49,541 nucleotides of DNA from Candidatus Omnitrophota bacterium (GTDB taxonomy: Bacteria; Omnitrophota; Omnitrophia; Omnitrophales; Aquincolibacteriaceae), in NCBI GenBank assembly GCA_030698625.1, contig JAUYMS010000040.1:85499-135039 (forward strand). Reading direction: 5' to 3'. Each line of letters opens with the position of its first letter. The stretch's first letter is position 1. This document shows positions 1 through 49,541 of this stretch, in pieces. The notes below the pieces were generated by a model. The model was not told the DNA's origin. It saw nothing but the letters and a program-made list of their open reading frames with translations, and made no database searches. Position numbers and translations under genes: made by a program.

Positions 1-551
1 CTGCGGACTTGAAGAATCAGGTTGATTTGCTCCGTAACTTCGGAATCAGAGACACCGAGTGCGTCCTGACTGCCGGCATTAACGGGAAGATGAGCGAGCT
101 GCATGCCGCCCTCGGGCTGGTTAATTTGCGGCATATAGCGGCTGAGCGCAATGAGCGCGCGCGCGTGCGCCGGCTTTACGAGGAGCAGCTCGAAAGTTTG
201 AGGGGCCTCACTGTTATCAAACCGCCAAGCGGGGGGCGAGAGGCGCTGCAATATTTTGTCGTGCAAATTGACGCCGCGTACTTCGGCATGTCGCGTGACT
301 CGCTGTGCGCCCTTCTCGAAACGAACGGCGTCTATGCCCGAAAATATTTTTACCCGCTTTGCAGCGAACAGGCGCCTTACCGCAATTTGGCTTCGGCGGC
401 ACCTGAAAATTTGTCTGCGGCAATCACAGCGGCGAAACAGCTTTTGTGCCTGCCTTTTTACGGCGCGATGACCTCGACTGATGTTGACCGCGTTTGCGGA
501 ATTATCAGCAAGTCCTGCCGCTCACGTCCGGAGATGCCGGCACATGCCTGA
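1..551 (+). CDS. DegT/DnrJ/EryC1/StrS-family sugar aminotransferase, C-terminal part (cut by window edge)
   Basis: This is the C-terminal 180 or so residues of a PLP-dependent nucleotide-sugar aminotransferase; the reading frame is open to the left edge, so the N-terminal cofactor domain is outside the window. The visible part starts just after the region of the PLP lysine and contains LLRNFGI followed by GINGKMSELHAALGL, the conserved stretch of this family that forms the active-site and dimer contacts. Members add an amino group to keto-sugar nucleotides during surface-glycan synthesis, which agrees with the glycosyltransferase genes that follow. Its TGA overlaps the ATG of the next gene by 8 bases. 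Which sugar is aminated cannot be told. Confidence 0.9.
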   Translation, partial: ADLKNQVDLLRNFGIRDTECVLTAGINGKMSELHAALGLVNLRHIAAERNERARVRRLYEEQLESLRGLTVIKPPSGGREALQYFVVQIDAAYFGMSRDSLCALLETNGVYARKYFYPLCSEQAPYRNLASAAPENLSAAITAAKQLLCLPFYGAMTSTDVDRVCGIISKSCRSRPEMPAHA

Positions 552-3500
552 ATTCTCCGTTCTTATGACCTCCTACAACTACGCGCGCTTTCTCCCTGAC
601 TCGATCGAGTCCGTGTTGAGTCAAACCTGCGGAGATTGGGAACTCCTCATCGTAGACGATGCCTCACAAGACGCATCCTGGGAGATCATCGCCGGCTACC
701 ATGACACGCGCATCCGAAAGCGGCGGCTCAACGAAACCGTTGGGGCCTCACGCGCGTATCAGGAAGCATATTCTATGGCGACAGGAAATCTGATTGCATG
801 CCTGGACTCCGACGACGCCTTCGAGCCGGAAAAACTTGAGCGGCAGCTTAATTATATGTGCGCGAACCCGCATGTCCATATCCTGGGAACTTTCATCCAA
901 CAGATCGGCTGTGACGGGCTGCCCTTCTCCTCGAACGGCGATGAGGGGGAGGGATGGTTCAACCGCATTGAAAACCTTAACGATCCGTCTGCCTGGGTGT
1001 GGCAAAACCGGCTTTGCCATTCGGCCGCTGTAGTACGCAAAACCTTTCACGATCGCCTGTCGTTCCGCGCAGACCTCCGCTCCGCTCCCGACTGGGATTT
1101 TTGGCTGCGGTGTCTCGAAGCAGGGGGACAATTTCATGTCCTACCCGAAAAGCTCACAAGGTACCGCATCCATAAGAATAATGCTTCACGTCAAAACCCG
1201 GCGGCAACCTTTTGGGAGTATGCTGACATCACGGCACGTCACTTTCATCCTTATCTCGAGTCGATTCACCGCGCGGATCTGATTGAGAACAACCTATGCG
1301 GTTTTTTTACGCATCCGACTTATGCCGCCCTCACACAGACCGAGCGCCGATCCTTGCTCGGGCTTCTGTTTGGGCTGACCGACCTCGCCGTCGACATGCC
1401 GACCCTTCTCAAATGGGTGGGCCACGGGCAATCTACCGCGCCAAAAGCCGCCGCGGCCCTTGTGGAACTGGCAGAGCAGATTCGGAAAAAACACGTTTGG
1501 GGGGAACTCCTCCAGGGGAACATAGCCGCGTTGACCAGCGCGAGACTCGAACAGGAACGATGGGCAGAAGAAATGAGCAAATCAAACGTGTGGTGGGAAA
1601 ATAGGGCCGCGGAGCTTCAAGCCAAGCTGGACGAGAGCCGGTGGAATACGCATAACATTCGAGGGTGTCTTCGCTATATCGCCGGCAGATTAATCGAAAG
1701 GGGAGGCGAGTTCATTTCTAAGGTCTCAGGCCACCGATCAAATACTCGGAAGACAGCTATCATCCGAAACCAAACCGTCTGGAATCCCAACGCCCCTCTC
1801 GTGACGGTTATTATTCCTTGCTACAATTACGGGAGCTACATTCGGGATGCGGTCTCCTCCGTATCGAATCAAACCTGGACCGACCTCGAAGTCCTAATCA
1901 TTGACGACGGCTCCGACCAGCCCAAAACGCTGAGTGCTCTCGAAAGCCTCAGCGATATCCCGAGAACTCGCGTCATTCACCAGAAAAACAACGGCCTGCC
2001 CGCCGCCAGAAACCGCGGCATCGAAGCCGCGCGCGGAAAGTACATCTGCTGTCTCGATGCCGACGACATGCTCGCACCCACTTATCTCGAGAAATGCCTG
2101 TATTATCTTGAGGCCAAGGGGTTCGACATATGCGGAAGCCTGCAGCAGAATTTCGGGGACGACGACTCCGTTCTCGATCCCGGCGAATTTAACCTCAGAG
2201 GCCTCTTAAAAGAGAATCGAATGATAGGTGCGGCCGTTTACCCGAAGGCGCTTTGGAATGAAGTCGACGGCTACGACGAAAAGATGACGCTGGGCTTTCA
2301 GGACTGGGAATTCTGGATACGCGCCGCTCAGGCGGGGGCGAACGCACACATCATAAGAGAGCCGCTCTTTCATTATCGGCGGCACACACCGTCGATGGTT
2401 CAGGAGAGCGAGAAGAAAAGGCCGCAAATTCTAAAGTATCTCAGAGATAAGCACGCCGCGCTCTATCGACAGAAATCATCGCTTCCGAAGAAGACGGTCC
2501 TACCGAATACTTGCGTCCAGAACCCGTTTGTAAATCTGACGAACGGGAATGATCTCGAACGCACGAACACCGGGGCTGTCATGCTGTGCATGCCTTTCAT
2601 GACCATGGGGGGCGCCGAGCGTGTCCTTAGTCAAGCGGCGCAGGATTTATCCGCAAAGGGATTTACCCTTTATGCCCTTACCACAGAGCCGGTCGGAGAG
2701 GGGCATGTCGACGTAAGCGAATGGTTCGGCGAGGGCACACGGGGCATTTTTCACTTCACGCGGTTCCTGCCGCCCGAGAACTGGCGCGACTACCTCTTTT
2801 ATCTTCTCAAGCGGCACAACATTAAAATCCTGTGGCTTGCCGGTACCCGATTCGTTTATGAGTTACTGCCGCTCATCAAAAGAGATTTCCCGCACATCAA
2901 GGTGGTCGACAATCTCTTCAACGAGATAGGTCATACGTCCGATAATCGAAAGTTTAGTGCCGGCATTGATCTCAATGTCGTCGAGAATAACACGGTCGCA
3001 GCGTGGCTCAAGAGAAACGGCGAAAGCGATGACCGTATCGTCACAGTTCCCAATGGGGTCGACATTTTGAGGTTTCAGCCTGACGCAGAGCATAAGCTTT
3101 TTTTGCGGGGCAAACTCAATCTCCCGAGCCAGACCCTCGTCGTGGGGTTCTTCGGCCGTTATGCCGATGAAAAAGGGCCTGATTTGTTTCTCGATGTCGC
3201 CAAGCAGTTTCGCAACGAACCTAACGTACTCTTTTTGATGTCCGGAACCGGTCCTATGGCCCCAAAGCTCAGAACCAAGTTGCGATGGAGTCGCCTCAAG
3301 CGAAGGGTCACGATGACCGGCTGTATGGATCCTCGGGATTTCTATGCGCTGGCAGACATTATGATTTGCCCGTCACGCGCCGACGGACGTCCCAATGCCG
3401 CGCTTGAAGCTATGGCTTGCGGGTTACCGCTCATTGCCTCAGACGTAGGCGGCTTTTCTGAGTTTATCAGGGAGGGCAGCACCGGCTTTCTTTGTGAGCC

Positions 3501-3705
3501 GGGGAATATTCAAAGCTTTGTACAAAAGCTGCACCTGCTCCTACGTGATGCGAAGCTCTTTGCCGCCATGAAAAGGCAAAGCCGCGACCGTGCCGAAAGA
3601 CACCTCAGCATCCGTCCCTGCCTAGATGCGTACGAACAGGTCTTCCGCAAACTTCTCACGCCAGACACTGCAGAAACCACGAAGGAGCCTCTATGTGCGG
3701 TATAG
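544..3705 (+). CDS. Three-domain glycosyltransferase (GT2-GT2-GT4 fusion)
   Basis: A 1053-residue protein with three glycosyltransferase modules. Residues about 1-235 are a GT2 domain (SVLMTSYNYARFLPDS, metal-binding DSDD). About 240-410 is a linker. About 415-645 is a second GT2 domain (VTVIIPCYNYGSYI, then DADD). About 675-1040 is a GT4 domain with MTMGGAERV at its start and EAMACGLPLIASDVGG near the donor site. The start at 544 was chosen over an in-frame upstream codon at 481 because MPEFSVLMTSYNY begins the GT2 fold immediately. No membrane segment is seen, so it probably acts on the cytoplasmic face and could add several successive sugars. The next gene overlaps its end by 13 bases. Confidence 0.93.
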   Translation: MPEFSVLMTSYNYARFLPDSIESVLSQTCGDWELLIVDDASQDASWEIIAGYHDTRIRKRRLNETVGASRAYQEAYSMATGNLIACLDSDDAFEPEKLERQLNYMCANPHVHILGTFIQQIGCDGLPFSSNGDEGEGWFNRIENLNDPSAWVWQNRLCHSAAVVRKTFHDRLSFRADLRSAPDWDFWLRCLEAGGQFHVLPEKLTRYRIHKNNASRQNPAATFWEYADITARHFHPYLESIHRADLIENNLCGFFTHPTYAALTQTERRSLLGLLFGLTDLAVDMPTLLKWVGHGQSTAPKAAAALVELAEQIRKKHVWGELLQGNIAALTSARLEQERWAEEMSKSNVWWENRAAELQAKLDESRWNTHNIRGCLRYIAGRLIERGGEFISKVSGHRSNTRKTAIIRNQTVWNPNAPLVTVIIPCYNYGSYIRDAVSSVSNQTWTDLEVLIIDDGSDQPKTLSALESLSDIPRTRVIHQKNNGLPAARNRGIEAARGKYICCLDADDMLAPTYLEKCLYYLEAKGFDICGSLQQNFGDDDSVLDPGEFNLRGLLKENRMIGAAVYPKALWNEVDGYDEKMTLGFQDWEFWIRAAQAGANAHIIREPLFHYRRHTPSMVQESEKKRPQILKYLRDKHAALYRQKSSLPKKTVLPNTCVQNPFVNLTNGNDLERTNTGAVMLCMPFMTMGGAERVLSQAAQDLSAKGFTLYALTTEPVGEGHVDVSEWFGEGTRGIFHFTRFLPPENWRDYLFYLLKRHNIKILWLAGTRFVYELLPLIKRDFPHIKVVDNLFNEIGHTSDNRKFSAGIDLNVVENNTVAAWLKRNGESDDRIVTVPNGVDILRFQPDAEHKLFLRGKLNLPSQTLVVGFFGRYADEKGPDLFLDVAKQFRNEPNVLFLMSGTGPMAPKLRTKLRWSRLKRRVTMTGCMDPRDFYALADIMICPSRADGRPNAALEAMACGLPLIASDVGGFSEFIREGSTGFLCEPGNIQSFVQKLHLLLRDAKLFAAMKRQSRDRAERHLSIRPCLDAYEQVFRKLLTPDTAETTKEPLCAV

Positions 3706-5543
3706 CCGGCATTATTGCGCCGCAGCCTAAGCGTTTTCGGCCTCAGGTCGAAAACATGCTGGACGCTTTGGCGCATCGCGGACCCGACGGGGAGGGCATT
3801 GCCTTTTTTGACACCTGTGTTCTCGGTCACCGCAGACTCAAGATTATCGATCTTGAGACAGGGGGTCAGCCCATGTTCGGGCCTGATGAAACCACAGCCG
3901 TTGTTTTCAACGGAGAGATTTACGGCTATCAAAACCTTCGCAATGACTTGGCGGATTATCCCTTCCGAACCTCGTCGGACACCGAAGTCATTTTAGCTCT
4001 CTACCGCCGAGGGGGCTCTGAAGCCCTCACACGTCTTCCCGGCATGTTCGCATTTGCGCTCTGGGACGACCGCCGGCACGAACTCCTGTGCATGCGCGAT
4101 CGATTTGGAGAAAAGCCTTTCTACTACGCATTCGGGGATAATGGCGAATTCATCTTCGCCTCCGAGATCAAAGGCATCACGGCATCCGGCCTTGTGAAAC
4201 CGGAAATCGACGCGGCGAGTCTCGAACATTATCTGAACTATCTCTATGTGCCGCCGAACCGCACAATTTACAAAAACGTCCACGTCCTGCCGCCTGCACA
4301 TCGCCTGGTATACCGTGACGGGCGCGTCGCTGTGTCGCCCTACTGGCAGCTGCCGGTCCCGACTTCTTGTCTGCGTGCAGATGAAGCCGTCGAGCGCTTC
4401 CGTTTTCTTCTGCACCAGGCCGTGAAGCGGCAACTCGTGGCGGACGTTCCGGTCGGGGTGCTCCTGAGCGGGGGGCTCGACTCCAGTACCGTTGCAGCGC
4501 TGGCCTCACAGCATTCGTCAGGACTGCAGACATTTTCTTTTGGTTTTCGCGACGGGGTCAACGAGCTCCCTTATGCGCGGGAGGTTGCTGCCGCATGCGG
4601 GACACGTCACACCGAACTCATGGACGAACACGAAGACATTGCCGCACTTCTCGTCCGCATGCAATCGGTCTATGACGAGCCTTTTGCGGATTCCTCAGCC
4701 ATCCCGACTTATCTACTCGCCGGCCTTTGCCGGAGGAACGTCAAGGTTGCACTCTCCGGCGATGGGGCCGATGAATTACTGGCGGGCTACTCATTCTGGT
4801 ACCGCTCACTTCATAATATGCGAAAGACCCAATCTCTGCCGGGGGCCTTAGGGAACTGCCTGGTCGCAGCAATGCAGTTGTGGCGAAAAACCGGCCTGCC
4901 TCTTAGTGAATCCGCCACAGGCTTTCATGATGGTTTAGCCCTGAACCGGCGTTATACCGGCATTCGCGAAGCGCACGCCGCGCGCACCCGCTATTTCACC
5001 GACCCTGAACTCGAACAACTAGGACTTCGTCCACACGCAGACCGCGAGGCCTTGGGCAGAAGCAATGACATCGATGCTGTCCTTCGCCGGGACACGACCC
5101 ATTATCTACCCGGTGACATTCTCGTAAAAACCGATCGTGCTTCTATGGCACACGGCCTTGAACTGCGCAGCCCCTTTCTGGATTGGGAATTTGCTGAATT
5201 CTGCCTCTCACTGCCTCTGGCATTGAAGATAAATTCCCGGGAAGACAAGGTCATCCTGCGGCGTGCGTTTGAAGAGTCCTGGCCGACCGCCGTGAGAAAG
5301 AGGGGTAAACAGGGTTTCGGCGCACCCGTGTCCCGCTGGCTCAAGCACGATTCCGTACTCGAACTCACCGCTGAATGCCTGCAGCGCCGCAATCACGAAA
5401 TCTTTTCCTCCATTTCCTTTGACGGGGTACAAGCCATGACGCAAACATCCGGCTACAAGACATGGATCCTCCTTGTGCTCGCGCTCTGGATGGCAGAGAG
5501 CAGCCGGACCACTCAAGGACAGTTATGCGCAAAGAACTGCTGA
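3693..5543 (+). CDS. asnB: Asparagine synthase (glutamine-hydrolysing)-type amidotransferase, copy 1
   Basis: 616 residues with the two-domain AsnB architecture. An N-terminal class II glutamine amidotransferase domain (about 1-210) begins MCGIAGI, so the nucleophile Cys2 is present, and is followed by HRGPDG. The C-terminal synthetase domain has the pyrophosphate loop SGGLDSS near residue 258. The start is fixed because catalytic Cys2 must follow the initiator Met. Family members make asparagine from aspartate and glutamine, but homologues inside polysaccharide loci are known to amidate uronic acids (for example WbpS in Pseudomonas O-antigen). The position between glycosyltransferases and a methyltransferase favours a sugar substrate, by inference. 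It overlaps both neighbours. Confidence 0.92.
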   Translation: MCGIAGIIAPQPKRFRPQVENMLDALAHRGPDGEGIAFFDTCVLGHRRLKIIDLETGGQPMFGPDETTAVVFNGEIYGYQNLRNDLADYPFRTSSDTEVILALYRRGGSEALTRLPGMFAFALWDDRRHELLCMRDRFGEKPFYYAFGDNGEFIFASEIKGITASGLVKPEIDAASLEHYLNYLYVPPNRTIYKNVHVLPPAHRLVYRDGRVAVSPYWQLPVPTSCLRADEAVERFRFLLHQAVKRQLVADVPVGVLLSGGLDSSTVAALASQHSSGLQTFSFGFRDGVNELPYAREVAAACGTRHTELMDEHEDIAALLVRMQSVYDEPFADSSAIPTYLLAGLCRRNVKVALSGDGADELLAGYSFWYRSLHNMRKTQSLPGALGNCLVAAMQLWRKTGLPLSESATGFHDGLALNRRYTGIREAHAARTRYFTDPELEQLGLRPHADREALGRSNDIDAVLRRDTTHYLPGDILVKTDRASMAHGLELRSPFLDWEFAEFCLSLPLALKINSREDKVILRRAFEESWPTAVRKRGKQGFGAPVSRWLKHDSVLELTAECLQRRNHEIFSSISFDGVQAMTQTSGYKTWILLVLALWMAESSRTTQGQLCAKNC

Positions 5544-6544
5544 ATTTCCTAAAGTGCACCCAATGCGGGGGCAGCTGTTTGGACCTTCACGCGGAAAAGA
5601 CAACCGGTGATCAGACGACAGACGGCTGCATTGCTTGTCGCACATGCGGCGCCGAGTATCCGATCCGGGACGGGATTCCCCGAATGAGTCCCTCACACGA
5701 GACACGGACTGAACATAGGACACGGCACGGATTTAATTATCAGCTGGCACGTCAGATCACGAGCCACGGCGGCCATGACGACGAGTCTGGCTACAAGATT
5801 CCGGCAGCTTTCTTTCAGGCGACAGAAATGGACGAGGGCGAGGCGCGTCTCTACTTCCGCGACAAGGTGTTTCTCGATGTAGGCTGCGGCTTGGGGCAGT
5901 ATTCTTCTGCCGCGCTCAATTTGGGAGCCACGGTAATCTCGCTCGACATAAATGACTCGGGCCTTGCCGCTTACGCCCGTCATCATGTCGCAAACGACCG
6001 TCAACACGTCGTTCAGGCATCTGCCCTTCATCTGCCGCTACGCGACGAATGTGTGGACTACTCCTGGTCGATGGGCGTCTTACATCATACCGACGACCTG
6101 CGCCTCGGCTTCCGGGAAATGGCCCGCGTACTCCGCCGGGGAGGAGTGCACAATGTGGGTATTTATTATAAGTACAAACACTGGACTTACTATGAGCGCA
6201 TGCGGAAAGTGACAACCCGGCTACCTTATTTTCTTCTGAATCCGATATGCAATATCTTGGCGATTCTGAGCTATGTCCCGTTTATGTCTTTCCTCTGCCA
6301 CCCGTGGGTGAATCGCACAGAGTCCTTTCACTCGCGCGCGATTGGTGCTTTTGATCATTTCCACCCGCCGGTGCAGGGGTACTATACCCCGGCTGAAGTA
6401 CGAGCGTGGTATCATGCGCTTGGCTGTTTTGGTGACATTCATATGACACAACCCTTTAACAACTTTGTAGCGGTTAAAACGGCATCTTTGCCCGCAGCAG
6501 AGCCCCGCGCTGACAGCGCCTCAACATTGGTGAGTAGCAACTAA
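5525..6544 (+). CDS. Class I SAM-dependent methyltransferase with N-terminal zinc ribbon
   Basis: 339 residues. The N-terminus (about 1-60) carries two CxxC pairs (LKCTQCGG and CIACRTCG) ending in EYPIRDGIP, a Trm112/YcaR-like zinc-ribbon region. It is followed by a Methyltransf_11-type domain with the SAM motif LDVGCGLGQY near residue 115, the acidic strand ISLDIN, and SMGVLHHTDD (motif IV region). The ATG at 5525 is preferred over an upstream in-frame start at 5462 because MRKELLNFLKC matches family N-termini. It overlaps asnB by 19 bases and shares one base with the next start (TAATG). Within this locus it probably methylates a sugar or a glycan end; the substrate is unknown. Confidence 0.88.
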   Translation: MRKELLNFLKCTQCGGSCLDLHAEKTTGDQTTDGCIACRTCGAEYPIRDGIPRMSPSHETRTEHRTRHGFNYQLARQITSHGGHDDESGYKIPAAFFQATEMDEGEARLYFRDKVFLDVGCGLGQYSSAALNLGATVISLDINDSGLAAYARHHVANDRQHVVQASALHLPLRDECVDYSWSMGVLHHTDDLRLGFREMARVLRRGGVHNVGIYYKYKHWTYYERMRKVTTRLPYFLLNPICNILAILSYVPFMSFLCHPWVNRTESFHSRAIGAFDHFHPPVQGYYTPAEVRAWYHALGCFGDIHMTQPFNNFVAVKTASLPAAEPRADSASTLVSSN

Positions 6545-7506
6545 TGGCACGAACTCGGATTTGCGTTTTAATGTGCACATACAACGCCGAAAGAACCGTC
6601 GAGCAGGCGATCGGGTCGATTCTAAATCAGACTTACCGTGATTTCGAATTCCTGATCATTGACGACGGCTCCAGCGACCACACCCCGCAGCTCATCGAGG
6701 CCCAAGCTGCCGCTGACAGCCGCATCCGTTTGTTACGTCATCACGAGAACAAAGGCCTCACCGCACGGCTTAACGAGGGGCTCCTGCTCACGGAGGCCGA
6801 ATACGTGTTTCGCATGGACGCCGATGATGAATCCAATTGCGAGAGGATCGAATCACAATATGCCGTAATGAAGCGGCGGCGGCACGTCGCAGCTGCGGGA
6901 AGCTATATTCATATGATGGGGGTTCGGCAGGGGAAAGACCGTCTGGTTAAGCCGCCGGTTACCCACGATGAAATCGCACGTATTCTGCCGACGCAAAACT
7001 GCATCTTTCATCCCAGCGTTGTGCTAAGGCGCAGCGTTATCCTGGATGAGGGGCTTTACCGATCCGAGTTTCTTTCGGCTCAGGATTACGATTTATGGCT
7101 TCGTCTCTGCCGCAAAGGCCATGAACTCACAAATGTGCCGCTTCCGCTGCTCCGTTACCGTTATTCTGTCTCGGGCATCACCCTTGCCCGAAAATGGGAG
7201 CAGCTCTTCTATGTCCTAATGGCGCAGACATCTCACGAGTTTCCCGAGATGGCCTTGGACCTGGTTCGCGAAATTGCGACCCGCCGTCAGCAGGAGTATA
7301 ACAAGAAGCGCTTTTTGCGCGATGTCGCCGGGGGAACCTGTCGCGACCTACTCAGGCTGGGACAGCGCAAGGAGACCTTTCGGATTCTCGATCAATACGG
7401 GCGCCAGCTGGGCGTCGCAAATACACTTATTCTCGTCGCAAAACTTCTGCTCAACCCGTTCCGGAAATCAACGTTTCTCGGAACGTCACCGAAAGGGCGG
7501 TCATGA
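6544..7506 (+). CDS. Glycosyltransferase family 2
   Basis: A 320-residue GT2-fold transferase. It opens with RICVLMCTYNAERTVEQAI, has IIDDGSSDHT on the nucleotide-binding strand, and the metal-binding DADDE near residue 97. AQDYDLWLRL in the second half is the family region holding the catalytic-base area. There is no obvious transmembrane segment, so it is a cytosolic or peripheral enzyme adding one sugar to the lipid-linked glycan. The start shares one base with the stop of the methyltransferase, and its TGA overlaps the next ATG (ATGA), so both flanking junctions look translationally coupled. Donor and acceptor cannot be assigned. Confidence 0.92.
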   Translation: MARTRICVLMCTYNAERTVEQAIGSILNQTYRDFEFLIIDDGSSDHTPQLIEAQAAADSRIRLLRHHENKGLTARLNEGLLLTEAEYVFRMDADDESNCERIESQYAVMKRRRHVAAAGSYIHMMGVRQGKDRLVKPPVTHDEIARILPTQNCIFHPSVVLRRSVILDEGLYRSEFLSAQDYDLWLRLCRKGHELTNVPLPLLRYRYSVSGITLARKWEQLFYVLMAQTSHEFPEMALDLVREIATRRQQEYNKKRFLRDVAGGTCRDLLRLGQRKETFRILDQYGRQLGVANTLILVAKLLLNPFRKSTFLGTSPKGRS

Positions 7507-8540
7507 AAATCAACTGTGTCGTAGCCGGATACGGCTACTGGGGACCCAAACTGGCACGTAACCTTCGCAGGCACACGGATTGCGGTAATATAGACCTCTG
7601 CGAGACTAATCTCGGAAAGGGGATAAACGGTCGTGAAGAGTTTCCCTCCTCGCGTCTCTTTCGGGAGTATGACCGAGCGCTCGAGACCGAAGACATTCAC
7701 GCGGTACTCATCGCAACCCCTGTCGCGAGTCACTACCCGATGGCCAAGAAAGCCCTTCTTGCCGGCAAGCACGTACTCGTCGAAAAACCGCTTGCGCTCA
7801 CTCTGCGAGAGGCCGGTGAACTGACCGACCTCGCCGACTCACGCGGCCTCGTCCTCATGACGGACCACACGTTTGTGTATCATCCGGCCGTCCGTAAGAT
7901 AAAGGAGCTCGTCGAGATCGGGGAGATCGGAAAGCTGCATTACATTGATTCTGTGCGCATTAACCTTGGCATTATTCAGCAAGACGTCAATGTCTTGTGG
8001 GATCTCGCCGTACACGACCTCTCTATCGTCAATTTTCTCACGGACGAACGTCCCCGCACGGTGCAGGCCGTGGGAGTCTCCCACACGCGGAACGGCATCG
8101 AAAACATCGGACACCTCATGCTCAACTATGAGTCGGGCCTTTTCGTGCATGTCAACTGTTCGTGGGTATCTCCGGTCAAGATTCGCCACACGCTTATCGG
8201 CGGTGACAAGAAGATGATTCTCTACGACGACCTGAACCCAAGCGAGCCGGTCAAGCTTTATGACGCAACTTACCATCCCAAATCAGAGCAGGACATGGAA
8301 CGATTGCTCTACGAATGCCGTTCCGGGGATGTTACCTCGCCGCGCGTGGAGCAGCGCGAGGCGCTCGAAGGAGTCGTCGACGATTTTCTGTCGTGCATCA
8401 TAAAGAGAAGACAACCTATCTCCGACGGACATTTTGCTTGTGACATCATCCGCCTGCTGGAGTCGGCCCAGCGCTCTATCAAGAGACAAGGGGAGCCCAT
8501 CAATATTCTGGAGCCTGCGGGGAGCACATGCGCGACCTGA
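7503..8540 (+). CDS. Gfo/Idh/MocA-family NAD(P)-dependent sugar oxidoreductase
   Basis: 345 residues with a Rossmann N-domain (GYGYWGPKLARN, GxGxxG near residue 9) and the family catalytic motif EKP in VLVEKPLALT near residue 95. The His-containing LWDLAVHDLSI matches the substrate-site helix of the family. Homologues such as WlbA/WbpB oxidise C3 of UDP-GlcNAcA to supply a keto sugar for a DegT aminotransferase. Both partner types (UDP-sugar dehydrogenase and DegT aminotransferases) are in this locus, so a 3-amino-uronate branch is a reasonable but unproven reading. The start overlaps the preceding stop as ATGA, and the end overlaps the next gene by 13 bases. Confidence 0.9.
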   Translation: MKINCVVAGYGYWGPKLARNLRRHTDCGNIDLCETNLGKGINGREEFPSSRLFREYDRALETEDIHAVLIATPVASHYPMAKKALLAGKHVLVEKPLALTLREAGELTDLADSRGLVLMTDHTFVYHPAVRKIKELVEIGEIGKLHYIDSVRINLGIIQQDVNVLWDLAVHDLSIVNFLTDERPRTVQAVGVSHTRNGIENIGHLMLNYESGLFVHVNCSWVSPVKIRHTLIGGDKKMILYDDLNPSEPVKLYDATYHPKSEQDMERLLYECRSGDVTSPRVEQREALEGVVDDFLSCIIKRRQPISDGHFACDIIRLLESAQRSIKRQGEPINILEPAGSTCAT

Positions 8541-9502
8541 GCGGCACAAACATTTTGGTGACCGGCGGTGCCGGATTGGTGGGCTCACACATCGTTGACG
8601 AGCTCGTCCGCGAAGGGGCCAAAATTACCGTTTACGATAACCTGATAAGAGGCAGGGAGGAGCATCTTGACTGGTCACGCTCAAACGGGAACGTCACTCT
8701 TATACAAGCGGATTTACGCGATCGAGAAAGCCTTCGAGCCGCAGTGGAGGGATGCGAGTATGTTTTTCATCAAGCCGCAAGCTGGCTTCGGCAATGTCAG
8801 AGAGAGCCGCGCCTATCCTTAGACGTGAATATCACAGGAACCTTTGATCTTCTTGAGGCCTGCGTTGATTTCGGAATTAAAAAGATTGTCGCGGCATCCT
8901 CCTCATCGGTGTACGGCGAAGGCCTGTATCTTCCGACCGACGAGGACCACCCATTCAACAATGATATTTTTTATGGTGCCTCCAAGATCACGAATGAACA
9001 GCATTACCGCTGCTTCTACAAACAATTCGGATTGAACTATGTGGGCCTTCGCTACCTCAACGTCTATGGGCCGCGACAACCCTATGAGGCGGCCTACATG
9101 GACGTCATCATGAACTTTCTCAACCGCATTGACGCGGGGGAACCGCCTCAGTTGCGGGGAGACGGGAGCGCGACAGTCGATCTGGTCTTCGTTGCCGACG
9201 TCGCAAAAGCCAACATCCTGGCGATGAAAAGCGACGCTACGGATATTTTCCTCAATGTTGCCAGCGGCCGCGAAACGACGATAAAAGAGCTCGCTCTTCT
9301 ATTGGTCAAACTCGCGGGAATGGAAGGTCGACTCGAACCTGTTTTCAGTCCCATGGATGACGGCCTCGTTGCCAGACGATGGGGATCTCCGCGCAAGGCA
9401 CGTGAGGTTATCGGCTTTGAAGCCGCAACACCTCTTGCGGACGGGTTGATGCGTATCATCGAGTGGCGACGGACACGGGGGCGGGCGGGTTTACCTTTAT
9501 GA
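8528..9502 (+). CDS. NAD-dependent nucleotide-sugar epimerase/dehydratase (extended SDR)
   Basis: A 324-residue extended short-chain dehydrogenase. NILVTGGAGLVGSH near residue 8 is the GxxGxxG cofactor loop; the catalytic Ser lies in AASSSSVYG and the YxxxK pair in FYGASK near residue 147. The later motif LRYLNVYGPRQ is typical of UDP-glucose/GlcNAc 4-epimerase-like proteins. It interconverts or dehydrates nucleotide sugars in the cytoplasm to feed the locus; epimerase is the likelier role, but a related dehydratase cannot be excluded. It is coupled on both sides (13-base overlap upstream, ATGA downstream). Confidence 0.91.
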   Translation: MRDLSGTNILVTGGAGLVGSHIVDELVREGAKITVYDNLIRGREEHLDWSRSNGNVTLIQADLRDRESLRAAVEGCEYVFHQAASWLRQCQREPRLSLDVNITGTFDLLEACVDFGIKKIVAASSSSVYGEGLYLPTDEDHPFNNDIFYGASKITNEQHYRCFYKQFGLNYVGLRYLNVYGPRQPYEAAYMDVIMNFLNRIDAGEPPQLRGDGSATVDLVFVADVAKANILAMKSDATDIFLNVASGRETTIKELALLLVKLAGMEGRLEPVFSPMDDGLVARRWGSPRKAREVIGFEAATPLADGLMRIIEWRRTRGRAGLPL

Positions 9503-11079
9503 GATCGCTGGCAAGCAGGCATCTGATTTCGTTTGCTCTAGGGCTTGCGGTTTTCTGTATCGTTCTTGAAACCTCCTCGGCTCTCGCTTTGAAGTTCATA
9601 CCCAATCTCGGGGCGCCATACACCTATTTGGCAAACATGGAAATCGATAATCCCTACATTCCCTATTTGAGAAGCGCCGAACCGGGCGTCCACCATGGAA
9701 CCAATACCCAGGGTTTTCGGGGCCAGGAAGTACCATTACGCAAGGACACCAACGAGGTGCGGATCCTCTGCGTCGGGGGATCGACGGCAGTCGATCAAGC
9801 GACATTCGCCGAGAGCTGGCCCGGTCGCCTCGAAGCAAAGCTTTCAGCGGCATACCCCGATAAGAAAATCACGGTTCTCGTGCAAGCGGTCGGTTCGTGG
9901 TTCTCAAGCGATAACCTTGTTTTTTATGCCCTGCGAGCACAGGATTACAATTTTGATATAGTCCTGATCTATGACGGGTGGAACGATCTGACACCCTCCA
10001 TGTCAAAAAACTTTCGAACTGATTATTCCCACAGCCGGGGGAGACCGGAATCCGCCTTGCGGTTTCTGAATCGACTCAAACGCCTGCACGAGAGATTCCC
10101 GTTGTTGCTGCAGACGAACACCTATCGTCTTCTGTGGGGGATTACCTATCGCATCGAAATGCCTCGTTTCAACAACGGCATGTTTCGCGATCGGGGCAGC
10201 CCCAGTCACGGGATACGGGGTGCCGATACTTTTGAGCGCAACATCCGGACCATCGCCACGCTTGCCGCATCTCAGGGTTCGCGAGTCCTATACGTGAGCC
10301 ACGTAGACTTGGCGACACCTAAATACATGGAATCCCTCGATTCGTGGCTACAACATCGCAATCACCTCGAGAATATCCGCGCGGCGAAGGAAGCCGTCGA
10401 GTCACTCCCGGGCGGCCTTTTCTTCGACCTGGCCGCTGTCTTTCCGCAGGACGAGCATTACTTCACCGATCGCATTCATTTTACGGGGGAGGGGTCTGAA
10501 ATTGTGAGTGATTTGATCGCAGACTTTATTCGCAGCAAGGACATCGTGCAGCAATGGAATGACCATCAACCGGTCCGATCGGTTGTGTTTGCATTCAGTG
10601 ATCTGTCTGAAGCGGAGGATCTGGGTCCTTTCAAAATCAAAGACAACAAGGCTGTGCTTGCGGGAGTCAACGCGCCTGACGGGGTTCGACCCGCCGTCTA
10701 CATGAGACCACACGATGATCCCGAACAAACAGTCGGAATCAAGGTCCCACTCGGGGAATTGCCCGCCGCTGATTATACCCTGGACTTCGGCATCGGCTAT
10801 TCCTCTTCGGGTGTACAGCCCAATTGGGAAAACGTGGGAACTTTTTTTAACGTTGCACTCTCATCAGAGCATGAGACCGTTGCCCAGATAGGGAAACGCC
10901 TAGTGCCCGGTATGGCTTATCGACAGGGAGACATCGTCGAAATCGAGAAGGACTTTCAGTGGGACGGAGGGCCGGCTTATTTGTCACTGACGATACGCTC
11001 AGAGGTCAAAAACTCCAATCAAAGTATTTTTTTCACCTACCCTATTATCCATTTATCCGCTTCGGGAAGGAAGATGTAG
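9499..11079 (+). CDS. Membrane-anchored SGNH/GDSL-like hydrolase with extra C-terminal domain
   Basis: 526 residues. Residues about 8-30 form one hydrophobic segment (ISFALGLAVFCIVLETSSAL), a signal anchor. The SGNH blocks follow: GGST near 92 (nucleophile Ser), YDGWND near 157 (Asn block) and DRIHF near 323 (catalytic Asp-x-x-His). About 170 residues after the hydrolase fold look beta-rich and match no domain I can name. SGNH proteins in glycan loci commonly remove or transfer O-acetyl groups, so a periplasmic role in acetyl decoration is likely by inference. The start at 9499 forms an ATGA with the epimerase stop and puts the anchor at the N-terminus; an in-frame start at 9463 would add 12 residues. 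Confidence 0.82.
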   Translation: MRSLASRHLISFALGLAVFCIVLETSSALALKFIPNLGAPYTYLANMEIDNPYIPYLRSAEPGVHHGTNTQGFRGQEVPLRKDTNEVRILCVGGSTAVDQATFAESWPGRLEAKLSAAYPDKKITVLVQAVGSWFSSDNLVFYALRAQDYNFDIVLIYDGWNDLTPSMSKNFRTDYSHSRGRPESALRFLNRLKRLHERFPLLLQTNTYRLLWGITYRIEMPRFNNGMFRDRGSPSHGIRGADTFERNIRTIATLAASQGSRVLYVSHVDLATPKYMESLDSWLQHRNHLENIRAAKEAVESLPGGLFFDLAAVFPQDEHYFTDRIHFTGEGSEIVSDLIADFIRSKDIVQQWNDHQPVRSVVFAFSDLSEAEDLGPFKIKDNKAVLAGVNAPDGVRPAVYMRPHDDPEQTVGIKVPLGELPAADYTLDFGIGYSSSGVQPNWENVGTFFNVALSSEHETVAQIGKRLVPGMAYRQGDIVEIEKDFQWDGGPAYLSLTIRSEVKNSNQSIFFTYPIIHLSASGRKM

Positions 11080-11081
11080 CC

Positions 11082-12920
11082 ATGTGCGGCATCAGCGGGA
11101 TTTTTAATCGAGACGGGGCACCGGCACTTTCCGCAGAAGTTGCTGCGATGAGTGAATTGCTCTATCACCGCGGTCCTGATGACACCGGGATTTGGCAAGA
11201 CGGCCCGCTGGCGCTGGCCCATCGCCGCCTTAGCATCTTAGACCTCTCGCCAAACGGCCGCAATCCGATGCAAAATGAGAACGCAAGTGCGGTCATTGTG
11301 TACAACGGTGAAACCTATAATTACCGAGAACTCCGCGATGAGCTTAAAGGACACGGTTACCGTTTCAGGAGCAAGACTGACACGGAAGTGGTCATCAATC
11401 TATACGACAAGCACGGCTTGGATGCAGTCGAGCGCCTCAACGGCATGTTTGCCTATGCCCTGTGGGATATCAAGAAAAAGAGGCTTGTCTTAGCGAGGGA
11501 CCGGTTCGGAGTGAAACCGCTATACTACACAGAGATCGGATCTATGTTTGCCTTTGCCTCAGAGATTAAGGCGTTTCTTGCGCTTCCTGAATTTCGCGCG
11601 CGATTGGATATGGCTGCACTCTCAGAACATTTATCGTTTCAAAACACCTTTGAGGACAGAACGCTCTTCCACGGCGTGCGCATGCTGAGGCCCGGTCATC
11701 AGCTGGTTGTGGACGCCGAAACCATCAAGGACATTCAATATTGGGATCTCCGTTTCGACATTGACTCGTCGCGATCTCCGGGGGACTGGCAGCAAGGTCT
11801 CAGAGAACGTTTCGAGGTAGCCGTCGGCCGCCAGTTGATCAGTGACGTGCCGGTGGGTGCCTTTTTGAGCGGAGGAATGGATACGGGGTCTATTGTATCC
11901 GTTGCAGCCAGACAGAAGCCCGGTATGCACACATTTACTTGCGGTTTCGATCTGCCTGCAGCCGCCACTACCATGGAGAACTATTTTGACGAAAGCGCCG
12001 AATCCGATGAGCTGGCAGCTTTATTCGGCACCGACCACCATCACGTACGGTTGGGGCCGGAATCCATGGCACCGGCTCTTGCCGACGTAGTCTGGCATCT
12101 AGACGAACCGCGCGTAGGAATCAGTTACCCGATTCTATATACTGCCCGTGAAGTGAGTCGGTGCGTCAAAGTCGTCCTGTCGGGGGTGGGCGGGGATGAA
12201 CTGTTCGCGGGATATCCCTGGCGATACGCGCCAATCGCCGATGCCTCGCCCGCCAATTTCGAAAAACTCTTTCATCCCATCGCAGTGCGGCTCCTCACGG
12301 ATAAAAGCCGCCGCCGGCTTTTGACACCGGCCGCACTCCGGGGAGCCGGCAATTACTCCTCCTGGGGCTCGTTTCAAAGCGTACTGTCACACACTCAAGC
12401 CTCCACCTCGCTGGATAAGGCCCTCTATTTTGATTTTAAGACGTTTCTACACGGTCTGCTGGTGGTCGAAGACAAGCTCAACATGGCCCATTCCGTAGAA
12501 AGTCGTGTCCCTTTTTTGGACAATGACCTCGTGGATTATTCCACGCGCATCCCGGCGCATCTCAAACTCGGGGGCGATAGAGGAAAGCAGATACTGCGCG
12601 ATGCCATGAAGGGGCTGGTGCCCGATGCCACACTGGCGCGCCGCAAACAAGGATTTACACCCCCCGATCAAACCTGGTATAAGGAACACGCCATCGGCAC
12701 CATTCGTGAGCTTATCCTGGGCGACCGGGCCCGGGAACGAGGCTATTTTGAACCTTCATTCATAGAAACAATCCTCCGGGAGCATGTATCCGGCCGAGAG
12801 AATCATCGCTTTCTCATCTGGTCACTCATGGGCCTGGAGTGGTGGAACAGACTTTATGTCGACAGAGAATACATTGCACATATCCGATATAGAAGCGGCC
12901 TTACGGCAAGCCGTTCATGA
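11082..12920 (+). CDS. asnB: Asparagine synthase (glutamine-hydrolysing)-type amidotransferase, copy 2
   Basis: 612 residues, again an N-terminal class II glutaminase (MCGISGIF, Cys2 nucleophile, YHRGPDD) plus an AANH synthetase domain. Here the pyrophosphate loop reads SGGMDTGS near residue 261 rather than the SGGLDSS of copy 1, placing it in a different subgroup. The start is fixed by Cys2, 2 bases after the previous stop; an upstream in-frame extension lies inside the preceding gene. It is clearly not a recent duplicate of copy 1. As with copy 1, amidation of a sugar carboxylate is the more likely job here than bulk asparagine synthesis, but this is inferred from context. Confidence 0.91.
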   Translation: MCGISGIFNRDGAPALSAEVAAMSELLYHRGPDDTGIWQDGPLALAHRRLSILDLSPNGRNPMQNENASAVIVYNGETYNYRELRDELKGHGYRFRSKTDTEVVINLYDKHGLDAVERLNGMFAYALWDIKKKRLVLARDRFGVKPLYYTEIGSMFAFASEIKAFLALPEFRARLDMAALSEHLSFQNTFEDRTLFHGVRMLRPGHQLVVDAETIKDIQYWDLRFDIDSSRSPGDWQQGLRERFEVAVGRQLISDVPVGAFLSGGMDTGSIVSVAARQKPGMHTFTCGFDLPAAATTMENYFDESAESDELAALFGTDHHHVRLGPESMAPALADVVWHLDEPRVGISYPILYTAREVSRCVKVVLSGVGGDELFAGYPWRYAPIADASPANFEKLFHPIAVRLLTDKSRRRLLTPAALRGAGNYSSWGSFQSVLSHTQASTSLDKALYFDFKTFLHGLLVVEDKLNMAHSVESRVPFLDNDLVDYSTRIPAHLKLGGDRGKQILRDAMKGLVPDATLARRKQGFTPPDQTWYKEHAIGTIRELILGDRARERGYFEPSFIETILREHVSGRENHRFLIWSLMGLEWWNRLYVDREYIAHIRYRSGLTASRS

Positions 12921-13917
12921 CCTGAGGCTGGATCTCAGCGGCCTGACGGTCTACACCGAAGCGGCGACGGGACCTTACTGCGTAACCGCAGCGATTGCCA
13001 ACTTAGCCGGCGCGCAAAAGATTTATGCCCTCGGCAAAGACAATGCCTATGGCACCGTTCAGGATTCGTTTGTCGCCACGATGACGCTTGTTGATTCCTT
13101 AGGGATTGAGAATGTCGTGGAGTTAGTTTCAGAAAAAAATCCCAATGACCTTGCGAAGACGGATATCCTAACCAATACGGGAAATGTCCGCCCCATTGAC
13201 AGGGGGACAATCCTCTCGCTTTCAAAGCAGGCTGCCGTTATCCCGCTGATGTACGAAAGCTGGGAATTCCGGCCGACCGACTTGGATTTAGCATTTTGCC
13301 GTGAAAGTGAAATTGCCGTTGCGGGCACGAACGAATCGCACCCTCAAGTGGGATTCCGTGACTATCTCGGCGCCATGGCAGCAAAATTGCTAGACGATGC
13401 CCATTTCGAAATTCCCGGTTCCCGTATTGCCCTCATTTGCGAGAACTCCTTTGCCACCACACTTGAGACCGCCTTGCGGCTGAGAGGGGCCTTTGTGAGG
13501 CTCATAAGAGCACCGCGCAACTGTCCGGTCGAGTTATTTGCCGAAAATGACGCCATTTTAATGTGCACTTCTCCGGAAGGGAGTCCGACCGTGATCGGGT
13601 CGAAATCGAATGCAATTATCGCGGCAGACGTACTGGCGGAGGTTTCTCCCGGCATTAAGATCTTCCAGTTCGCTTGGGGCGGCAGCATTGACTACGATGC
13701 GGCAAAACAAGCAGGCCTTGAGCTGTGGCCGCCGCGCCGGCTCCCAATCGGCCACATGGGCATACTGCCCTCTGACTTGGGGTGGGAACCCGTCATCCGG
13801 TTGCAGACCGCCGGATTAAAAGTCGGCGAACTTCTGGCACGCTCCCGCAGACGGGGCGCTTCTGTCGAAACCGCAGTCCAGGAATTGGAGAAGACAGGCT
13901 TTGGAAAAAGGATGTAG
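12856..13917 (+). CDS. Conserved protein of unknown function with two Rossmann-like lobes
   Basis: 353 residues; I do not recognise a named family. The N-terminal half has a beta-alpha start LTVYTEAATGPYCVTAAIA followed by AGAQKIYALGKDNAYGT. The second half has another nucleotide-binding-like stretch, IPGSRIALICENSFATTLE, and ends with PPRRLPIGHMGILPSDLGW. The pattern recalls two-lobed NAD(P)-binding dehydrogenases, but no catalytic residue can be assigned. No signal peptide or membrane span is seen. Position between an amidotransferase and a polyprenyl-phosphate glycosyltransferase suggests glycan precursor metabolism. The chosen ATG overlaps the previous gene by 65 bases, which is long for this locus; no ATG, GTG or TTG lies closer that keeps the first conserved strand. 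Confidence 0.8.
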   Translation: MSTENTLHISDIEAALRQAVHDLRLDLSGLTVYTEAATGPYCVTAAIANLAGAQKIYALGKDNAYGTVQDSFVATMTLVDSLGIENVVELVSEKNPNDLAKTDILTNTGNVRPIDRGTILSLSKQAAVIPLMYESWEFRPTDLDLAFCRESEIAVAGTNESHPQVGFRDYLGAMAAKLLDDAHFEIPGSRIALICENSFATTLETALRLRGAFVRLIRAPRNCPVELFAENDAILMCTSPEGSPTVIGSKSNAIIAADVLAEVSPGIKIFQFAWGGSIDYDAAKQAGLELWPPRRLPIGHMGILPSDLGWEPVIRLQTAGLKVGELLARSRRRGASVETAVQELEKTGFGKRM

Positions 13918-14896
13918 CGCGGGAAAAACTTTATCGGTCATCGTGCCGGCGTACAACGAAGAGGGGAATCTCTTGCCGTTCTATGAAGCCTTGAAACCCG
14001 TCCTCATGCGGCTGCCGGTTCATAGTGAAATCCTTTTCGTCAATGACGGAAGCGATGACGGCACATCGCAGCGGATTGCCGAGTTGGCGCTAAAGGACCG
14101 TGCCGTCAAGGGTGTGAATCTTTCGCGGAATTTCGGCAGTCACGCGGCCATTCTCGCCGGCCTTCGTCTTTCGACCGGCAATGCTGCCGTGGTCATCTCC
14201 GCGGACCTGCAGGACCCGCCTGAAATCATTGCCGAGCTCCTCGAAAAATGGGAAAACGGCGCTCATGTCGTGTGGGCCGTTCGCAAGGATCGCCAGGACC
14301 CATTTCTAAAAAAGCTGTTCGCTAAACTATTTTATTTCATGCTCCGAAAAACGGCATTACCGAATTACCCGGCGCAGGGCATGGACTTCGGCCTTTTTGA
14401 CAGACGGGTTATTGACGCATTAAGCCGCATCAAGGAGATGAATTATTTCATCTTCGGCGTCATCGTCTGGATGGGTTTCAGACAGGAGGAGGTGCCGTAT
14501 TCCCGCAGGGCAAGGACACGCGGCAGCTCGAAATGGCCCTTTTGGAAACGCGTTAAGGCGGCCCTGGATGCCATCATCTCCTTTTCCTATGTGCCGATCC
14601 GTTTTATCGTTTACTCGGGTTTGGCAATTTCTTTACTCAGCGTTGTTGGTGCGATTATCTTGATCGTCAATCGCGTGGTGTTCGGTCTGGGTGCCGCAGG
14701 TTGGCCCTCGCTGATGGTGACCATTCTTTTTCTCGGCGGCGTTCAATTGGTGACCTTGGGGATGCTCGGGGAATATATCTGGCGCGGCAATGACCAAGCC
14801 AAGGGAAGACCCCAGTATATCGTTATGGATAAAATTAATTTTCAGGAGGAGGAAACGAATGAAAGTTCCGCTTACCAAAATCTGGACAGGGGCTGA
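13901..14896 (+). CDS. GtrB/DPM1-like polyprenyl-phosphate glycosyltransferase
   Basis: A 331-residue GT2 enzyme of the polyprenol-phosphate class: SVIVPAYNEEGNL at the start, FVNDGSDDGT, then SADLQDPPE with the metal-binding Asp, and NLSRNFGSHAAI typical of GtrB/ArnC/DPM1. Two transmembrane segments follow near residues 230-260 and 270-295. Such enzymes load a sugar from a nucleotide donor onto undecaprenyl phosphate for use by periplasmic transferases; the ArnT-like protein encoded further downstream would be a natural user. The start is a TTG at 13901 preceded by GGAG at the right distance, inside the end of the previous gene. Its end overlaps the next start by 38 bases. Confidence 0.9.
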   Translation: MEKGCSAGKTLSVIVPAYNEEGNLLPFYEALKPVLMRLPVHSEILFVNDGSDDGTSQRIAELALKDRAVKGVNLSRNFGSHAAILAGLRLSTGNAAVVISADLQDPPEIIAELLEKWENGAHVVWAVRKDRQDPFLKKLFAKLFYFMLRKTALPNYPAQGMDFGLFDRRVIDALSRIKEMNYFIFGVIVWMGFRQEEVPYSRRARTRGSSKWPFWKRVKAALDAIISFSYVPIRFIVYSGLAISLLSVVGAIILIVNRVVFGLGAAGWPSLMVTILFLGGVQLVTLGMLGEYIWRGNDQAKGRPQYIVMDKINFQEEETNESSAYQNLDRG

Positions 14897-16022
14897 AGAA
14901 CAGCAAGGCGTCGCTGACGTTCTCGGTTCTTCCTGGCTCACCCAGGGAGAGAAGGTGCGTAAGTTCGAACAGCTCGTTGCAGGCTACACCGGAGCGGCGA
15001 ATGGGGTGGCGTGCTCAAGCGGAACTGCCGCGTTACAAATTGCACTTCGTCTCGCAGATGTAGGCGCCGGAGACGAAGTCGTGATTCCATCATTTACATG
15101 GATAGCAACGGCCAATGCCGTTGCGCTGGCGGGTGCTAAACCCGTATTTGCCGATATCGATTTGAGCACCTTTAACATCACGCCCGAAAACATTCGCCCA
15201 TGCCTTTCCGCCAAAACAAAGGCAGTGATCGTCGTCCATCAATTTGGATTACCCGCCGATCTAAATTCAATTCAACGGCTCGCAACCGAAAACGGGCTTG
15301 TCCTCATTGAAGACGCCGCCTGCGCCTTAGGCAGCAAATATGACGGGCAATACATAGGAAACTCAGAACGTCTTGCCTGCTTGAGCTTTCACCCTCGTAA
15401 GCTTGTAACAACAGGGGAGGGGGGCATGCTGCTCACCAACAGCGAAGAGGCAGCCGAACGAGCGCGCCGACTCGTCAATCATGGGGCTTCGGTATCCGAC
15501 GTAGTGAAACACAAGACGAATAGAGTGCAAGCACTGCTTGGCGAGAGTTTTCCCGAAGTAGGCTACAACTTTCGTCTGACCGATCTTCAAGCAGCCGTCG
15601 GCATTGCCCAAATGAAGCGTTTGGATGCCATCTTAGACTCTAGAGCGAGACGGGCGGAACGTTACCGTCAGAAATTGGCGCATTGTGATTTTCTCATGCT
15701 CCCCGCGACACCTGCGGGAAGAACTCACAACTGGCAGTCCTATGTCGTACGTCTCAGAAGTAGGAATGCCGAAGCGCGTAACGCCATCGCTCAATATTTA
15801 CTCGAACAAGACATCGCTTGTCGCCCGGCTTATATGGCCTGTCATCTCCAACCCGCATACCGCGAAATTTATCCCTCGCTCTCGCTGCCTGCGACGGAGA
15901 AGGCGCTTGATACCGTTCTCATCCTGCCGCTCTACCCTCAGATGAGCAACGAGGAACAGGATTATGTTATCGACAACCTCATAACGGCCATTGCGGCAGA
16001 ATACGCTTATGGCACGACTTAA
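14859..16022 (+). CDS. DegT/DnrJ/EryC1/StrS-family PLP-dependent sugar aminotransferase
   Basis: 387 residues, complete. The PLP site is visible: SSGTAAL in the cofactor loop, EDAACALGS with the pyridine-contacting Asp, and SFHPRKLVTTGEGGM with the Schiff-base Lys. It transfers an amino group, usually from glutamate, to a keto nucleotide sugar. With the Gfo/Idh dehydrogenase and UDP-sugar dehydrogenase in the same locus it could complete a 3-amino sugar route. The ATG at 14859 is preceded by a very strong AGGAGGAGG (14844-14852) although it lies 38 bases inside the previous gene; an upstream in-frame ATG at 14790 lacks such a site. Confidence 0.92.
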   Translation: MKVPLTKIWTGAEEQQGVADVLGSSWLTQGEKVRKFEQLVAGYTGAANGVACSSGTAALQIALRLADVGAGDEVVIPSFTWIATANAVALAGAKPVFADIDLSTFNITPENIRPCLSAKTKAVIVVHQFGLPADLNSIQRLATENGLVLIEDAACALGSKYDGQYIGNSERLACLSFHPRKLVTTGEGGMLLTNSEEAAERARRLVNHGASVSDVVKHKTNRVQALLGESFPEVGYNFRLTDLQAAVGIAQMKRLDAILDSRARRAERYRQKLAHCDFLMLPATPAGRTHNWQSYVVRLRSRNAEARNAIAQYLLEQDIACRPAYMACHLQPAYREIYPSLSLPATEKALDTVLILPLYPQMSNEEQDYVIDNLITAIAAEYAYGTT

Positions 16023-17301
16023 GATCGCTATAATCGGCTTCGGGAGGATCGGGCAGGCGCTCGCGGCGGGCATGCTTGCAAGGCCCCTCGACGTTGTTGC
16101 CGTTGACCGTAGTAATGACCTCGTTCGTTCCTTTAAAGAGGGGAGTTTCACTTCGAGCGAACCCGGCGTGAAACAGGCGCTACTCAGGGCCTTCCGCGCG
16201 GGAAGATTGACCGTTTCAAAGGACATCGCCGCTGTTTCTCAGTGCCGCGGCGTCCTGGTGGCAATCCCATTACTTGTCAGCTCATCCCGGCGCATCCTCG
16301 ACCGCCCGGTACTAAAGTGCATGCGCGATTTGGCACCCCATCTTTCCCGAGGTGCCGTTGTAGCCATTGAAACGACCGTGCCGGTCGGATTTTGCAGGCA
16401 ACAGATTCTGCCTGCGCTGGAAGGGAGCCGCAAGCACCACGGCCGCGACTTCTTTCTCGTGCATAGTCCTGAGCGTATCAAGAGCGGCACCATGCTCAAA
16501 CAGTTACGCTCGAATCCAAAAATTGTAGCCGGTATTGACGCCCGCGCATCACGCAAAGGCGCGTGGCTCTATCGGCGCTTCATGCGACCCGCACAAATCC
16601 GTATGGTTCCGTCCCTTGAAACGGCTGAGATGGTCAAGCTTGCCGGCATGGTCTACAGGGACGTCAATATCGCCTTGGCAAACGAGCTTGCGAAATATTC
16701 GGAGCAAAATGGTATTGCCATTACGGATGTCGTGCGGCATGCCAACACAGACGGTGAGGCTGCGCTCTTAGAAGCGGGAGTCGGTGTCGGCGGGCACTGC
16801 ACACCCGTTTATCCTTATTTCCTGATCGAAGGCTTTAAAAAAAGCGGATTGAGGTTCCGGCTTGCAGAGAGGAGCCGCCTTATCAATGATGGCATGGCGG
16901 AACATATCGCCGCGCGCCTCAAAGAGCTTGGTATCCGCAAGACGCTTCTCTTGGGTCTGGGATTCCGGCCGGGTGTCAGAGAAGACAGTTTCAGCCCATC
17001 TTACCTTTTACAAAAGGCTTTGAAGAAGCGGGGCATAGGAGTATGTCTCCATGACCCACTCTATACGCCGGAAGATATTAGGAAGAAGAATTTTTTGTCG
17101 CACGACGATGTTTACCGTCAAACACCGGAAGCACTTATTCTAGTGACGGGTCACTCCGAATACCGCCGTCTTCGCTGGAAGCAACTTCGCCGAGCAGGGT
17201 GCAAGCTCTTCGTCGACGGGCGAAACATAATGGATTCTTCTAAAATCGAAAAAGCGGGAATCACTTACTTAGGAATCGGAAAATGCCAACAGCCGTCTTA
17301 G
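16009..17301 (+). CDS. UDP-glucose/GDP-mannose dehydrogenase-family nucleotide-sugar 6-dehydrogenase
   Basis: 430 residues. The N-terminal NAD domain has KIAIIGFGRIGQALA, the central domain VKLAGMVYRDVNIALANEL, and the catalytic Cys sits in GVGGHCTPVYPYF near residue 262. This version of the Cys motif is closest to the WecC/WbpA/TviB group that oxidises N-acetyl-hexosamine nucleotides to uronic acids, rather than to UDP-glucose dehydrogenase. The product would be the uronate on which the Gfo/Idh enzyme, aminotransferase and amidotransferases could act. The start at 16009 overlaps the preceding gene by 14 bases; a TTG at 15991 in frame is less likely. Confidence 0.9.
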   Translation: MARLKIAIIGFGRIGQALAAGMLARPLDVVAVDRSNDLVRSFKEGSFTSSEPGVKQALLRAFRAGRLTVSKDIAAVSQCRGVLVAIPLLVSSSRRILDRPVLKCMRDLAPHLSRGAVVAIETTVPVGFCRQQILPALEGSRKHHGRDFFLVHSPERIKSGTMLKQLRSNPKIVAGIDARASRKGAWLYRRFMRPAQIRMVPSLETAEMVKLAGMVYRDVNIALANELAKYSEQNGIAITDVVRHANTDGEAALLEAGVGVGGHCTPVYPYFLIEGFKKSGLRFRLAERSRLINDGMAEHIAARLKELGIRKTLLLGLGFRPGVREDSFSPSYLLQKALKKRGIGVCLHDPLYTPEDIRKKNFLSHDDVYRQTPEALILVTGHSEYRRLRWKQLRRAGCKLFVDGRNIMDSSKIEKAGITYLGIGKCQQPS

Positions 17302-19544
17302 AACCGCAAAAGTCGAAAATCGCACTCCCTACACCCTTTCACCCTCAACCCTTTATCCTCATCGGACTCATCGCCTGGATTTTACTCTTGACCGGTCTAT
17401 GGCTCAAGATCGACCATCGCTCGCCGCGCTGGGACGAGTCGGCAAATCTGCGCTTTGCCGAGAGAGCCAATCATCTTATCCCGGAGGGTCGTATCCTGGA
17501 GGCCTGGGACACCAAAGGGGCGTTACGTCCCAACATGATCCCGTTTCTTAGCGCCGTGAGCTTCTATGTCATAGGCCATAACCGCAAGCTGGCCACATTT
17601 GCCCTCAATGGGGGAAGTCTGGTTTGTATTATGCTGGTGATCTACAGCCTGGGCACTCGCATGTTTAACCGCAATGTGGGCTTATTCGCATGTGTCCTCT
17701 TCAACACGTATGCCTCTGTCATCCTGTGGTCTCATTATTATAATTTGGATATCCCGCTGACAGCCTACACGGCTCTGACCCTGTGGCTGTGCACCGTTAT
17801 GATTCAGTCGAAATTTACTAGGACATGGCATGCCGTCGCCTTGGGGGTCGTCATGAGTCTGGGAACCTGCAGCAAGCACATGTATGCGCCTATGGTGTGG
17901 CCGCCCCTAGCCTGGCTGTGCTATATCAATCTCAGAACTCATGGATTTAAATTCAAAATAGCAGTCGACCGTTCCCGCGCCCTCTATTTAGCCTTTGCCG
18001 CGGCCTTAATGGCCGGATTCGGATACCATGTCCTTATCAATCGCGCCGCACTCTTAGACGGAATCATGCGGACTTTTTTCACGGAAATAAGCGTTCTCGC
18101 AGATGCCGGCTATGTCCCTCCAAAAATCATCGATAAGGTCCTTCAGTGTTATCAGTTTCAATTTTCCGGAAGCGAGCTGCATCTTGTACTGATGTCGATA
18201 GGACTCGCGTTCGCGCTGTGGTTTCGAAAATCCATTCACGCCCTCCTCTACATATGGGTCGTCGGGATATTTCTTATCTTCGTCCTGCTTGTAAAGCCCA
18301 CCATGCCCTATTACTTTCTGCCGGCCATGCCAGGCGTTGCGGTGATTTCATCGGCATGGCTCATGGATCGAGGAGAGGCGAATGCGCACTTCATGAAGCG
18401 GCTTTTCTATTTGGCCCGCATCATTGCCGCACTTGTTTTTTCGATCTATTTTCTGGGGTTCCACCTCGAAAAGACCCTGGCAACGCGATCATGGTGGCGG
18501 GTTCTCGGCCAGGCACCTCAAGTTCTGGCCTCTTCGGAAAAACTGACAGAGAATCCGTTCGCAGACACGGTCTATTGGAACGTACCCTACGTGGACGGTA
18601 ATATCTCCCCGTTGCCTTATCCGCATTATTGGCCGGTCGAGGAAATGCTTGGCAATATACGCGCCGTCATCGACAAGCACCCGCGCAGTCGCAGCTACCA
18701 CCTGGCTTATCTCACCAATTATGAATGGATGACCGGTGATTTTCTCGAATACAAGATCTGGCAGATGCACCTTGAGAAACAGCTTCACTCAATACTGCCG
18801 CCACCGAACAGAGACGACCTGCTTGAAGATTGGTTTATGGTCGAGGGATTTCATTTTGCCATCCTCAAGACGGGGAAAATCTGGAAAAACGATCATTATA
18901 TCCATGAGTGGGCGAAGCAGGGGCAGAGTTTCGTGGATGGGCTCACGGCGGGGAATTACGCACGCCTCAAGGGACTCGGTTACCGTATGCTCAACTCGTA
19001 TCCGCTTCCCGACGGGAGCACAGGCAGTGTGTGGGTTTCCGACGAGAAAATGAGCCGTTTCAGTCTTCTTGATGCATTATCATTTGCCGATAAGCGACCT
19101 AATGCAAAGGGCACCTTTGCCGGCGCGAACTACAAGGTGGCCGGTGAGAGCAGAAGGGCTCTGTATCATCATCCTCTAACTGCTCCGAAGGTGGCCGAGA
19201 TAAGCTGGGGCATAACGATCCCTCCGAATGCCTCGATGGACTTCGGTATTACCATGAGCCCGGACACTTGGGATAAAACGGGCGGGGACGGGGTCCAGTT
19301 TTCAATTCTCTTGCGTGGCGAAGCCGGAGAGATAACGCTTTTCGATCACTACATCGACCCCAAGAACAATCCGGGAGACCGTAAATGGCATGATTTTCAA
19401 CTTGACCTAACCCCTTATACACAGCAGAATATGACGCTTGTTTTGAGAACCGGACCGGGCCCCGAGAACAATAATGCTTGGGACCATGCCGCGTGGAGTG
19501 GCCTTGAAATCATAACCGTCAACACAGAAAGCGGTGAATCATGA
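17283..19544 (+). CDS. ArnT/PMT-like integral membrane glycosyltransferase with C-terminal beta-sandwich-like domain
   Basis: 753 residues. The first part (about 20-400) has about ten hydrophobic segments. The acidic pair RWDESANLRFAE in the first outer loop matches the catalytic Asp-Glu region of GT-C enzymes (GT39/GT83) that use polyprenyl-phosphate sugars in the periplasm. The rest is soluble; the last 110 or so residues (after VAEISWGITIPPNASMDFG) look like a jelly-roll module seen at the end of related membrane transferases, with DPKNNPGDRKWHDF and DHAAWSGLE. The lipid-linked donor could come from the GtrB-like enzyme encoded upstream. The acceptor is unknown. It overlaps its neighbours by 19 and 4 bases. 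Confidence 0.85.
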   Translation: MPTAVLEPQKSKIALPTPFHPQPFILIGLIAWILLLTGLWLKIDHRSPRWDESANLRFAERANHLIPEGRILEAWDTKGALRPNMIPFLSAVSFYVIGHNRKLATFALNGGSLVCIMLVIYSLGTRMFNRNVGLFACVLFNTYASVILWSHYYNLDIPLTAYTALTLWLCTVMIQSKFTRTWHAVALGVVMSLGTCSKHMYAPMVWPPLAWLCYINLRTHGFKFKIAVDRSRALYLAFAAALMAGFGYHVLINRAALLDGIMRTFFTEISVLADAGYVPPKIIDKVLQCYQFQFSGSELHLVLMSIGLAFALWFRKSIHALLYIWVVGIFLIFVLLVKPTMPYYFLPAMPGVAVISSAWLMDRGEANAHFMKRLFYLARIIAALVFSIYFLGFHLEKTLATRSWWRVLGQAPQVLASSEKLTENPFADTVYWNVPYVDGNISPLPYPHYWPVEEMLGNIRAVIDKHPRSRSYHLAYLTNYEWMTGDFLEYKIWQMHLEKQLHSILPPPNRDDLLEDWFMVEGFHFAILKTGKIWKNDHYIHEWAKQGQSFVDGLTAGNYARLKGLGYRMLNSYPLPDGSTGSVWVSDEKMSRFSLLDALSFADKRPNAKGTFAGANYKVAGESRRALYHHPLTAPKVAEISWGITIPPNASMDFGITMSPDTWDKTGGDGVQFSILLRGEAGEITLFDHYIDPKNNPGDRKWHDFQLDLTPYTQQNMTLVLRTGPGPENNNAWDHAAWSGLEIITVNTESGES

Positions 19545-21115
19545 TCATGCAGAAAAACCATGTTCTCTTAATCAATCCCGCCATTTACGACAAATCTCAA
19601 AACAAAAAGGTCAGCGCTATCGTCAACAAGACGTTTCCTACCAGTTTGGGAATTTTGGCGGGTTTCCTCATGAAACACGGGGTGTCGGTCAGAATCCTTG
19701 ATGAACAGGTTCACCCCCTCGGCGTTCGGGAACTCGAGCAGGCCATAGAAGGCCTCGCGCGGCCTCGAATTATAGGGTTGAGTGTTCTTACCATGAATTG
19801 CGGCCGCGCCTATGAAATCTCTTCTATGATTCACGATATCGACCCTCACACCACGGTCATCTTCGGTGGCGTTCATCCCACGGTGGTACCCGAAGAGCCG
19901 CTTGGCAAGAGGGGAGTGGATCTTGTCATACGAGGTGAAGGGGAAGAGCCGCTCCGCGATGTAGTTCAAGCCATCCTGTCAGGGCAGGAATATCACCATG
20001 TCCTAGGCCTCACCTACATGCGGGACGGCAAGATCCTGAGCAATCCGGATGCGCCGCTCATTAATGACCTAGACACCATTCCGCCTTTTCCTTACGAATT
20101 ATTCGAAGAGGATATGCATGCCTATCCCAGTTTTTCCGGGATTATCGGATCACGCGGCTGTCCTTTCAAATGCACATTCTGCTCTGCGAGAAGCATCTCG
20201 GGCCTGCAATTTCGTTTCCACTCCGTAGAACGCCTTATTAGCGAAATGAAAATCCTCACCCGTAAGTACGGCCAGAAATCCATCCATTTAATGGACGATA
20301 ATATCGGGGTGCATCGGCCGCATTTCCTGGAGATGTGTGACGCAATCGTTAAAGAAGGCCTTCACAAGGATGCCTGGTTTCACGGATCCATGCGGGGGGA
20401 TAACGCCACCGAGGAAGTCCTTGAGGCCTCCAAGCGGGCAAATTTCAAGATCCTCTACTTTGGGTTGGAAACGGGTACCGAGCGCTTAATGAAGGTCGTT
20501 GACAAAGGGGAGACCTTGGCCGAAGTGGTCGATGCCGTTCACCGGGCAACCGCCAAGGACATACAGATCGGGGCGACGCTCATATTCGGCCTCCCCACCG
20601 AGACTCGGGCGGAGCGGTATGAGACCATGCGCGTCGTCGATTCGCTGCCGCTCTTTTCGGTGCGCTTCAATACCCTGACGCCTTATCCCGGAACTCCGGT
20701 CTGGCACACCGAAGAGAAGAAGGGTAACGTTAACATCAAGGGCTGTTGGGAAAATTTCGGCGTGCAGTATATGTGGGAGAGCGATGACATTCCATACGTT
20801 CCGGACTCCAGCGATCGCCTCGAGCTCATGTGGGATACCATGTACGCTAATTTCGCAAATTATCTATCGCCTAAAGGGATCTGGAGGGTGCTGACGAAGA
20901 ATTATGCCGGAGGAAACGTCATCAAGCTTGAATCCACCTGGTACCTCTCCTTCACCGAAATTAGAAAGATGTTCAACGTAACCGCGTACCTCCTGCTTCG
21001 TTTCCTCAACGTGGGCGTAAGGCTGGCATTCCGCTATTTCGTTAAGGGCCTGCGAAATCTGTTTTCCCGCATAGCCAAGCCCTTTAAGCGCCGATCGAGT
21101 CTGTGCCGACGGTAA
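19541..21115 (+). CDS. B12-binding-domain radical SAM protein
   Basis: 524 residues. The N-terminal 150 or so residues form a cobalamin-binding-type Rossmann fold (HVLLINPAIYD, then VIFGGVHPTVVPEE and VIRGEGEEPL). The radical SAM core follows, with the iron-sulfur motif CPFKCTFC near residues 206-213, then DDNIGVHR and YFGLETGTERL. The DxHxxG cobalamin base-off motif is not evident, as in many members. These enzymes carry out methylation or rearrangement on unactivated carbons. In a glycan locus, a sugar C-methylation or modification of a lipid carrier is possible, but the substrate is unknown. The start forms an ATGA with the upstream stop; a second Met lies two codons later. Confidence 0.88.
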   Translation: MIMQKNHVLLINPAIYDKSQNKKVSAIVNKTFPTSLGILAGFLMKHGVSVRILDEQVHPLGVRELEQAIEGLARPRIIGLSVLTMNCGRAYEISSMIHDIDPHTTVIFGGVHPTVVPEEPLGKRGVDLVIRGEGEEPLRDVVQAILSGQEYHHVLGLTYMRDGKILSNPDAPLINDLDTIPPFPYELFEEDMHAYPSFSGIIGSRGCPFKCTFCSARSISGLQFRFHSVERLISEMKILTRKYGQKSIHLMDDNIGVHRPHFLEMCDAIVKEGLHKDAWFHGSMRGDNATEEVLEASKRANFKILYFGLETGTERLMKVVDKGETLAEVVDAVHRATAKDIQIGATLIFGLPTETRAERYETMRVVDSLPLFSVRFNTLTPYPGTPVWHTEEKKGNVNIKGCWENFGVQYMWESDDIPYVPDSSDRLELMWDTMYANFANYLSPKGIWRVLTKNYAGGNVIKLESTWYLSFTEIRKMFNVTAYLLLRFLNVGVRLAFRYFVKGLRNLFSRIAKPFKRRSSLCRR

Positions 21116-21942
21116 GCGTAATCATCACATGCTACAACCATGGCACCTACCTTGACGATGCCGTAAATTCCGTACTCGCTCAATCTTATAATGATTACGA
21201 GATCATCGTCGTCAATGACGGCTCTACGGCACTTGCCACCAACCGCCTATTGGTCAATTACAGTCGGCCCAGGTTACGGATTCTCAAGACGGAAAATCGG
21301 GGCCTTGCTGAAGCACGAAACTTTGGCATCCGCAATTCCACCGGAAAATATATCCTTCCATTGGACTCTGATGACACGATCGCAAGCAGCTATCTGGAAT
21401 GGGCCGTGCCCATCCTTGAGCAGCACAGCAACATCAAAATCGTCTACGGAAAAGCACGCCTTTTTGGTGAGCGTAACGAGGTATTCAAGCTGACGCCTTT
21501 TGCAATTGATGAGATGTTGGTGCACAATCAGATATTCTGCACAGCTTTTTTCCGGCGGAGCGATTTCGACGCAACGCAGGGTTATGATCCCGGTATGAAG
21601 GGGGGATGGGAAGACTGGGACTTTTGGCTGACGCTGTTAGAGCAGGGAGGCGAGGTCTATCAAATCCCTGAAACTGTATTTTTTTACCGTATTCGCCATG
21701 ACTCTATGGCTGCCTCACTCACCCCTAAGATGAAGGAAAGCTTAAGAAAAAGAATATTCGAAAACCACGAGGAACTCTACCGCAGCCAATTCCACATCTT
21801 TGCGAGGAAATATTATTTGCTACTGGATTCACCGGATCTCAAACTCGGCCGTTACTTGCTCAAGCCCATAAGGTCGCTAATGAAGATGGTTTCCATGCCT
21901 GGACTTAAAAAGCGCCTGCCCTGGGAGTGGCCCGAGGAATGA
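21103..21942 (+). CDS. Glycosyltransferase family 2
   Basis: 279 residues beginning TVSVIITCYNHGTYLDDAV, with IIVVNDGST and LPLDSDDT (DxD) typical of GT2, then GGWEDWDFWLTLLEQGG, the region of the catalytic base. It resembles the second GT2 domain of the large fusion encoded at the start of the locus (same WEDWDFW/FQDWEFW arrangement), so the two may share a donor type. The start is a GTG at 21103, 13 bases inside the radical SAM gene, with only a weak ribosome site, as would fit translation by coupling. No membrane segments. Donor unknown. Confidence 0.9.
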   Translation: MPTVSVIITCYNHGTYLDDAVNSVLAQSYNDYEIIVVNDGSTALATNRLLVNYSRPRLRILKTENRGLAEARNFGIRNSTGKYILPLDSDDTIASSYLEWAVPILEQHSNIKIVYGKARLFGERNEVFKLTPFAIDEMLVHNQIFCTAFFRRSDFDATQGYDPGMKGGWEDWDFWLTLLEQGGEVYQIPETVFFYRIRHDSMAASLTPKMKESLRKRIFENHEELYRSQFHIFARKYYLLLDSPDLKLGRYLLKPIRSLMKMVSMPGLKKRLPWEWPEE

Positions 21943-21944
21943 CC

Positions 21945-22217
21945 ATGATGCCGCCTACTACGGCGAGAACCAGAATTATACTGACGGCACTGCTGGTAAT
22001 ACTCATCGTAACTTCCGGTGTGCATTATCAGTACCGCTACGATCAGCGACGGATTGCGTATCGTGAGGTCATTACCGGTTATTACAGGCAATATTTTAAT
22101 CGCGAACCCGACGCGAAGGGCCTTAAGCATTGGACGACGTGGGCCCTGAACAAGTGGGGTCTCGAAAAGGTCGAGAGGTTGGGTTTCATTAACGCGAAGA
22201 AGAAAGGGTTTCACTAA
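21945..22217 (+). CDS. Small single-pass membrane protein with DUF4214-like motif
   Basis: About 90 residues. Residues about 10-28 are a transmembrane segment (IILTALLVILIVTSGVHY). The remainder contains YYRQYFNREPDAKGLKHW, which matches the short DUF4214 pattern (tyrosine, arginine-x-proline-aspartate, glycine-leucine, tryptophan). DUF4214 units occur in secreted or surface-associated proteins and their function is not settled. Several starts are possible: ATG at 21939 (overlapping the previous TGA), 21945 or 21948; 21945 has GAGGA at the best spacing. The last base of its TAA is the first of the next ATG. Product location is probably the inner membrane facing the periplasm. Confidence 0.7.
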   Translation: MMPPTTARTRIILTALLVILIVTSGVHYQYRYDQRRIAYREVITGYYRQYFNREPDAKGLKHWTTWALNKWGLEKVERLGFINAKKKGFH

Positions 22218-22804
22218 TGGATTGGCTTAGGAATTGGGATCACGGGCTTTTTTTAAAGATCAACGGGCTGAGCGAATCGTGGCTGGACTATATTCTGGGC
22301 TGGCCTACGTTCCTGGGCGAAGAAACCATTCTGCTTTCGATTCTCCTGCTTTTTTTCCTCATTTGGGACGCCAAGAAAGGGATGGGGAAGTATATGGCCA
22401 CGGTGATAGGGGCGATTAGCGTCGGGATGCTCGTAAGATTGCTCAAAGTGCTCGTTTCTCGTGATCGGCCCTACCAATTCTTTTACGATGCCATTGACCG
22501 AAATGAGGTTGTCGTCAACTTCCTATATAAGATGAATGTTTCCGCGTCCTTTCCGTCAGGCCATGCGACCTTTGCTTTCTCCGTCGCTGTATTGCTCAAT
22601 CTCTACTATGGCCACAAACTGAAGTTTCTCTATCCGATTGCCTTCCTGATTGCGTTCTCACGCATCTATGTGGGGGCACACTTTCCGCTGGATGTTATTG
22701 GGGGGATCGTGGTCGGTGTCGGCGGGTCAATTCTATTTTACCGGCTGGTTGGGAAGAAGTTCCCCGAGCTCGTAGAACCGGTCCTCCCGGACTTCCTGAA
22801 GTAA
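22217..22804 (+). CDS. PAP2-family membrane phosphatase
   Basis: 195 residues with the three PAP2 motifs: KVLVSRDRP (motif 1), PSGH in SASFPSGHATF (motif 2) and SRIYVGAHFPLD (motif 3, catalytic His). Five or six hydrophobic helices are visible. The family removes phosphate from lipid phosphates and pyrophosphates; as the last gene of the glycan locus it may recycle undecaprenyl pyrophosphate or dephosphorylate a lipid-A-type acceptor. It is translationally coupled to the small membrane protein (TAATG). The 98 bases between its end and the oppositely oriented yqeY-like gene show no clear GC-rich hairpin with T-run. Confidence 0.9.
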   Translation: MDWLRNWDHGLFLKINGLSESWLDYILGWPTFLGEETILLSILLLFFLIWDAKKGMGKYMATVIGAISVGMLVRLLKVLVSRDRPYQFFYDAIDRNEVVVNFLYKMNVSASFPSGHATFAFSVAVLLNLYYGHKLKFLYPIAFLIAFSRIYVGAHFPLDVIGGIVVGVGGSILFYRLVGKKFPELVEPVLPDFLK

Positions 22805-22902
22805 AACCCTTAAGTCCTTGCGGCAATTCCGACTATGGAGAAACGTCCTATAATGTATCTTATGTAAAGCTTTTGCCCTGGGGTATCTGTGAAACTGGGT
22901 TA

Positions 22903-23349
22903 TTAAGAAAGCTGCTCTAAAACGATTTGGTTCACCCTTTTCCCGTCGGCCTTGCCCTTAACCTTGGGCATAACTTCCTTCATGACCGCCGCGATATCGC
23001 CCTTCGATGTTGCGCCGGCAACTGAGATAGCGGCAACGACTATAGACTTTATCTCATCGTCGCTGAGCTGCTTAGGCAAATAAGCCTCTAGAATCTCGAG
23101 CTCCCGCTTCTCCTTTTCGGCCAGGTCTGTCCGTCCGGCCGCCTCAAAGCTCTCAAGGCTTTCACGACGCTGCTTAGCCTGCTTCTGTATAATGGGCAGC
23201 AGGTCAACATCCTGAAAAGTCTCTTTTTTTTGTTCAATTTTTGTGTTTGTTATCGCCGCTTTAAGCATGCGTAATGTCGTCAATTTGTCAGCATCTTTCG
23301 CTCTCATTGCCGCTGTCAAATCATTAGCTAATCTCTCTTCTAAACTCAT
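22903..23349 (-). CDS. GatB/YqeY-domain protein
   Basis: 148 residues, the full length of YqeY-type proteins, which consist of only the tail domain of the GatB amidotransferase subunit. Recognisable stretches are LRMLKAAITNTKIE, RRESLESFEAAGRTDLAEKE and the C-terminal KGDIAAVMKEVMPKVKGKAD. A role in tRNA-dependent amidation has been proposed for the family but is not established. The ATG at 23349 has GGAGG five bases upstream, so the possible upstream start at 23367 is rejected. It is the last gene of the Bat operon, 11 bases after the BatB fusion, although functional linkage is not obvious. Confidence 0.9.
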   Translation of the reverse strand: MSLEERLANDLTAAMRAKDADKLTTLRMLKAAITNTKIEQKKETFQDVDLLPIIQKQAKQRRESLESFEAAGRTDLAEKEKRELEILEAYLPKQLSDDEIKSIVVAAISVAGATSKGDIAAVMKEVMPKVKGKADGKRVNQIVLEQLS

Positions 23350-23360
23350 AATATCCTCCG

Positions 23361-25355
23361 TTACCAATCTTTCTCGACACTGATAGGCGCGCTCTTGGTA
23401 GGCGGACGCCGGAGATCTTGCAAATCCTTCTCCGCATCCTTCAAGGCATCCAGGAGCCGCAATGCATTATCCATGCTCATCTGGCCCTGGAGCGGCTGTT
23501 TACTCCTCTGGGGGGGCTCTTGACCCGGCTGAGGCATTTCTTCCTCACGTTCATCCCCTTGATCCGGCTTTTCCTGCTTGTCCTCCTGCTCCTCCTCATC
23601 ACCTTCTTGGTCTTCAGGGCTGGCTGGCTGCTCCTCCCCCTCCTCATCCTGCTTTTCAGGCTCTTGCTTCTTTTGCTGGTCGTCCTGATGCTCTTCCTTC
23701 TGATCCTCTTTCTCGGATTCTCCCTTTTGGTCCTCAGGATCCTGCTGGTCCTGATTTTTCTCGTCCTGGTCTTTGTTATCCTGCTCTTGCTGCTGCGGTT
23801 GATTCTGCTGCTGATCCTCAGACTGCTGCTGGTCGGATTTCTGCTGTTCGTCTTTAGGCTGGGGTTTATCCTGCTTCTGATCCTGTTTCTGGCTGTCCTG
23901 CTTGCGATCCTGATCCTGTTTTTCAAACTTATTTTTTGAACGCTGTAAAAACTCTAGATTATATTTGGCGTCCGTGTCATCGGGATTAATTTCCAACGCC
24001 TTTTGATAGATCTCTATCGCCTTTTCGAAATCTCCTAACCGGACCAGAGTATTCCCGTAATTATATAAAGCCCTGGCTTTCAACTCAGGGTCCGTAACAC
24101 TCTTGACGGACTGCTCTAAATGCTGCAGCGCCTCTCGGAATTGATGTTTCTGATAAAGCGTTGTGCCGAGGTTATAACGTATGGCCGGGTCGTCAGGCTC
24201 TTTAATCTGAGCCTTACGGTAAGCCTCCAACGCTGAGTCGTATTTTTTCTCTTCGAAAAGCGCATTACCTTTTTCATTCAAACTGTGCGGAGTTTCAATA
24301 AAGCCCGAAAAAAGAACAAATGCGAGTAAGACGGCGGCCGTCTCGGCGGCCTTCGGAGCGACCCTGCGCTGAACCAGCATCTCGAGTATCAAAAACAAGA
24401 GCGACAACACCAGGAAGAGCTGATAGTGGTCTTCCCGATCAGTCACGAGTTTCTCCTTGAAGTGCTTCTGCCCCAAGCTTTCCATATGCTTAAGAATCAC
24501 GCCGATCTCCTTCTCGCTAGGAGAGCTCGGAAAATATAAACCGCCGGTTTCTTCACTTAGCGTCTTGAGCACCGCGTCATTAAGACGCGTAATAACAACC
24601 TCTCCCCTTCTGTCCTTTTTATAACCCTTCCGGTCCCCCTTGTCGTCAGACAAGGGGATTGGATCCCCGTCCGCTGTCCCCGTGCCAATGGTATAAATGC
24701 GGACACCCGCTTCCTTCAACTCAGGAAGGATCGTATCCATACCCCCCTCGTGATCCTCGCCGTCGGTAAAAACCACTATCGCTTTATGCTTTAACTGCTT
24801 TTCCGGAAAGGACCCAGTGGCCCTCCTGAGTGCCGCAGCTAACGAAGTTCCGGGATCCGGGATGTAGCCCACCTTAATGGCGTCCAGAAAAAGGAAAAAT
24901 GCTGCATAGTCGAGGGTCAGCGGCGATTGGAGAAAGCTCGTACCAGCAAAAGCAACCATCCCGACTCGGTCACCTGAAAGCTGCCGCACTAGCGACTTGA
25001 TCTCGAGCTTCGCTTTTTCAAATCGATTCGGCTTTATATCCTCCGCCAACATACTCAGTGACGTGTCTATCATAAAGATCACATCAACACCCTTACGCTC
25101 GATCTTACGTTTCTCATCGCCCCATTGGGGACGCGCCAGCGCCAGAGTCGCAAAGAGGAACACGAGCAGCAGATAGATTGCTCTCATATGGAATTGCGAC
25201 TTTCTGTATCCGGCGATTAGCTTTGGCTCGATAGTCTCCAAATCGCCGAATTTCTTCAGTCTTGCGCTTCGTAATCTGGCAGCAACGATAAACAATCCGG
25301 CAATCAACGGCAAGGCCCAAAGAACGAGAAACGCATCCGGTCGGAAAAATTGCAT
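23361..25355 (-). CDS. BatB-type VWA membrane protein fused to a TPR (BatC-like) region
   Basis: 664 residues. Two hydrophobic segments lie at the N-terminus (about 8-25 and 57-75), then a von Willebrand A domain with the MIDAS motif DTSLS and later FTDGEDHEGG, another membrane segment near 305-325, and about three TPR units (NEKGNALFEEKKYDSALEAY, then IRYNLGTTLYQK, then ALYNYGNTLVRLGD). It closes with some 150 residues that are very rich in Gln, Lys, Glu and Asp. In Bacteroides and Leptospira BatB and BatC are separate; here they are one protein. The complex sits in the inner membrane and is linked to stress or oxygen tolerance. Its ATG shares one base with the batA stop (TGATG). Confidence 0.9.
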   Translation of the reverse strand: MQFFRPDAFLVLWALPLIAGLFIVAARLRSARLKKFGDLETIEPKLIAGYRKSQFHMRAIYLLLVFLFATLALARPQWGDEKRKIERKGVDVIFMIDTSLSMLAEDIKPNRFEKAKLEIKSLVRQLSGDRVGMVAFAGTSFLQSPLTLDYAAFFLFLDAIKVGYIPDPGTSLAAALRRATGSFPEKQLKHKAIVVFTDGEDHEGGMDTILPELKEAGVRIYTIGTGTADGDPIPLSDDKGDRKGYKKDRRGEVVITRLNDAVLKTLSEETGGLYFPSSPSEKEIGVILKHMESLGQKHFKEKLVTDREDHYQLFLVLSLLFLILEMLVQRRVAPKAAETAAVLLAFVLFSGFIETPHSLNEKGNALFEEKKYDSALEAYRKAQIKEPDDPAIRYNLGTTLYQKHQFREALQHLEQSVKSVTDPELKARALYNYGNTLVRLGDFEKAIEIYQKALEINPDDTDAKYNLEFLQRSKNKFEKQDQDRKQDSQKQDQKQDKPQPKDEQQKSDQQQSEDQQQNQPQQQEQDNKDQDEKNQDQQDPEDQKGESEKEDQKEEHQDDQQKKQEPEKQDEEGEEQPASPEDQEGDEEEQEDKQEKPDQGDEREEEMPQPGQEPPQRSKQPLQGQMSMDNALRLLDALKDAEKDLQDLRRPPTKSAPISVEKDW

Positions 25356-26335
25356 CAAGGCACCTTCAGAAGAAGCGTATTTGCAAGCAACAGCTCGATA
25401 AGCAGCAGTAGAAGTGCCGGCAACAAAAGATAACCGAAAAGCTCATCATAACTACGGTACTCTTTGACTTTCACTTCGGTTGTCTCCAATTGGTTAATCT
25501 TTTCATAGATCTCTGAAAGAGACTGCGGATCTCTGGCGCGGAAAAAAACACCACCGGTAATATCAGCGATACGCTTCAGGGTCATTTCATCGATCTCAAC
25601 GTTCGCCTGCACATACCGCTTTCCGAATAGCGGATCATTGACCGGAAACGGCACAAGCCCCCCGCGCCCCACCCCAATGGTATAAGCCTTAATATTAAAC
25701 GTTTTTGCCAATTCAGCTGCCGTAATGGGATCGATGTTACCGGCGTTATTCTCACCGTCCGTCAGCAAAATGATCACTTTGCTCTTGGCTTCGCTGCTTC
25801 TGAGTCGATTTACCGCTGTAGCCAGGCCCATGCCGATAGCCGTGCCGTCGGGAATCATCCCGATACGCACCTCTTTAAGCAAAGATGTCAGAACGTCATA
25901 GTCGAGCGTCAGAGGGCATTGGGTGAAGGCCTTACGCGCAAAAACTACGAGTCCCATTCTGTCATTTTCCCGGCCGCGGATAAACTTTATAGCTTCCTGC
26001 TTAGCCACGGAAAGGCGGTTCTCCGGTTTAAAATCTTCCGCCAACATCGAACCCGATATGTCCAAGGCCACCACAATATCCACACCCTTCGTTTGATACT
26101 CACGCTCTGCAGTCACATCCTGCGGACGCGCCAAAGCCACCACAAAAAGGATCAACGAGACAGCACGTAACAACGGCAAGAAGCGATACATCAAAAGCCG
26201 CAAAGACCAAACTTGTCCTTCAAAAGGTACCGTCGTTGAGAAACTCATAGAGACGGCCCTGCGCTTACGCGAAAAATAGAGCAGCACCGGGATCAGCAGC
26301 AGTAGCAGGAAAAAGTAGGGGTGTCTAAATTCCAA
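25355..26335 (-). CDS. batA: BatA-type VWA-domain membrane protein
   Basis: 326 residues: two membrane segments at the N-terminus (FFLLLLLIPVLLYF and FLPLLRAVSLILFVVALA), a VWA domain (about 85-285) with a complete MIDAS start DISGS, the metal-site Thr region DGTAIGMGL and LLTDGENNAG, and a membrane segment at the C-terminus (LLLPALLLLLIELLLAN). BatA acts with BatB and MoxR in the membrane. The gene overlaps the preceding BatD-like gene by 11 bases and shares one base with the following BatB fusion, giving a tightly coupled operon. BatA rather than another VWA protein is supported by the neighbours and topology. Confidence 0.9.
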   Translation of the reverse strand: MEFRHPYFFLLLLLIPVLLYFSRKRRAVSMSFSTTVPFEGQVWSLRLLMYRFLPLLRAVSLILFVVALARPQDVTAEREYQTKGVDIVVALDISGSMLAEDFKPENRLSVAKQEAIKFIRGRENDRMGLVVFARKAFTQCPLTLDYDVLTSLLKEVRIGMIPDGTAIGMGLATAVNRLRSSEAKSKVIILLTDGENNAGNIDPITAAELAKTFNIKAYTIGVGRGGLVPFPVNDPLFGKRYVQANVEIDEMTLKRIADITGGVFFRARDPQSLSEIYEKINQLETTEVKVKEYRSYDELFGYLLLPALLLLLIELLLANTLLLKVP

Positions 26336-27284
26336 CTTTTTTCTCCGCGCCTTGCTCCGCTTCGGCAGGTTCCGTCAGCACCGGCCTCGACTCATTAATG
26401 ATTTCCTTGGACATCTTATTCAACGATACGATCGTCGCCGCTTCGGGCTTCCACTTTGCGAACTTTGCCAGATCAGCCGCTTCCAAGACCTCGCTGATTT
26501 TGGCCCGCAGATCGGTCTTGACATCCACTGCCTTGAACTCCCTCATGATTTCAAAAGTAGTCAATTCAACTGCCATAATCGTATAGCGCCGCTCAAGATA
26601 GAGTCTTAAAATCTCTGAGAGCTGAAAATAATACTCTTTCACCTTACCCCGGCGAATCAAATCAGAATCGAATAGCTCACTTAAACGATTCAGCGCTTCT
26701 TCCTCGGCACTGAGGATCGTCTCAGGAGGAACCGTGTCAGGGGTCTTATGGAACTTCCGATAGGCAAAATACCCCCCCGCCAGCAAAGCTACCAGCACGA
26801 TTAAGATAATCAGCCACAAAAAATGCCGCGGTATGGACGTGGTCCCCTTCACCCCCCGGATGTCGGTTTTTTCCTCCCCCTTCGCGACACTTTCAACCGT
26901 TAAGAAGATTCGGTTTGTCTCAATCTGCTCAACATTGCCACCCCCCACTCGGTACTCAACACGAACCGAGTCCAGGATAAAATCCCCCAGTCGGTAAGTC
27001 GTCAACTCAAATCGCCGCCCCGAGACTATAAAGTCGTCGTCCTCGTCATTAAATTCCTTAATCTTGCGAATCTTGAAGACATCCGAGGAGGGTGCGTCAA
27101 TCCGGGAAAGCAGCTTAACGTCCTTTCTCCGGCGAATGGTCACCGTATAAGTCGTAGGTTCCCCGATGGTAATAAAGGCCCGATCCAATTCGGCTGTCAC
27201 CGTGATGGGGGGTTCCTCTTCGGCTAAAGCAGGGCTTCCGAGCAAAGCTAGGACGGCGACCAGGTAAAGGAGAGAGAGTCTCAC
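26325..27284 (-). CDS. BatD-like membrane protein (second copy)
   Basis: 319 residues. An N-terminal signal peptide (LLYLVAVLALLGSPALAEEE) precedes an extracytoplasmic beta-rich region that begins ITVTAELDRAFITIGEPTTY, similar to the first domain of BatD proteins. A membrane span lies near residues 155-175 (FLWLIILIVLVALLAGGYFAY), and a cytoplasmic tail contains LFDSDLIRRGKVKEYYFQLS followed by LRLYLERRY, a pattern seen in Bat-operon proteins. It starts with GTG, overlapping the DUF58 stop as GTGA. The function is probably as a partner of BatA/BatB; the family is poorly characterised. Confidence 0.78.
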   Translation of the reverse strand: MRLSLLYLVAVLALLGSPALAEEEPPITVTAELDRAFITIGEPTTYTVTIRRRKDVKLLSRIDAPSSDVFKIRKIKEFNDEDDDFIVSGRRFELTTYRLGDFILDSVRVEYRVGGGNVEQIETNRIFLTVESVAKGEEKTDIRGVKGTTSIPRHFLWLIILIVLVALLAGGYFAYRKFHKTPDTVPPETILSAEEEALNRLSELFDSDLIRRGKVKEYYFQLSEILRLYLERRYTIMAVELTTFEIMREFKAVDVKTDLRAKISEVLEAADLAKFAKWKPEAATIVSLNKMSKEIINESRPVLTEPAEAEQGAEKKVGI

Positions 27285-28156
27285 ATCTTTCTCGCACGAA
27301 GCTTGAAAAATTTCATCAACGGCTCTACATACGAACCATCGGCGGAAATATCGATCTTATCGATACCCAAACCGCGAAACAACAGTCGCAGCTTTTCCTG
27401 CCGCGCTTCCGCTTCAAGGGCATAATCTTTTCGAAGCTGCCTGTCACTTGTATCGACCAGTCGGACAGCCCCGGTTTCATTGTCGACAATTTCCATTAGG
27501 CCCACATCCGGCAGCTCGGCCTCCCGTGGATCCGTCAGATGAATTGGAATAACGTCATGCCTGCGACTTAGGATTTTCAGCGCTTTCTCGTATCCGGTAT
27601 CCATAAAATCGGAAATCAAAAACACGACCGCTGTCCGCGTCAAGAAGTTGTGCAGATACTCGAGTGCACTTTTCAATTGCGTCTTTTTACCTCGAGGTTT
27701 GTAATACAGAATCTCCCGTACGACACGCAATACGTGCATCTTCCCCTTCTTCACAGGGATATACTTTTCGACCTCGTCAGTTGCAATCAGCAGGCCGGTT
27801 TTATCGTTGTTCTTTACCGCTGAAAACGCCAGAAGTGCAGTGACTTCCGCGGCTACTTCCGACTTAAGCCTTTGTCCGGTGCCGAAGTATTGGGAGCCGG
27901 ACATATCCACTATGAAAATGACCGTCATTTCCCGCTCTTCCACAAACTTCTTCACGAAGGGCTTTTCGCTGCGCGCCGTCACATTCCAGTCAATGGTCCG
28001 GATATCGTCACCGGGGACATACTCCCGCACGTCCGCAAATTCAATTCCCTGCCCCTTAAAAACAGACTCATACTCACCGCCGAAGAGGTCATTGACCAAT
28101 CGCGTCGTTCGTATTTCTATATGGCGTACTTTTTTTAGGATGTCCTTCGGGATCAC
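27281..28156 (-). CDS. DUF58-domain protein (VWA-like, MoxR partner)
   Basis: 291 residues with the DUF58 signature YVPGDDIRTIDWNVTARSEKP at about 47-67 and FVKKFVEEREM, followed by a VWA-like fold with IFIVDMSGSQYFG (incomplete MIDAS) and VFLISDFMD. There are no membrane spans, so it is cytoplasmic. DUF58 genes are nearly always next to moxR, as here, and the protein is thought to be a client or adaptor of the MoxR chaperone ATPase. The ATG overlaps the moxR stop (28153-28156) and the stop overlaps the GTG of the BatD-like gene, which indicates coupled translation. Confidence 0.9.
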   Translation of the reverse strand: MIPKDILKKVRHIEIRTTRLVNDLFGGEYESVFKGQGIEFADVREYVPGDDIRTIDWNVTARSEKPFVKKFVEEREMTVIFIVDMSGSQYFGTGQRLKSEVAAEVTALLAFSAVKNNDKTGLLIATDEVEKYIPVKKGKMHVLRVVREILYYKPRGKKTQLKSALEYLHNFLTRTAVVFLISDFMDTGYEKALKILSRRHDVIPIHLTDPREAELPDVGLMEIVDNETGAVRLVDTSDRQLRKDYALEAEARQEKLRLLFRGLGIDKIDISADGSYVEPLMKFFKLRARKM

Positions 28157-29145
28157 GGAACTTCGACCTGATCGAAGATCTTCTTCACGATGTCGTCAGA
28201 CGTCATTTCTTCGGCTTCAGCCTCATAGGTCACCAACACTCGGTGCCGAAGCACATCCATGCCAATCTGTTTTACGTCATCGGGGGTCACATAACCGCGG
28301 CCGCAGATAAAAGCGTGCGCCTTTGCGGCCATTGTTAACATGATGCTGGCGCGCGGAGACGCGCCGTAGGAAATGAGAGGACGGATCTCTTCGAGGCGAT
28401 ACTGTTCAGGGTTGCGCGTTGCAAAGACAAGGTCCAGGATATAATCCTTAACCTTTTCATCAATATAAATCTGATGCATCAACTCGCGCAGCTTGAGAAG
28501 CTTCACGGGGTCGAGGACAGGCCGCACATCGATCTCCTTACCAGTCGTCATTCGCTCCAGTATCTCACGCTCCTCTTTCTTGCTCGGGTAGCGCACAATC
28601 AGTTTAAGCATGAATCGGTCAACCTGCGCTTCGGGCAACGGATAGGTTCCTTCCTGTTCGATCGGGTTCTGTGTCGCCAAGACCAGGAAAGGCTTCGGGA
28701 GAGGATACGTCTTATCGCCGATCGTGACCTGCCGCTCCTGCATGGCTTCGAGAAGCGCGCTCTGCACCTTGGAAGGAGCACGGTTGATCTCGTCAGCAAG
28801 GATGATGTTAGTAAATACCGGGCCTTGCTTAACCGTAAACGTGCCGTCTTTCGGATTATAGACCAGCGTTCCAATCACATCAGCCGGCAGCAGATCCGGC
28901 GTAAACTGAATTCTCTTAAAATCTGTATCCACCGCCTTCGAGAGCGTTCTCACAGACAGGGTCTTGGCCAGACCGGGCACTCCCTCGATCAGGATATGCC
29001 CGTCGGCCATCAGTGCGATGAGGAGGCGATCAAGCAAGTATTGTTGTCCTACGATCACCTTCCCCATCTCCCTTAAAAGAACCTGCAATATAGCGCTTTC
29101 GTCTTTTACGCGCGCACTCACTTCCTTAATCGAAGTCTCCATCAT
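28153..29145 (-). CDS. moxR: MoxR-family AAA+ ATPase
   Basis: 330 residues. Walker A is GVPGLAKT near residue 56, Walker B is IILADEINRAP, and sensor 1 is in LATQNPIEQEGTYPLPEAQ, the strongly conserved MoxR block. The C-terminal lid includes GASPRASIML (sensor 2 region) and DDVKQIGMDVLRHRV. MoxR proteins are chaperone-like ATPases that help assemble or activate metal-using or VWA-containing complexes; here the likely clients are the DUF58 and Bat proteins encoded directly downstream. The ATG overlaps the stop of the preceding BatD-like gene as ATGA. Confidence 0.95.
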   Translation of the reverse strand: MMETSIKEVSARVKDESAILQVLLREMGKVIVGQQYLLDRLLIALMADGHILIEGVPGLAKTLSVRTLSKAVDTDFKRIQFTPDLLPADVIGTLVYNPKDGTFTVKQGPVFTNIILADEINRAPSKVQSALLEAMQERQVTIGDKTYPLPKPFLVLATQNPIEQEGTYPLPEAQVDRFMLKLIVRYPSKKEEREILERMTTGKEIDVRPVLDPVKLLKLRELMHQIYIDEKVKDYILDLVFATRNPEQYRLEEIRPLISYGASPRASIMLTMAAKAHAFICGRGYVTPDDVKQIGMDVLRHRVLVTYEAEAEEMTSDDIVKKIFDQVEVP

Positions 29146-29975
29146 TCATTCTCCTCTTTTTGCATCTGCGCTCCGACAACTCGCTTGCCATCCACGTAAT
29201 GCATTAGTTCATTTTTTAGGCTCAGGAAATCCTCACGAGTTAGGGACATCCCCGAATACTTGACTTGATGAAATCGATTAGTTATAGCTATTAGGTGTTT
29301 CTCACCCTTTTCTTCGACGTGAAAATCTCTGAGATATTCATGAAATTGTTGGTCGAGCTGTTCCATCAAATCACGGGGCACAACCACTCCGCTATAGCCA
29401 TCCATCTCTCTGATTAGCTGCATGCAGCGCTCCTCGGCGGTTGGAGGCGCCACAACCACCTCCGGGACGGCATGCGGATGCATACGGCGGTAAACCAGCA
29501 AGCCGGCCATCATGGCAACAAAAGCCGCGCCGAACCACATCCATATATTCTCATACCACACAAGTTTTCGGATCGTTAATCGCTGTTCACGAACGAAAAG
29601 CTCTCCGGCCTCCCCTGTCTCAGCGTCCAGGTATCTAATTTCAAATGGCGCAATCATTGACACTCCGGAGAGTGGCGCCTTCAGCTCCCAACGCAGAGTA
29701 TCACGAACCCAATCTTCATTGGAGCGCTTGAAGATCTCTTGCGACTTGCCGCGGTTCGAAACGCTCAAATTTGTGAGCTTTAGATCCGGAAATTCCACCT
29801 GATAATTTCCACTGCCTCGCCGCCACTCGAGTTCGACTCGGAGTGAGACTGACTCGCCCGGTAAGAGTTCATTTGCGGACAGCTGGACATCCAGTCGGGG
29901 CTCGGCGTCTGCCGAACCCTGCTGGACAAATAGGAGGGATGTAGTGAGTGCTAGAATAAGTAAGCCGTATCGCAT
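29142..29975 (-). CDS. BatD-like signal-peptide membrane protein, first gene of the Bat operon
   Basis: 277 residues. A signal peptide (RYGLLILALTTSLLFVQQGS) is followed by a periplasmic beta-rich domain (LDVQLSANELLPGESVSL, like the opening of BatD repeats), one membrane span near 160-178 (WFGAAFVAMMAGLLVY), and a cytoplasmic tail of about 100 residues with TAEERCMQLIREMDGY. It is similar in layout but not obviously in sequence to the other BatD-like protein of the operon. The ATG at 29975 is chosen: an in-frame TTG at 29993 would lie inside the -10 element of the promoter just upstream. With this start the message would have almost no leader. Confidence 0.75.
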   Translation of the reverse strand: MRYGLLILALTTSLLFVQQGSADAEPRLDVQLSANELLPGESVSLRVELEWRRGSGNYQVEFPDLKLTNLSVSNRGKSQEIFKRSNEDWVRDTLRWELKAPLSGVSMIAPFEIRYLDAETGEAGELFVREQRLTIRKLVWYENIWMWFGAAFVAMMAGLLVYRRMHPHAVPEVVVAPPTAEERCMQLIREMDGYSGVVVPRDLMEQLDQQFHEYLRDFHVEEKGEKHLIAITNRFHQVKYSGMSLTREDFLSLKNELMHYVDGKRVVGAQMQKEENE

Positions 29976-29984
29976 GAAGTGCTT

Positions 29985-30013
29985 ATTATACAACGACTTA
30001 CAGATCAGATCAA
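29985..30013 (-). promoter_or_regulatory. Predicted sigma-70 promoter of the Bat operon
   Basis: On the - strand TTGATC (30008-30013) is followed after exactly 17 bases by a perfect TATAAT (29985-29990). Transcription would start about 29976-29980, 1 to 5 bases before the ATG at 29975, so the transcript would be leaderless or nearly so. The site lies in the short gap after dnaK, which implies that the Bat operon has its own promoter. Confidence 0.65.
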
Positions 30014-30020
30014 CCGTGGA

Positions 30021-31982
30021 TTAGGCTTTCTTCTCTGTCTTTTCCTTCTTCTCTTTCTTCTCCGTTTTTTCCTTATTCTCTTCATTCACGACTTCAAAAT
30101 CGGCGTCCACGACGTCGGAGCCTGAGTCAGGCTTGCCTTCCTGCGCTCCCTGCGGCGCTGCTCCCTGGGACTTCTTGGCCGCCTCTTCATACATCTTCTG
30201 AGCCAAAGTATGCGACGAGGCTGTTAGCTTCTCGGTCGCTTCTTTGATCTTTTCAACCAGATCCGTACCAAGGGCCTCCTTCGCTTCCTTCAGCGCCTCT
30301 TCCACGCGTTTCTTCTCATCCTCCGAAATTTTATCCCCGTGTTCCGAGAGCGTTTTTTCGGTGCTGTACACCAGGGTATCAAGTTGGTTCTTGGCCGTCA
30401 CGAATTCATGTTTCTTCTTGTCATCCGCAGCATGAGATTCCGCTTCTTTAACCAACTTTTCTACTTCGTCCTTGGAAAGACCGGAAGATGATTCAATGCG
30501 AATTTTCTGTTCCTTACCTGTCCCAAGATCCTTGGCAGAAACATGTACTATCCCGTTCGCGTCAATATCAAAAGTCACTTCAACTTGAGGAACTCCCCGC
30601 GGAGCGGAAGGAATACCCTCCAGATTGAAAAGTCCGAGCACGCGGTTATCGCCTGACATTTCCCGTTCACCTTGCAAAACTTTCACTGTAACCGCTGTCT
30701 GATTATCTGCCGCCGTCGAAAATATTTCCGACTTCTTGCTCGGAATCGTTGTATTTCTTTCGATGAGCTTCGTCATCACGCCTCCGAGCGTTTCGATGCC
30801 CAAAGACAAGGGCGTGACATCCAGCAGGAGGACATCCTTCACGTCACCTTTTAATACTCCCCCCTGAATCGCCGCGCCAACCGCAACGACTTCGTCGGGA
30901 TTGACGCCCTGATGCGGATCTTTGCCAAACAGTTTGCGCACACGTTCGATGACAGCCGGCATCCGCGTCTGTCCGCCGACCATAATGACCTCATCGATGT
31001 CTGACGGCTTAATTCCCGCGTCTCGTAGCGCATTTTCACACGGTTTCACCGTGCGCTCGACCAGTTCGTCCACGAGCTGTTCGAGTTTCGCCCTCGAGAG
31101 ATTAATCAATAGATGCTTCGGACCCGAGGCGTCCGCAGTTACGAACGGTAAGTTAATTTCCGTACTCTGCGAAGTTGAAAGTTCGCATTTAGCCTTTTCC
31201 GCCGCCTCTTTTAGACGCTGCAATGCCATGCGGTCTTTGGACAGGTCAATGCCGTCTGTCTTTTTAAACTCGGAGGCAAGCCACTGGATAACCTTTTGGT
31301 CGAAGTCGTCGCCGCCAAGATGGGTATCACCATTGGTCGCTTTTACTTCGAAAACGCCCTCGCCAATTTCCAGGATAGAAACGTCAAATGTTCCACCGCC
31401 AAGGTCATAGACTGCGATCGTCTCGTCTTTCTTCTTATCGAGACCATAGGCAAGTGATGCCGCCGTTGGCTCGTTGATGATACGAAGGACCTCAAGGCCC
31501 GCGATCTGACCGGCGTCTTTTGTCGCCTGCCGTTGGGAGTCGTTAAAATATGCTGGCACTGTAATGACCGCTTGAGTGACCTTTTCACCGAGATAGGCTT
31601 CGGCATCGTTCTTAAGCTTTTGTAGGACCATCGCTGAAATTTCAGGCGGATTAAAATCACGGTTCTGCTGTTCAACATGAATCGCAGCCTCACCTGACTT
31701 ACCCTTATTGATCTTGAAGGGAACGAGCTCGCGCTCGTGCATAGCTTCATCGAAACGCCGACCTATGAATCGCTTCGCGCTAAAAATGGTGTTCTCCGGG
31801 TTCGTGATGGCCTGCCGCTTTGCCGCCTGCCCTACAAGACGATCCCCGTTTTTGGCAAAAGCAACCACGGAGGGCGTAGTCCTATTTCCTTCGGCATTGG
31901 CAATAACTTTTGCCTCGCCGCCTTCCATAACTGCCATACAAGAGTTTGTTGTCCCCAGATCAATTCCGATTACTTTTCCCAT
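30021..31982 (-). CDS. dnaK: Chaperone DnaK (Hsp70)
   Basis: 653 residues. The nucleotide-binding domain opens [20 protein letters not shown] and contains [27 protein letters not shown] and [10 protein letters not shown]. The substrate-binding domain starts around [17 protein letters not shown], followed by the helical lid. It is the main ATP-dependent folding chaperone, working with DnaJ and GrpE, which are not encoded in the window. The C-terminal tail after [10 protein letters not shown] is unusual: a Lys/Glu repeat ([16 protein letters not shown]) instead of the usual short acidic end. GGAG lies nine bases upstream of the ATG. No CIRCE element is seen upstream. Confidence 0.97.
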
Positions 31983-32053
31983 GATAAGTATCTCCTTTTT
32001 TAGGTGCGCATTAAGACGTCAGCATGATTAAATACAATTCACATGCCATCCCT

Positions 32054-32082
32054 ATTAAATATGGGCAACTATTGTAAGTTAA
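32054..32082 (-). promoter_or_regulatory. Possible dnaK promoter
   Basis: TTAACT (32077-32082) and TTTAAT (32054-32059), separated by 17 bases on the - strand, are the best sigma-70-like pair upstream of dnaK, giving a leader of about 65 bases. The match is moderate and AT-rich sequence around it offers other choices. No inverted repeat of the HrcA (CIRCE) type is present, and no sigma-32 consensus was recognised. Confidence 0.35.
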
Positions 32083-32157
32083 GGTATTGTATTAGCTTAT
32101 GGAATCATCAGGATATGCATAAGAGGGCTAATTTATAGCATTGTGCCATCCTGACAC

Positions 32158-32172
32158 GGCACACTGTGTGCC
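32158..32172. repeat. Perfect 15-base palindrome
   Basis: GGCACACTGTGTGCC: two seven-base arms around a single T, flanked by CCTG on the left and CAGG on the right, which could extend the stem with a bulge. It lies in the 31983-32495 gap upstream of dnaK, beyond the predicted promoter. There is no T-run on either strand, so it is not a standard terminator. It could be a protein-binding site or part of the larger inverted-repeat block next to it. Confidence 0.6.
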
Positions 32173-32193
32173 AGGAGACACACCCCAGCTTGC

Positions 32194-32336
32194 GCGAGGC
32201 GAAAACAAGTCTGTCCGAAACGCTTCGGGTTTCTCGGCCCATCTTGCCCATCAAAGTCTTCCGAAAACGGAGACTTTGATACTCGCTGATACGGCCGAAG
32301 AAATCCTCCGCATGTTTCTGACAGCCTTGTTTTCAC
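32194..32336. repeat. Long imperfect inverted repeat (about 70-base arms)
   Basis: The left arm (about 32194-32263) and right arm (about 32268-32336) are imperfect reverse complements around the loop AAAA (32264-32267). The inner stem ATCAAAGTCTTCCG / CGGAGACTTTGAT matches with one bulged T. The outer stem contains GAAAACAAG pairing with CTTGTTTTC, CTGTC with GACAG and CGGCC with GGCCG. No convincing gene is present here: the open frames crossing it are short and contain the repeat on both sides. It could be an intergenic mobile-type repeat or a structured RNA. Confidence 0.75.
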
Positions 32337-32358
32337 CTCTCCGGTTGTTGGGGGCTTG

Positions 32359-32475
32359 GGTATAACGAAGAACGGGCAGGGAATTCTCTGGAAAAACAAT
32401 TAGCGCTTCTTGCGGAGACGAGGTGATAAATTTTTGGGGGAGTGTTTCCTGACCGTTCCGCAAGACCGTTATACC
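32359..32475. repeat. Second inverted repeat with 9-base terminal arms
   Basis: The ends are GGTATAACG (32359-32367) and CGTTATACC (32467-32475), perfect reverse complements. Pairing continues inward imperfectly: AACGG (32371-32375) with CCGTT (32453-32457), then CAGG with CCTG, and an A-run with a T-run. The span is 117 bases, adjoining the longer hairpin to its left and ending 20 bases before the stop of the response-regulator gene. It might serve as a bulky transcription end for the trp/two-component operon or be a miniature repeat element; sequence alone does not decide. Confidence 0.65.
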
Positions 32476-32495
32476 TTTAGGAAACCGGAGAAAGA

Positions 32496-33863
32496 CTACT
32501 TAAGGTCGTACTCGTCGATTTTGCGGTAAAGGGTGCGGCGGGATATGCCAAGTTTCTTGGCTGCCTGCGACTTATTACCACGGGCATCGTCCAATTTCGT
32601 ACGGATCAACTCGCGCTCCATGTCCTGGATGCTCGCGTTCCCGCCAATCGCCGCACCTGCGCCTACAGCTGCGCTCACGCCCAAAGACCGGATGTCGGCG
32701 GGCACATGACTCCACTCAATCCGATTCTCTCGCGCAAGCACCACAATGCGCTCCATAATATTGCGCAGTTCACGCACATTGCCCGGCCACGAATAATCCC
32801 GCAGCGCCTGCATCGCCTCCGAACTGACTCCTTCAATTTTCTTTCCGTTGGCCGAGGCAAAATGCTTCACAAAGTAATGTGCAAGGGCGGCAATATCCTC
32901 GCGCCTATCACGCAACGGCGGGATGTGAACGTAAATGACATTAATACGATAGTACAGGTCTTCGCGAAAGCGCCCCGCCCGCGTCTCCTGAGCCAAGCTC
33001 TTGTTTGTTGCGCAGACCAAGCGAACATTCACTTTGATCGTCTTAGTGCCTCCAACGCGCTCCAATTCGCCTTCCTGAAGCACCCGCAACAACTTGACTT
33101 GCATCTCAGGTGAAATTTCCCCGACCTCGTCGAGAAAAAGGGTTCCCCTGTCGGCCCTTTCGAAACGGCCGATGCGTCTCTCTGTAGCTCCCGTAAAAGC
33201 TCCCTTTTCGTGACCGAATAGCTCACTTGCCAAGAGTGTTTCCGTCAGAGATGCACAGTGGACTGCCACAAACGGCTGCAAAGCCCGAGGGCTCCGAGCA
33301 TGAATACGATGAGCTATGAGCTCTTTGCCGGTACCGCTTTCGCCTTCGATTAAGACCGCGGCTTGCGACAAGGCCACCTGATCAACCGTTTTCAGAACCT
33401 CGGTCATGACTGAGGATTCAGCCAGGATCTCACCCTTTTCAAACTTTTGGCTGAACAAGGCCTGCTTTAACTCACGGTTCTCTTCCTCCAGACTCCGGCT
33501 AGTGAGCGCTTTCTTGATAAGGAATTCAACCTCTTCGAGATTGATCGGCTTTGTCAGATAGTAAAAGGCGCCCTTCTTCATCGCCTTGACGGCATCCTCC
33601 ACAGAACCGTATGCAGTCAGAAGCAGGACTCCCATATCAGGATTATCGGCCCTTATCTTTTCGAGGAGCCCGACACCGTCCAATCCGGGCATGCGGATAT
33701 CGGCAATCACCAAATCCGGTTTCTCTTTCTTATAGATCTCCCAACCGGCGACCCCGTCCTCGGCCGTAAGCACCTCATAATCCAACCCCTCGAGAAAGCG
33801 CTGCAAGCCCTCCCGTGTGTTTTTCTCATCTTCAACAATGAGTAGCGTGGCAGAAAGTGACAT
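32496..33863 (-). CDS. Sigma-54-dependent response regulator (NtrC family)
   Basis: 455 residues in three parts. The receiver domain (1-120) has the phospho-acceptor Asp55 in VIADIRMPG. The AAA+ sigma-54 activator domain (about 140-375) has Walker A GESGTGKE and the sigma-54 contact loop GAFTGA. The C-terminal Fis-type helix-turn-helix is NKSQAAKKLGISRRTLYRK. It activates sigma-54 promoters when phosphorylated, presumably by the kinase whose gene ends 1 base upstream. No sigma-54 promoter was recognised in the window, so targets are unknown. It is the last gene before the inverted-repeat gap. Confidence 0.95.
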   Translation of the reverse strand: MSLSATLLIVEDEKNTREGLQRFLEGLDYEVLTAEDGVAGWEIYKKEKPDLVIADIRMPGLDGVGLLEKIRADNPDMGVLLLTAYGSVEDAVKAMKKGAFYYLTKPINLEEVEFLIKKALTSRSLEEENRELKQALFSQKFEKGEILAESSVMTEVLKTVDQVALSQAAVLIEGESGTGKELIAHRIHARSPRALQPFVAVHCASLTETLLASELFGHEKGAFTGATERRIGRFERADRGTLFLDEVGEISPEMQVKLLRVLQEGELERVGGTKTIKVNVRLVCATNKSLAQETRAGRFREDLYYRINVIYVHIPPLRDRREDIAALAHYFVKHFASANGKKIEGVSSEAMQALRDYSWPGNVRELRNIMERIVVLARENRIEWSHVPADIRSLGVSAAVGAGAAIGGNASIQDMERELIRTKLDDARGNKSQAAKKLGISRRTLYRKIDEYDLK

Positions 33864-33864
33864 G

Positions 33865-35025
33865 CTAGGCCTTCTTCGCTATCTGAAGTTTTGGTTGTCG
33901 CATCGGAATTACCAAAGTAAACGTTGTTCCTTTGCCCACGCCCGTCGCGACATCAATTCTTCCGCCGTGTTCGCGAACGGCCTGGTACACGCTCATAAGC
34001 CCGAGCCCGGACCCATCTTCTTTAGTCGTAAAATACGGCTCGAATATATGAAGAAGATCTTCCTCCCGAATGCCGCAACCTGTATCGGCAAACCTCACTA
34101 CGGCCGCCTTCCCCTCGTTTTCCACACTTATCTTGAGAGTTCCATGCGCCTTCATCGCTTCCATCGCATTTTTGATCAAGTTGATGAAGACCTCAGAAAG
34201 GCGTTCCCGATCCATGTAGAACTCCGGCATCTTGGGATCCTTGCGCACCCTCACACTGATCTTTTTCCTTCCGAGCTCAGGCTTCATCACCTCCACAGAC
34301 TCCGCAACAAGGCCTCCGAGATTCTCTGAGCGAAACCGAAGTGGGGGTTTGCGTGTAGCTCGAAGAAAATTTCGGATAATTCGATCGAGCCGCGATGTCT
34401 CCGAACTGAGAACATCCAGTGTCTTCATGAGGCGTGCGCGCTTCGTCTGAGGAAGATCACCGACCTCCCGTTTGAGAAGTTCAATGTGTATGCCGATCGA
34501 ATTAAGGGGGTTGCCGATTTCATGGGCTATGCCGGCGGTCAGGCGAATGAGCGTTTCAATTCGCGCCAGTTGCTCGTCATCGAAGCGGCAGTTTCTAATA
34601 TCCGTGAGGTTAACTAGAATAACGGAACATCTGCCCGGAGACCCCTCCAGTTCTGATAAATAGACGCGGAAATAGTTCTCTTGCGGAATAAGAACCTGCA
34701 CGTCCTCAACAACGACATCCTTCGGAATTCGACGATTCCTCTCGATGAATTCACTCAGTGCTTTGTCGCGGATGGCCTGGGCGTTCCTCGTTTTCCCTTT
34801 GCCCTCAGCCTCTCTTAGCCCCAAAGCAAGAGACGCCCGTCGATTCACGTATTCAATGCCGCCTCCGTCTCCAAGGATCATGACTCCCTCTTCAATACGG
34901 TCTAATACTTCACGCAGGCTTTCATTCTCCCCAGCGAGACTCAAAAGATAAGTCTCCAGCGAAACCCGGTCAACGCGGTCAAGTCGCTTAAGGAGTTTCT
35001 GTATGAATGGAACCTTTTCCGACAT
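33865..35025 (-). CDS. Cytosolic NtrB-like sensor histidine kinase
   Basis: 386 residues without membrane spans. The N-terminal region (about 35-145) is PAS-like (LDRIEEGVMILGDGGGIEYVN). The H-box AGIAHEIGNPLNSI places the phospho-accepting His at about 168, and the ATPase domain has the N-box NLIKNAMEAM, DTGCGI and DGSGLGL. Being cytosolic with a PAS domain it would sense an internal signal and phosphorylate the adjacent NtrC-type regulator. It overlaps trpF by 38 bases, so it is translated from the end of the trp operon, an unusual context for such a kinase. Confidence 0.94.
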   Translation of the reverse strand: MSEKVPFIQKLLKRLDRVDRVSLETYLLSLAGENESLREVLDRIEEGVMILGDGGGIEYVNRRASLALGLREAEGKGKTRNAQAIRDKALSEFIERNRRIPKDVVVEDVQVLIPQENYFRVYLSELEGSPGRCSVILVNLTDIRNCRFDDEQLARIETLIRLTAGIAHEIGNPLNSIGIHIELLKREVGDLPQTKRARLMKTLDVLSSETSRLDRIIRNFLRATRKPPLRFRSENLGGLVAESVEVMKPELGRKKISVRVRKDPKMPEFYMDRERLSEVFINLIKNAMEAMKAHGTLKISVENEGKAAVVRFADTGCGIREEDLLHIFEPYFTTKEDGSGLGLMSVYQAVREHGGRIDVATGVGKGTTFTLVIPMRQPKLQIAKKA

Positions 35026-35647
35026 GAGATGAGCCCTTTGCGATCATAATAAATTCCTCAAGAAGTGCGGGATCCTTCTTCCCAACACTCTGCTCCACAC
35101 CGCTTGAGACGTCTACAGCATACGGACCGACTTTGGCAATCGCCGAAGCCAGGTTTTTTACGCTAAGTCCCCCCGCAAGAAAAAGCTTTTCGTGAACATG
35201 GGGATAGTCTTCAATAAAATTCCAATCGAACATCAGGCCCGTCCCTCCATGTTCGCCCTTTTTGTAAGTGTCGAAGAGAAAATGGTCGACATCATAATCG
35301 TTAATGCGCTTTATGCTCATGGCATCCTTGATCCGAAACGTCTTAATAACATGGCAGCCCCTCTTCTGAAAGGACTCACAGTACAGCGCCGTCTCGTCGC
35401 CGTGAAATTGCAGGATCTTGATACCCAACTCCTCAACCGTCACCAAGACTTCCTGCTTCGGTTGGTTGCAGAAAACGCCGACAAAGTTACTGAAATCCGG
35501 AACAGCATCCATGATAAGTTTCGCTTGTCCCACGGTCAGGCGACGCTTGCTTTCAGCGAAGATTAACCCGAGGTAGTCTGCGCCCAGATCATACGCGAGT
35601 CGAGCATCAGCGGGGATCATATTGCCACAAATTTTAACTCGCGTCAT
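34988..35647 (-). CDS. trpF: Phosphoribosylanthranilate isomerase
   Basis: 219 residues. VKICGNM near the N-terminus holds the catalytic Cys, LQFHGDE is the third-strand motif, and DVSSGVEQSVGKKDP holds the catalytic Asp and phosphate loop. It converts phosphoribosyl-anthranilate to the carboxyphenylamino-deoxyribulose phosphate in tryptophan synthesis. The C-terminus is some 12 residues longer than usual and runs 38 bases into the histidine-kinase gene. Its start is 1 base after the trpC stop. Confidence 0.95.
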   Translation of the reverse strand: MTRVKICGNMIPADARLAYDLGADYLGLIFAESKRRLTVGQAKLIMDAVPDFSNFVGVFCNQPKQEVLVTVEELGIKILQFHGDETALYCESFQKRGCHVIKTFRIKDAMSIKRINDYDVDHFLFDTYKKGEHGGTGLMFDWNFIEDYPHVHEKLFLAGGLSVKNLASAIAKVGPYAVDVSSGVEQSVGKKDPALLEEFIMIAKGSSHVGKGSIHTETP

Positions 35648-35648
35648 G

Positions 35649-36452
35649 CTAACCAGCCTTCCACTTCTTGTCTTTTCCCATCAGTTGATCGATCGTCGAA
35701 ACAACGTCCTTAGATTTCATCAGCACCGTCCCGATAAGGAACGAGCTAACGCCCAAACTCTTGTAACCTAAAAGCTCTTCGTGTGTCGTCAAGCCGCTCT
35801 CGACAACTATCGTATGAGTCTTGGGAATCTGTGGTATCAGCTGCCGCGCACGCCTCGGGTCCACAGTGAGGGTGCGCAAATTGCGGTTATTGATACCGAT
35901 AATTTCCGCTCCCGCATCCATCGCCTTTCTCAGATCCTCGTCAGTATGAACTTCCACAAGTGCGTCCATCCCGAGCTCATTGCCCAATTTAATCAAAGAG
36001 CTCAACTCTTCGGGTGTCAGTATGGACGAAATCAGCAGAAAGGCATCCGCTTCCAAGAGCGCGCTCTCATAGAGCTGGTAACTTTCGAAAATAAAATCCT
36101 TACGCAACAACGGAATCGTGGTTACCTGCCTCACGGTCTTGAGATAACTTGGCCGCCCCTTAAAAAAATGCGATTCGGTCAGAATTGATATAGCCGCCGC
36201 CTGAGCGTGTTCATAAAGTGACGCGATCCGCAACGGCTGAAAATCCTCGCATAAAATGCCCTGCGAAGGGGATGCCTTTTTGAGCTCGCAAATAAGGTTC
36301 AACCGCTTTGGATTGCAAATTGCTTTCCGGAACGACCTGACGTCTTCCCGGCTCCGATGCTCGACGGCCCGCCGAACGCGGTGAATCGGAAAACGCCGCT
36401 TCAGCTCTGCCAGATCCTTCCTTTTCCACTCTAAGATTTCATTCAAAATCAT
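35649..36452 (-). CDS. trpC: Indole-3-glycerol-phosphate synthase
   Basis: 267 residues beginning [17 protein letters not shown]. The active-site Lys lies in ICELKKASPSQG, the second Lys in LLRKDF, and INNRNLRTLTVD and VVESGLTT form the phosphate-binding end of the barrel. It closes the indole ring in tryptophan synthesis. The ATG at 36452 overlaps the trpD stop as ATGA, so the longer in-frame start at 36476 is rejected. It is a stand-alone enzyme, not fused to TrpF. Confidence 0.95.
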   Translation of the reverse strand: MILNEILEWKRKDLAELKRRFPIHRVRRAVEHRSREDVRSFRKAICNPKRLNLICELKKASPSQGILCEDFQPLRIASLYEHAQAAAISILTESHFFKGRPSYLKTVRQVTTIPLLRKDFIFESYQLYESALLEADAFLLISSILTPEELSSLIKLGNELGMDALVEVHTDEDLRKAMDAGAEIIGINNRNLRTLTVDPRRARQLIPQIPKTHTIVVESGLTTHEELLGYKSLGVSSFLIGTVLMKSKDVVSTIDQLMGKDKKWKAG

Positions 36453-37468
36453 CGGGTCTCGTTCCTCAATGCACAAAGGGCTTGATAAGCGCGCCCTTCA
36501 CTCAGAGATCGCCGGGCAAGCTCAATCCCGGCCTTGATGTTCTTCGCGATTCCGGCGACATACAGTCCTGCCCCGCTGTTCATCAAAACCAGATCACGCC
36601 CTGGGCCTGTGGCGCGGCCCCGTAATATACTCAATGCCAACTCCCTGTTCTTCTTTACATTGCCGCCTGCATAGTCCGATTTCTTCGCTTGCCGGAAACC
36701 CAACTGTCGCGGGCGAATGCGGATATACCTCACCCGGGTGCCTTCCACAACGGCAGCACGCGTGTCGCTGGCAGTTGAAATTTCATCCATGCCATCCTCA
36801 CTGTGACAAACTAGCGCCCGGAGCATACCCGCCCGCGAGAGAACCCCCGCAAACAGAGCCACGTTTTCCGGCCTTGAGACACCCACCAATTGGTAGCGGA
36901 TCCGAACCGGATTGACGAGCGGACCCAGAAGATTAAAAATGGTCCTAACTCGCAATTCACGCCTAAGGGCCTGCATTCGTGAAAACACCGGATGATACAA
37001 AGGTGCGTGAAAATAGCCTATACCGTTCATTTTCAGAGATCTAACCATGCGGCGCCGTCCCGCATCCAACCTCACGCCGAGGGCCTCCAATAAATCGGAA
37101 CTTCCGGACCGTGATGACAGAGCTCGATTTCCATGCTTTGCAACGTATCCGCCGGCGCCGGCAATCACCAGCGCGCTCAGCGTCGAGACATTAATCGAAC
37201 AACTCCCATCGCCTCCGGTACCACATGTATCCATCGCACCGCGTACAGGCGACACCATAGGCGGCTCCAGCCGCCGCAGAGCCTTGACGCACCCGACGAC
37301 TTCACTCGCAGCCTCCCCTTTCGCTGCAAGCAACAGCAAGAGAGTTTTCGCCTGATCATGTGAGAGCTTCTGCGCAAATAAGTCTCCGAATACGCGGCCA
37401 GCTTCCCTTTCCGTCAGGTCCTTAAGCTGCAGTAATTTCACGATCACCTTTTCGAAAAAGATCCTCAT
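36449..37468 (-). CDS. trpD: Anthranilate phosphoribosyltransferase
   Basis: 339 residues. The PRPP-binding motif [15 protein letters not shown] and [15 protein letters not shown] are intact, and NLLGPLVNP lies in the anthranilate channel region. It joins anthranilate to PRPP in the second step of tryptophan synthesis. There is no fused glutamine amidotransferase; that activity is the separate upstream trpG. The ATG overlaps the trpG stop as ATGA. Confidence 0.95.
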
Positions 37469-38043
37469 TTCAAAATCCTTGCAAGCTTTACAAAATTGCG
37501 CAATAGATCCTTCCCCGAGGAAGTTAGAATTGATTCAGGATGAAACTGCACCCCCCACGTCGGGTGGCGCCGGTGCTTGATTCCCATAATCTCACCTTTG
37601 TCGGTCCAGGCAATCACCTCCAGCTCCTTCGGCATAGACTTCTTCTCAATTAGCAGTGAGTGGTAACGCGTTGCCGGGAAAGGATTGGGCAATCCCGCAA
37701 ACAAGGGATTTCTTCTATGGATAATATCGGACGTTTTCCCATGCATAATCCGCCTTGCCCGCACAATTTTTCCGCCAAAGCTGGCCCCGATGCATTGGTG
37801 GCCAAGACAAACTCCAAGTATCGGCAACTTCCCGCTAAACGCGCGAATGACCTCCGTCGAAACACCGGCCTCACGCGGGGTGCACGGTCCCGGGGAAATC
37901 ACGATAGCCTTCGGCCGTAGTCTTTTGATTTCCGCCACATCAATCTGGTCATTGCGCCACACTTCGGGACGAGTTTTTAACTCTCCGAAATACTGGACCA
38001 AGTTGTAAGTAAAGGAGTCGTAGTTATCAATAACCATCAACAT
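37465..38043 (-). CDS. trpG: Anthranilate synthase glutamine amidotransferase component
   Basis: 192 residues, a class I glutamine amidotransferase: [16 protein letters not shown] at the start, catalytic Cys in [11 protein letters not shown] and the His-Glu pair in [10 protein letters not shown]. It supplies ammonia to TrpE. No separate pabA is seen, so it might also serve aminodeoxychorismate synthase, as in some bacteria; that is inference. The ATG at 38043 shares a base with the trpE stop (TGATG). Confidence 0.94.
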
Positions 38044-39518
38044 CAAATTGTCTCCTGGTCCCTTATCGCCTTTAACACCGCGCTCGCCTTATTAACCGTC
38101 TCCTGGTACTCCCGCGACGGACTCGAGTCCTTGACGATTCCGGCACCCGCCTGCAAATAACCTCGGTTGCCGTTGACAACGAGAGTTCGAATCGTAATAC
38201 ACATGTCCATGTCTTGATTTAACGCAAAATAGCCGACTGAGCCCGCATAGGGCCCCCGCTTTTCACCTTCGAGTTCGTCGATGATCTGCATAGCCCTAAT
38301 TTTAGGTGCCCCCGTAACCGTTCCTGCCGGGAATGTCGACTCAAGGAGATCGAATGCGTCCTTTCCCCGAGCCAGTTTTCCAACCACATCACTAACGAGA
38401 TGCATGACGTGCGAGAACCGCTCCACGCGCGCATAATCGGCTACCCGCACGGATTCAAACTCGCAGACTCGCCCAAGATCGTTGCGTCCAAGATCAACCA
38501 GCATTAGATGCTCGGCCAGTTCCTTTGGCGATTTCCTCAAGCTCTCTTCATACCGCGCATCTTCCGGTCCAGTCATACCCCGAGGCCGTGTCCCAGCAAT
38601 CGGCCTCACCTCTGCATTTCTCCCTTTTTTTCGCACCAAAACCTCCGGTGACGAGCCGATAAGCCGCACCTTTCCCGACCGGAAGTAGAACATATACGGT
38701 GAAGGGTTAATACACCGAAGTGACCGATAAATTTTAAAATCATCGGCCGGTATCGAAAATTCAAATCGCTGCGAGAGCACCACTTGAATACAGTCGCCTG
38801 CACGGATGTATTCTTTAACCCGCTTGACTTTCTTCTCAAATGCACCTTGAGTCATATTTGATTTTAGTCTGCCTGTGCCTACGGCTTTTGCACCTCGTCG
38901 AGTTTCCTCGAGCGGCCGCCCGAGTGACTGTATGAGGCGCGAAATACGCCTCACGGCCTCCTCATACCGCGTGGTCATACCTCTCTTGAGATCGACCTTC
39001 ACGAAGACAGCAATCGTGAGTAACTTTCTAAAATGGTCAAAAACCAAAAGGTCTCGCGGCAAAAAGAAGATTGCTTCCGGCAAGTCAGGACCGCCTGTGC
39101 TCTTCAGCGAGACATCTTCAAAATCCACAACATTCTCATAACTAAAATATCCGACAAACCCTCCACAAAAACCCGGAACCGCCTGCGGGTTCGCAGGACG
39201 CAGCTCTTTAACGCAAGACTTCAGCACCTTAAGTAATTTAGTATTCTTAAAAATCTGCTTCCGCCCCTCGCTGCTAAGTTTCACGTCGCCGCGGTAAGAC
39301 TCTACCCGACTCAGAGGTTCGACCCCGATAAACGAGTACCGGCCAATTTGGTCAGCGTACTCCGCTGATTCGAGAAGAAAAGCCTCGGGTGATTTCTTAG
39401 ACACTTTCAGAAAGGCTGAAACCGGAGTTTCGAGATCGGCGGGAATAGTGCGCGTTATCGCTATAATGTTCCCCTTCGAAAGGAGTTTGCGAAATTCCCG
39501 CGAGCTTGGGGAAATCAT
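38043..39518 (-). CDS. trpE: Anthranilate synthase component I
   Basis: 491 residues. The chorismate-binding domain has [22 protein letters not shown] and [13 protein letters not shown], all intact. The tryptophan feedback-site motif LLES is present in [15 protein letters not shown], so product inhibition is expected, and the protein is TrpE rather than PabB. With TrpG it makes anthranilate from chorismate and glutamine. The ATG overlaps the hisI stop as ATGA, joining the his and trp genes into one coupled series. Confidence 0.95.
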
Positions 39519-39892
39519 GACTTATAGACTTTGTCGGGATCGAAGACCTTCTCCTGTGTCACTCCGGAGATATCTCCGCCAGCATCCAACTCATGAACGA
39601 AGCAGGTCCGATACCCGAGATGGCAGGCCCCGCCCGTCTGACGCACCCGCACTAAAACGGTATCCTGATCACAATCAGTCAATGATTGAACTACTTCCTG
39701 AACGTGCCCTGAGGTCTCGCCCTTAACCCAATATTTCTTACGAGATCTGGAGTAAAAAACAGTCTTCTTTTCCTTAAGCGTTCTTTCGAGTGCTGTCTTA
39801 TCCATATAAGCCAGCATCAAAACCTCTCCTGAATCCGCGTCCTGAATAATGACCGGAATGAGTCCGTCCGCATTAAATTTATAATTAAGCAT
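39515..39892 (-). CDS. hisI: Phosphoribosyl-AMP cyclohydrolase
   Basis: 125 residues, cyclohydrolase only; the HisE pyrophosphohydrolase part is absent, so PR-ATP cleavage must be encoded elsewhere. Key residues are in SLTDCDQDTVLV (magnesium and zinc ligands) and GGACHLGYRTCF (zinc-binding cysteines), with AYMDKTALERTL and FYSRSRKKYWVKGETSG upstream. The ATG at 39892 has GGAG nine bases upstream, so the longer frame to 39967 is not used. It follows a 106-base gap after hisF. Confidence 0.94.
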   Translation of the reverse strand: MLNYKFNADGLIPVIIQDADSGEVLMLAYMDKTALERTLKEKKTVFYSRSRKKYWVKGETSGHVQEVVQSLTDCDQDTVLVRVRQTGGACHLGYRTCFVHELDAGGDISGVTQEKVFDPDKVYKS

Positions 39893-39955
39893 ATTTCTTA
39901 ACTCCTTGTTCGGTAGTAGCTTACAAATAACTGACCGCGCTGATCCCGTAATATG

Positions 39956-39983
39956 AGTATGCCACAACAGACTGGTGTGTCAA
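39956..39983 (-). promoter_or_regulatory. Candidate internal promoter before hisI-trp genes
   Basis: A perfect TTGACA (39978-39983, - strand) is followed after 16 bases by CATACT (39956-39961), a moderate -10. It lies in the only gap above 100 bases within the his-trp run, and would allow trpEGDCF to be transcribed apart from the his genes. No leader peptide rich in Trp and no clear attenuator hairpin was found between it and hisI. Confidence 0.4.
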
Positions 39984-39998
39984 TAGGATACATGAGCC

Positions 39999-40757
39999 CT
40001 ATAAACGGATAGGGATGCCCTTAGACTGCAGGTAACGCTTCACGTCCGGAATCTTCAACTCCCCGAAATGAAACACGGATGCCGCCAAACACGCATCAGC
40101 CTTGCCCTCTGAGAATCCCTCATAGAAGTGATCAAGCGTGCCGACCCCTCCCGAGGCAATGACCGGAATATGCAGCGAATCCGACACCTTGCGCAGAAGC
40201 TCAATGTCATACCCCTTCTTCGTGCCGTCGCGATCCATACTCGTAAGTAAAATTTCTCCGGCGCCAAGCTCCTCACCTCGCTCAGCCCATGCCACGGCAT
40301 CAAGCTCCGTCGCCATTCGACCGCCGTGCGTATAGACCCGCCATTTCCCCTCACCGTCCTTTTTGGCATCAATAGCAAGAACAATACATTGACTTCCGAA
40401 TCGATGACTCGCTTCGGTTATAAATGACGGGTTCTCAATGGCGCTTGTATTAATTGAGACCTTATCGCTTCCCGCTCTCAGGAGATCTCTAATATCATCT
40501 AAAGTACGGATGCCGCCGCCAACCGTAAATGGAATATAAACCTTCTCCGCAACTTGTGATGCTACCGCCAGCATTGTTTTCCGCGCTTCATGTGACGCTG
40601 TAATATCTAGGAAGATAAGCTCATCGGCCTTGGCTTCGTCATAGGCCTTAGCGCATTCCACAGGGTCACCGGCATCGCGAAGATTGACAAACTGAACCCC
40701 CTTAACGACACGGCCTTGATCTACATCAAGGCATGGAATGATCCTCTTAGTAAGCAT
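39999..40757 (-). CDS. hisF: Imidazole glycerol phosphate synthase, cyclase subunit
   Basis: 252 residues, the normal length. [16 protein letters not shown] contains the first catalytic Asp, [13 protein letters not shown] the second, and [15 protein letters not shown] and PVIASGGVG form phosphate-binding loops. With HisH it converts PRFAR and ammonia to imidazole glycerol phosphate and AICAR. It is separated from hisA by a small membrane-protein gene; GAGG precedes its ATG at good spacing. Confidence 0.96.
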
Positions 40758-40774
40758 AATAACCTCGGGGTATT

Positions 40775-41173
40775 CTACTTTTCAGGGGTGAAGTGTCTCA
40801 ACGTATCGATTCCAGCATGAGCGAACGAACCCAGGTGAAACATTACGGAGAGAATGAAAAACGCAAGGGCGGCAATAAGCGATATTGCCTCCTTGCCTGA
40901 TATCGGAAAGAGATCCGTCTGGGTCCAGAACACCCCCAGGATTGCCAGCGGAATTAAGAAAGTAATCCAGCCTACTAGGGAACGACGCAGGTAGGCACGC
41001 TTGATTTCTTGGTACTGTTTTGGAGCCAGCGTCTTTGCCGCATTCGCCAAAGGTTTCAAAAACCATCCACGAATTAAATATCCCAGCACAAGGTAAATGA
41101 TCCCTACAATACTCCAGGACCAAGAACGTTCCCTTATCAGAACATCGAAATACGATTGTATTGTCTCCATCAT
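40775..41173 (-). CDS. Small three-span membrane protein of unknown function in the his operon
   Basis: 132 residues; no family recognised. Three hydrophobic segments are visible: about 20-38 ([19 protein letters not shown]), 67-85 ([18 protein letters not shown]) and 94-115 ([20 protein letters not shown]), with a positively charged loop between the first two ([18 protein letters not shown]). The ATG overlaps the hisA stop as ATGA and the end lies 17 bases before hisF, so it is firmly embedded in the operon. No known histidine enzyme is a membrane protein, so its presence is unexplained; a chance passenger or a transport or regulatory role is possible. Confidence 0.8.
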
Positions 41174-41910
41174 GACAGTCCCCCCCCCGGAGCTGATGCA
41201 GCGGTAACGGCTTCCTCTAACGAGAATTTCTTGTCGTACAAAGCTTTCCCAATGATGACGCCCTCAAAGTTTTTCTTAGTAATTTGTCGGCATTTCTCGA
41301 TATCACTCAGACTCGAGATACCCCCGGACAAAATCACGTTTGCATTCGTCAGATCCAGGACCTCGTCTAACTCGTCAAGATTCGGTCCCTCGAGCATGCC
41401 GTCCTTGCGAACATCGGTGAAAATGATAGTCTCTAACGGAAAGTCATTTAAGCGATGCAAAAAGCTTTGGACCGTCTGATCGCTCGTCTTGAGCCAACCG
41501 TCCGTCAACACTTGCTCATCACGCACATCCACGCTCACCGCAATCTTCGGCCCATAAGCATAAATTGCTTTACGAAAAAATTCCTCTTCCAAAGCCTTCG
41601 TCCCGAGCACCACACGCTGTACGCCCTCACCAATAAGCTCTTCAACATGCTCGATTTCACGTACTCCCCCGCCGTACTGTATCTTCACTCGAACCTCATT
41701 CCGAATGCGCGACAACGAAGACCGGTTCTTAAACTCACCCGTTTTAGCCCCGTTGAGATCCACGACGTGAATCCATTCCGCACCCTGGTCCTGAAAAAAA
41801 CGGGCCTGTTCCTCCGGCTTCGTCGAATACACGGTCTCCTGCGAAAAATCCCCGCGCCGCAAGCGGACGACTTTTCCGTCATAGAGGTCAATTGATGGAT
41901 AGATAATCAT
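41170..41910 (-). CDS. hisA: ProFAR isomerase (phosphoribosylformimino-5-aminoimidazole carboxamide ribotide isomerase)
   Basis: 246 residues, a TIM barrel related to HisF: IIYPSIDLYDGKVVRL with the catalytic Asp, IQYGGGVREIE, VVLGTKALEE, and FTDVRKDGMLEGPN with the second catalytic Asp, then VILSGGIS. It isomerises ProFAR in histidine synthesis. The ATG at 41910 is chosen because MIIYPSIDL is the family N-terminus; a 25-residue longer frame would run into hisH. It begins 1 base after the hisH stop. Confidence 0.95.
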   Translation of the reverse strand: MIIYPSIDLYDGKVVRLRRGDFSQETVYSTKPEEQARFFQDQGAEWIHVVDLNGAKTGEFKNRSSLSRIRNEVRVKIQYGGGVREIEHVEELIGEGVQRVVLGTKALEEEFFRKAIYAYGPKIAVSVDVRDEQVLTDGWLKTSDQTVQSFLHRLNDFPLETIIFTDVRKDGMLEGPNLDELDEVLDLTNANVILSGGISSLSDIEKCRQITKKNFEGVIIGKALYDKKFSLEEAVTAASAPGGGLS

Positions 41911-41911
41911 T

Positions 41912-42517
41912 TCACCACTCCAGAAAATTCTTGAGAATCCGCAAACCTGCTTCCTGGCTCTTTTCGGGGTGAAACTGCGTGGCAATTATAGAGTCCCGGG
42001 CGACAATGGCTGCGAATTCATCGGTCCCATGCGTACAGCTCGCCGCGACAGCAGCAATATCGTTACACACAGCGTAAAATGAATGGACAAAATAAAAGTA
42101 GCTGCCGTCTTTGACCCCGCGCAAAACAGGATGTTGCTTGCGAATGCATACTTTATTCCACCCCATGTGGGGCACCTTTATTCCTGAGCCCCGAAATCCC
42201 TGCACATGACCGCCGACGCAGCCAAAACCATCAACGCTCGGGCTCTCCTCGCTGTCATTCAGCAAAAGCTGTAATCCAAGGCATATTCCGAGAAATGGCT
42301 TTCTGCCTGTGAGATATTCTCGAACGGGGTCAAGCAACTTCCGTCTTCTTAGCTCCTCCATCGCATTACCGAATGCCCCCACCCCAGGGAGAACAAGCTT
42401 ATCCGCGCGACTGACGTCGGCCGGATCCGCGCTTACCCTTACGTCACCCCCAAGATGCTCCAAGGCCTTGGAAACGCTCCTCAGATTTCCCATCCCATAG
42501 TCTACGACAACGATCAT
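41912..42517 (-). CDS. hisH: Imidazole glycerol phosphate synthase, glutamine amidotransferase subunit
   Basis: 201 residues, class I glutamine amidotransferase: IVVVDYGMGNLRSVSKALE, catalytic Cys in LGICLGLQLL and the His-Glu pair in TQFHPEKSQEAGLRIL. It hydrolyses glutamine and passes ammonia to HisF. Its ATG shares one base with the hisB stop. The pairing with hisF is as expected, although hisA and the membrane-protein gene lie between. Confidence 0.95.
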   Translation of the reverse strand: MIVVVDYGMGNLRSVSKALEHLGGDVRVSADPADVSRADKLVLPGVGAFGNAMEELRRRKLLDPVREYLTGRKPFLGICLGLQLLLNDSEESPSVDGFGCVGGHVQGFRGSGIKVPHMGWNKVCIRKQHPVLRGVKDGSYFYFVHSFYAVCNDIAAVAASCTHGTDEFAAIVARDSIIATQFHPEKSQEAGLRILKNFLEW

Positions 42518-43116
42518 TAAAGACTGCCCTTGGTTGACGGAATGCCGCTAACCCGTGGGTCTCTCTGAGTTGCCACATCGAGAGCGCGAGCGACTGCCTT
42601 GAAGACGCCCTCGATAATGTGGTGCGAGTCCTGGCCGGCCGCCACCTCAACATGCATATTGATGCCGGCATGCTGGCAAAATGCGTGCAGAAACTCCGTC
42701 GCATCGTGGAAGGAATACGTCTCTAATCGAGAAAATCTTACGCCCTTAGCACGAGACACATTCAGAGAGGGTCTACCCGAAATATCGAGCGTCACACGAA
42801 TAAGGGCTTCGTCCATCGGAACATGAAAAAAACCATAGCGCCGTATGCCCTTCTTCTTATCCAAGGCCTTTGTCAGCGCTTGGCCCAGCGTAATGCCGAC
42901 ATCCTCATTTGTATGATGGATATCCACTTCTAAGTCGCCTTTAGCCCTTATCCTCAGATCGAACAACCCATGCTTCGCGAACAGCTCCAGCATGTGGTTC
43001 ACAAACGGCAGACCCGTATTTATAGACGATTTGCCTTTTCCGTCCACAGTCAAGACAACATTAATGTCGGTCTCCTTAGTTGTTCTGCGTACTGTCGCGC
43101 TTCTTTTTTTCCTCAC
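42517..43116 (-). CDS. hisB: Imidazoleglycerol-phosphate dehydratase
   Basis: 199 residues, the monofunctional form without a histidinol-phosphatase domain. The metal-binding His clusters are DIHHTNEDVGI and DSHHIIEGVFKA, together with FVNHMLELFAKHG and HDATEFLHAFCQHAG. It dehydrates imidazole glycerol phosphate. It starts with GTG, overlapping the hisD stop as GTGA. hisC (aminotransferase) and a histidinol phosphatase are not in the window. Confidence 0.95.
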   Translation of the reverse strand: MRKKRSATVRRTTKETDINVVLTVDGKGKSSINTGLPFVNHMLELFAKHGLFDLRIRAKGDLEVDIHHTNEDVGITLGQALTKALDKKKGIRRYGFFHVPMDEALIRVTLDISGRPSLNVSRAKGVRFSRLETYSFHDATEFLHAFCQHAGINMHVEVAAGQDSHHIIEGVFKAVARALDVATQRDPRVSGIPSTKGSL

Positions 43117-44387
43117 TCCAAACTCCGATCTCGGACTTTCACCTTCTTATCTTGACCTTTTTCAACAAACCGGGCCTCCATGGAAATCCGGTGCAAGAAG
43201 AGCCCTTCCATCTCGGTCAACTGCTGAACGTATTCCCGAACCTTCGAAAGTGCTTCTTTGGTATACGAAATCACCTGCGAGCTTTTGATAAAACTCGACG
43301 CACTGAGCGGCGAGAAATATCTCGCTGTACCCCCTGTGGGCAAGACATGACTTGGCCCCGCGATATAATCACCGATGACGGCGGGTGAATACGGCCCCAG
43401 GAATATCGCGCCGGCATGACAAATGTACTTCAAAAGCTTTTCTGGTTCTTCTGTGAGAATTTCTAAGTGTTCCGGAGCTATCGCGTTGGCGACCTCACAG
43501 GCTTCATGCAACGATTTGACTTGAATAATAAAACCTGTTTCAACTCTTTTACGAATAGCCTCGATCACCTTTTTCGAATTGGTAATCAAATAAGGGATCC
43601 CTCCGCTATGCTCAGCTTGAGCCAACAAATCACAGGTCACATAGTCCAGATTAGCCGATGAATCCGCAATAATCGCCACTTCGCTGGGGCCGGCAACCAT
43701 ATCCACATCCACAAATCCATAAACCTGCCGCTTTGCCTCCGTCACATACGGATTACCGGGTCCTGCGATTTTATCAACCTTCGGAATCGTTCGTGTCCCG
43801 AAGGCCATTGCCCCAATCGCCTGTGCTCCGCCAACGCGGAAAATCTTTTTCACACCGAGCAAATTCGCCACCGCCAGAATATGGGGGTCCACATCTCCAG
43901 TATCCCGATTTGGCGGCGTGCATAGAATAATTTCCTTAACCCCGGCCACCTTGGCAGGAATCACGCTCATATAGACAGTCGAGACCAACGGAGCCTGGCC
44001 GCCGGGGATATAGACCCCGACTCGTTCAAGCGGAAGATACCTCTTCGCTAAATAAACCCCGTTCTTCCCTCTTAGCTCAAATGAGCTTTTAAGCTCACGC
44101 TCGTAATATTCCTTAACATTGCTTGTGATCTGGCGAAGAATCGGTACAAATTTCACCTGAATCTTTTCAAAGGCGCGATTGATGTCACTCTCCGAAACGG
44201 CAATGCGCTTAAGAGGTAGGTCGATCCCGTCGAATTGCCTTGTATACCGCCGTACGGCGAGGTCGCCGCGACTTCGCACTTCCGAGAGAATTCTTGTCAC
44301 CTTTTTGAAAATTTTCGTATCAAAATGATGGCTAAAATCACGCGCGATCTTTTTTTGTGTCTGTTTATCCCAGTTGAGTACCTGCAT
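43113..44387 (-). CDS. hisD: Histidinol dehydrogenase
   Basis: 424 residues. GVYIPGGQAPLVSTVYMSVIP, GGAQAIGAMAFGT and AGPSEVAIIAD are family blocks, and LLAQAEHSGG and the later GPSHVLPTGGTARYFSPLS supply zinc and substrate residues. It carries out the last two NAD-dependent oxidations to histidine. It starts 7 bases after the alaS stop, and so appears to be read through from the recA-recX-alaS genes; the ribosome site is weak. Confidence 0.95.
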   Translation of the reverse strand: MQVLNWDKQTQKKIARDFSHHFDTKIFKKVTRILSEVRSRGDLAVRRYTRQFDGIDLPLKRIAVSESDINRAFEKIQVKFVPILRQITSNVKEYYERELKSSFELRGKNGVYLAKRYLPLERVGVYIPGGQAPLVSTVYMSVIPAKVAGVKEIILCTPPNRDTGDVDPHILAVANLLGVKKIFRVGGAQAIGAMAFGTRTIPKVDKIAGPGNPYVTEAKRQVYGFVDVDMVAGPSEVAIIADSSANLDYVTCDLLAQAEHSGGIPYLITNSKKVIEAIRKRVETGFIIQVKSLHEACEVANAIAPEHLEILTEEPEKLLKYICHAGAIFLGPYSPAVIGDYIAGPSHVLPTGGTARYFSPLSASSFIKSSQVISYTKEALSKVREYVQQLTEMEGLFLHRISMEARFVEKGQDKKVKVRDRSLE

Positions 44388-44394
44388 CCCTCGT

Positions 44395-47061
44395 TTATCC
44401 CTTTGCGCTCAAGTAGCTAACTGCCGTTTTAATCATTTCATCCCAATTCGATTCTAATTGCCCCTCGTTGGCGGCCCCGCCCTGCACGAGATCGATTCTG
44501 CCTCCGGAACTTGCTTTAAGAAGCGGCGAGAGTCGTTGGCCCAGTTCGGTAGCCGTGACTGCCCCTTCCTTGTCGGAAGCATTCATGGCATCCGCTTTCA
44601 AGTCCGGCGTCATCCCAAGCAGAAAGTGAATTTTCTCTTCATTTGCTGCGGCCAACAGGTATACCGTCTTGTCGATCATATTTCGCAATTCGTCCGAAAG
44701 CCTCCTCAACTCCGGCGCCTCGGCTCCCTGGGCGAGTCGATGAGGCAGGAATTGGTATTTGCCCGCCTTGACTTTTGCAGTCAAAATCTGTCTCGCATCC
44801 TCTCCGCGCCCGCCCCCCCGTTTTTTCTCTTTCTCTAACTTCTTAACGTTATCTTGAAGTTTTTTCACTCGTTCCACGACATCTCCCGGCGTAACCTTCA
44901 GATACGCGGCGATCTTCACTTGATCGTCACGCAGGCGACGCAGAAACTCAATAGCGCCCTCGCCCGTCACCGCTTCAATCCGCCGCGTCCCGCTAGCCAC
45001 GGAACTGTCACTCATTATGACGAAACTACCAATTTGGCCGGTCGCATCGCAATGAGTTCCTCCGCATAGCTCCTTACTGAAGTCCCCGATCGTAAGAACA
45101 CGCACCTTCTCACCGTATTTTTCCCCAAAGAATGCCATCGCCCCTTCATTCTTAGCCTGGTCGAAACTCTCCTCACGTTTAGAGACTGTCACATTTTCGA
45201 GGATCTTATCATTGACCAAATTCTCCAAAGTAAAGAGCTGGTTGGCGTCAAGGGCCTTCGAATACGAGTAGTCAAAACGCAATTTCCTCGAGTTAACCAA
45301 AGATCCCATCTGGCGCACCGTGGTCCCCAAAAGTTGCCGCAATGCCGCGTGAAGGAGATGCGTTGCGGTATGATTTCTCATAATTCGAAATCGCTCGCTC
45401 TTATCAACGGCAGCGAGGACACTTGCGCCCTTTACGGCCTGCCCGCTTTTAACCTCGACCACGTGCATAATCACGGCGTCTTTCTTCTGGGTATCGACAA
45501 CGCGAGCACTGAAGGACTCTCCTGTCAGCATCCCCTGATCACCCGCTTGCCCGCCGCTTTCGGCATAGAACGGTGTCTGATCCAACACGACAATCCCATT
45601 ACTACCTTCCAAATCGACGAAAACGATTTTGCCCTCCGCCTGCAGGGCGTCATAACCCAGAAAGTCGGATTTCGGCAAGGCTAGAAGCTGCTCTTCCAAC
45701 TTACCGGTAACAAAGATACTTGATGAAATCTGGGTCGCGTCTTTTGCCCTCTGACGCTGCTGTTTCATCAGGGATTGAAAGCCAGCCTGATCAATTTCAA
45801 ACCCGCGCGACGCCGCGATAAAACGCGTTAGCTCGTCCGGGAATCCATAGGTATCATACAACTCAAATACATCCTCGCCCTTCAATACTTTTGCCTTCTT
45901 TGAGGCAATCATTTTCAGACGTCCCTCAAGAATAGCCAGACCTGTTTCAAGCGTATCCAGAAATCTCTCCTCTTCGCCCCGTAAGCTGCTCGTGATGCTC
46001 TCTCGCGCTTCTTCGATTTCCGGGTACCCCTTTTTCGCAGCTTCTGCAACGGCAGAAACAACACTATAGAGAAAGGGCTCTCTGAGCTCATTCTTCTTCC
46101 GAAGCCCCTCGGACTGAAGCAACTGATGAGCCCGCCACAGGGCACGGCGAATTAGCTTACGAATAACATAGCCTCTCCCCTCATTCGAGGGCAGGACGCC
46201 ATCTCCTATCGCAAATACTGCAGCACGAACATGATCGGCAATGGCGTAGAGGTGGTTGATATCAACCTCAGCTTCGCCCGGCAAAGCTAGCGCACAACGT
46301 ATCTGAGTGAGCATGCCCTCAAAGGAGTCAATCTGGAAATTGCTCTTTTTACCTTGCAAAACACAGGCAAGCCTTTCCAAACCCATACCCGTATCGATAT
46401 TCTTATTGGCCAATGGAGGCAGCTTGCCGCCGTCCTGCCGGTCAAACTGAGTGAATACGAGATTCCAGATCTCGGCAAATCGGGAGCCCTCGAGATCATC
46501 ATCACTGCTGTCCGGATGCTGATCATAATAAATCTCCGAACAAGGTCCACATGGACCGTTCGGCCCATCAGCCGGAGCATTCGCCGGCCAAAAGTTACTT
46601 TTGTCCCCGAGCGAATAAATCCAATCCTCACGAACCTTGATCTTATCTCGCCAGATATGATAAGCCTCGCTGTCCTCTTTATGGACACTCACGCGGAGCC
46701 GCTCCACTGGAATGCCTAACACTTCAGTCAGATACCCCCACGCCCATCGAATGGTGTCATCCTTAAAGTAATCACCAAATGAAAAATTGCCTAACATCTC
46801 AAAGAATGAATGATGAAACGGAGTCCGACCAACTTCTTCCAAATCGCCCGTGCGCAAACACTTCTGCGAAGTAGTTGCGCGCCTCATATCCTTTTTTAGG
46901 CCCAAAAAATACTCTTTAAATTGATTCATCCCTGCGCCGGTAAACAGCAGGGTAGGATCGCCGGCGGGAACAAGTGAGTCGCTCTTCACAACCACGTGTG
47001 CACGCTTCGCAAAAAAGCTAAGGTAAGAATCCCGAATTTCGTCAACTTTCATCGATTTCAC
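44395..47061 (-). CDS. alaS: Alanyl-tRNA synthetase
   Basis: 888 residues, a normal full length. The N-terminal class II catalytic domain has SDSLVPAGDPTLLFTGAGMN and the central part the tRNA-Ala recognition region. The editing domain has the zinc-binding HTATHLLHAALR and CGGTHCDATGQIG, and a coiled stretch (VKKLQDNVKKLEKEKKR) leads into the C-Ala domain. It charges tRNA-Ala and clears Ser and Gly mischarging. The start may be GTG at 47061 (overlapping the recX stop, with AGGA upstream) or ATG at 47052. recA-recX-alaS order is common in several bacterial phyla. Confidence 0.96.
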   Translation of the reverse strand: MKSMKVDEIRDSYLSFFAKRAHVVVKSDSLVPAGDPTLLFTGAGMNQFKEYFLGLKKDMRRATTSQKCLRTGDLEEVGRTPFHHSFFEMLGNFSFGDYFKDDTIRWAWGYLTEVLGIPVERLRVSVHKEDSEAYHIWRDKIKVREDWIYSLGDKSNFWPANAPADGPNGPCGPCSEIYYDQHPDSSDDDLEGSRFAEIWNLVFTQFDRQDGGKLPPLANKNIDTGMGLERLACVLQGKKSNFQIDSFEGMLTQIRCALALPGEAEVDINHLYAIADHVRAAVFAIGDGVLPSNEGRGYVIRKLIRRALWRAHQLLQSEGLRKKNELREPFLYSVVSAVAEAAKKGYPEIEEARESITSSLRGEEERFLDTLETGLAILEGRLKMIASKKAKVLKGEDVFELYDTYGFPDELTRFIAASRGFEIDQAGFQSLMKQQRQRAKDATQISSSIFVTGKLEEQLLALPKSDFLGYDALQAEGKIVFVDLEGSNGIVVLDQTPFYAESGGQAGDQGMLTGESFSARVVDTQKKDAVIMHVVEVKSGQAVKGASVLAAVDKSERFRIMRNHTATHLLHAALRQLLGTTVRQMGSLVNSRKLRFDYSYSKALDANQLFTLENLVNDKILENVTVSKREESFDQAKNEGAMAFFGEKYGEKVRVLTIGDFSKELCGGTHCDATGQIGSFVIMSDSSVASGTRRIEAVTGEGAIEFLRRLRDDQVKIAAYLKVTPGDVVERVKKLQDNVKKLEKEKKRGGGRGEDARQILTAKVKAGKYQFLPHRLAQGAEAPELRRLSDELRNMIDKTVYLLAAANEEKIHFLLGMTPDLKADAMNASDKEGAVTATELGQRLSPLLKASSGGRIDLVQGGAANEGQLESNWDEMIKTAVSYLSAKG

Positions 47062-47525
47062 GATAATTTCATCCTATCCGAAACGCGCCTGCATACTTCA
47101 AAATCGAACCCTCGCCGTATGAGCAGATCATAAATGTTCTTTTTCTTTTTCGCGGCCGGCATTTTTTCCAGCTTACGAGCGCGGGAGCTGGCTAATTCGC
47201 TCGCCCTCTCGAATTCCATTTCCCCGTCGAGATCCGCAAGTACCCTTTCCCGAATCTCCGGTGCGATCCGGTGCCGCTTCAGCTCAAAATCAATCTTGCG
47301 ACGCCCTGACAACTTAAAACGCGTTAAATGAACCACTAGGTCCTCAGCATAGCGGCGGTCACTGATTAGGTCGTCTCGCTCCAGGTCGTTCAAAATCTCA
47401 AGCACCACGCTGTCAGGAAATCCAATAGCGTCAAGTCTGTCTTTGAGCTCAAGTCGGCTTTTCGGGCTGGCGCTAAGCAGACGCAAAGCTCTCCCCTGCG
47501 CTTTTTGTTTGATGGATTCACTCAT
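47058..47525 (-). CDS. recX: Regulatory protein RecX
   Basis: 155 residues of the helical RecX family: ALRLLSASPKSRLELKDRL, DLERDDLISDRRYAEDLV, and LIRRGFDFEVCRRV near the end, with the charged region in the middle. It limits RecA filament formation on single-stranded DNA. It is 37 bases downstream of recA, the usual arrangement that keeps the two in ratio, and its stop overlaps the alaS start. Confidence 0.92.
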   Translation of the reverse strand: MSESIKQKAQGRALRLLSASPKSRLELKDRLDAIGFPDSVVLEILNDLERDDLISDRRYAEDLVVHLTRFKLSGRRKIDFELKRHRIAPEIRERVLADLDGEMEFERASELASSRARKLEKMPAAKKKKNIYDLLIRRGFDFEVCRRVSDRMKLS

Positions 47526-47562
47526 GGGAGGACTGGCGGCAAAAGTCTTGTGCGGTTACCGA

Positions 47563-48666
47563 TTACTTCACCGCTCCTACTGGCTTCTCGGCGAGCATTT
47601 TGACGCGGACCTTATTTTCAATTTCCTCCAAAAGCTTCGGGTTCTCACGCAAGTGGCTTCTCGCCGCATCGCGACCATGCCCGAGTTTGACGTCGTTATA
47701 GAGGATCCAGTTTCCTGACTTTTCAAGAATCTGTTCAGTGATCCCCAGGTCAATGATGCTGGAAGAACGCGATATTCCCTCATCAAAGAGAATATCGAAT
47801 TCAGCCCTTTTGAATGGGGCAGCACACTTATTTTTCACGACCTTGACGACAACCCGATTGCCGATAACTTCATCGCCCTTCTTTAAACTGGCAATACGGC
47901 GAATATCGAGACGCATTGAAGAATAGAACTTGAGAGCCCTGCCGCCCGGGGTGGTCTCCGGATTACCAAACATCACTCCTATTTTTTCGCGGATTTGATT
48001 AATGAATATGAGGCACGTCTTCGACTTACTGACGAATCTTGTAAGTTTCCTCATTGCCTGTGACATAAGGCGGGCTTGAAGACCGACATGTGAATCCCCG
48101 ATGTCCCCGTCAATTTCAGCGCGCGGCACCAAAGCAGCCACAGAATCCACAACAATCAAGTCGACGGCATTCGAGTGAACAAGCATCTCCACAATCTGAA
48201 GCGCCTGCTCCCCTGAGTCCGGCTGCGAAATGAGCAGTTTGTCCAGATCCACTCCGATCTTCTGTGCATAAGCAGGATCAACGGCATGCTCCGCGTCCAC
48301 GAAAGCCGCAACGCCCCCGCTTGCCTGCAACCTCGCCGTAATGGTTAAAGCTAAAGTCGTTTTACCGCTGGACTCCGGGCCAAAAAGCTCAATAACGCGC
48401 CCTCGCGGAACGCCGCCGATACCGGTCGCTAAATCCAGACTCAAGGATCCCGTCGTCAGCGACGGTATGTCCTCATGCCCGGTTTCACCCAAGCGCATAA
48501 TGGCCCCCTTACCGAACTCCTTCTCAATCTGCAGAAGGGCTAACTCGAGAGCCTTACTTTTATCGTCGTTTGATTTTTTTCTGGCAGCAACGGTTTTGTC
48601 AGTTTCTTTTACTTCGTTTGCTTCGTTCGCCTCTTTTGTCTCTTTTGTTTTTTGGGCAGTCGTCAT
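47563..48666 (-). CDS. recA: Recombinase RecA
   Basis: 367 residues. Walker A is [10 protein letters not shown], Walker B is [12 protein letters not shown], and [20 protein letters not shown] (loop 2) and the C-terminal domain are intact. The ATG at 48666 has GGAG six bases upstream, so the longer frame to 48711 is rejected. About 30 residues before the core are an unusual charged stretch ([17 protein letters not shown]). RecA promotes strand exchange and LexA self-cleavage; a promoter and dyad lie in its leader. Confidence 0.97.
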
Positions 48667-48705
48667 CTTTATCTCCTTAAATGGGAATTGACACGAAAAT
48701 AACGT

Positions 48706-48758
48706 GTACAAATGATTGCAAGTACAGTTATTTTACTGAGTTAGGGGAATTCTGTAAA
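48706..48758 (-). promoter_or_regulatory. recA: recA promoter with downstream dyad (candidate operator)
   Basis: TTTACA (48753-48758) and TAAAAT (48730-48735) are separated by 17 bases on the - strand, overlapping the end of the PC4-like gene; the start would be near 48723 and the leader about 57 bases long. At the start point lies TGTAC-N12-GTACA on the - strand (48706-48726), where a repressor such as LexA could bind. It does not match the E. coli or Bacillus SOS box, so the binding protein is not identified. Confidence 0.5.
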
Positions 48759-49006
48759 GGGGTTATGAGAGCTAATTCACTGCAGCGCTTTTTTAGCTCT
48801 GCGACCCCTCTTTCCAGATCGGCCAACCGTTCAACCGTGAAATGGACGCCCTTCTTGCTGGGCCGCATACCAGCACCGTCGCGGCTCTGGAACCAGATCC
48901 GTATGTCGATATACAGGCGCTCCTTGTAGTGTCTGAGCGAGAGCTGGATATCCTCGTCACTGCTTTTGGGAAAGGTGTGTATTACTTGAGATTCATTCGC
49001 TTGCAT
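48728..49006 (-). CDS. PC4/YdbC-like single-stranded-DNA-binding protein
   Basis: 92 residues. [20 protein letters not shown] and [19 protein letters not shown] match the PC4 (transcriptional coactivator p15) fold: basic and aromatic strands followed by the GxxxxKKG turn and a C-terminal helix. Bacterial members bind single-stranded DNA or act as transcription or replication helpers; the precise role is unknown. A strong AGGAGG precedes the ATG. It sits directly upstream of recA, whose promoter overlaps its 3' end, so a repair connection is possible. The first 20 residues are probably disordered. Confidence 0.82.
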
Positions 49007-49054
49007 AGCTTCCTCCTAGGTAGTTCGAGGAAGGTCAGCGAGAATTGACAGGGC

Positions 49055-49085
49055 GTGATAGTATCACAAGATGATTATAATGCAA
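49055..49085 (-). promoter_or_regulatory. Promoter region of the PC4-like gene with 13-base palindrome
   Basis: GTGATAGTATCAC (49055-49067) is a perfect palindrome with a one-base centre. On the - strand TTGCAT (49080-49085) and TACTAT (49058-49063), 16 bases apart, would put the -10 inside the palindrome, so a bound dimer could block transcription. A perfect TATAAT also lies at 49074-49079 but without a -35 at the right distance. The region is the 106-base gap after plsY. Confidence 0.4.
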
Positions 49086-49112
49086 TACTAATTTTCTGAT
49101 TTAGCAATTCTC

Positions 49113-49541
49113 TCACAGGATCCTCTTCTCGTCCCCCCTAGTCAATCGCTTAATGTTGTCTCTGTGCGTATAAAAAATAAAGCCGCATAGGCCAAGACTC
49201 ATAGCAAGATACCACTCCAGATCGGCTTCTGCCCTATAAGTAATAAACATGATAGCCGGAAACGCTACCGCCGAGACAAGGGACCCAACGGAGATGATAC
49301 GAAAAACGGCAAAGGTCGTACTCCAGACAAGCAACGTGAGCAAGGCAGGAACTGGGGTAAGCGACAGAAATACCCCCAGCGATGTTGCAACCCCCTTTCC
49401 GCCGCGAAACCCAATCCAGGCCGGAAAACTGTGGCCAGCAATCGCCGTCGCACCCACGAGTAAGAGAAAAGGAGCGCTGCTGGGGACTTCCGGAAGAAAC
49501 CATCCGGGGAGTGAAACTGCTAGATACCCCTTCGCCGCATC
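49113..49541 (-). CDS. plsY: Glycerol-3-phosphate acyltransferase PlsY, C-terminal part (cut by window edge)
   Basis: About 142 residues; the frame is open to the right edge, so the N-terminus is outside the window. DAAKGYLAV at the edge and GHSFPAWIGFRGGKGVAT are the PlsY active-site loops, with membrane helices between, and YTHRDNIKRLTRGDEKRI closes the protein as in the family. PlsY uses acyl-phosphate to acylate glycerol-3-phosphate in the membrane, the first step of phospholipid synthesis in most bacteria. An internal GTG at 49457 is not the true start, since the conserved first motif lies before it. Confidence 0.93.
   Translation of the reverse strand, partial: DAAKGYLAVSLPGWFLPEVPSSAPFLLLVGATAIAGHSFPAWIGFRGGKGVATSLGVFLSLTPVPALLTLLVWSTTFAVFRIISVGSLVSAVAFPAIMFITYRAEADLEWYLAMSLGLCGFIFYTHRDNIKRLTRGDEKRIL

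Follow-up and report, generated by a model that had tools for sequence, protein, structure and literature searches.

A long hairpin upstream of dnaK in a Candidatus Omnitrophota genome is one copy of a palindromic intergenic repeat

Short, non-coding repeats with inverted ends, a strong stem-loop and many intergenic copies, some of which reach into gene ends, are known from bacteria as the MITE-like families ERIC/RU-1, YPAL/RU-2, NEMIS, RUP and Nezha (PMC3733652, PMC2759123). TA ends and TA duplications have been reported for the enterobacterial members of this group (PMC2759123). REPs are 20-40 bp long, carry a GTAG or CGTC tag and are often present in very many copies; the REP/BIME sequences associated with RAYT are likewise palindromic and intergenic, and combine mosaic arrays and a preference for gene ends with a lack of target duplications (PMC3733652, PMC2817692). 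The Rickettsia palindromic elements (RPEs) are palindromes of about 100-150 nt confined to one lineage (PMC3733652). The repeat described here, for which our literature search found no earlier description in Omnitrophota, resembles the MITE-like families in size, coding content, inverted ends, folding, copy number and contact with gene ends, REP/BIME sequences in its arrays, location and undetected target duplications, and RPEs in palindrome length and restriction to a single lineage.

Hairpin A and the composite element

The window, that is, the whole stretch of 49,541 nucleotides that was analysed, contains a long hairpin with an AAAA loop, hereafter hairpin A, that spans positions 32194-32339 with the tip CCG-AAAA-CGG. 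The preliminary description had placed its start correctly and its end at 32336, three nucleotides short of the 3′ arm. Among the inverted repeats reported for the window, the best is formed by the outer arms (26 nt, 88% complementary). The RNA fold of 32180-32350, which includes short flanks, reaches −77 kcal/mol (z = −9.4, equalled by 0 of 200 shuffles), and hairpin A folded as single-stranded DNA gives z = −7.7. When energies were computed for 150-nt segments over the whole stretch, hairpin A ranked lowest on the plus strand (−66.2) and second on the minus strand, 0.4 kcal behind position 28921; its earlier designation as the strongest structure of the window is thus essentially right, and the fold of the element is very stable on both strands. 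No intrinsic-terminator-like site, that is, a G+C-rich stem followed by a T run, was detected on either strand between 31950 and 32520, in agreement with the initial view that the structure is not a terminator. Searching Rfam 15 with the hairpin returned only sub-threshold chance matches, with nothing near a gathering score. Open frames cross the palindrome on both strands (e.g. 32133-32399 on the minus strand) and were not taken as genes.

Table 1. Features of the palindromic element and of its surroundings in the window.
Feature	Positions	Strand	Basis or remarks
dnaK, downstream neighbour	30021..31982	−	HSP70
Sigma-54-like promoter of dnaK, TGGCATG-N4-TTG	32034..32048	−	Outside the element, intact; present in the gaps of four relatives
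Whole palindromic element (modules A and B, flanking R2)	32160..32480, ends approximate	+	blastn against other copies; gap length compared with relatives
Degenerate left R2 copy, GTGTGCCAGGAGACACACCCC; consensus about GGACGGCCAGGAAACACTCCTCC	32166..32186	+	Compared by eye with L003, L005 and L006
Hairpin A	32194..32339	+	Outer stem formed by repeat R1 and its complement R1′; fold, copy search, alignment
5′ outer arm (R1) of hairpin A	32196..32221	+	Inverted-repeat search
AAAA loop of hairpin A	32264..32267	+	Sequence and fold
3′ outer arm (R1′) of hairpin A	32314..32339	+	Inverted-repeat search
R2 arm of module B, GAACGGGCAGGGAATTCTC	32370..32388	+	Comparison of B copies
5′ half of module B core	32390..32439	+	Alignment with 14 other B copies
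R2′ arm closing module B	32439..32460	+	Comparison of B copies
Sigma-54-dependent response regulator, upstream neighbour	32496..33863	−	Sigma54_activat and Response_reg domains

The hairpin, initially taken for the entire feature, belongs to a larger unit of approximately 32160-32480 that includes a second, partly deleted module (module B, 32370-32460); comparison with the other copies by blastn showed that 32140-32480 (C33:117638-117978) is repeated. The full element, whose ends are known only approximately, is a nested foldback of about 400-460 nt with the organization R1-R2-[A: R1...R1′]-[B: R2...R2′]-R1′, in which the terminal repeat R1 is about GAGGTGAAAACNAGTCTGTCCGAAACGCT and the second repeat R2 about AAGGACGGCCAGGAAACACTCCTCC. 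Intact composites are found at C21:121131-121564 (434 nt), C48:81769-82228 and C41:47346-47800. In the window, the 3′ half of the module B core is gone, through a deletion of roughly 40-50 nt that apparently occurred between short TTTTGG-type repeats. Hairpin A also occurs by itself, as does B without A; at C50:202.6 kb A is inverted relative to B, at C48:113 kb an array carries B twice, at C26:17.1 kb A lacks its core, and in L013 (C43:111352) A is nested within a different palindromic unit. The L013 unit belongs to another foldback family, whose inverted ends are about 75 nt long (AAGAGGTATTCTCCGCCCGGAGAAATTCTTCG...); related flanks occur in L015 and L017. In the B module of L003 (C26:70.4-70.6 kb), the tip of hairpin B is swapped for an unrelated palindrome, ACCATGCACTTTCGTTGAAAGTGCATGGT, and L047 carries a third version.

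Copies in the host genome and insertion before dnaK

The host assembly amounts to 3.52 Mb in 50 contigs and is 95% complete. Using 32160-32360 as query, we found about 20 places with 81-91% identity, and hairpin A proved to be present as 18 complete and 3 partial copies. A covariance model derived from these complete copies recovered all 18 and two truncated ones, with no other complete copy. Module B, which lies just downstream of A, has about 17 copies. The hairpin is one of about two dozen intergenic repeat copies in one genome, and the copy search proposed beforehand as a test thus bears out the initial suggestion of an intergenic repeat family. Several contigs (C37, C13, C43, C28 and C8) end inside or beside an element, as expected given that repeats break assemblies. 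We considered whether the assembly might mix element-bearing and element-free organisms, which the G+C content of the contigs does not suggest.

The locus in the window is a clear case of lineage-specific insertion between the gene of a sigma-54 activator and a conserved sigma-54-like dnaK promoter. The gap between the response regulator and dnaK measures 516 nt here versus 203-210 nt in four relatives that lack the element (G022, G021, G024 and G023), which represent three genera of the same family, so that the empty sites come from other genera. Since synteny is kept and these shorter gaps hold no element, we conclude that the element was inserted in this lineage. A TGGCATG-N4-TTG motif precedes dnaK in all five gaps; the element sits between this motif and the stop codon of the regulator gene, which is about 16 nt away. 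The motif is similar to a sigma-54 promoter, in keeping with the Sigma54_activat domain that the adjacent regulator carries. The conserved motif next to an activator gene suggests that, in this family, a two-component system acting through sigma-54 may control dnaK. Within the DNA examined, dnaK was recognised after the response regulator in the four relatives and was not recognised downstream of it in the other relatives.

No convincing match to hairpin A was found by blastn in 96 relatives, nor by the covariance model with strict filters in 46 other genomes of the order. Of 284 other genomes of the phylum, 3 gave weak matches to module B (L220, L221 and L222), none of them convincing, and those in L221 and L222 were rejected as lying in coding DNA. 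A GTDB-wide pattern scan yielded one hit, in Photobacterium, which we judged from its sequence to be a chance match in coding DNA, and an IMG/VR pattern scan and searches of phages and plasmids yielded none. The lack of any convincing match in relatives, order or phylum indicates a recent and local expansion. A conserved orthologous position, which a structured RNA would be expected to occupy, was not found in the four response regulator-dnaK gaps or in any of the relatives searched.

Covariation, gene ends and mode of spread

Covariation was measured on an alignment of the 18 complete A copies, the columns of which have a mean identity of 91%. In the named stem of A, 94.3% of cells are paired, and double-sided compensatory changes occur in 29 cells of 12 pairs, compared to 6.9 and 4.6 in shuffles, none of 500 shuffles reaching the observed numbers; sliding the partner by 1-3 columns as a control gave 3-10 cells. 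The independent events are fewer than the cells since several double changes are common to subgroups of copies (L005/L012/L016 and L013/L014/L017). The outer 27-bp (R1) stem contains 11 of the 12 double-changed pairs and the inner stems, which hardly vary, contain none. This distribution is predicted both by selection on the fold and by palindrome correction, in which template switching or arm-to-arm conversion during replication transfers a change in one arm to its partner and so generates covariation independently of any fold selection. We regard palindrome correction as a credible, though not the favoured, source of the signal: the bias toward the outer stem, the changes common to subgroups of copies, and the B tips of L003 and L047, where other perfect palindromes have replaced the usual sequence, speak for it. 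Correction should however erase the AT bulge, which is invariant in 18 of 18 A copies, and the other internal loops, which persist; this objection is not decisive with copies that are 91% identical. The invariant bulge speaks for a particular imperfect hairpin being recognised, although the copies are too similar to decide. The alternative of a single conserved structured RNA, left open initially, is not borne out by a sequence that is multi-copy, absent from relatives and found in either orientation, yet its stem does carry compensatory changes, nearly all in the outer stem, which palindrome correction would also be expected to produce. Arms that covary in this way show that a functional RNA should not be presumed from covariation when a palindrome is multi-copy.

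Genes were called on 1.25 Mb using a simple, crude codon-usage caller, by which about 93% of the genome is coding. The copies are intergenic, with at most some bases of overlap with called gene ends. Most sit directly behind stop codons, and 12 of 23 element clusters are no more than 40 nt away from one. Convergent gaps account for 7 of 15 element-bearing neighbour pairs versus 55 of 847 others (P = 3e-5; P = 0.013 with only gaps of at least 60 nt kept in the tandem and divergent background), and in such gaps the elements occupy the space nearly from stop to stop. Both orientations of hairpin A are seen with respect to the gene upstream. This placement is what insertion and purifying selection would leave in a genome of which about 93% is called as coding, and alone it is no proof of function.

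Giant frames of more than 20 kb are reported to be common in Omnitrophota (PMC10066038), and uninterrupted frames in the host genome reach 14,250 codons. Of 20 genes longer than 3000 aa, 5 are followed by an element within 200 nt, versus 20 of 1423 others (P = 1.3e-5); on element-bearing contigs alone the counts are 5 of 16 versus 20 of 1080 (P = 1.5e-5). We treat this association as a lead and not a result because the first cases were already known when the test was made, and because the 2.18 of 3.52 Mb tested were selected in part for the elements they contain. Should the association prove real, it would open a route to studying how bacteria cope with transcripts of 30-43 kb. There is a slim chance that the element has been co-opted as a 3′-end module of very long transcripts, its foldback RNA protecting 3′ ends or blocking colliding transcription downstream of giant genes (9,600-14,250 aa) and in convergent gaps, in which case a mobile repeat would have become part of giant-gene expression.

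The giant frames themselves number 20 (3,500-14,250 codons) in these 2.18 Mb of the host genome (G000), and include C48:4890-47642 (L116-L118), C21:84373-121125, C43:128289-163223, C28:6329-37411, C13:38333-69244 and 15 others. Nearly all of the 11 N-termini inspected combine a signal-peptide-like start with a motif like 'GKTVI.IQDAH...AQ.NI'; in the first 1000 aa of the largest frame, Pfam gives only a weak HATPase_c-like stretch.

We consider it probable that the element is a lineage-specific, non-autonomous, non-coding palindromic (MITE/BIME-like) repeat that is tolerated behind genes, with the hairpin as its module A. The hairpin would be recognised, probably as folded single-stranded DNA, by a putative protein acting in trans, possibly a single-strand transposase, and the element would spread as a non-autonomous mobile unit without target duplication, its insertions persisting where they are least harmful, behind genes. 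Once the element is transcribed, from either strand, its stable stem could protect 3′ ends or hinder read-through, and no function need be assumed. That the repeats are instead kept as functional 3′-end modules, whose RNA hairpins stabilise mRNA 3′ ends or block read-through at convergent or giant genes, with selection on the RNA stem producing the compensatory changes, is unlikely in our view, and may hold besides a mobile origin. The preserved stem, the copies at stop codons and in convergent gaps, the frequency behind giant genes and the stability of the fold on both strands are consistent with such a role. Against it stand the use of both orientations relative to the gene, the lack of a terminator-like T tract, the position of the window copy, with its broken B module, between a gene and the promoter of the next, and the fact that purifying selection would leave the same placement.

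The label MITE-like is appropriate in that the composites, at about 400-460 nt, are short (below about 600 bp), non-coding, terminated by R1/R1′ inverted repeats and dispersed in many copies, and it falls short in target-site duplications and in a transposon sharing the ends. Flanks of 14 copies, whose ends are approximate, have 36 matched bases versus 35.7 expected, and among all R1-like sites within 3 mismatches listed in the 95%-complete assembly, no pair brackets a transposase or a gene-sized insert. These two negative results make it improbable that the element is a classical MITE, that is, an element that shares its terminal inverted repeats with a DDE-transposase insertion sequence and is related to it through internal deletion, however well its size, ends, copy number and lack of coding sequence would fit. 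Two Y1_Tnp genes in the host genome, together with mosaic arrays and the absence of detectable duplications, recall BIMEs, and raise the question of REP/BIME elements spread by the RAYT of the host. This origin is also very unlikely given that the copies are few and the palindromes greatly exceed REPs in length. The RAYT-like gene (L072, C33:42703-43038) was rejected as the source of the cognate transposase because it is bracketed by a different palindrome, GTCAAGTCTCGACTTGAC; the second Y1_Tnp is not flanked by the element's repeat, and no A/B similarity was found near either gene. The GTCAAGTCTCGACTTGAC palindromes form a REP family unrelated to the element, one of which lies directly beside element copy L008, in its downstream flank. 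A chance or decayed structure without wider meaning, which only the partly deleted B module of the window copy might suggest, is ruled out for practical purposes by the z-score of the fold and the 18 complete copies.

Comparison with described repeats

On these findings the hairpin represents a new family within a well-known class of mobile repeats; it is neither a terminator nor a unique RNA gene. RPEs stand out because they insert in frame within genes, whereas the copies described here lie between genes. In contrast to the enterobacterial MITE-like repeats, no duplication was found, and two hairpins are combined in one nested unit. The difference from REP/BIME sequences lies in hairpins of about 145 nt present in some 20 copies, in a host RAYT that has another cognate palindrome, and in the element ends, where no REP-type conserved tag was seen by eye. 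The element thus adds an apparently undescribed repeat family to a little-studied lineage.
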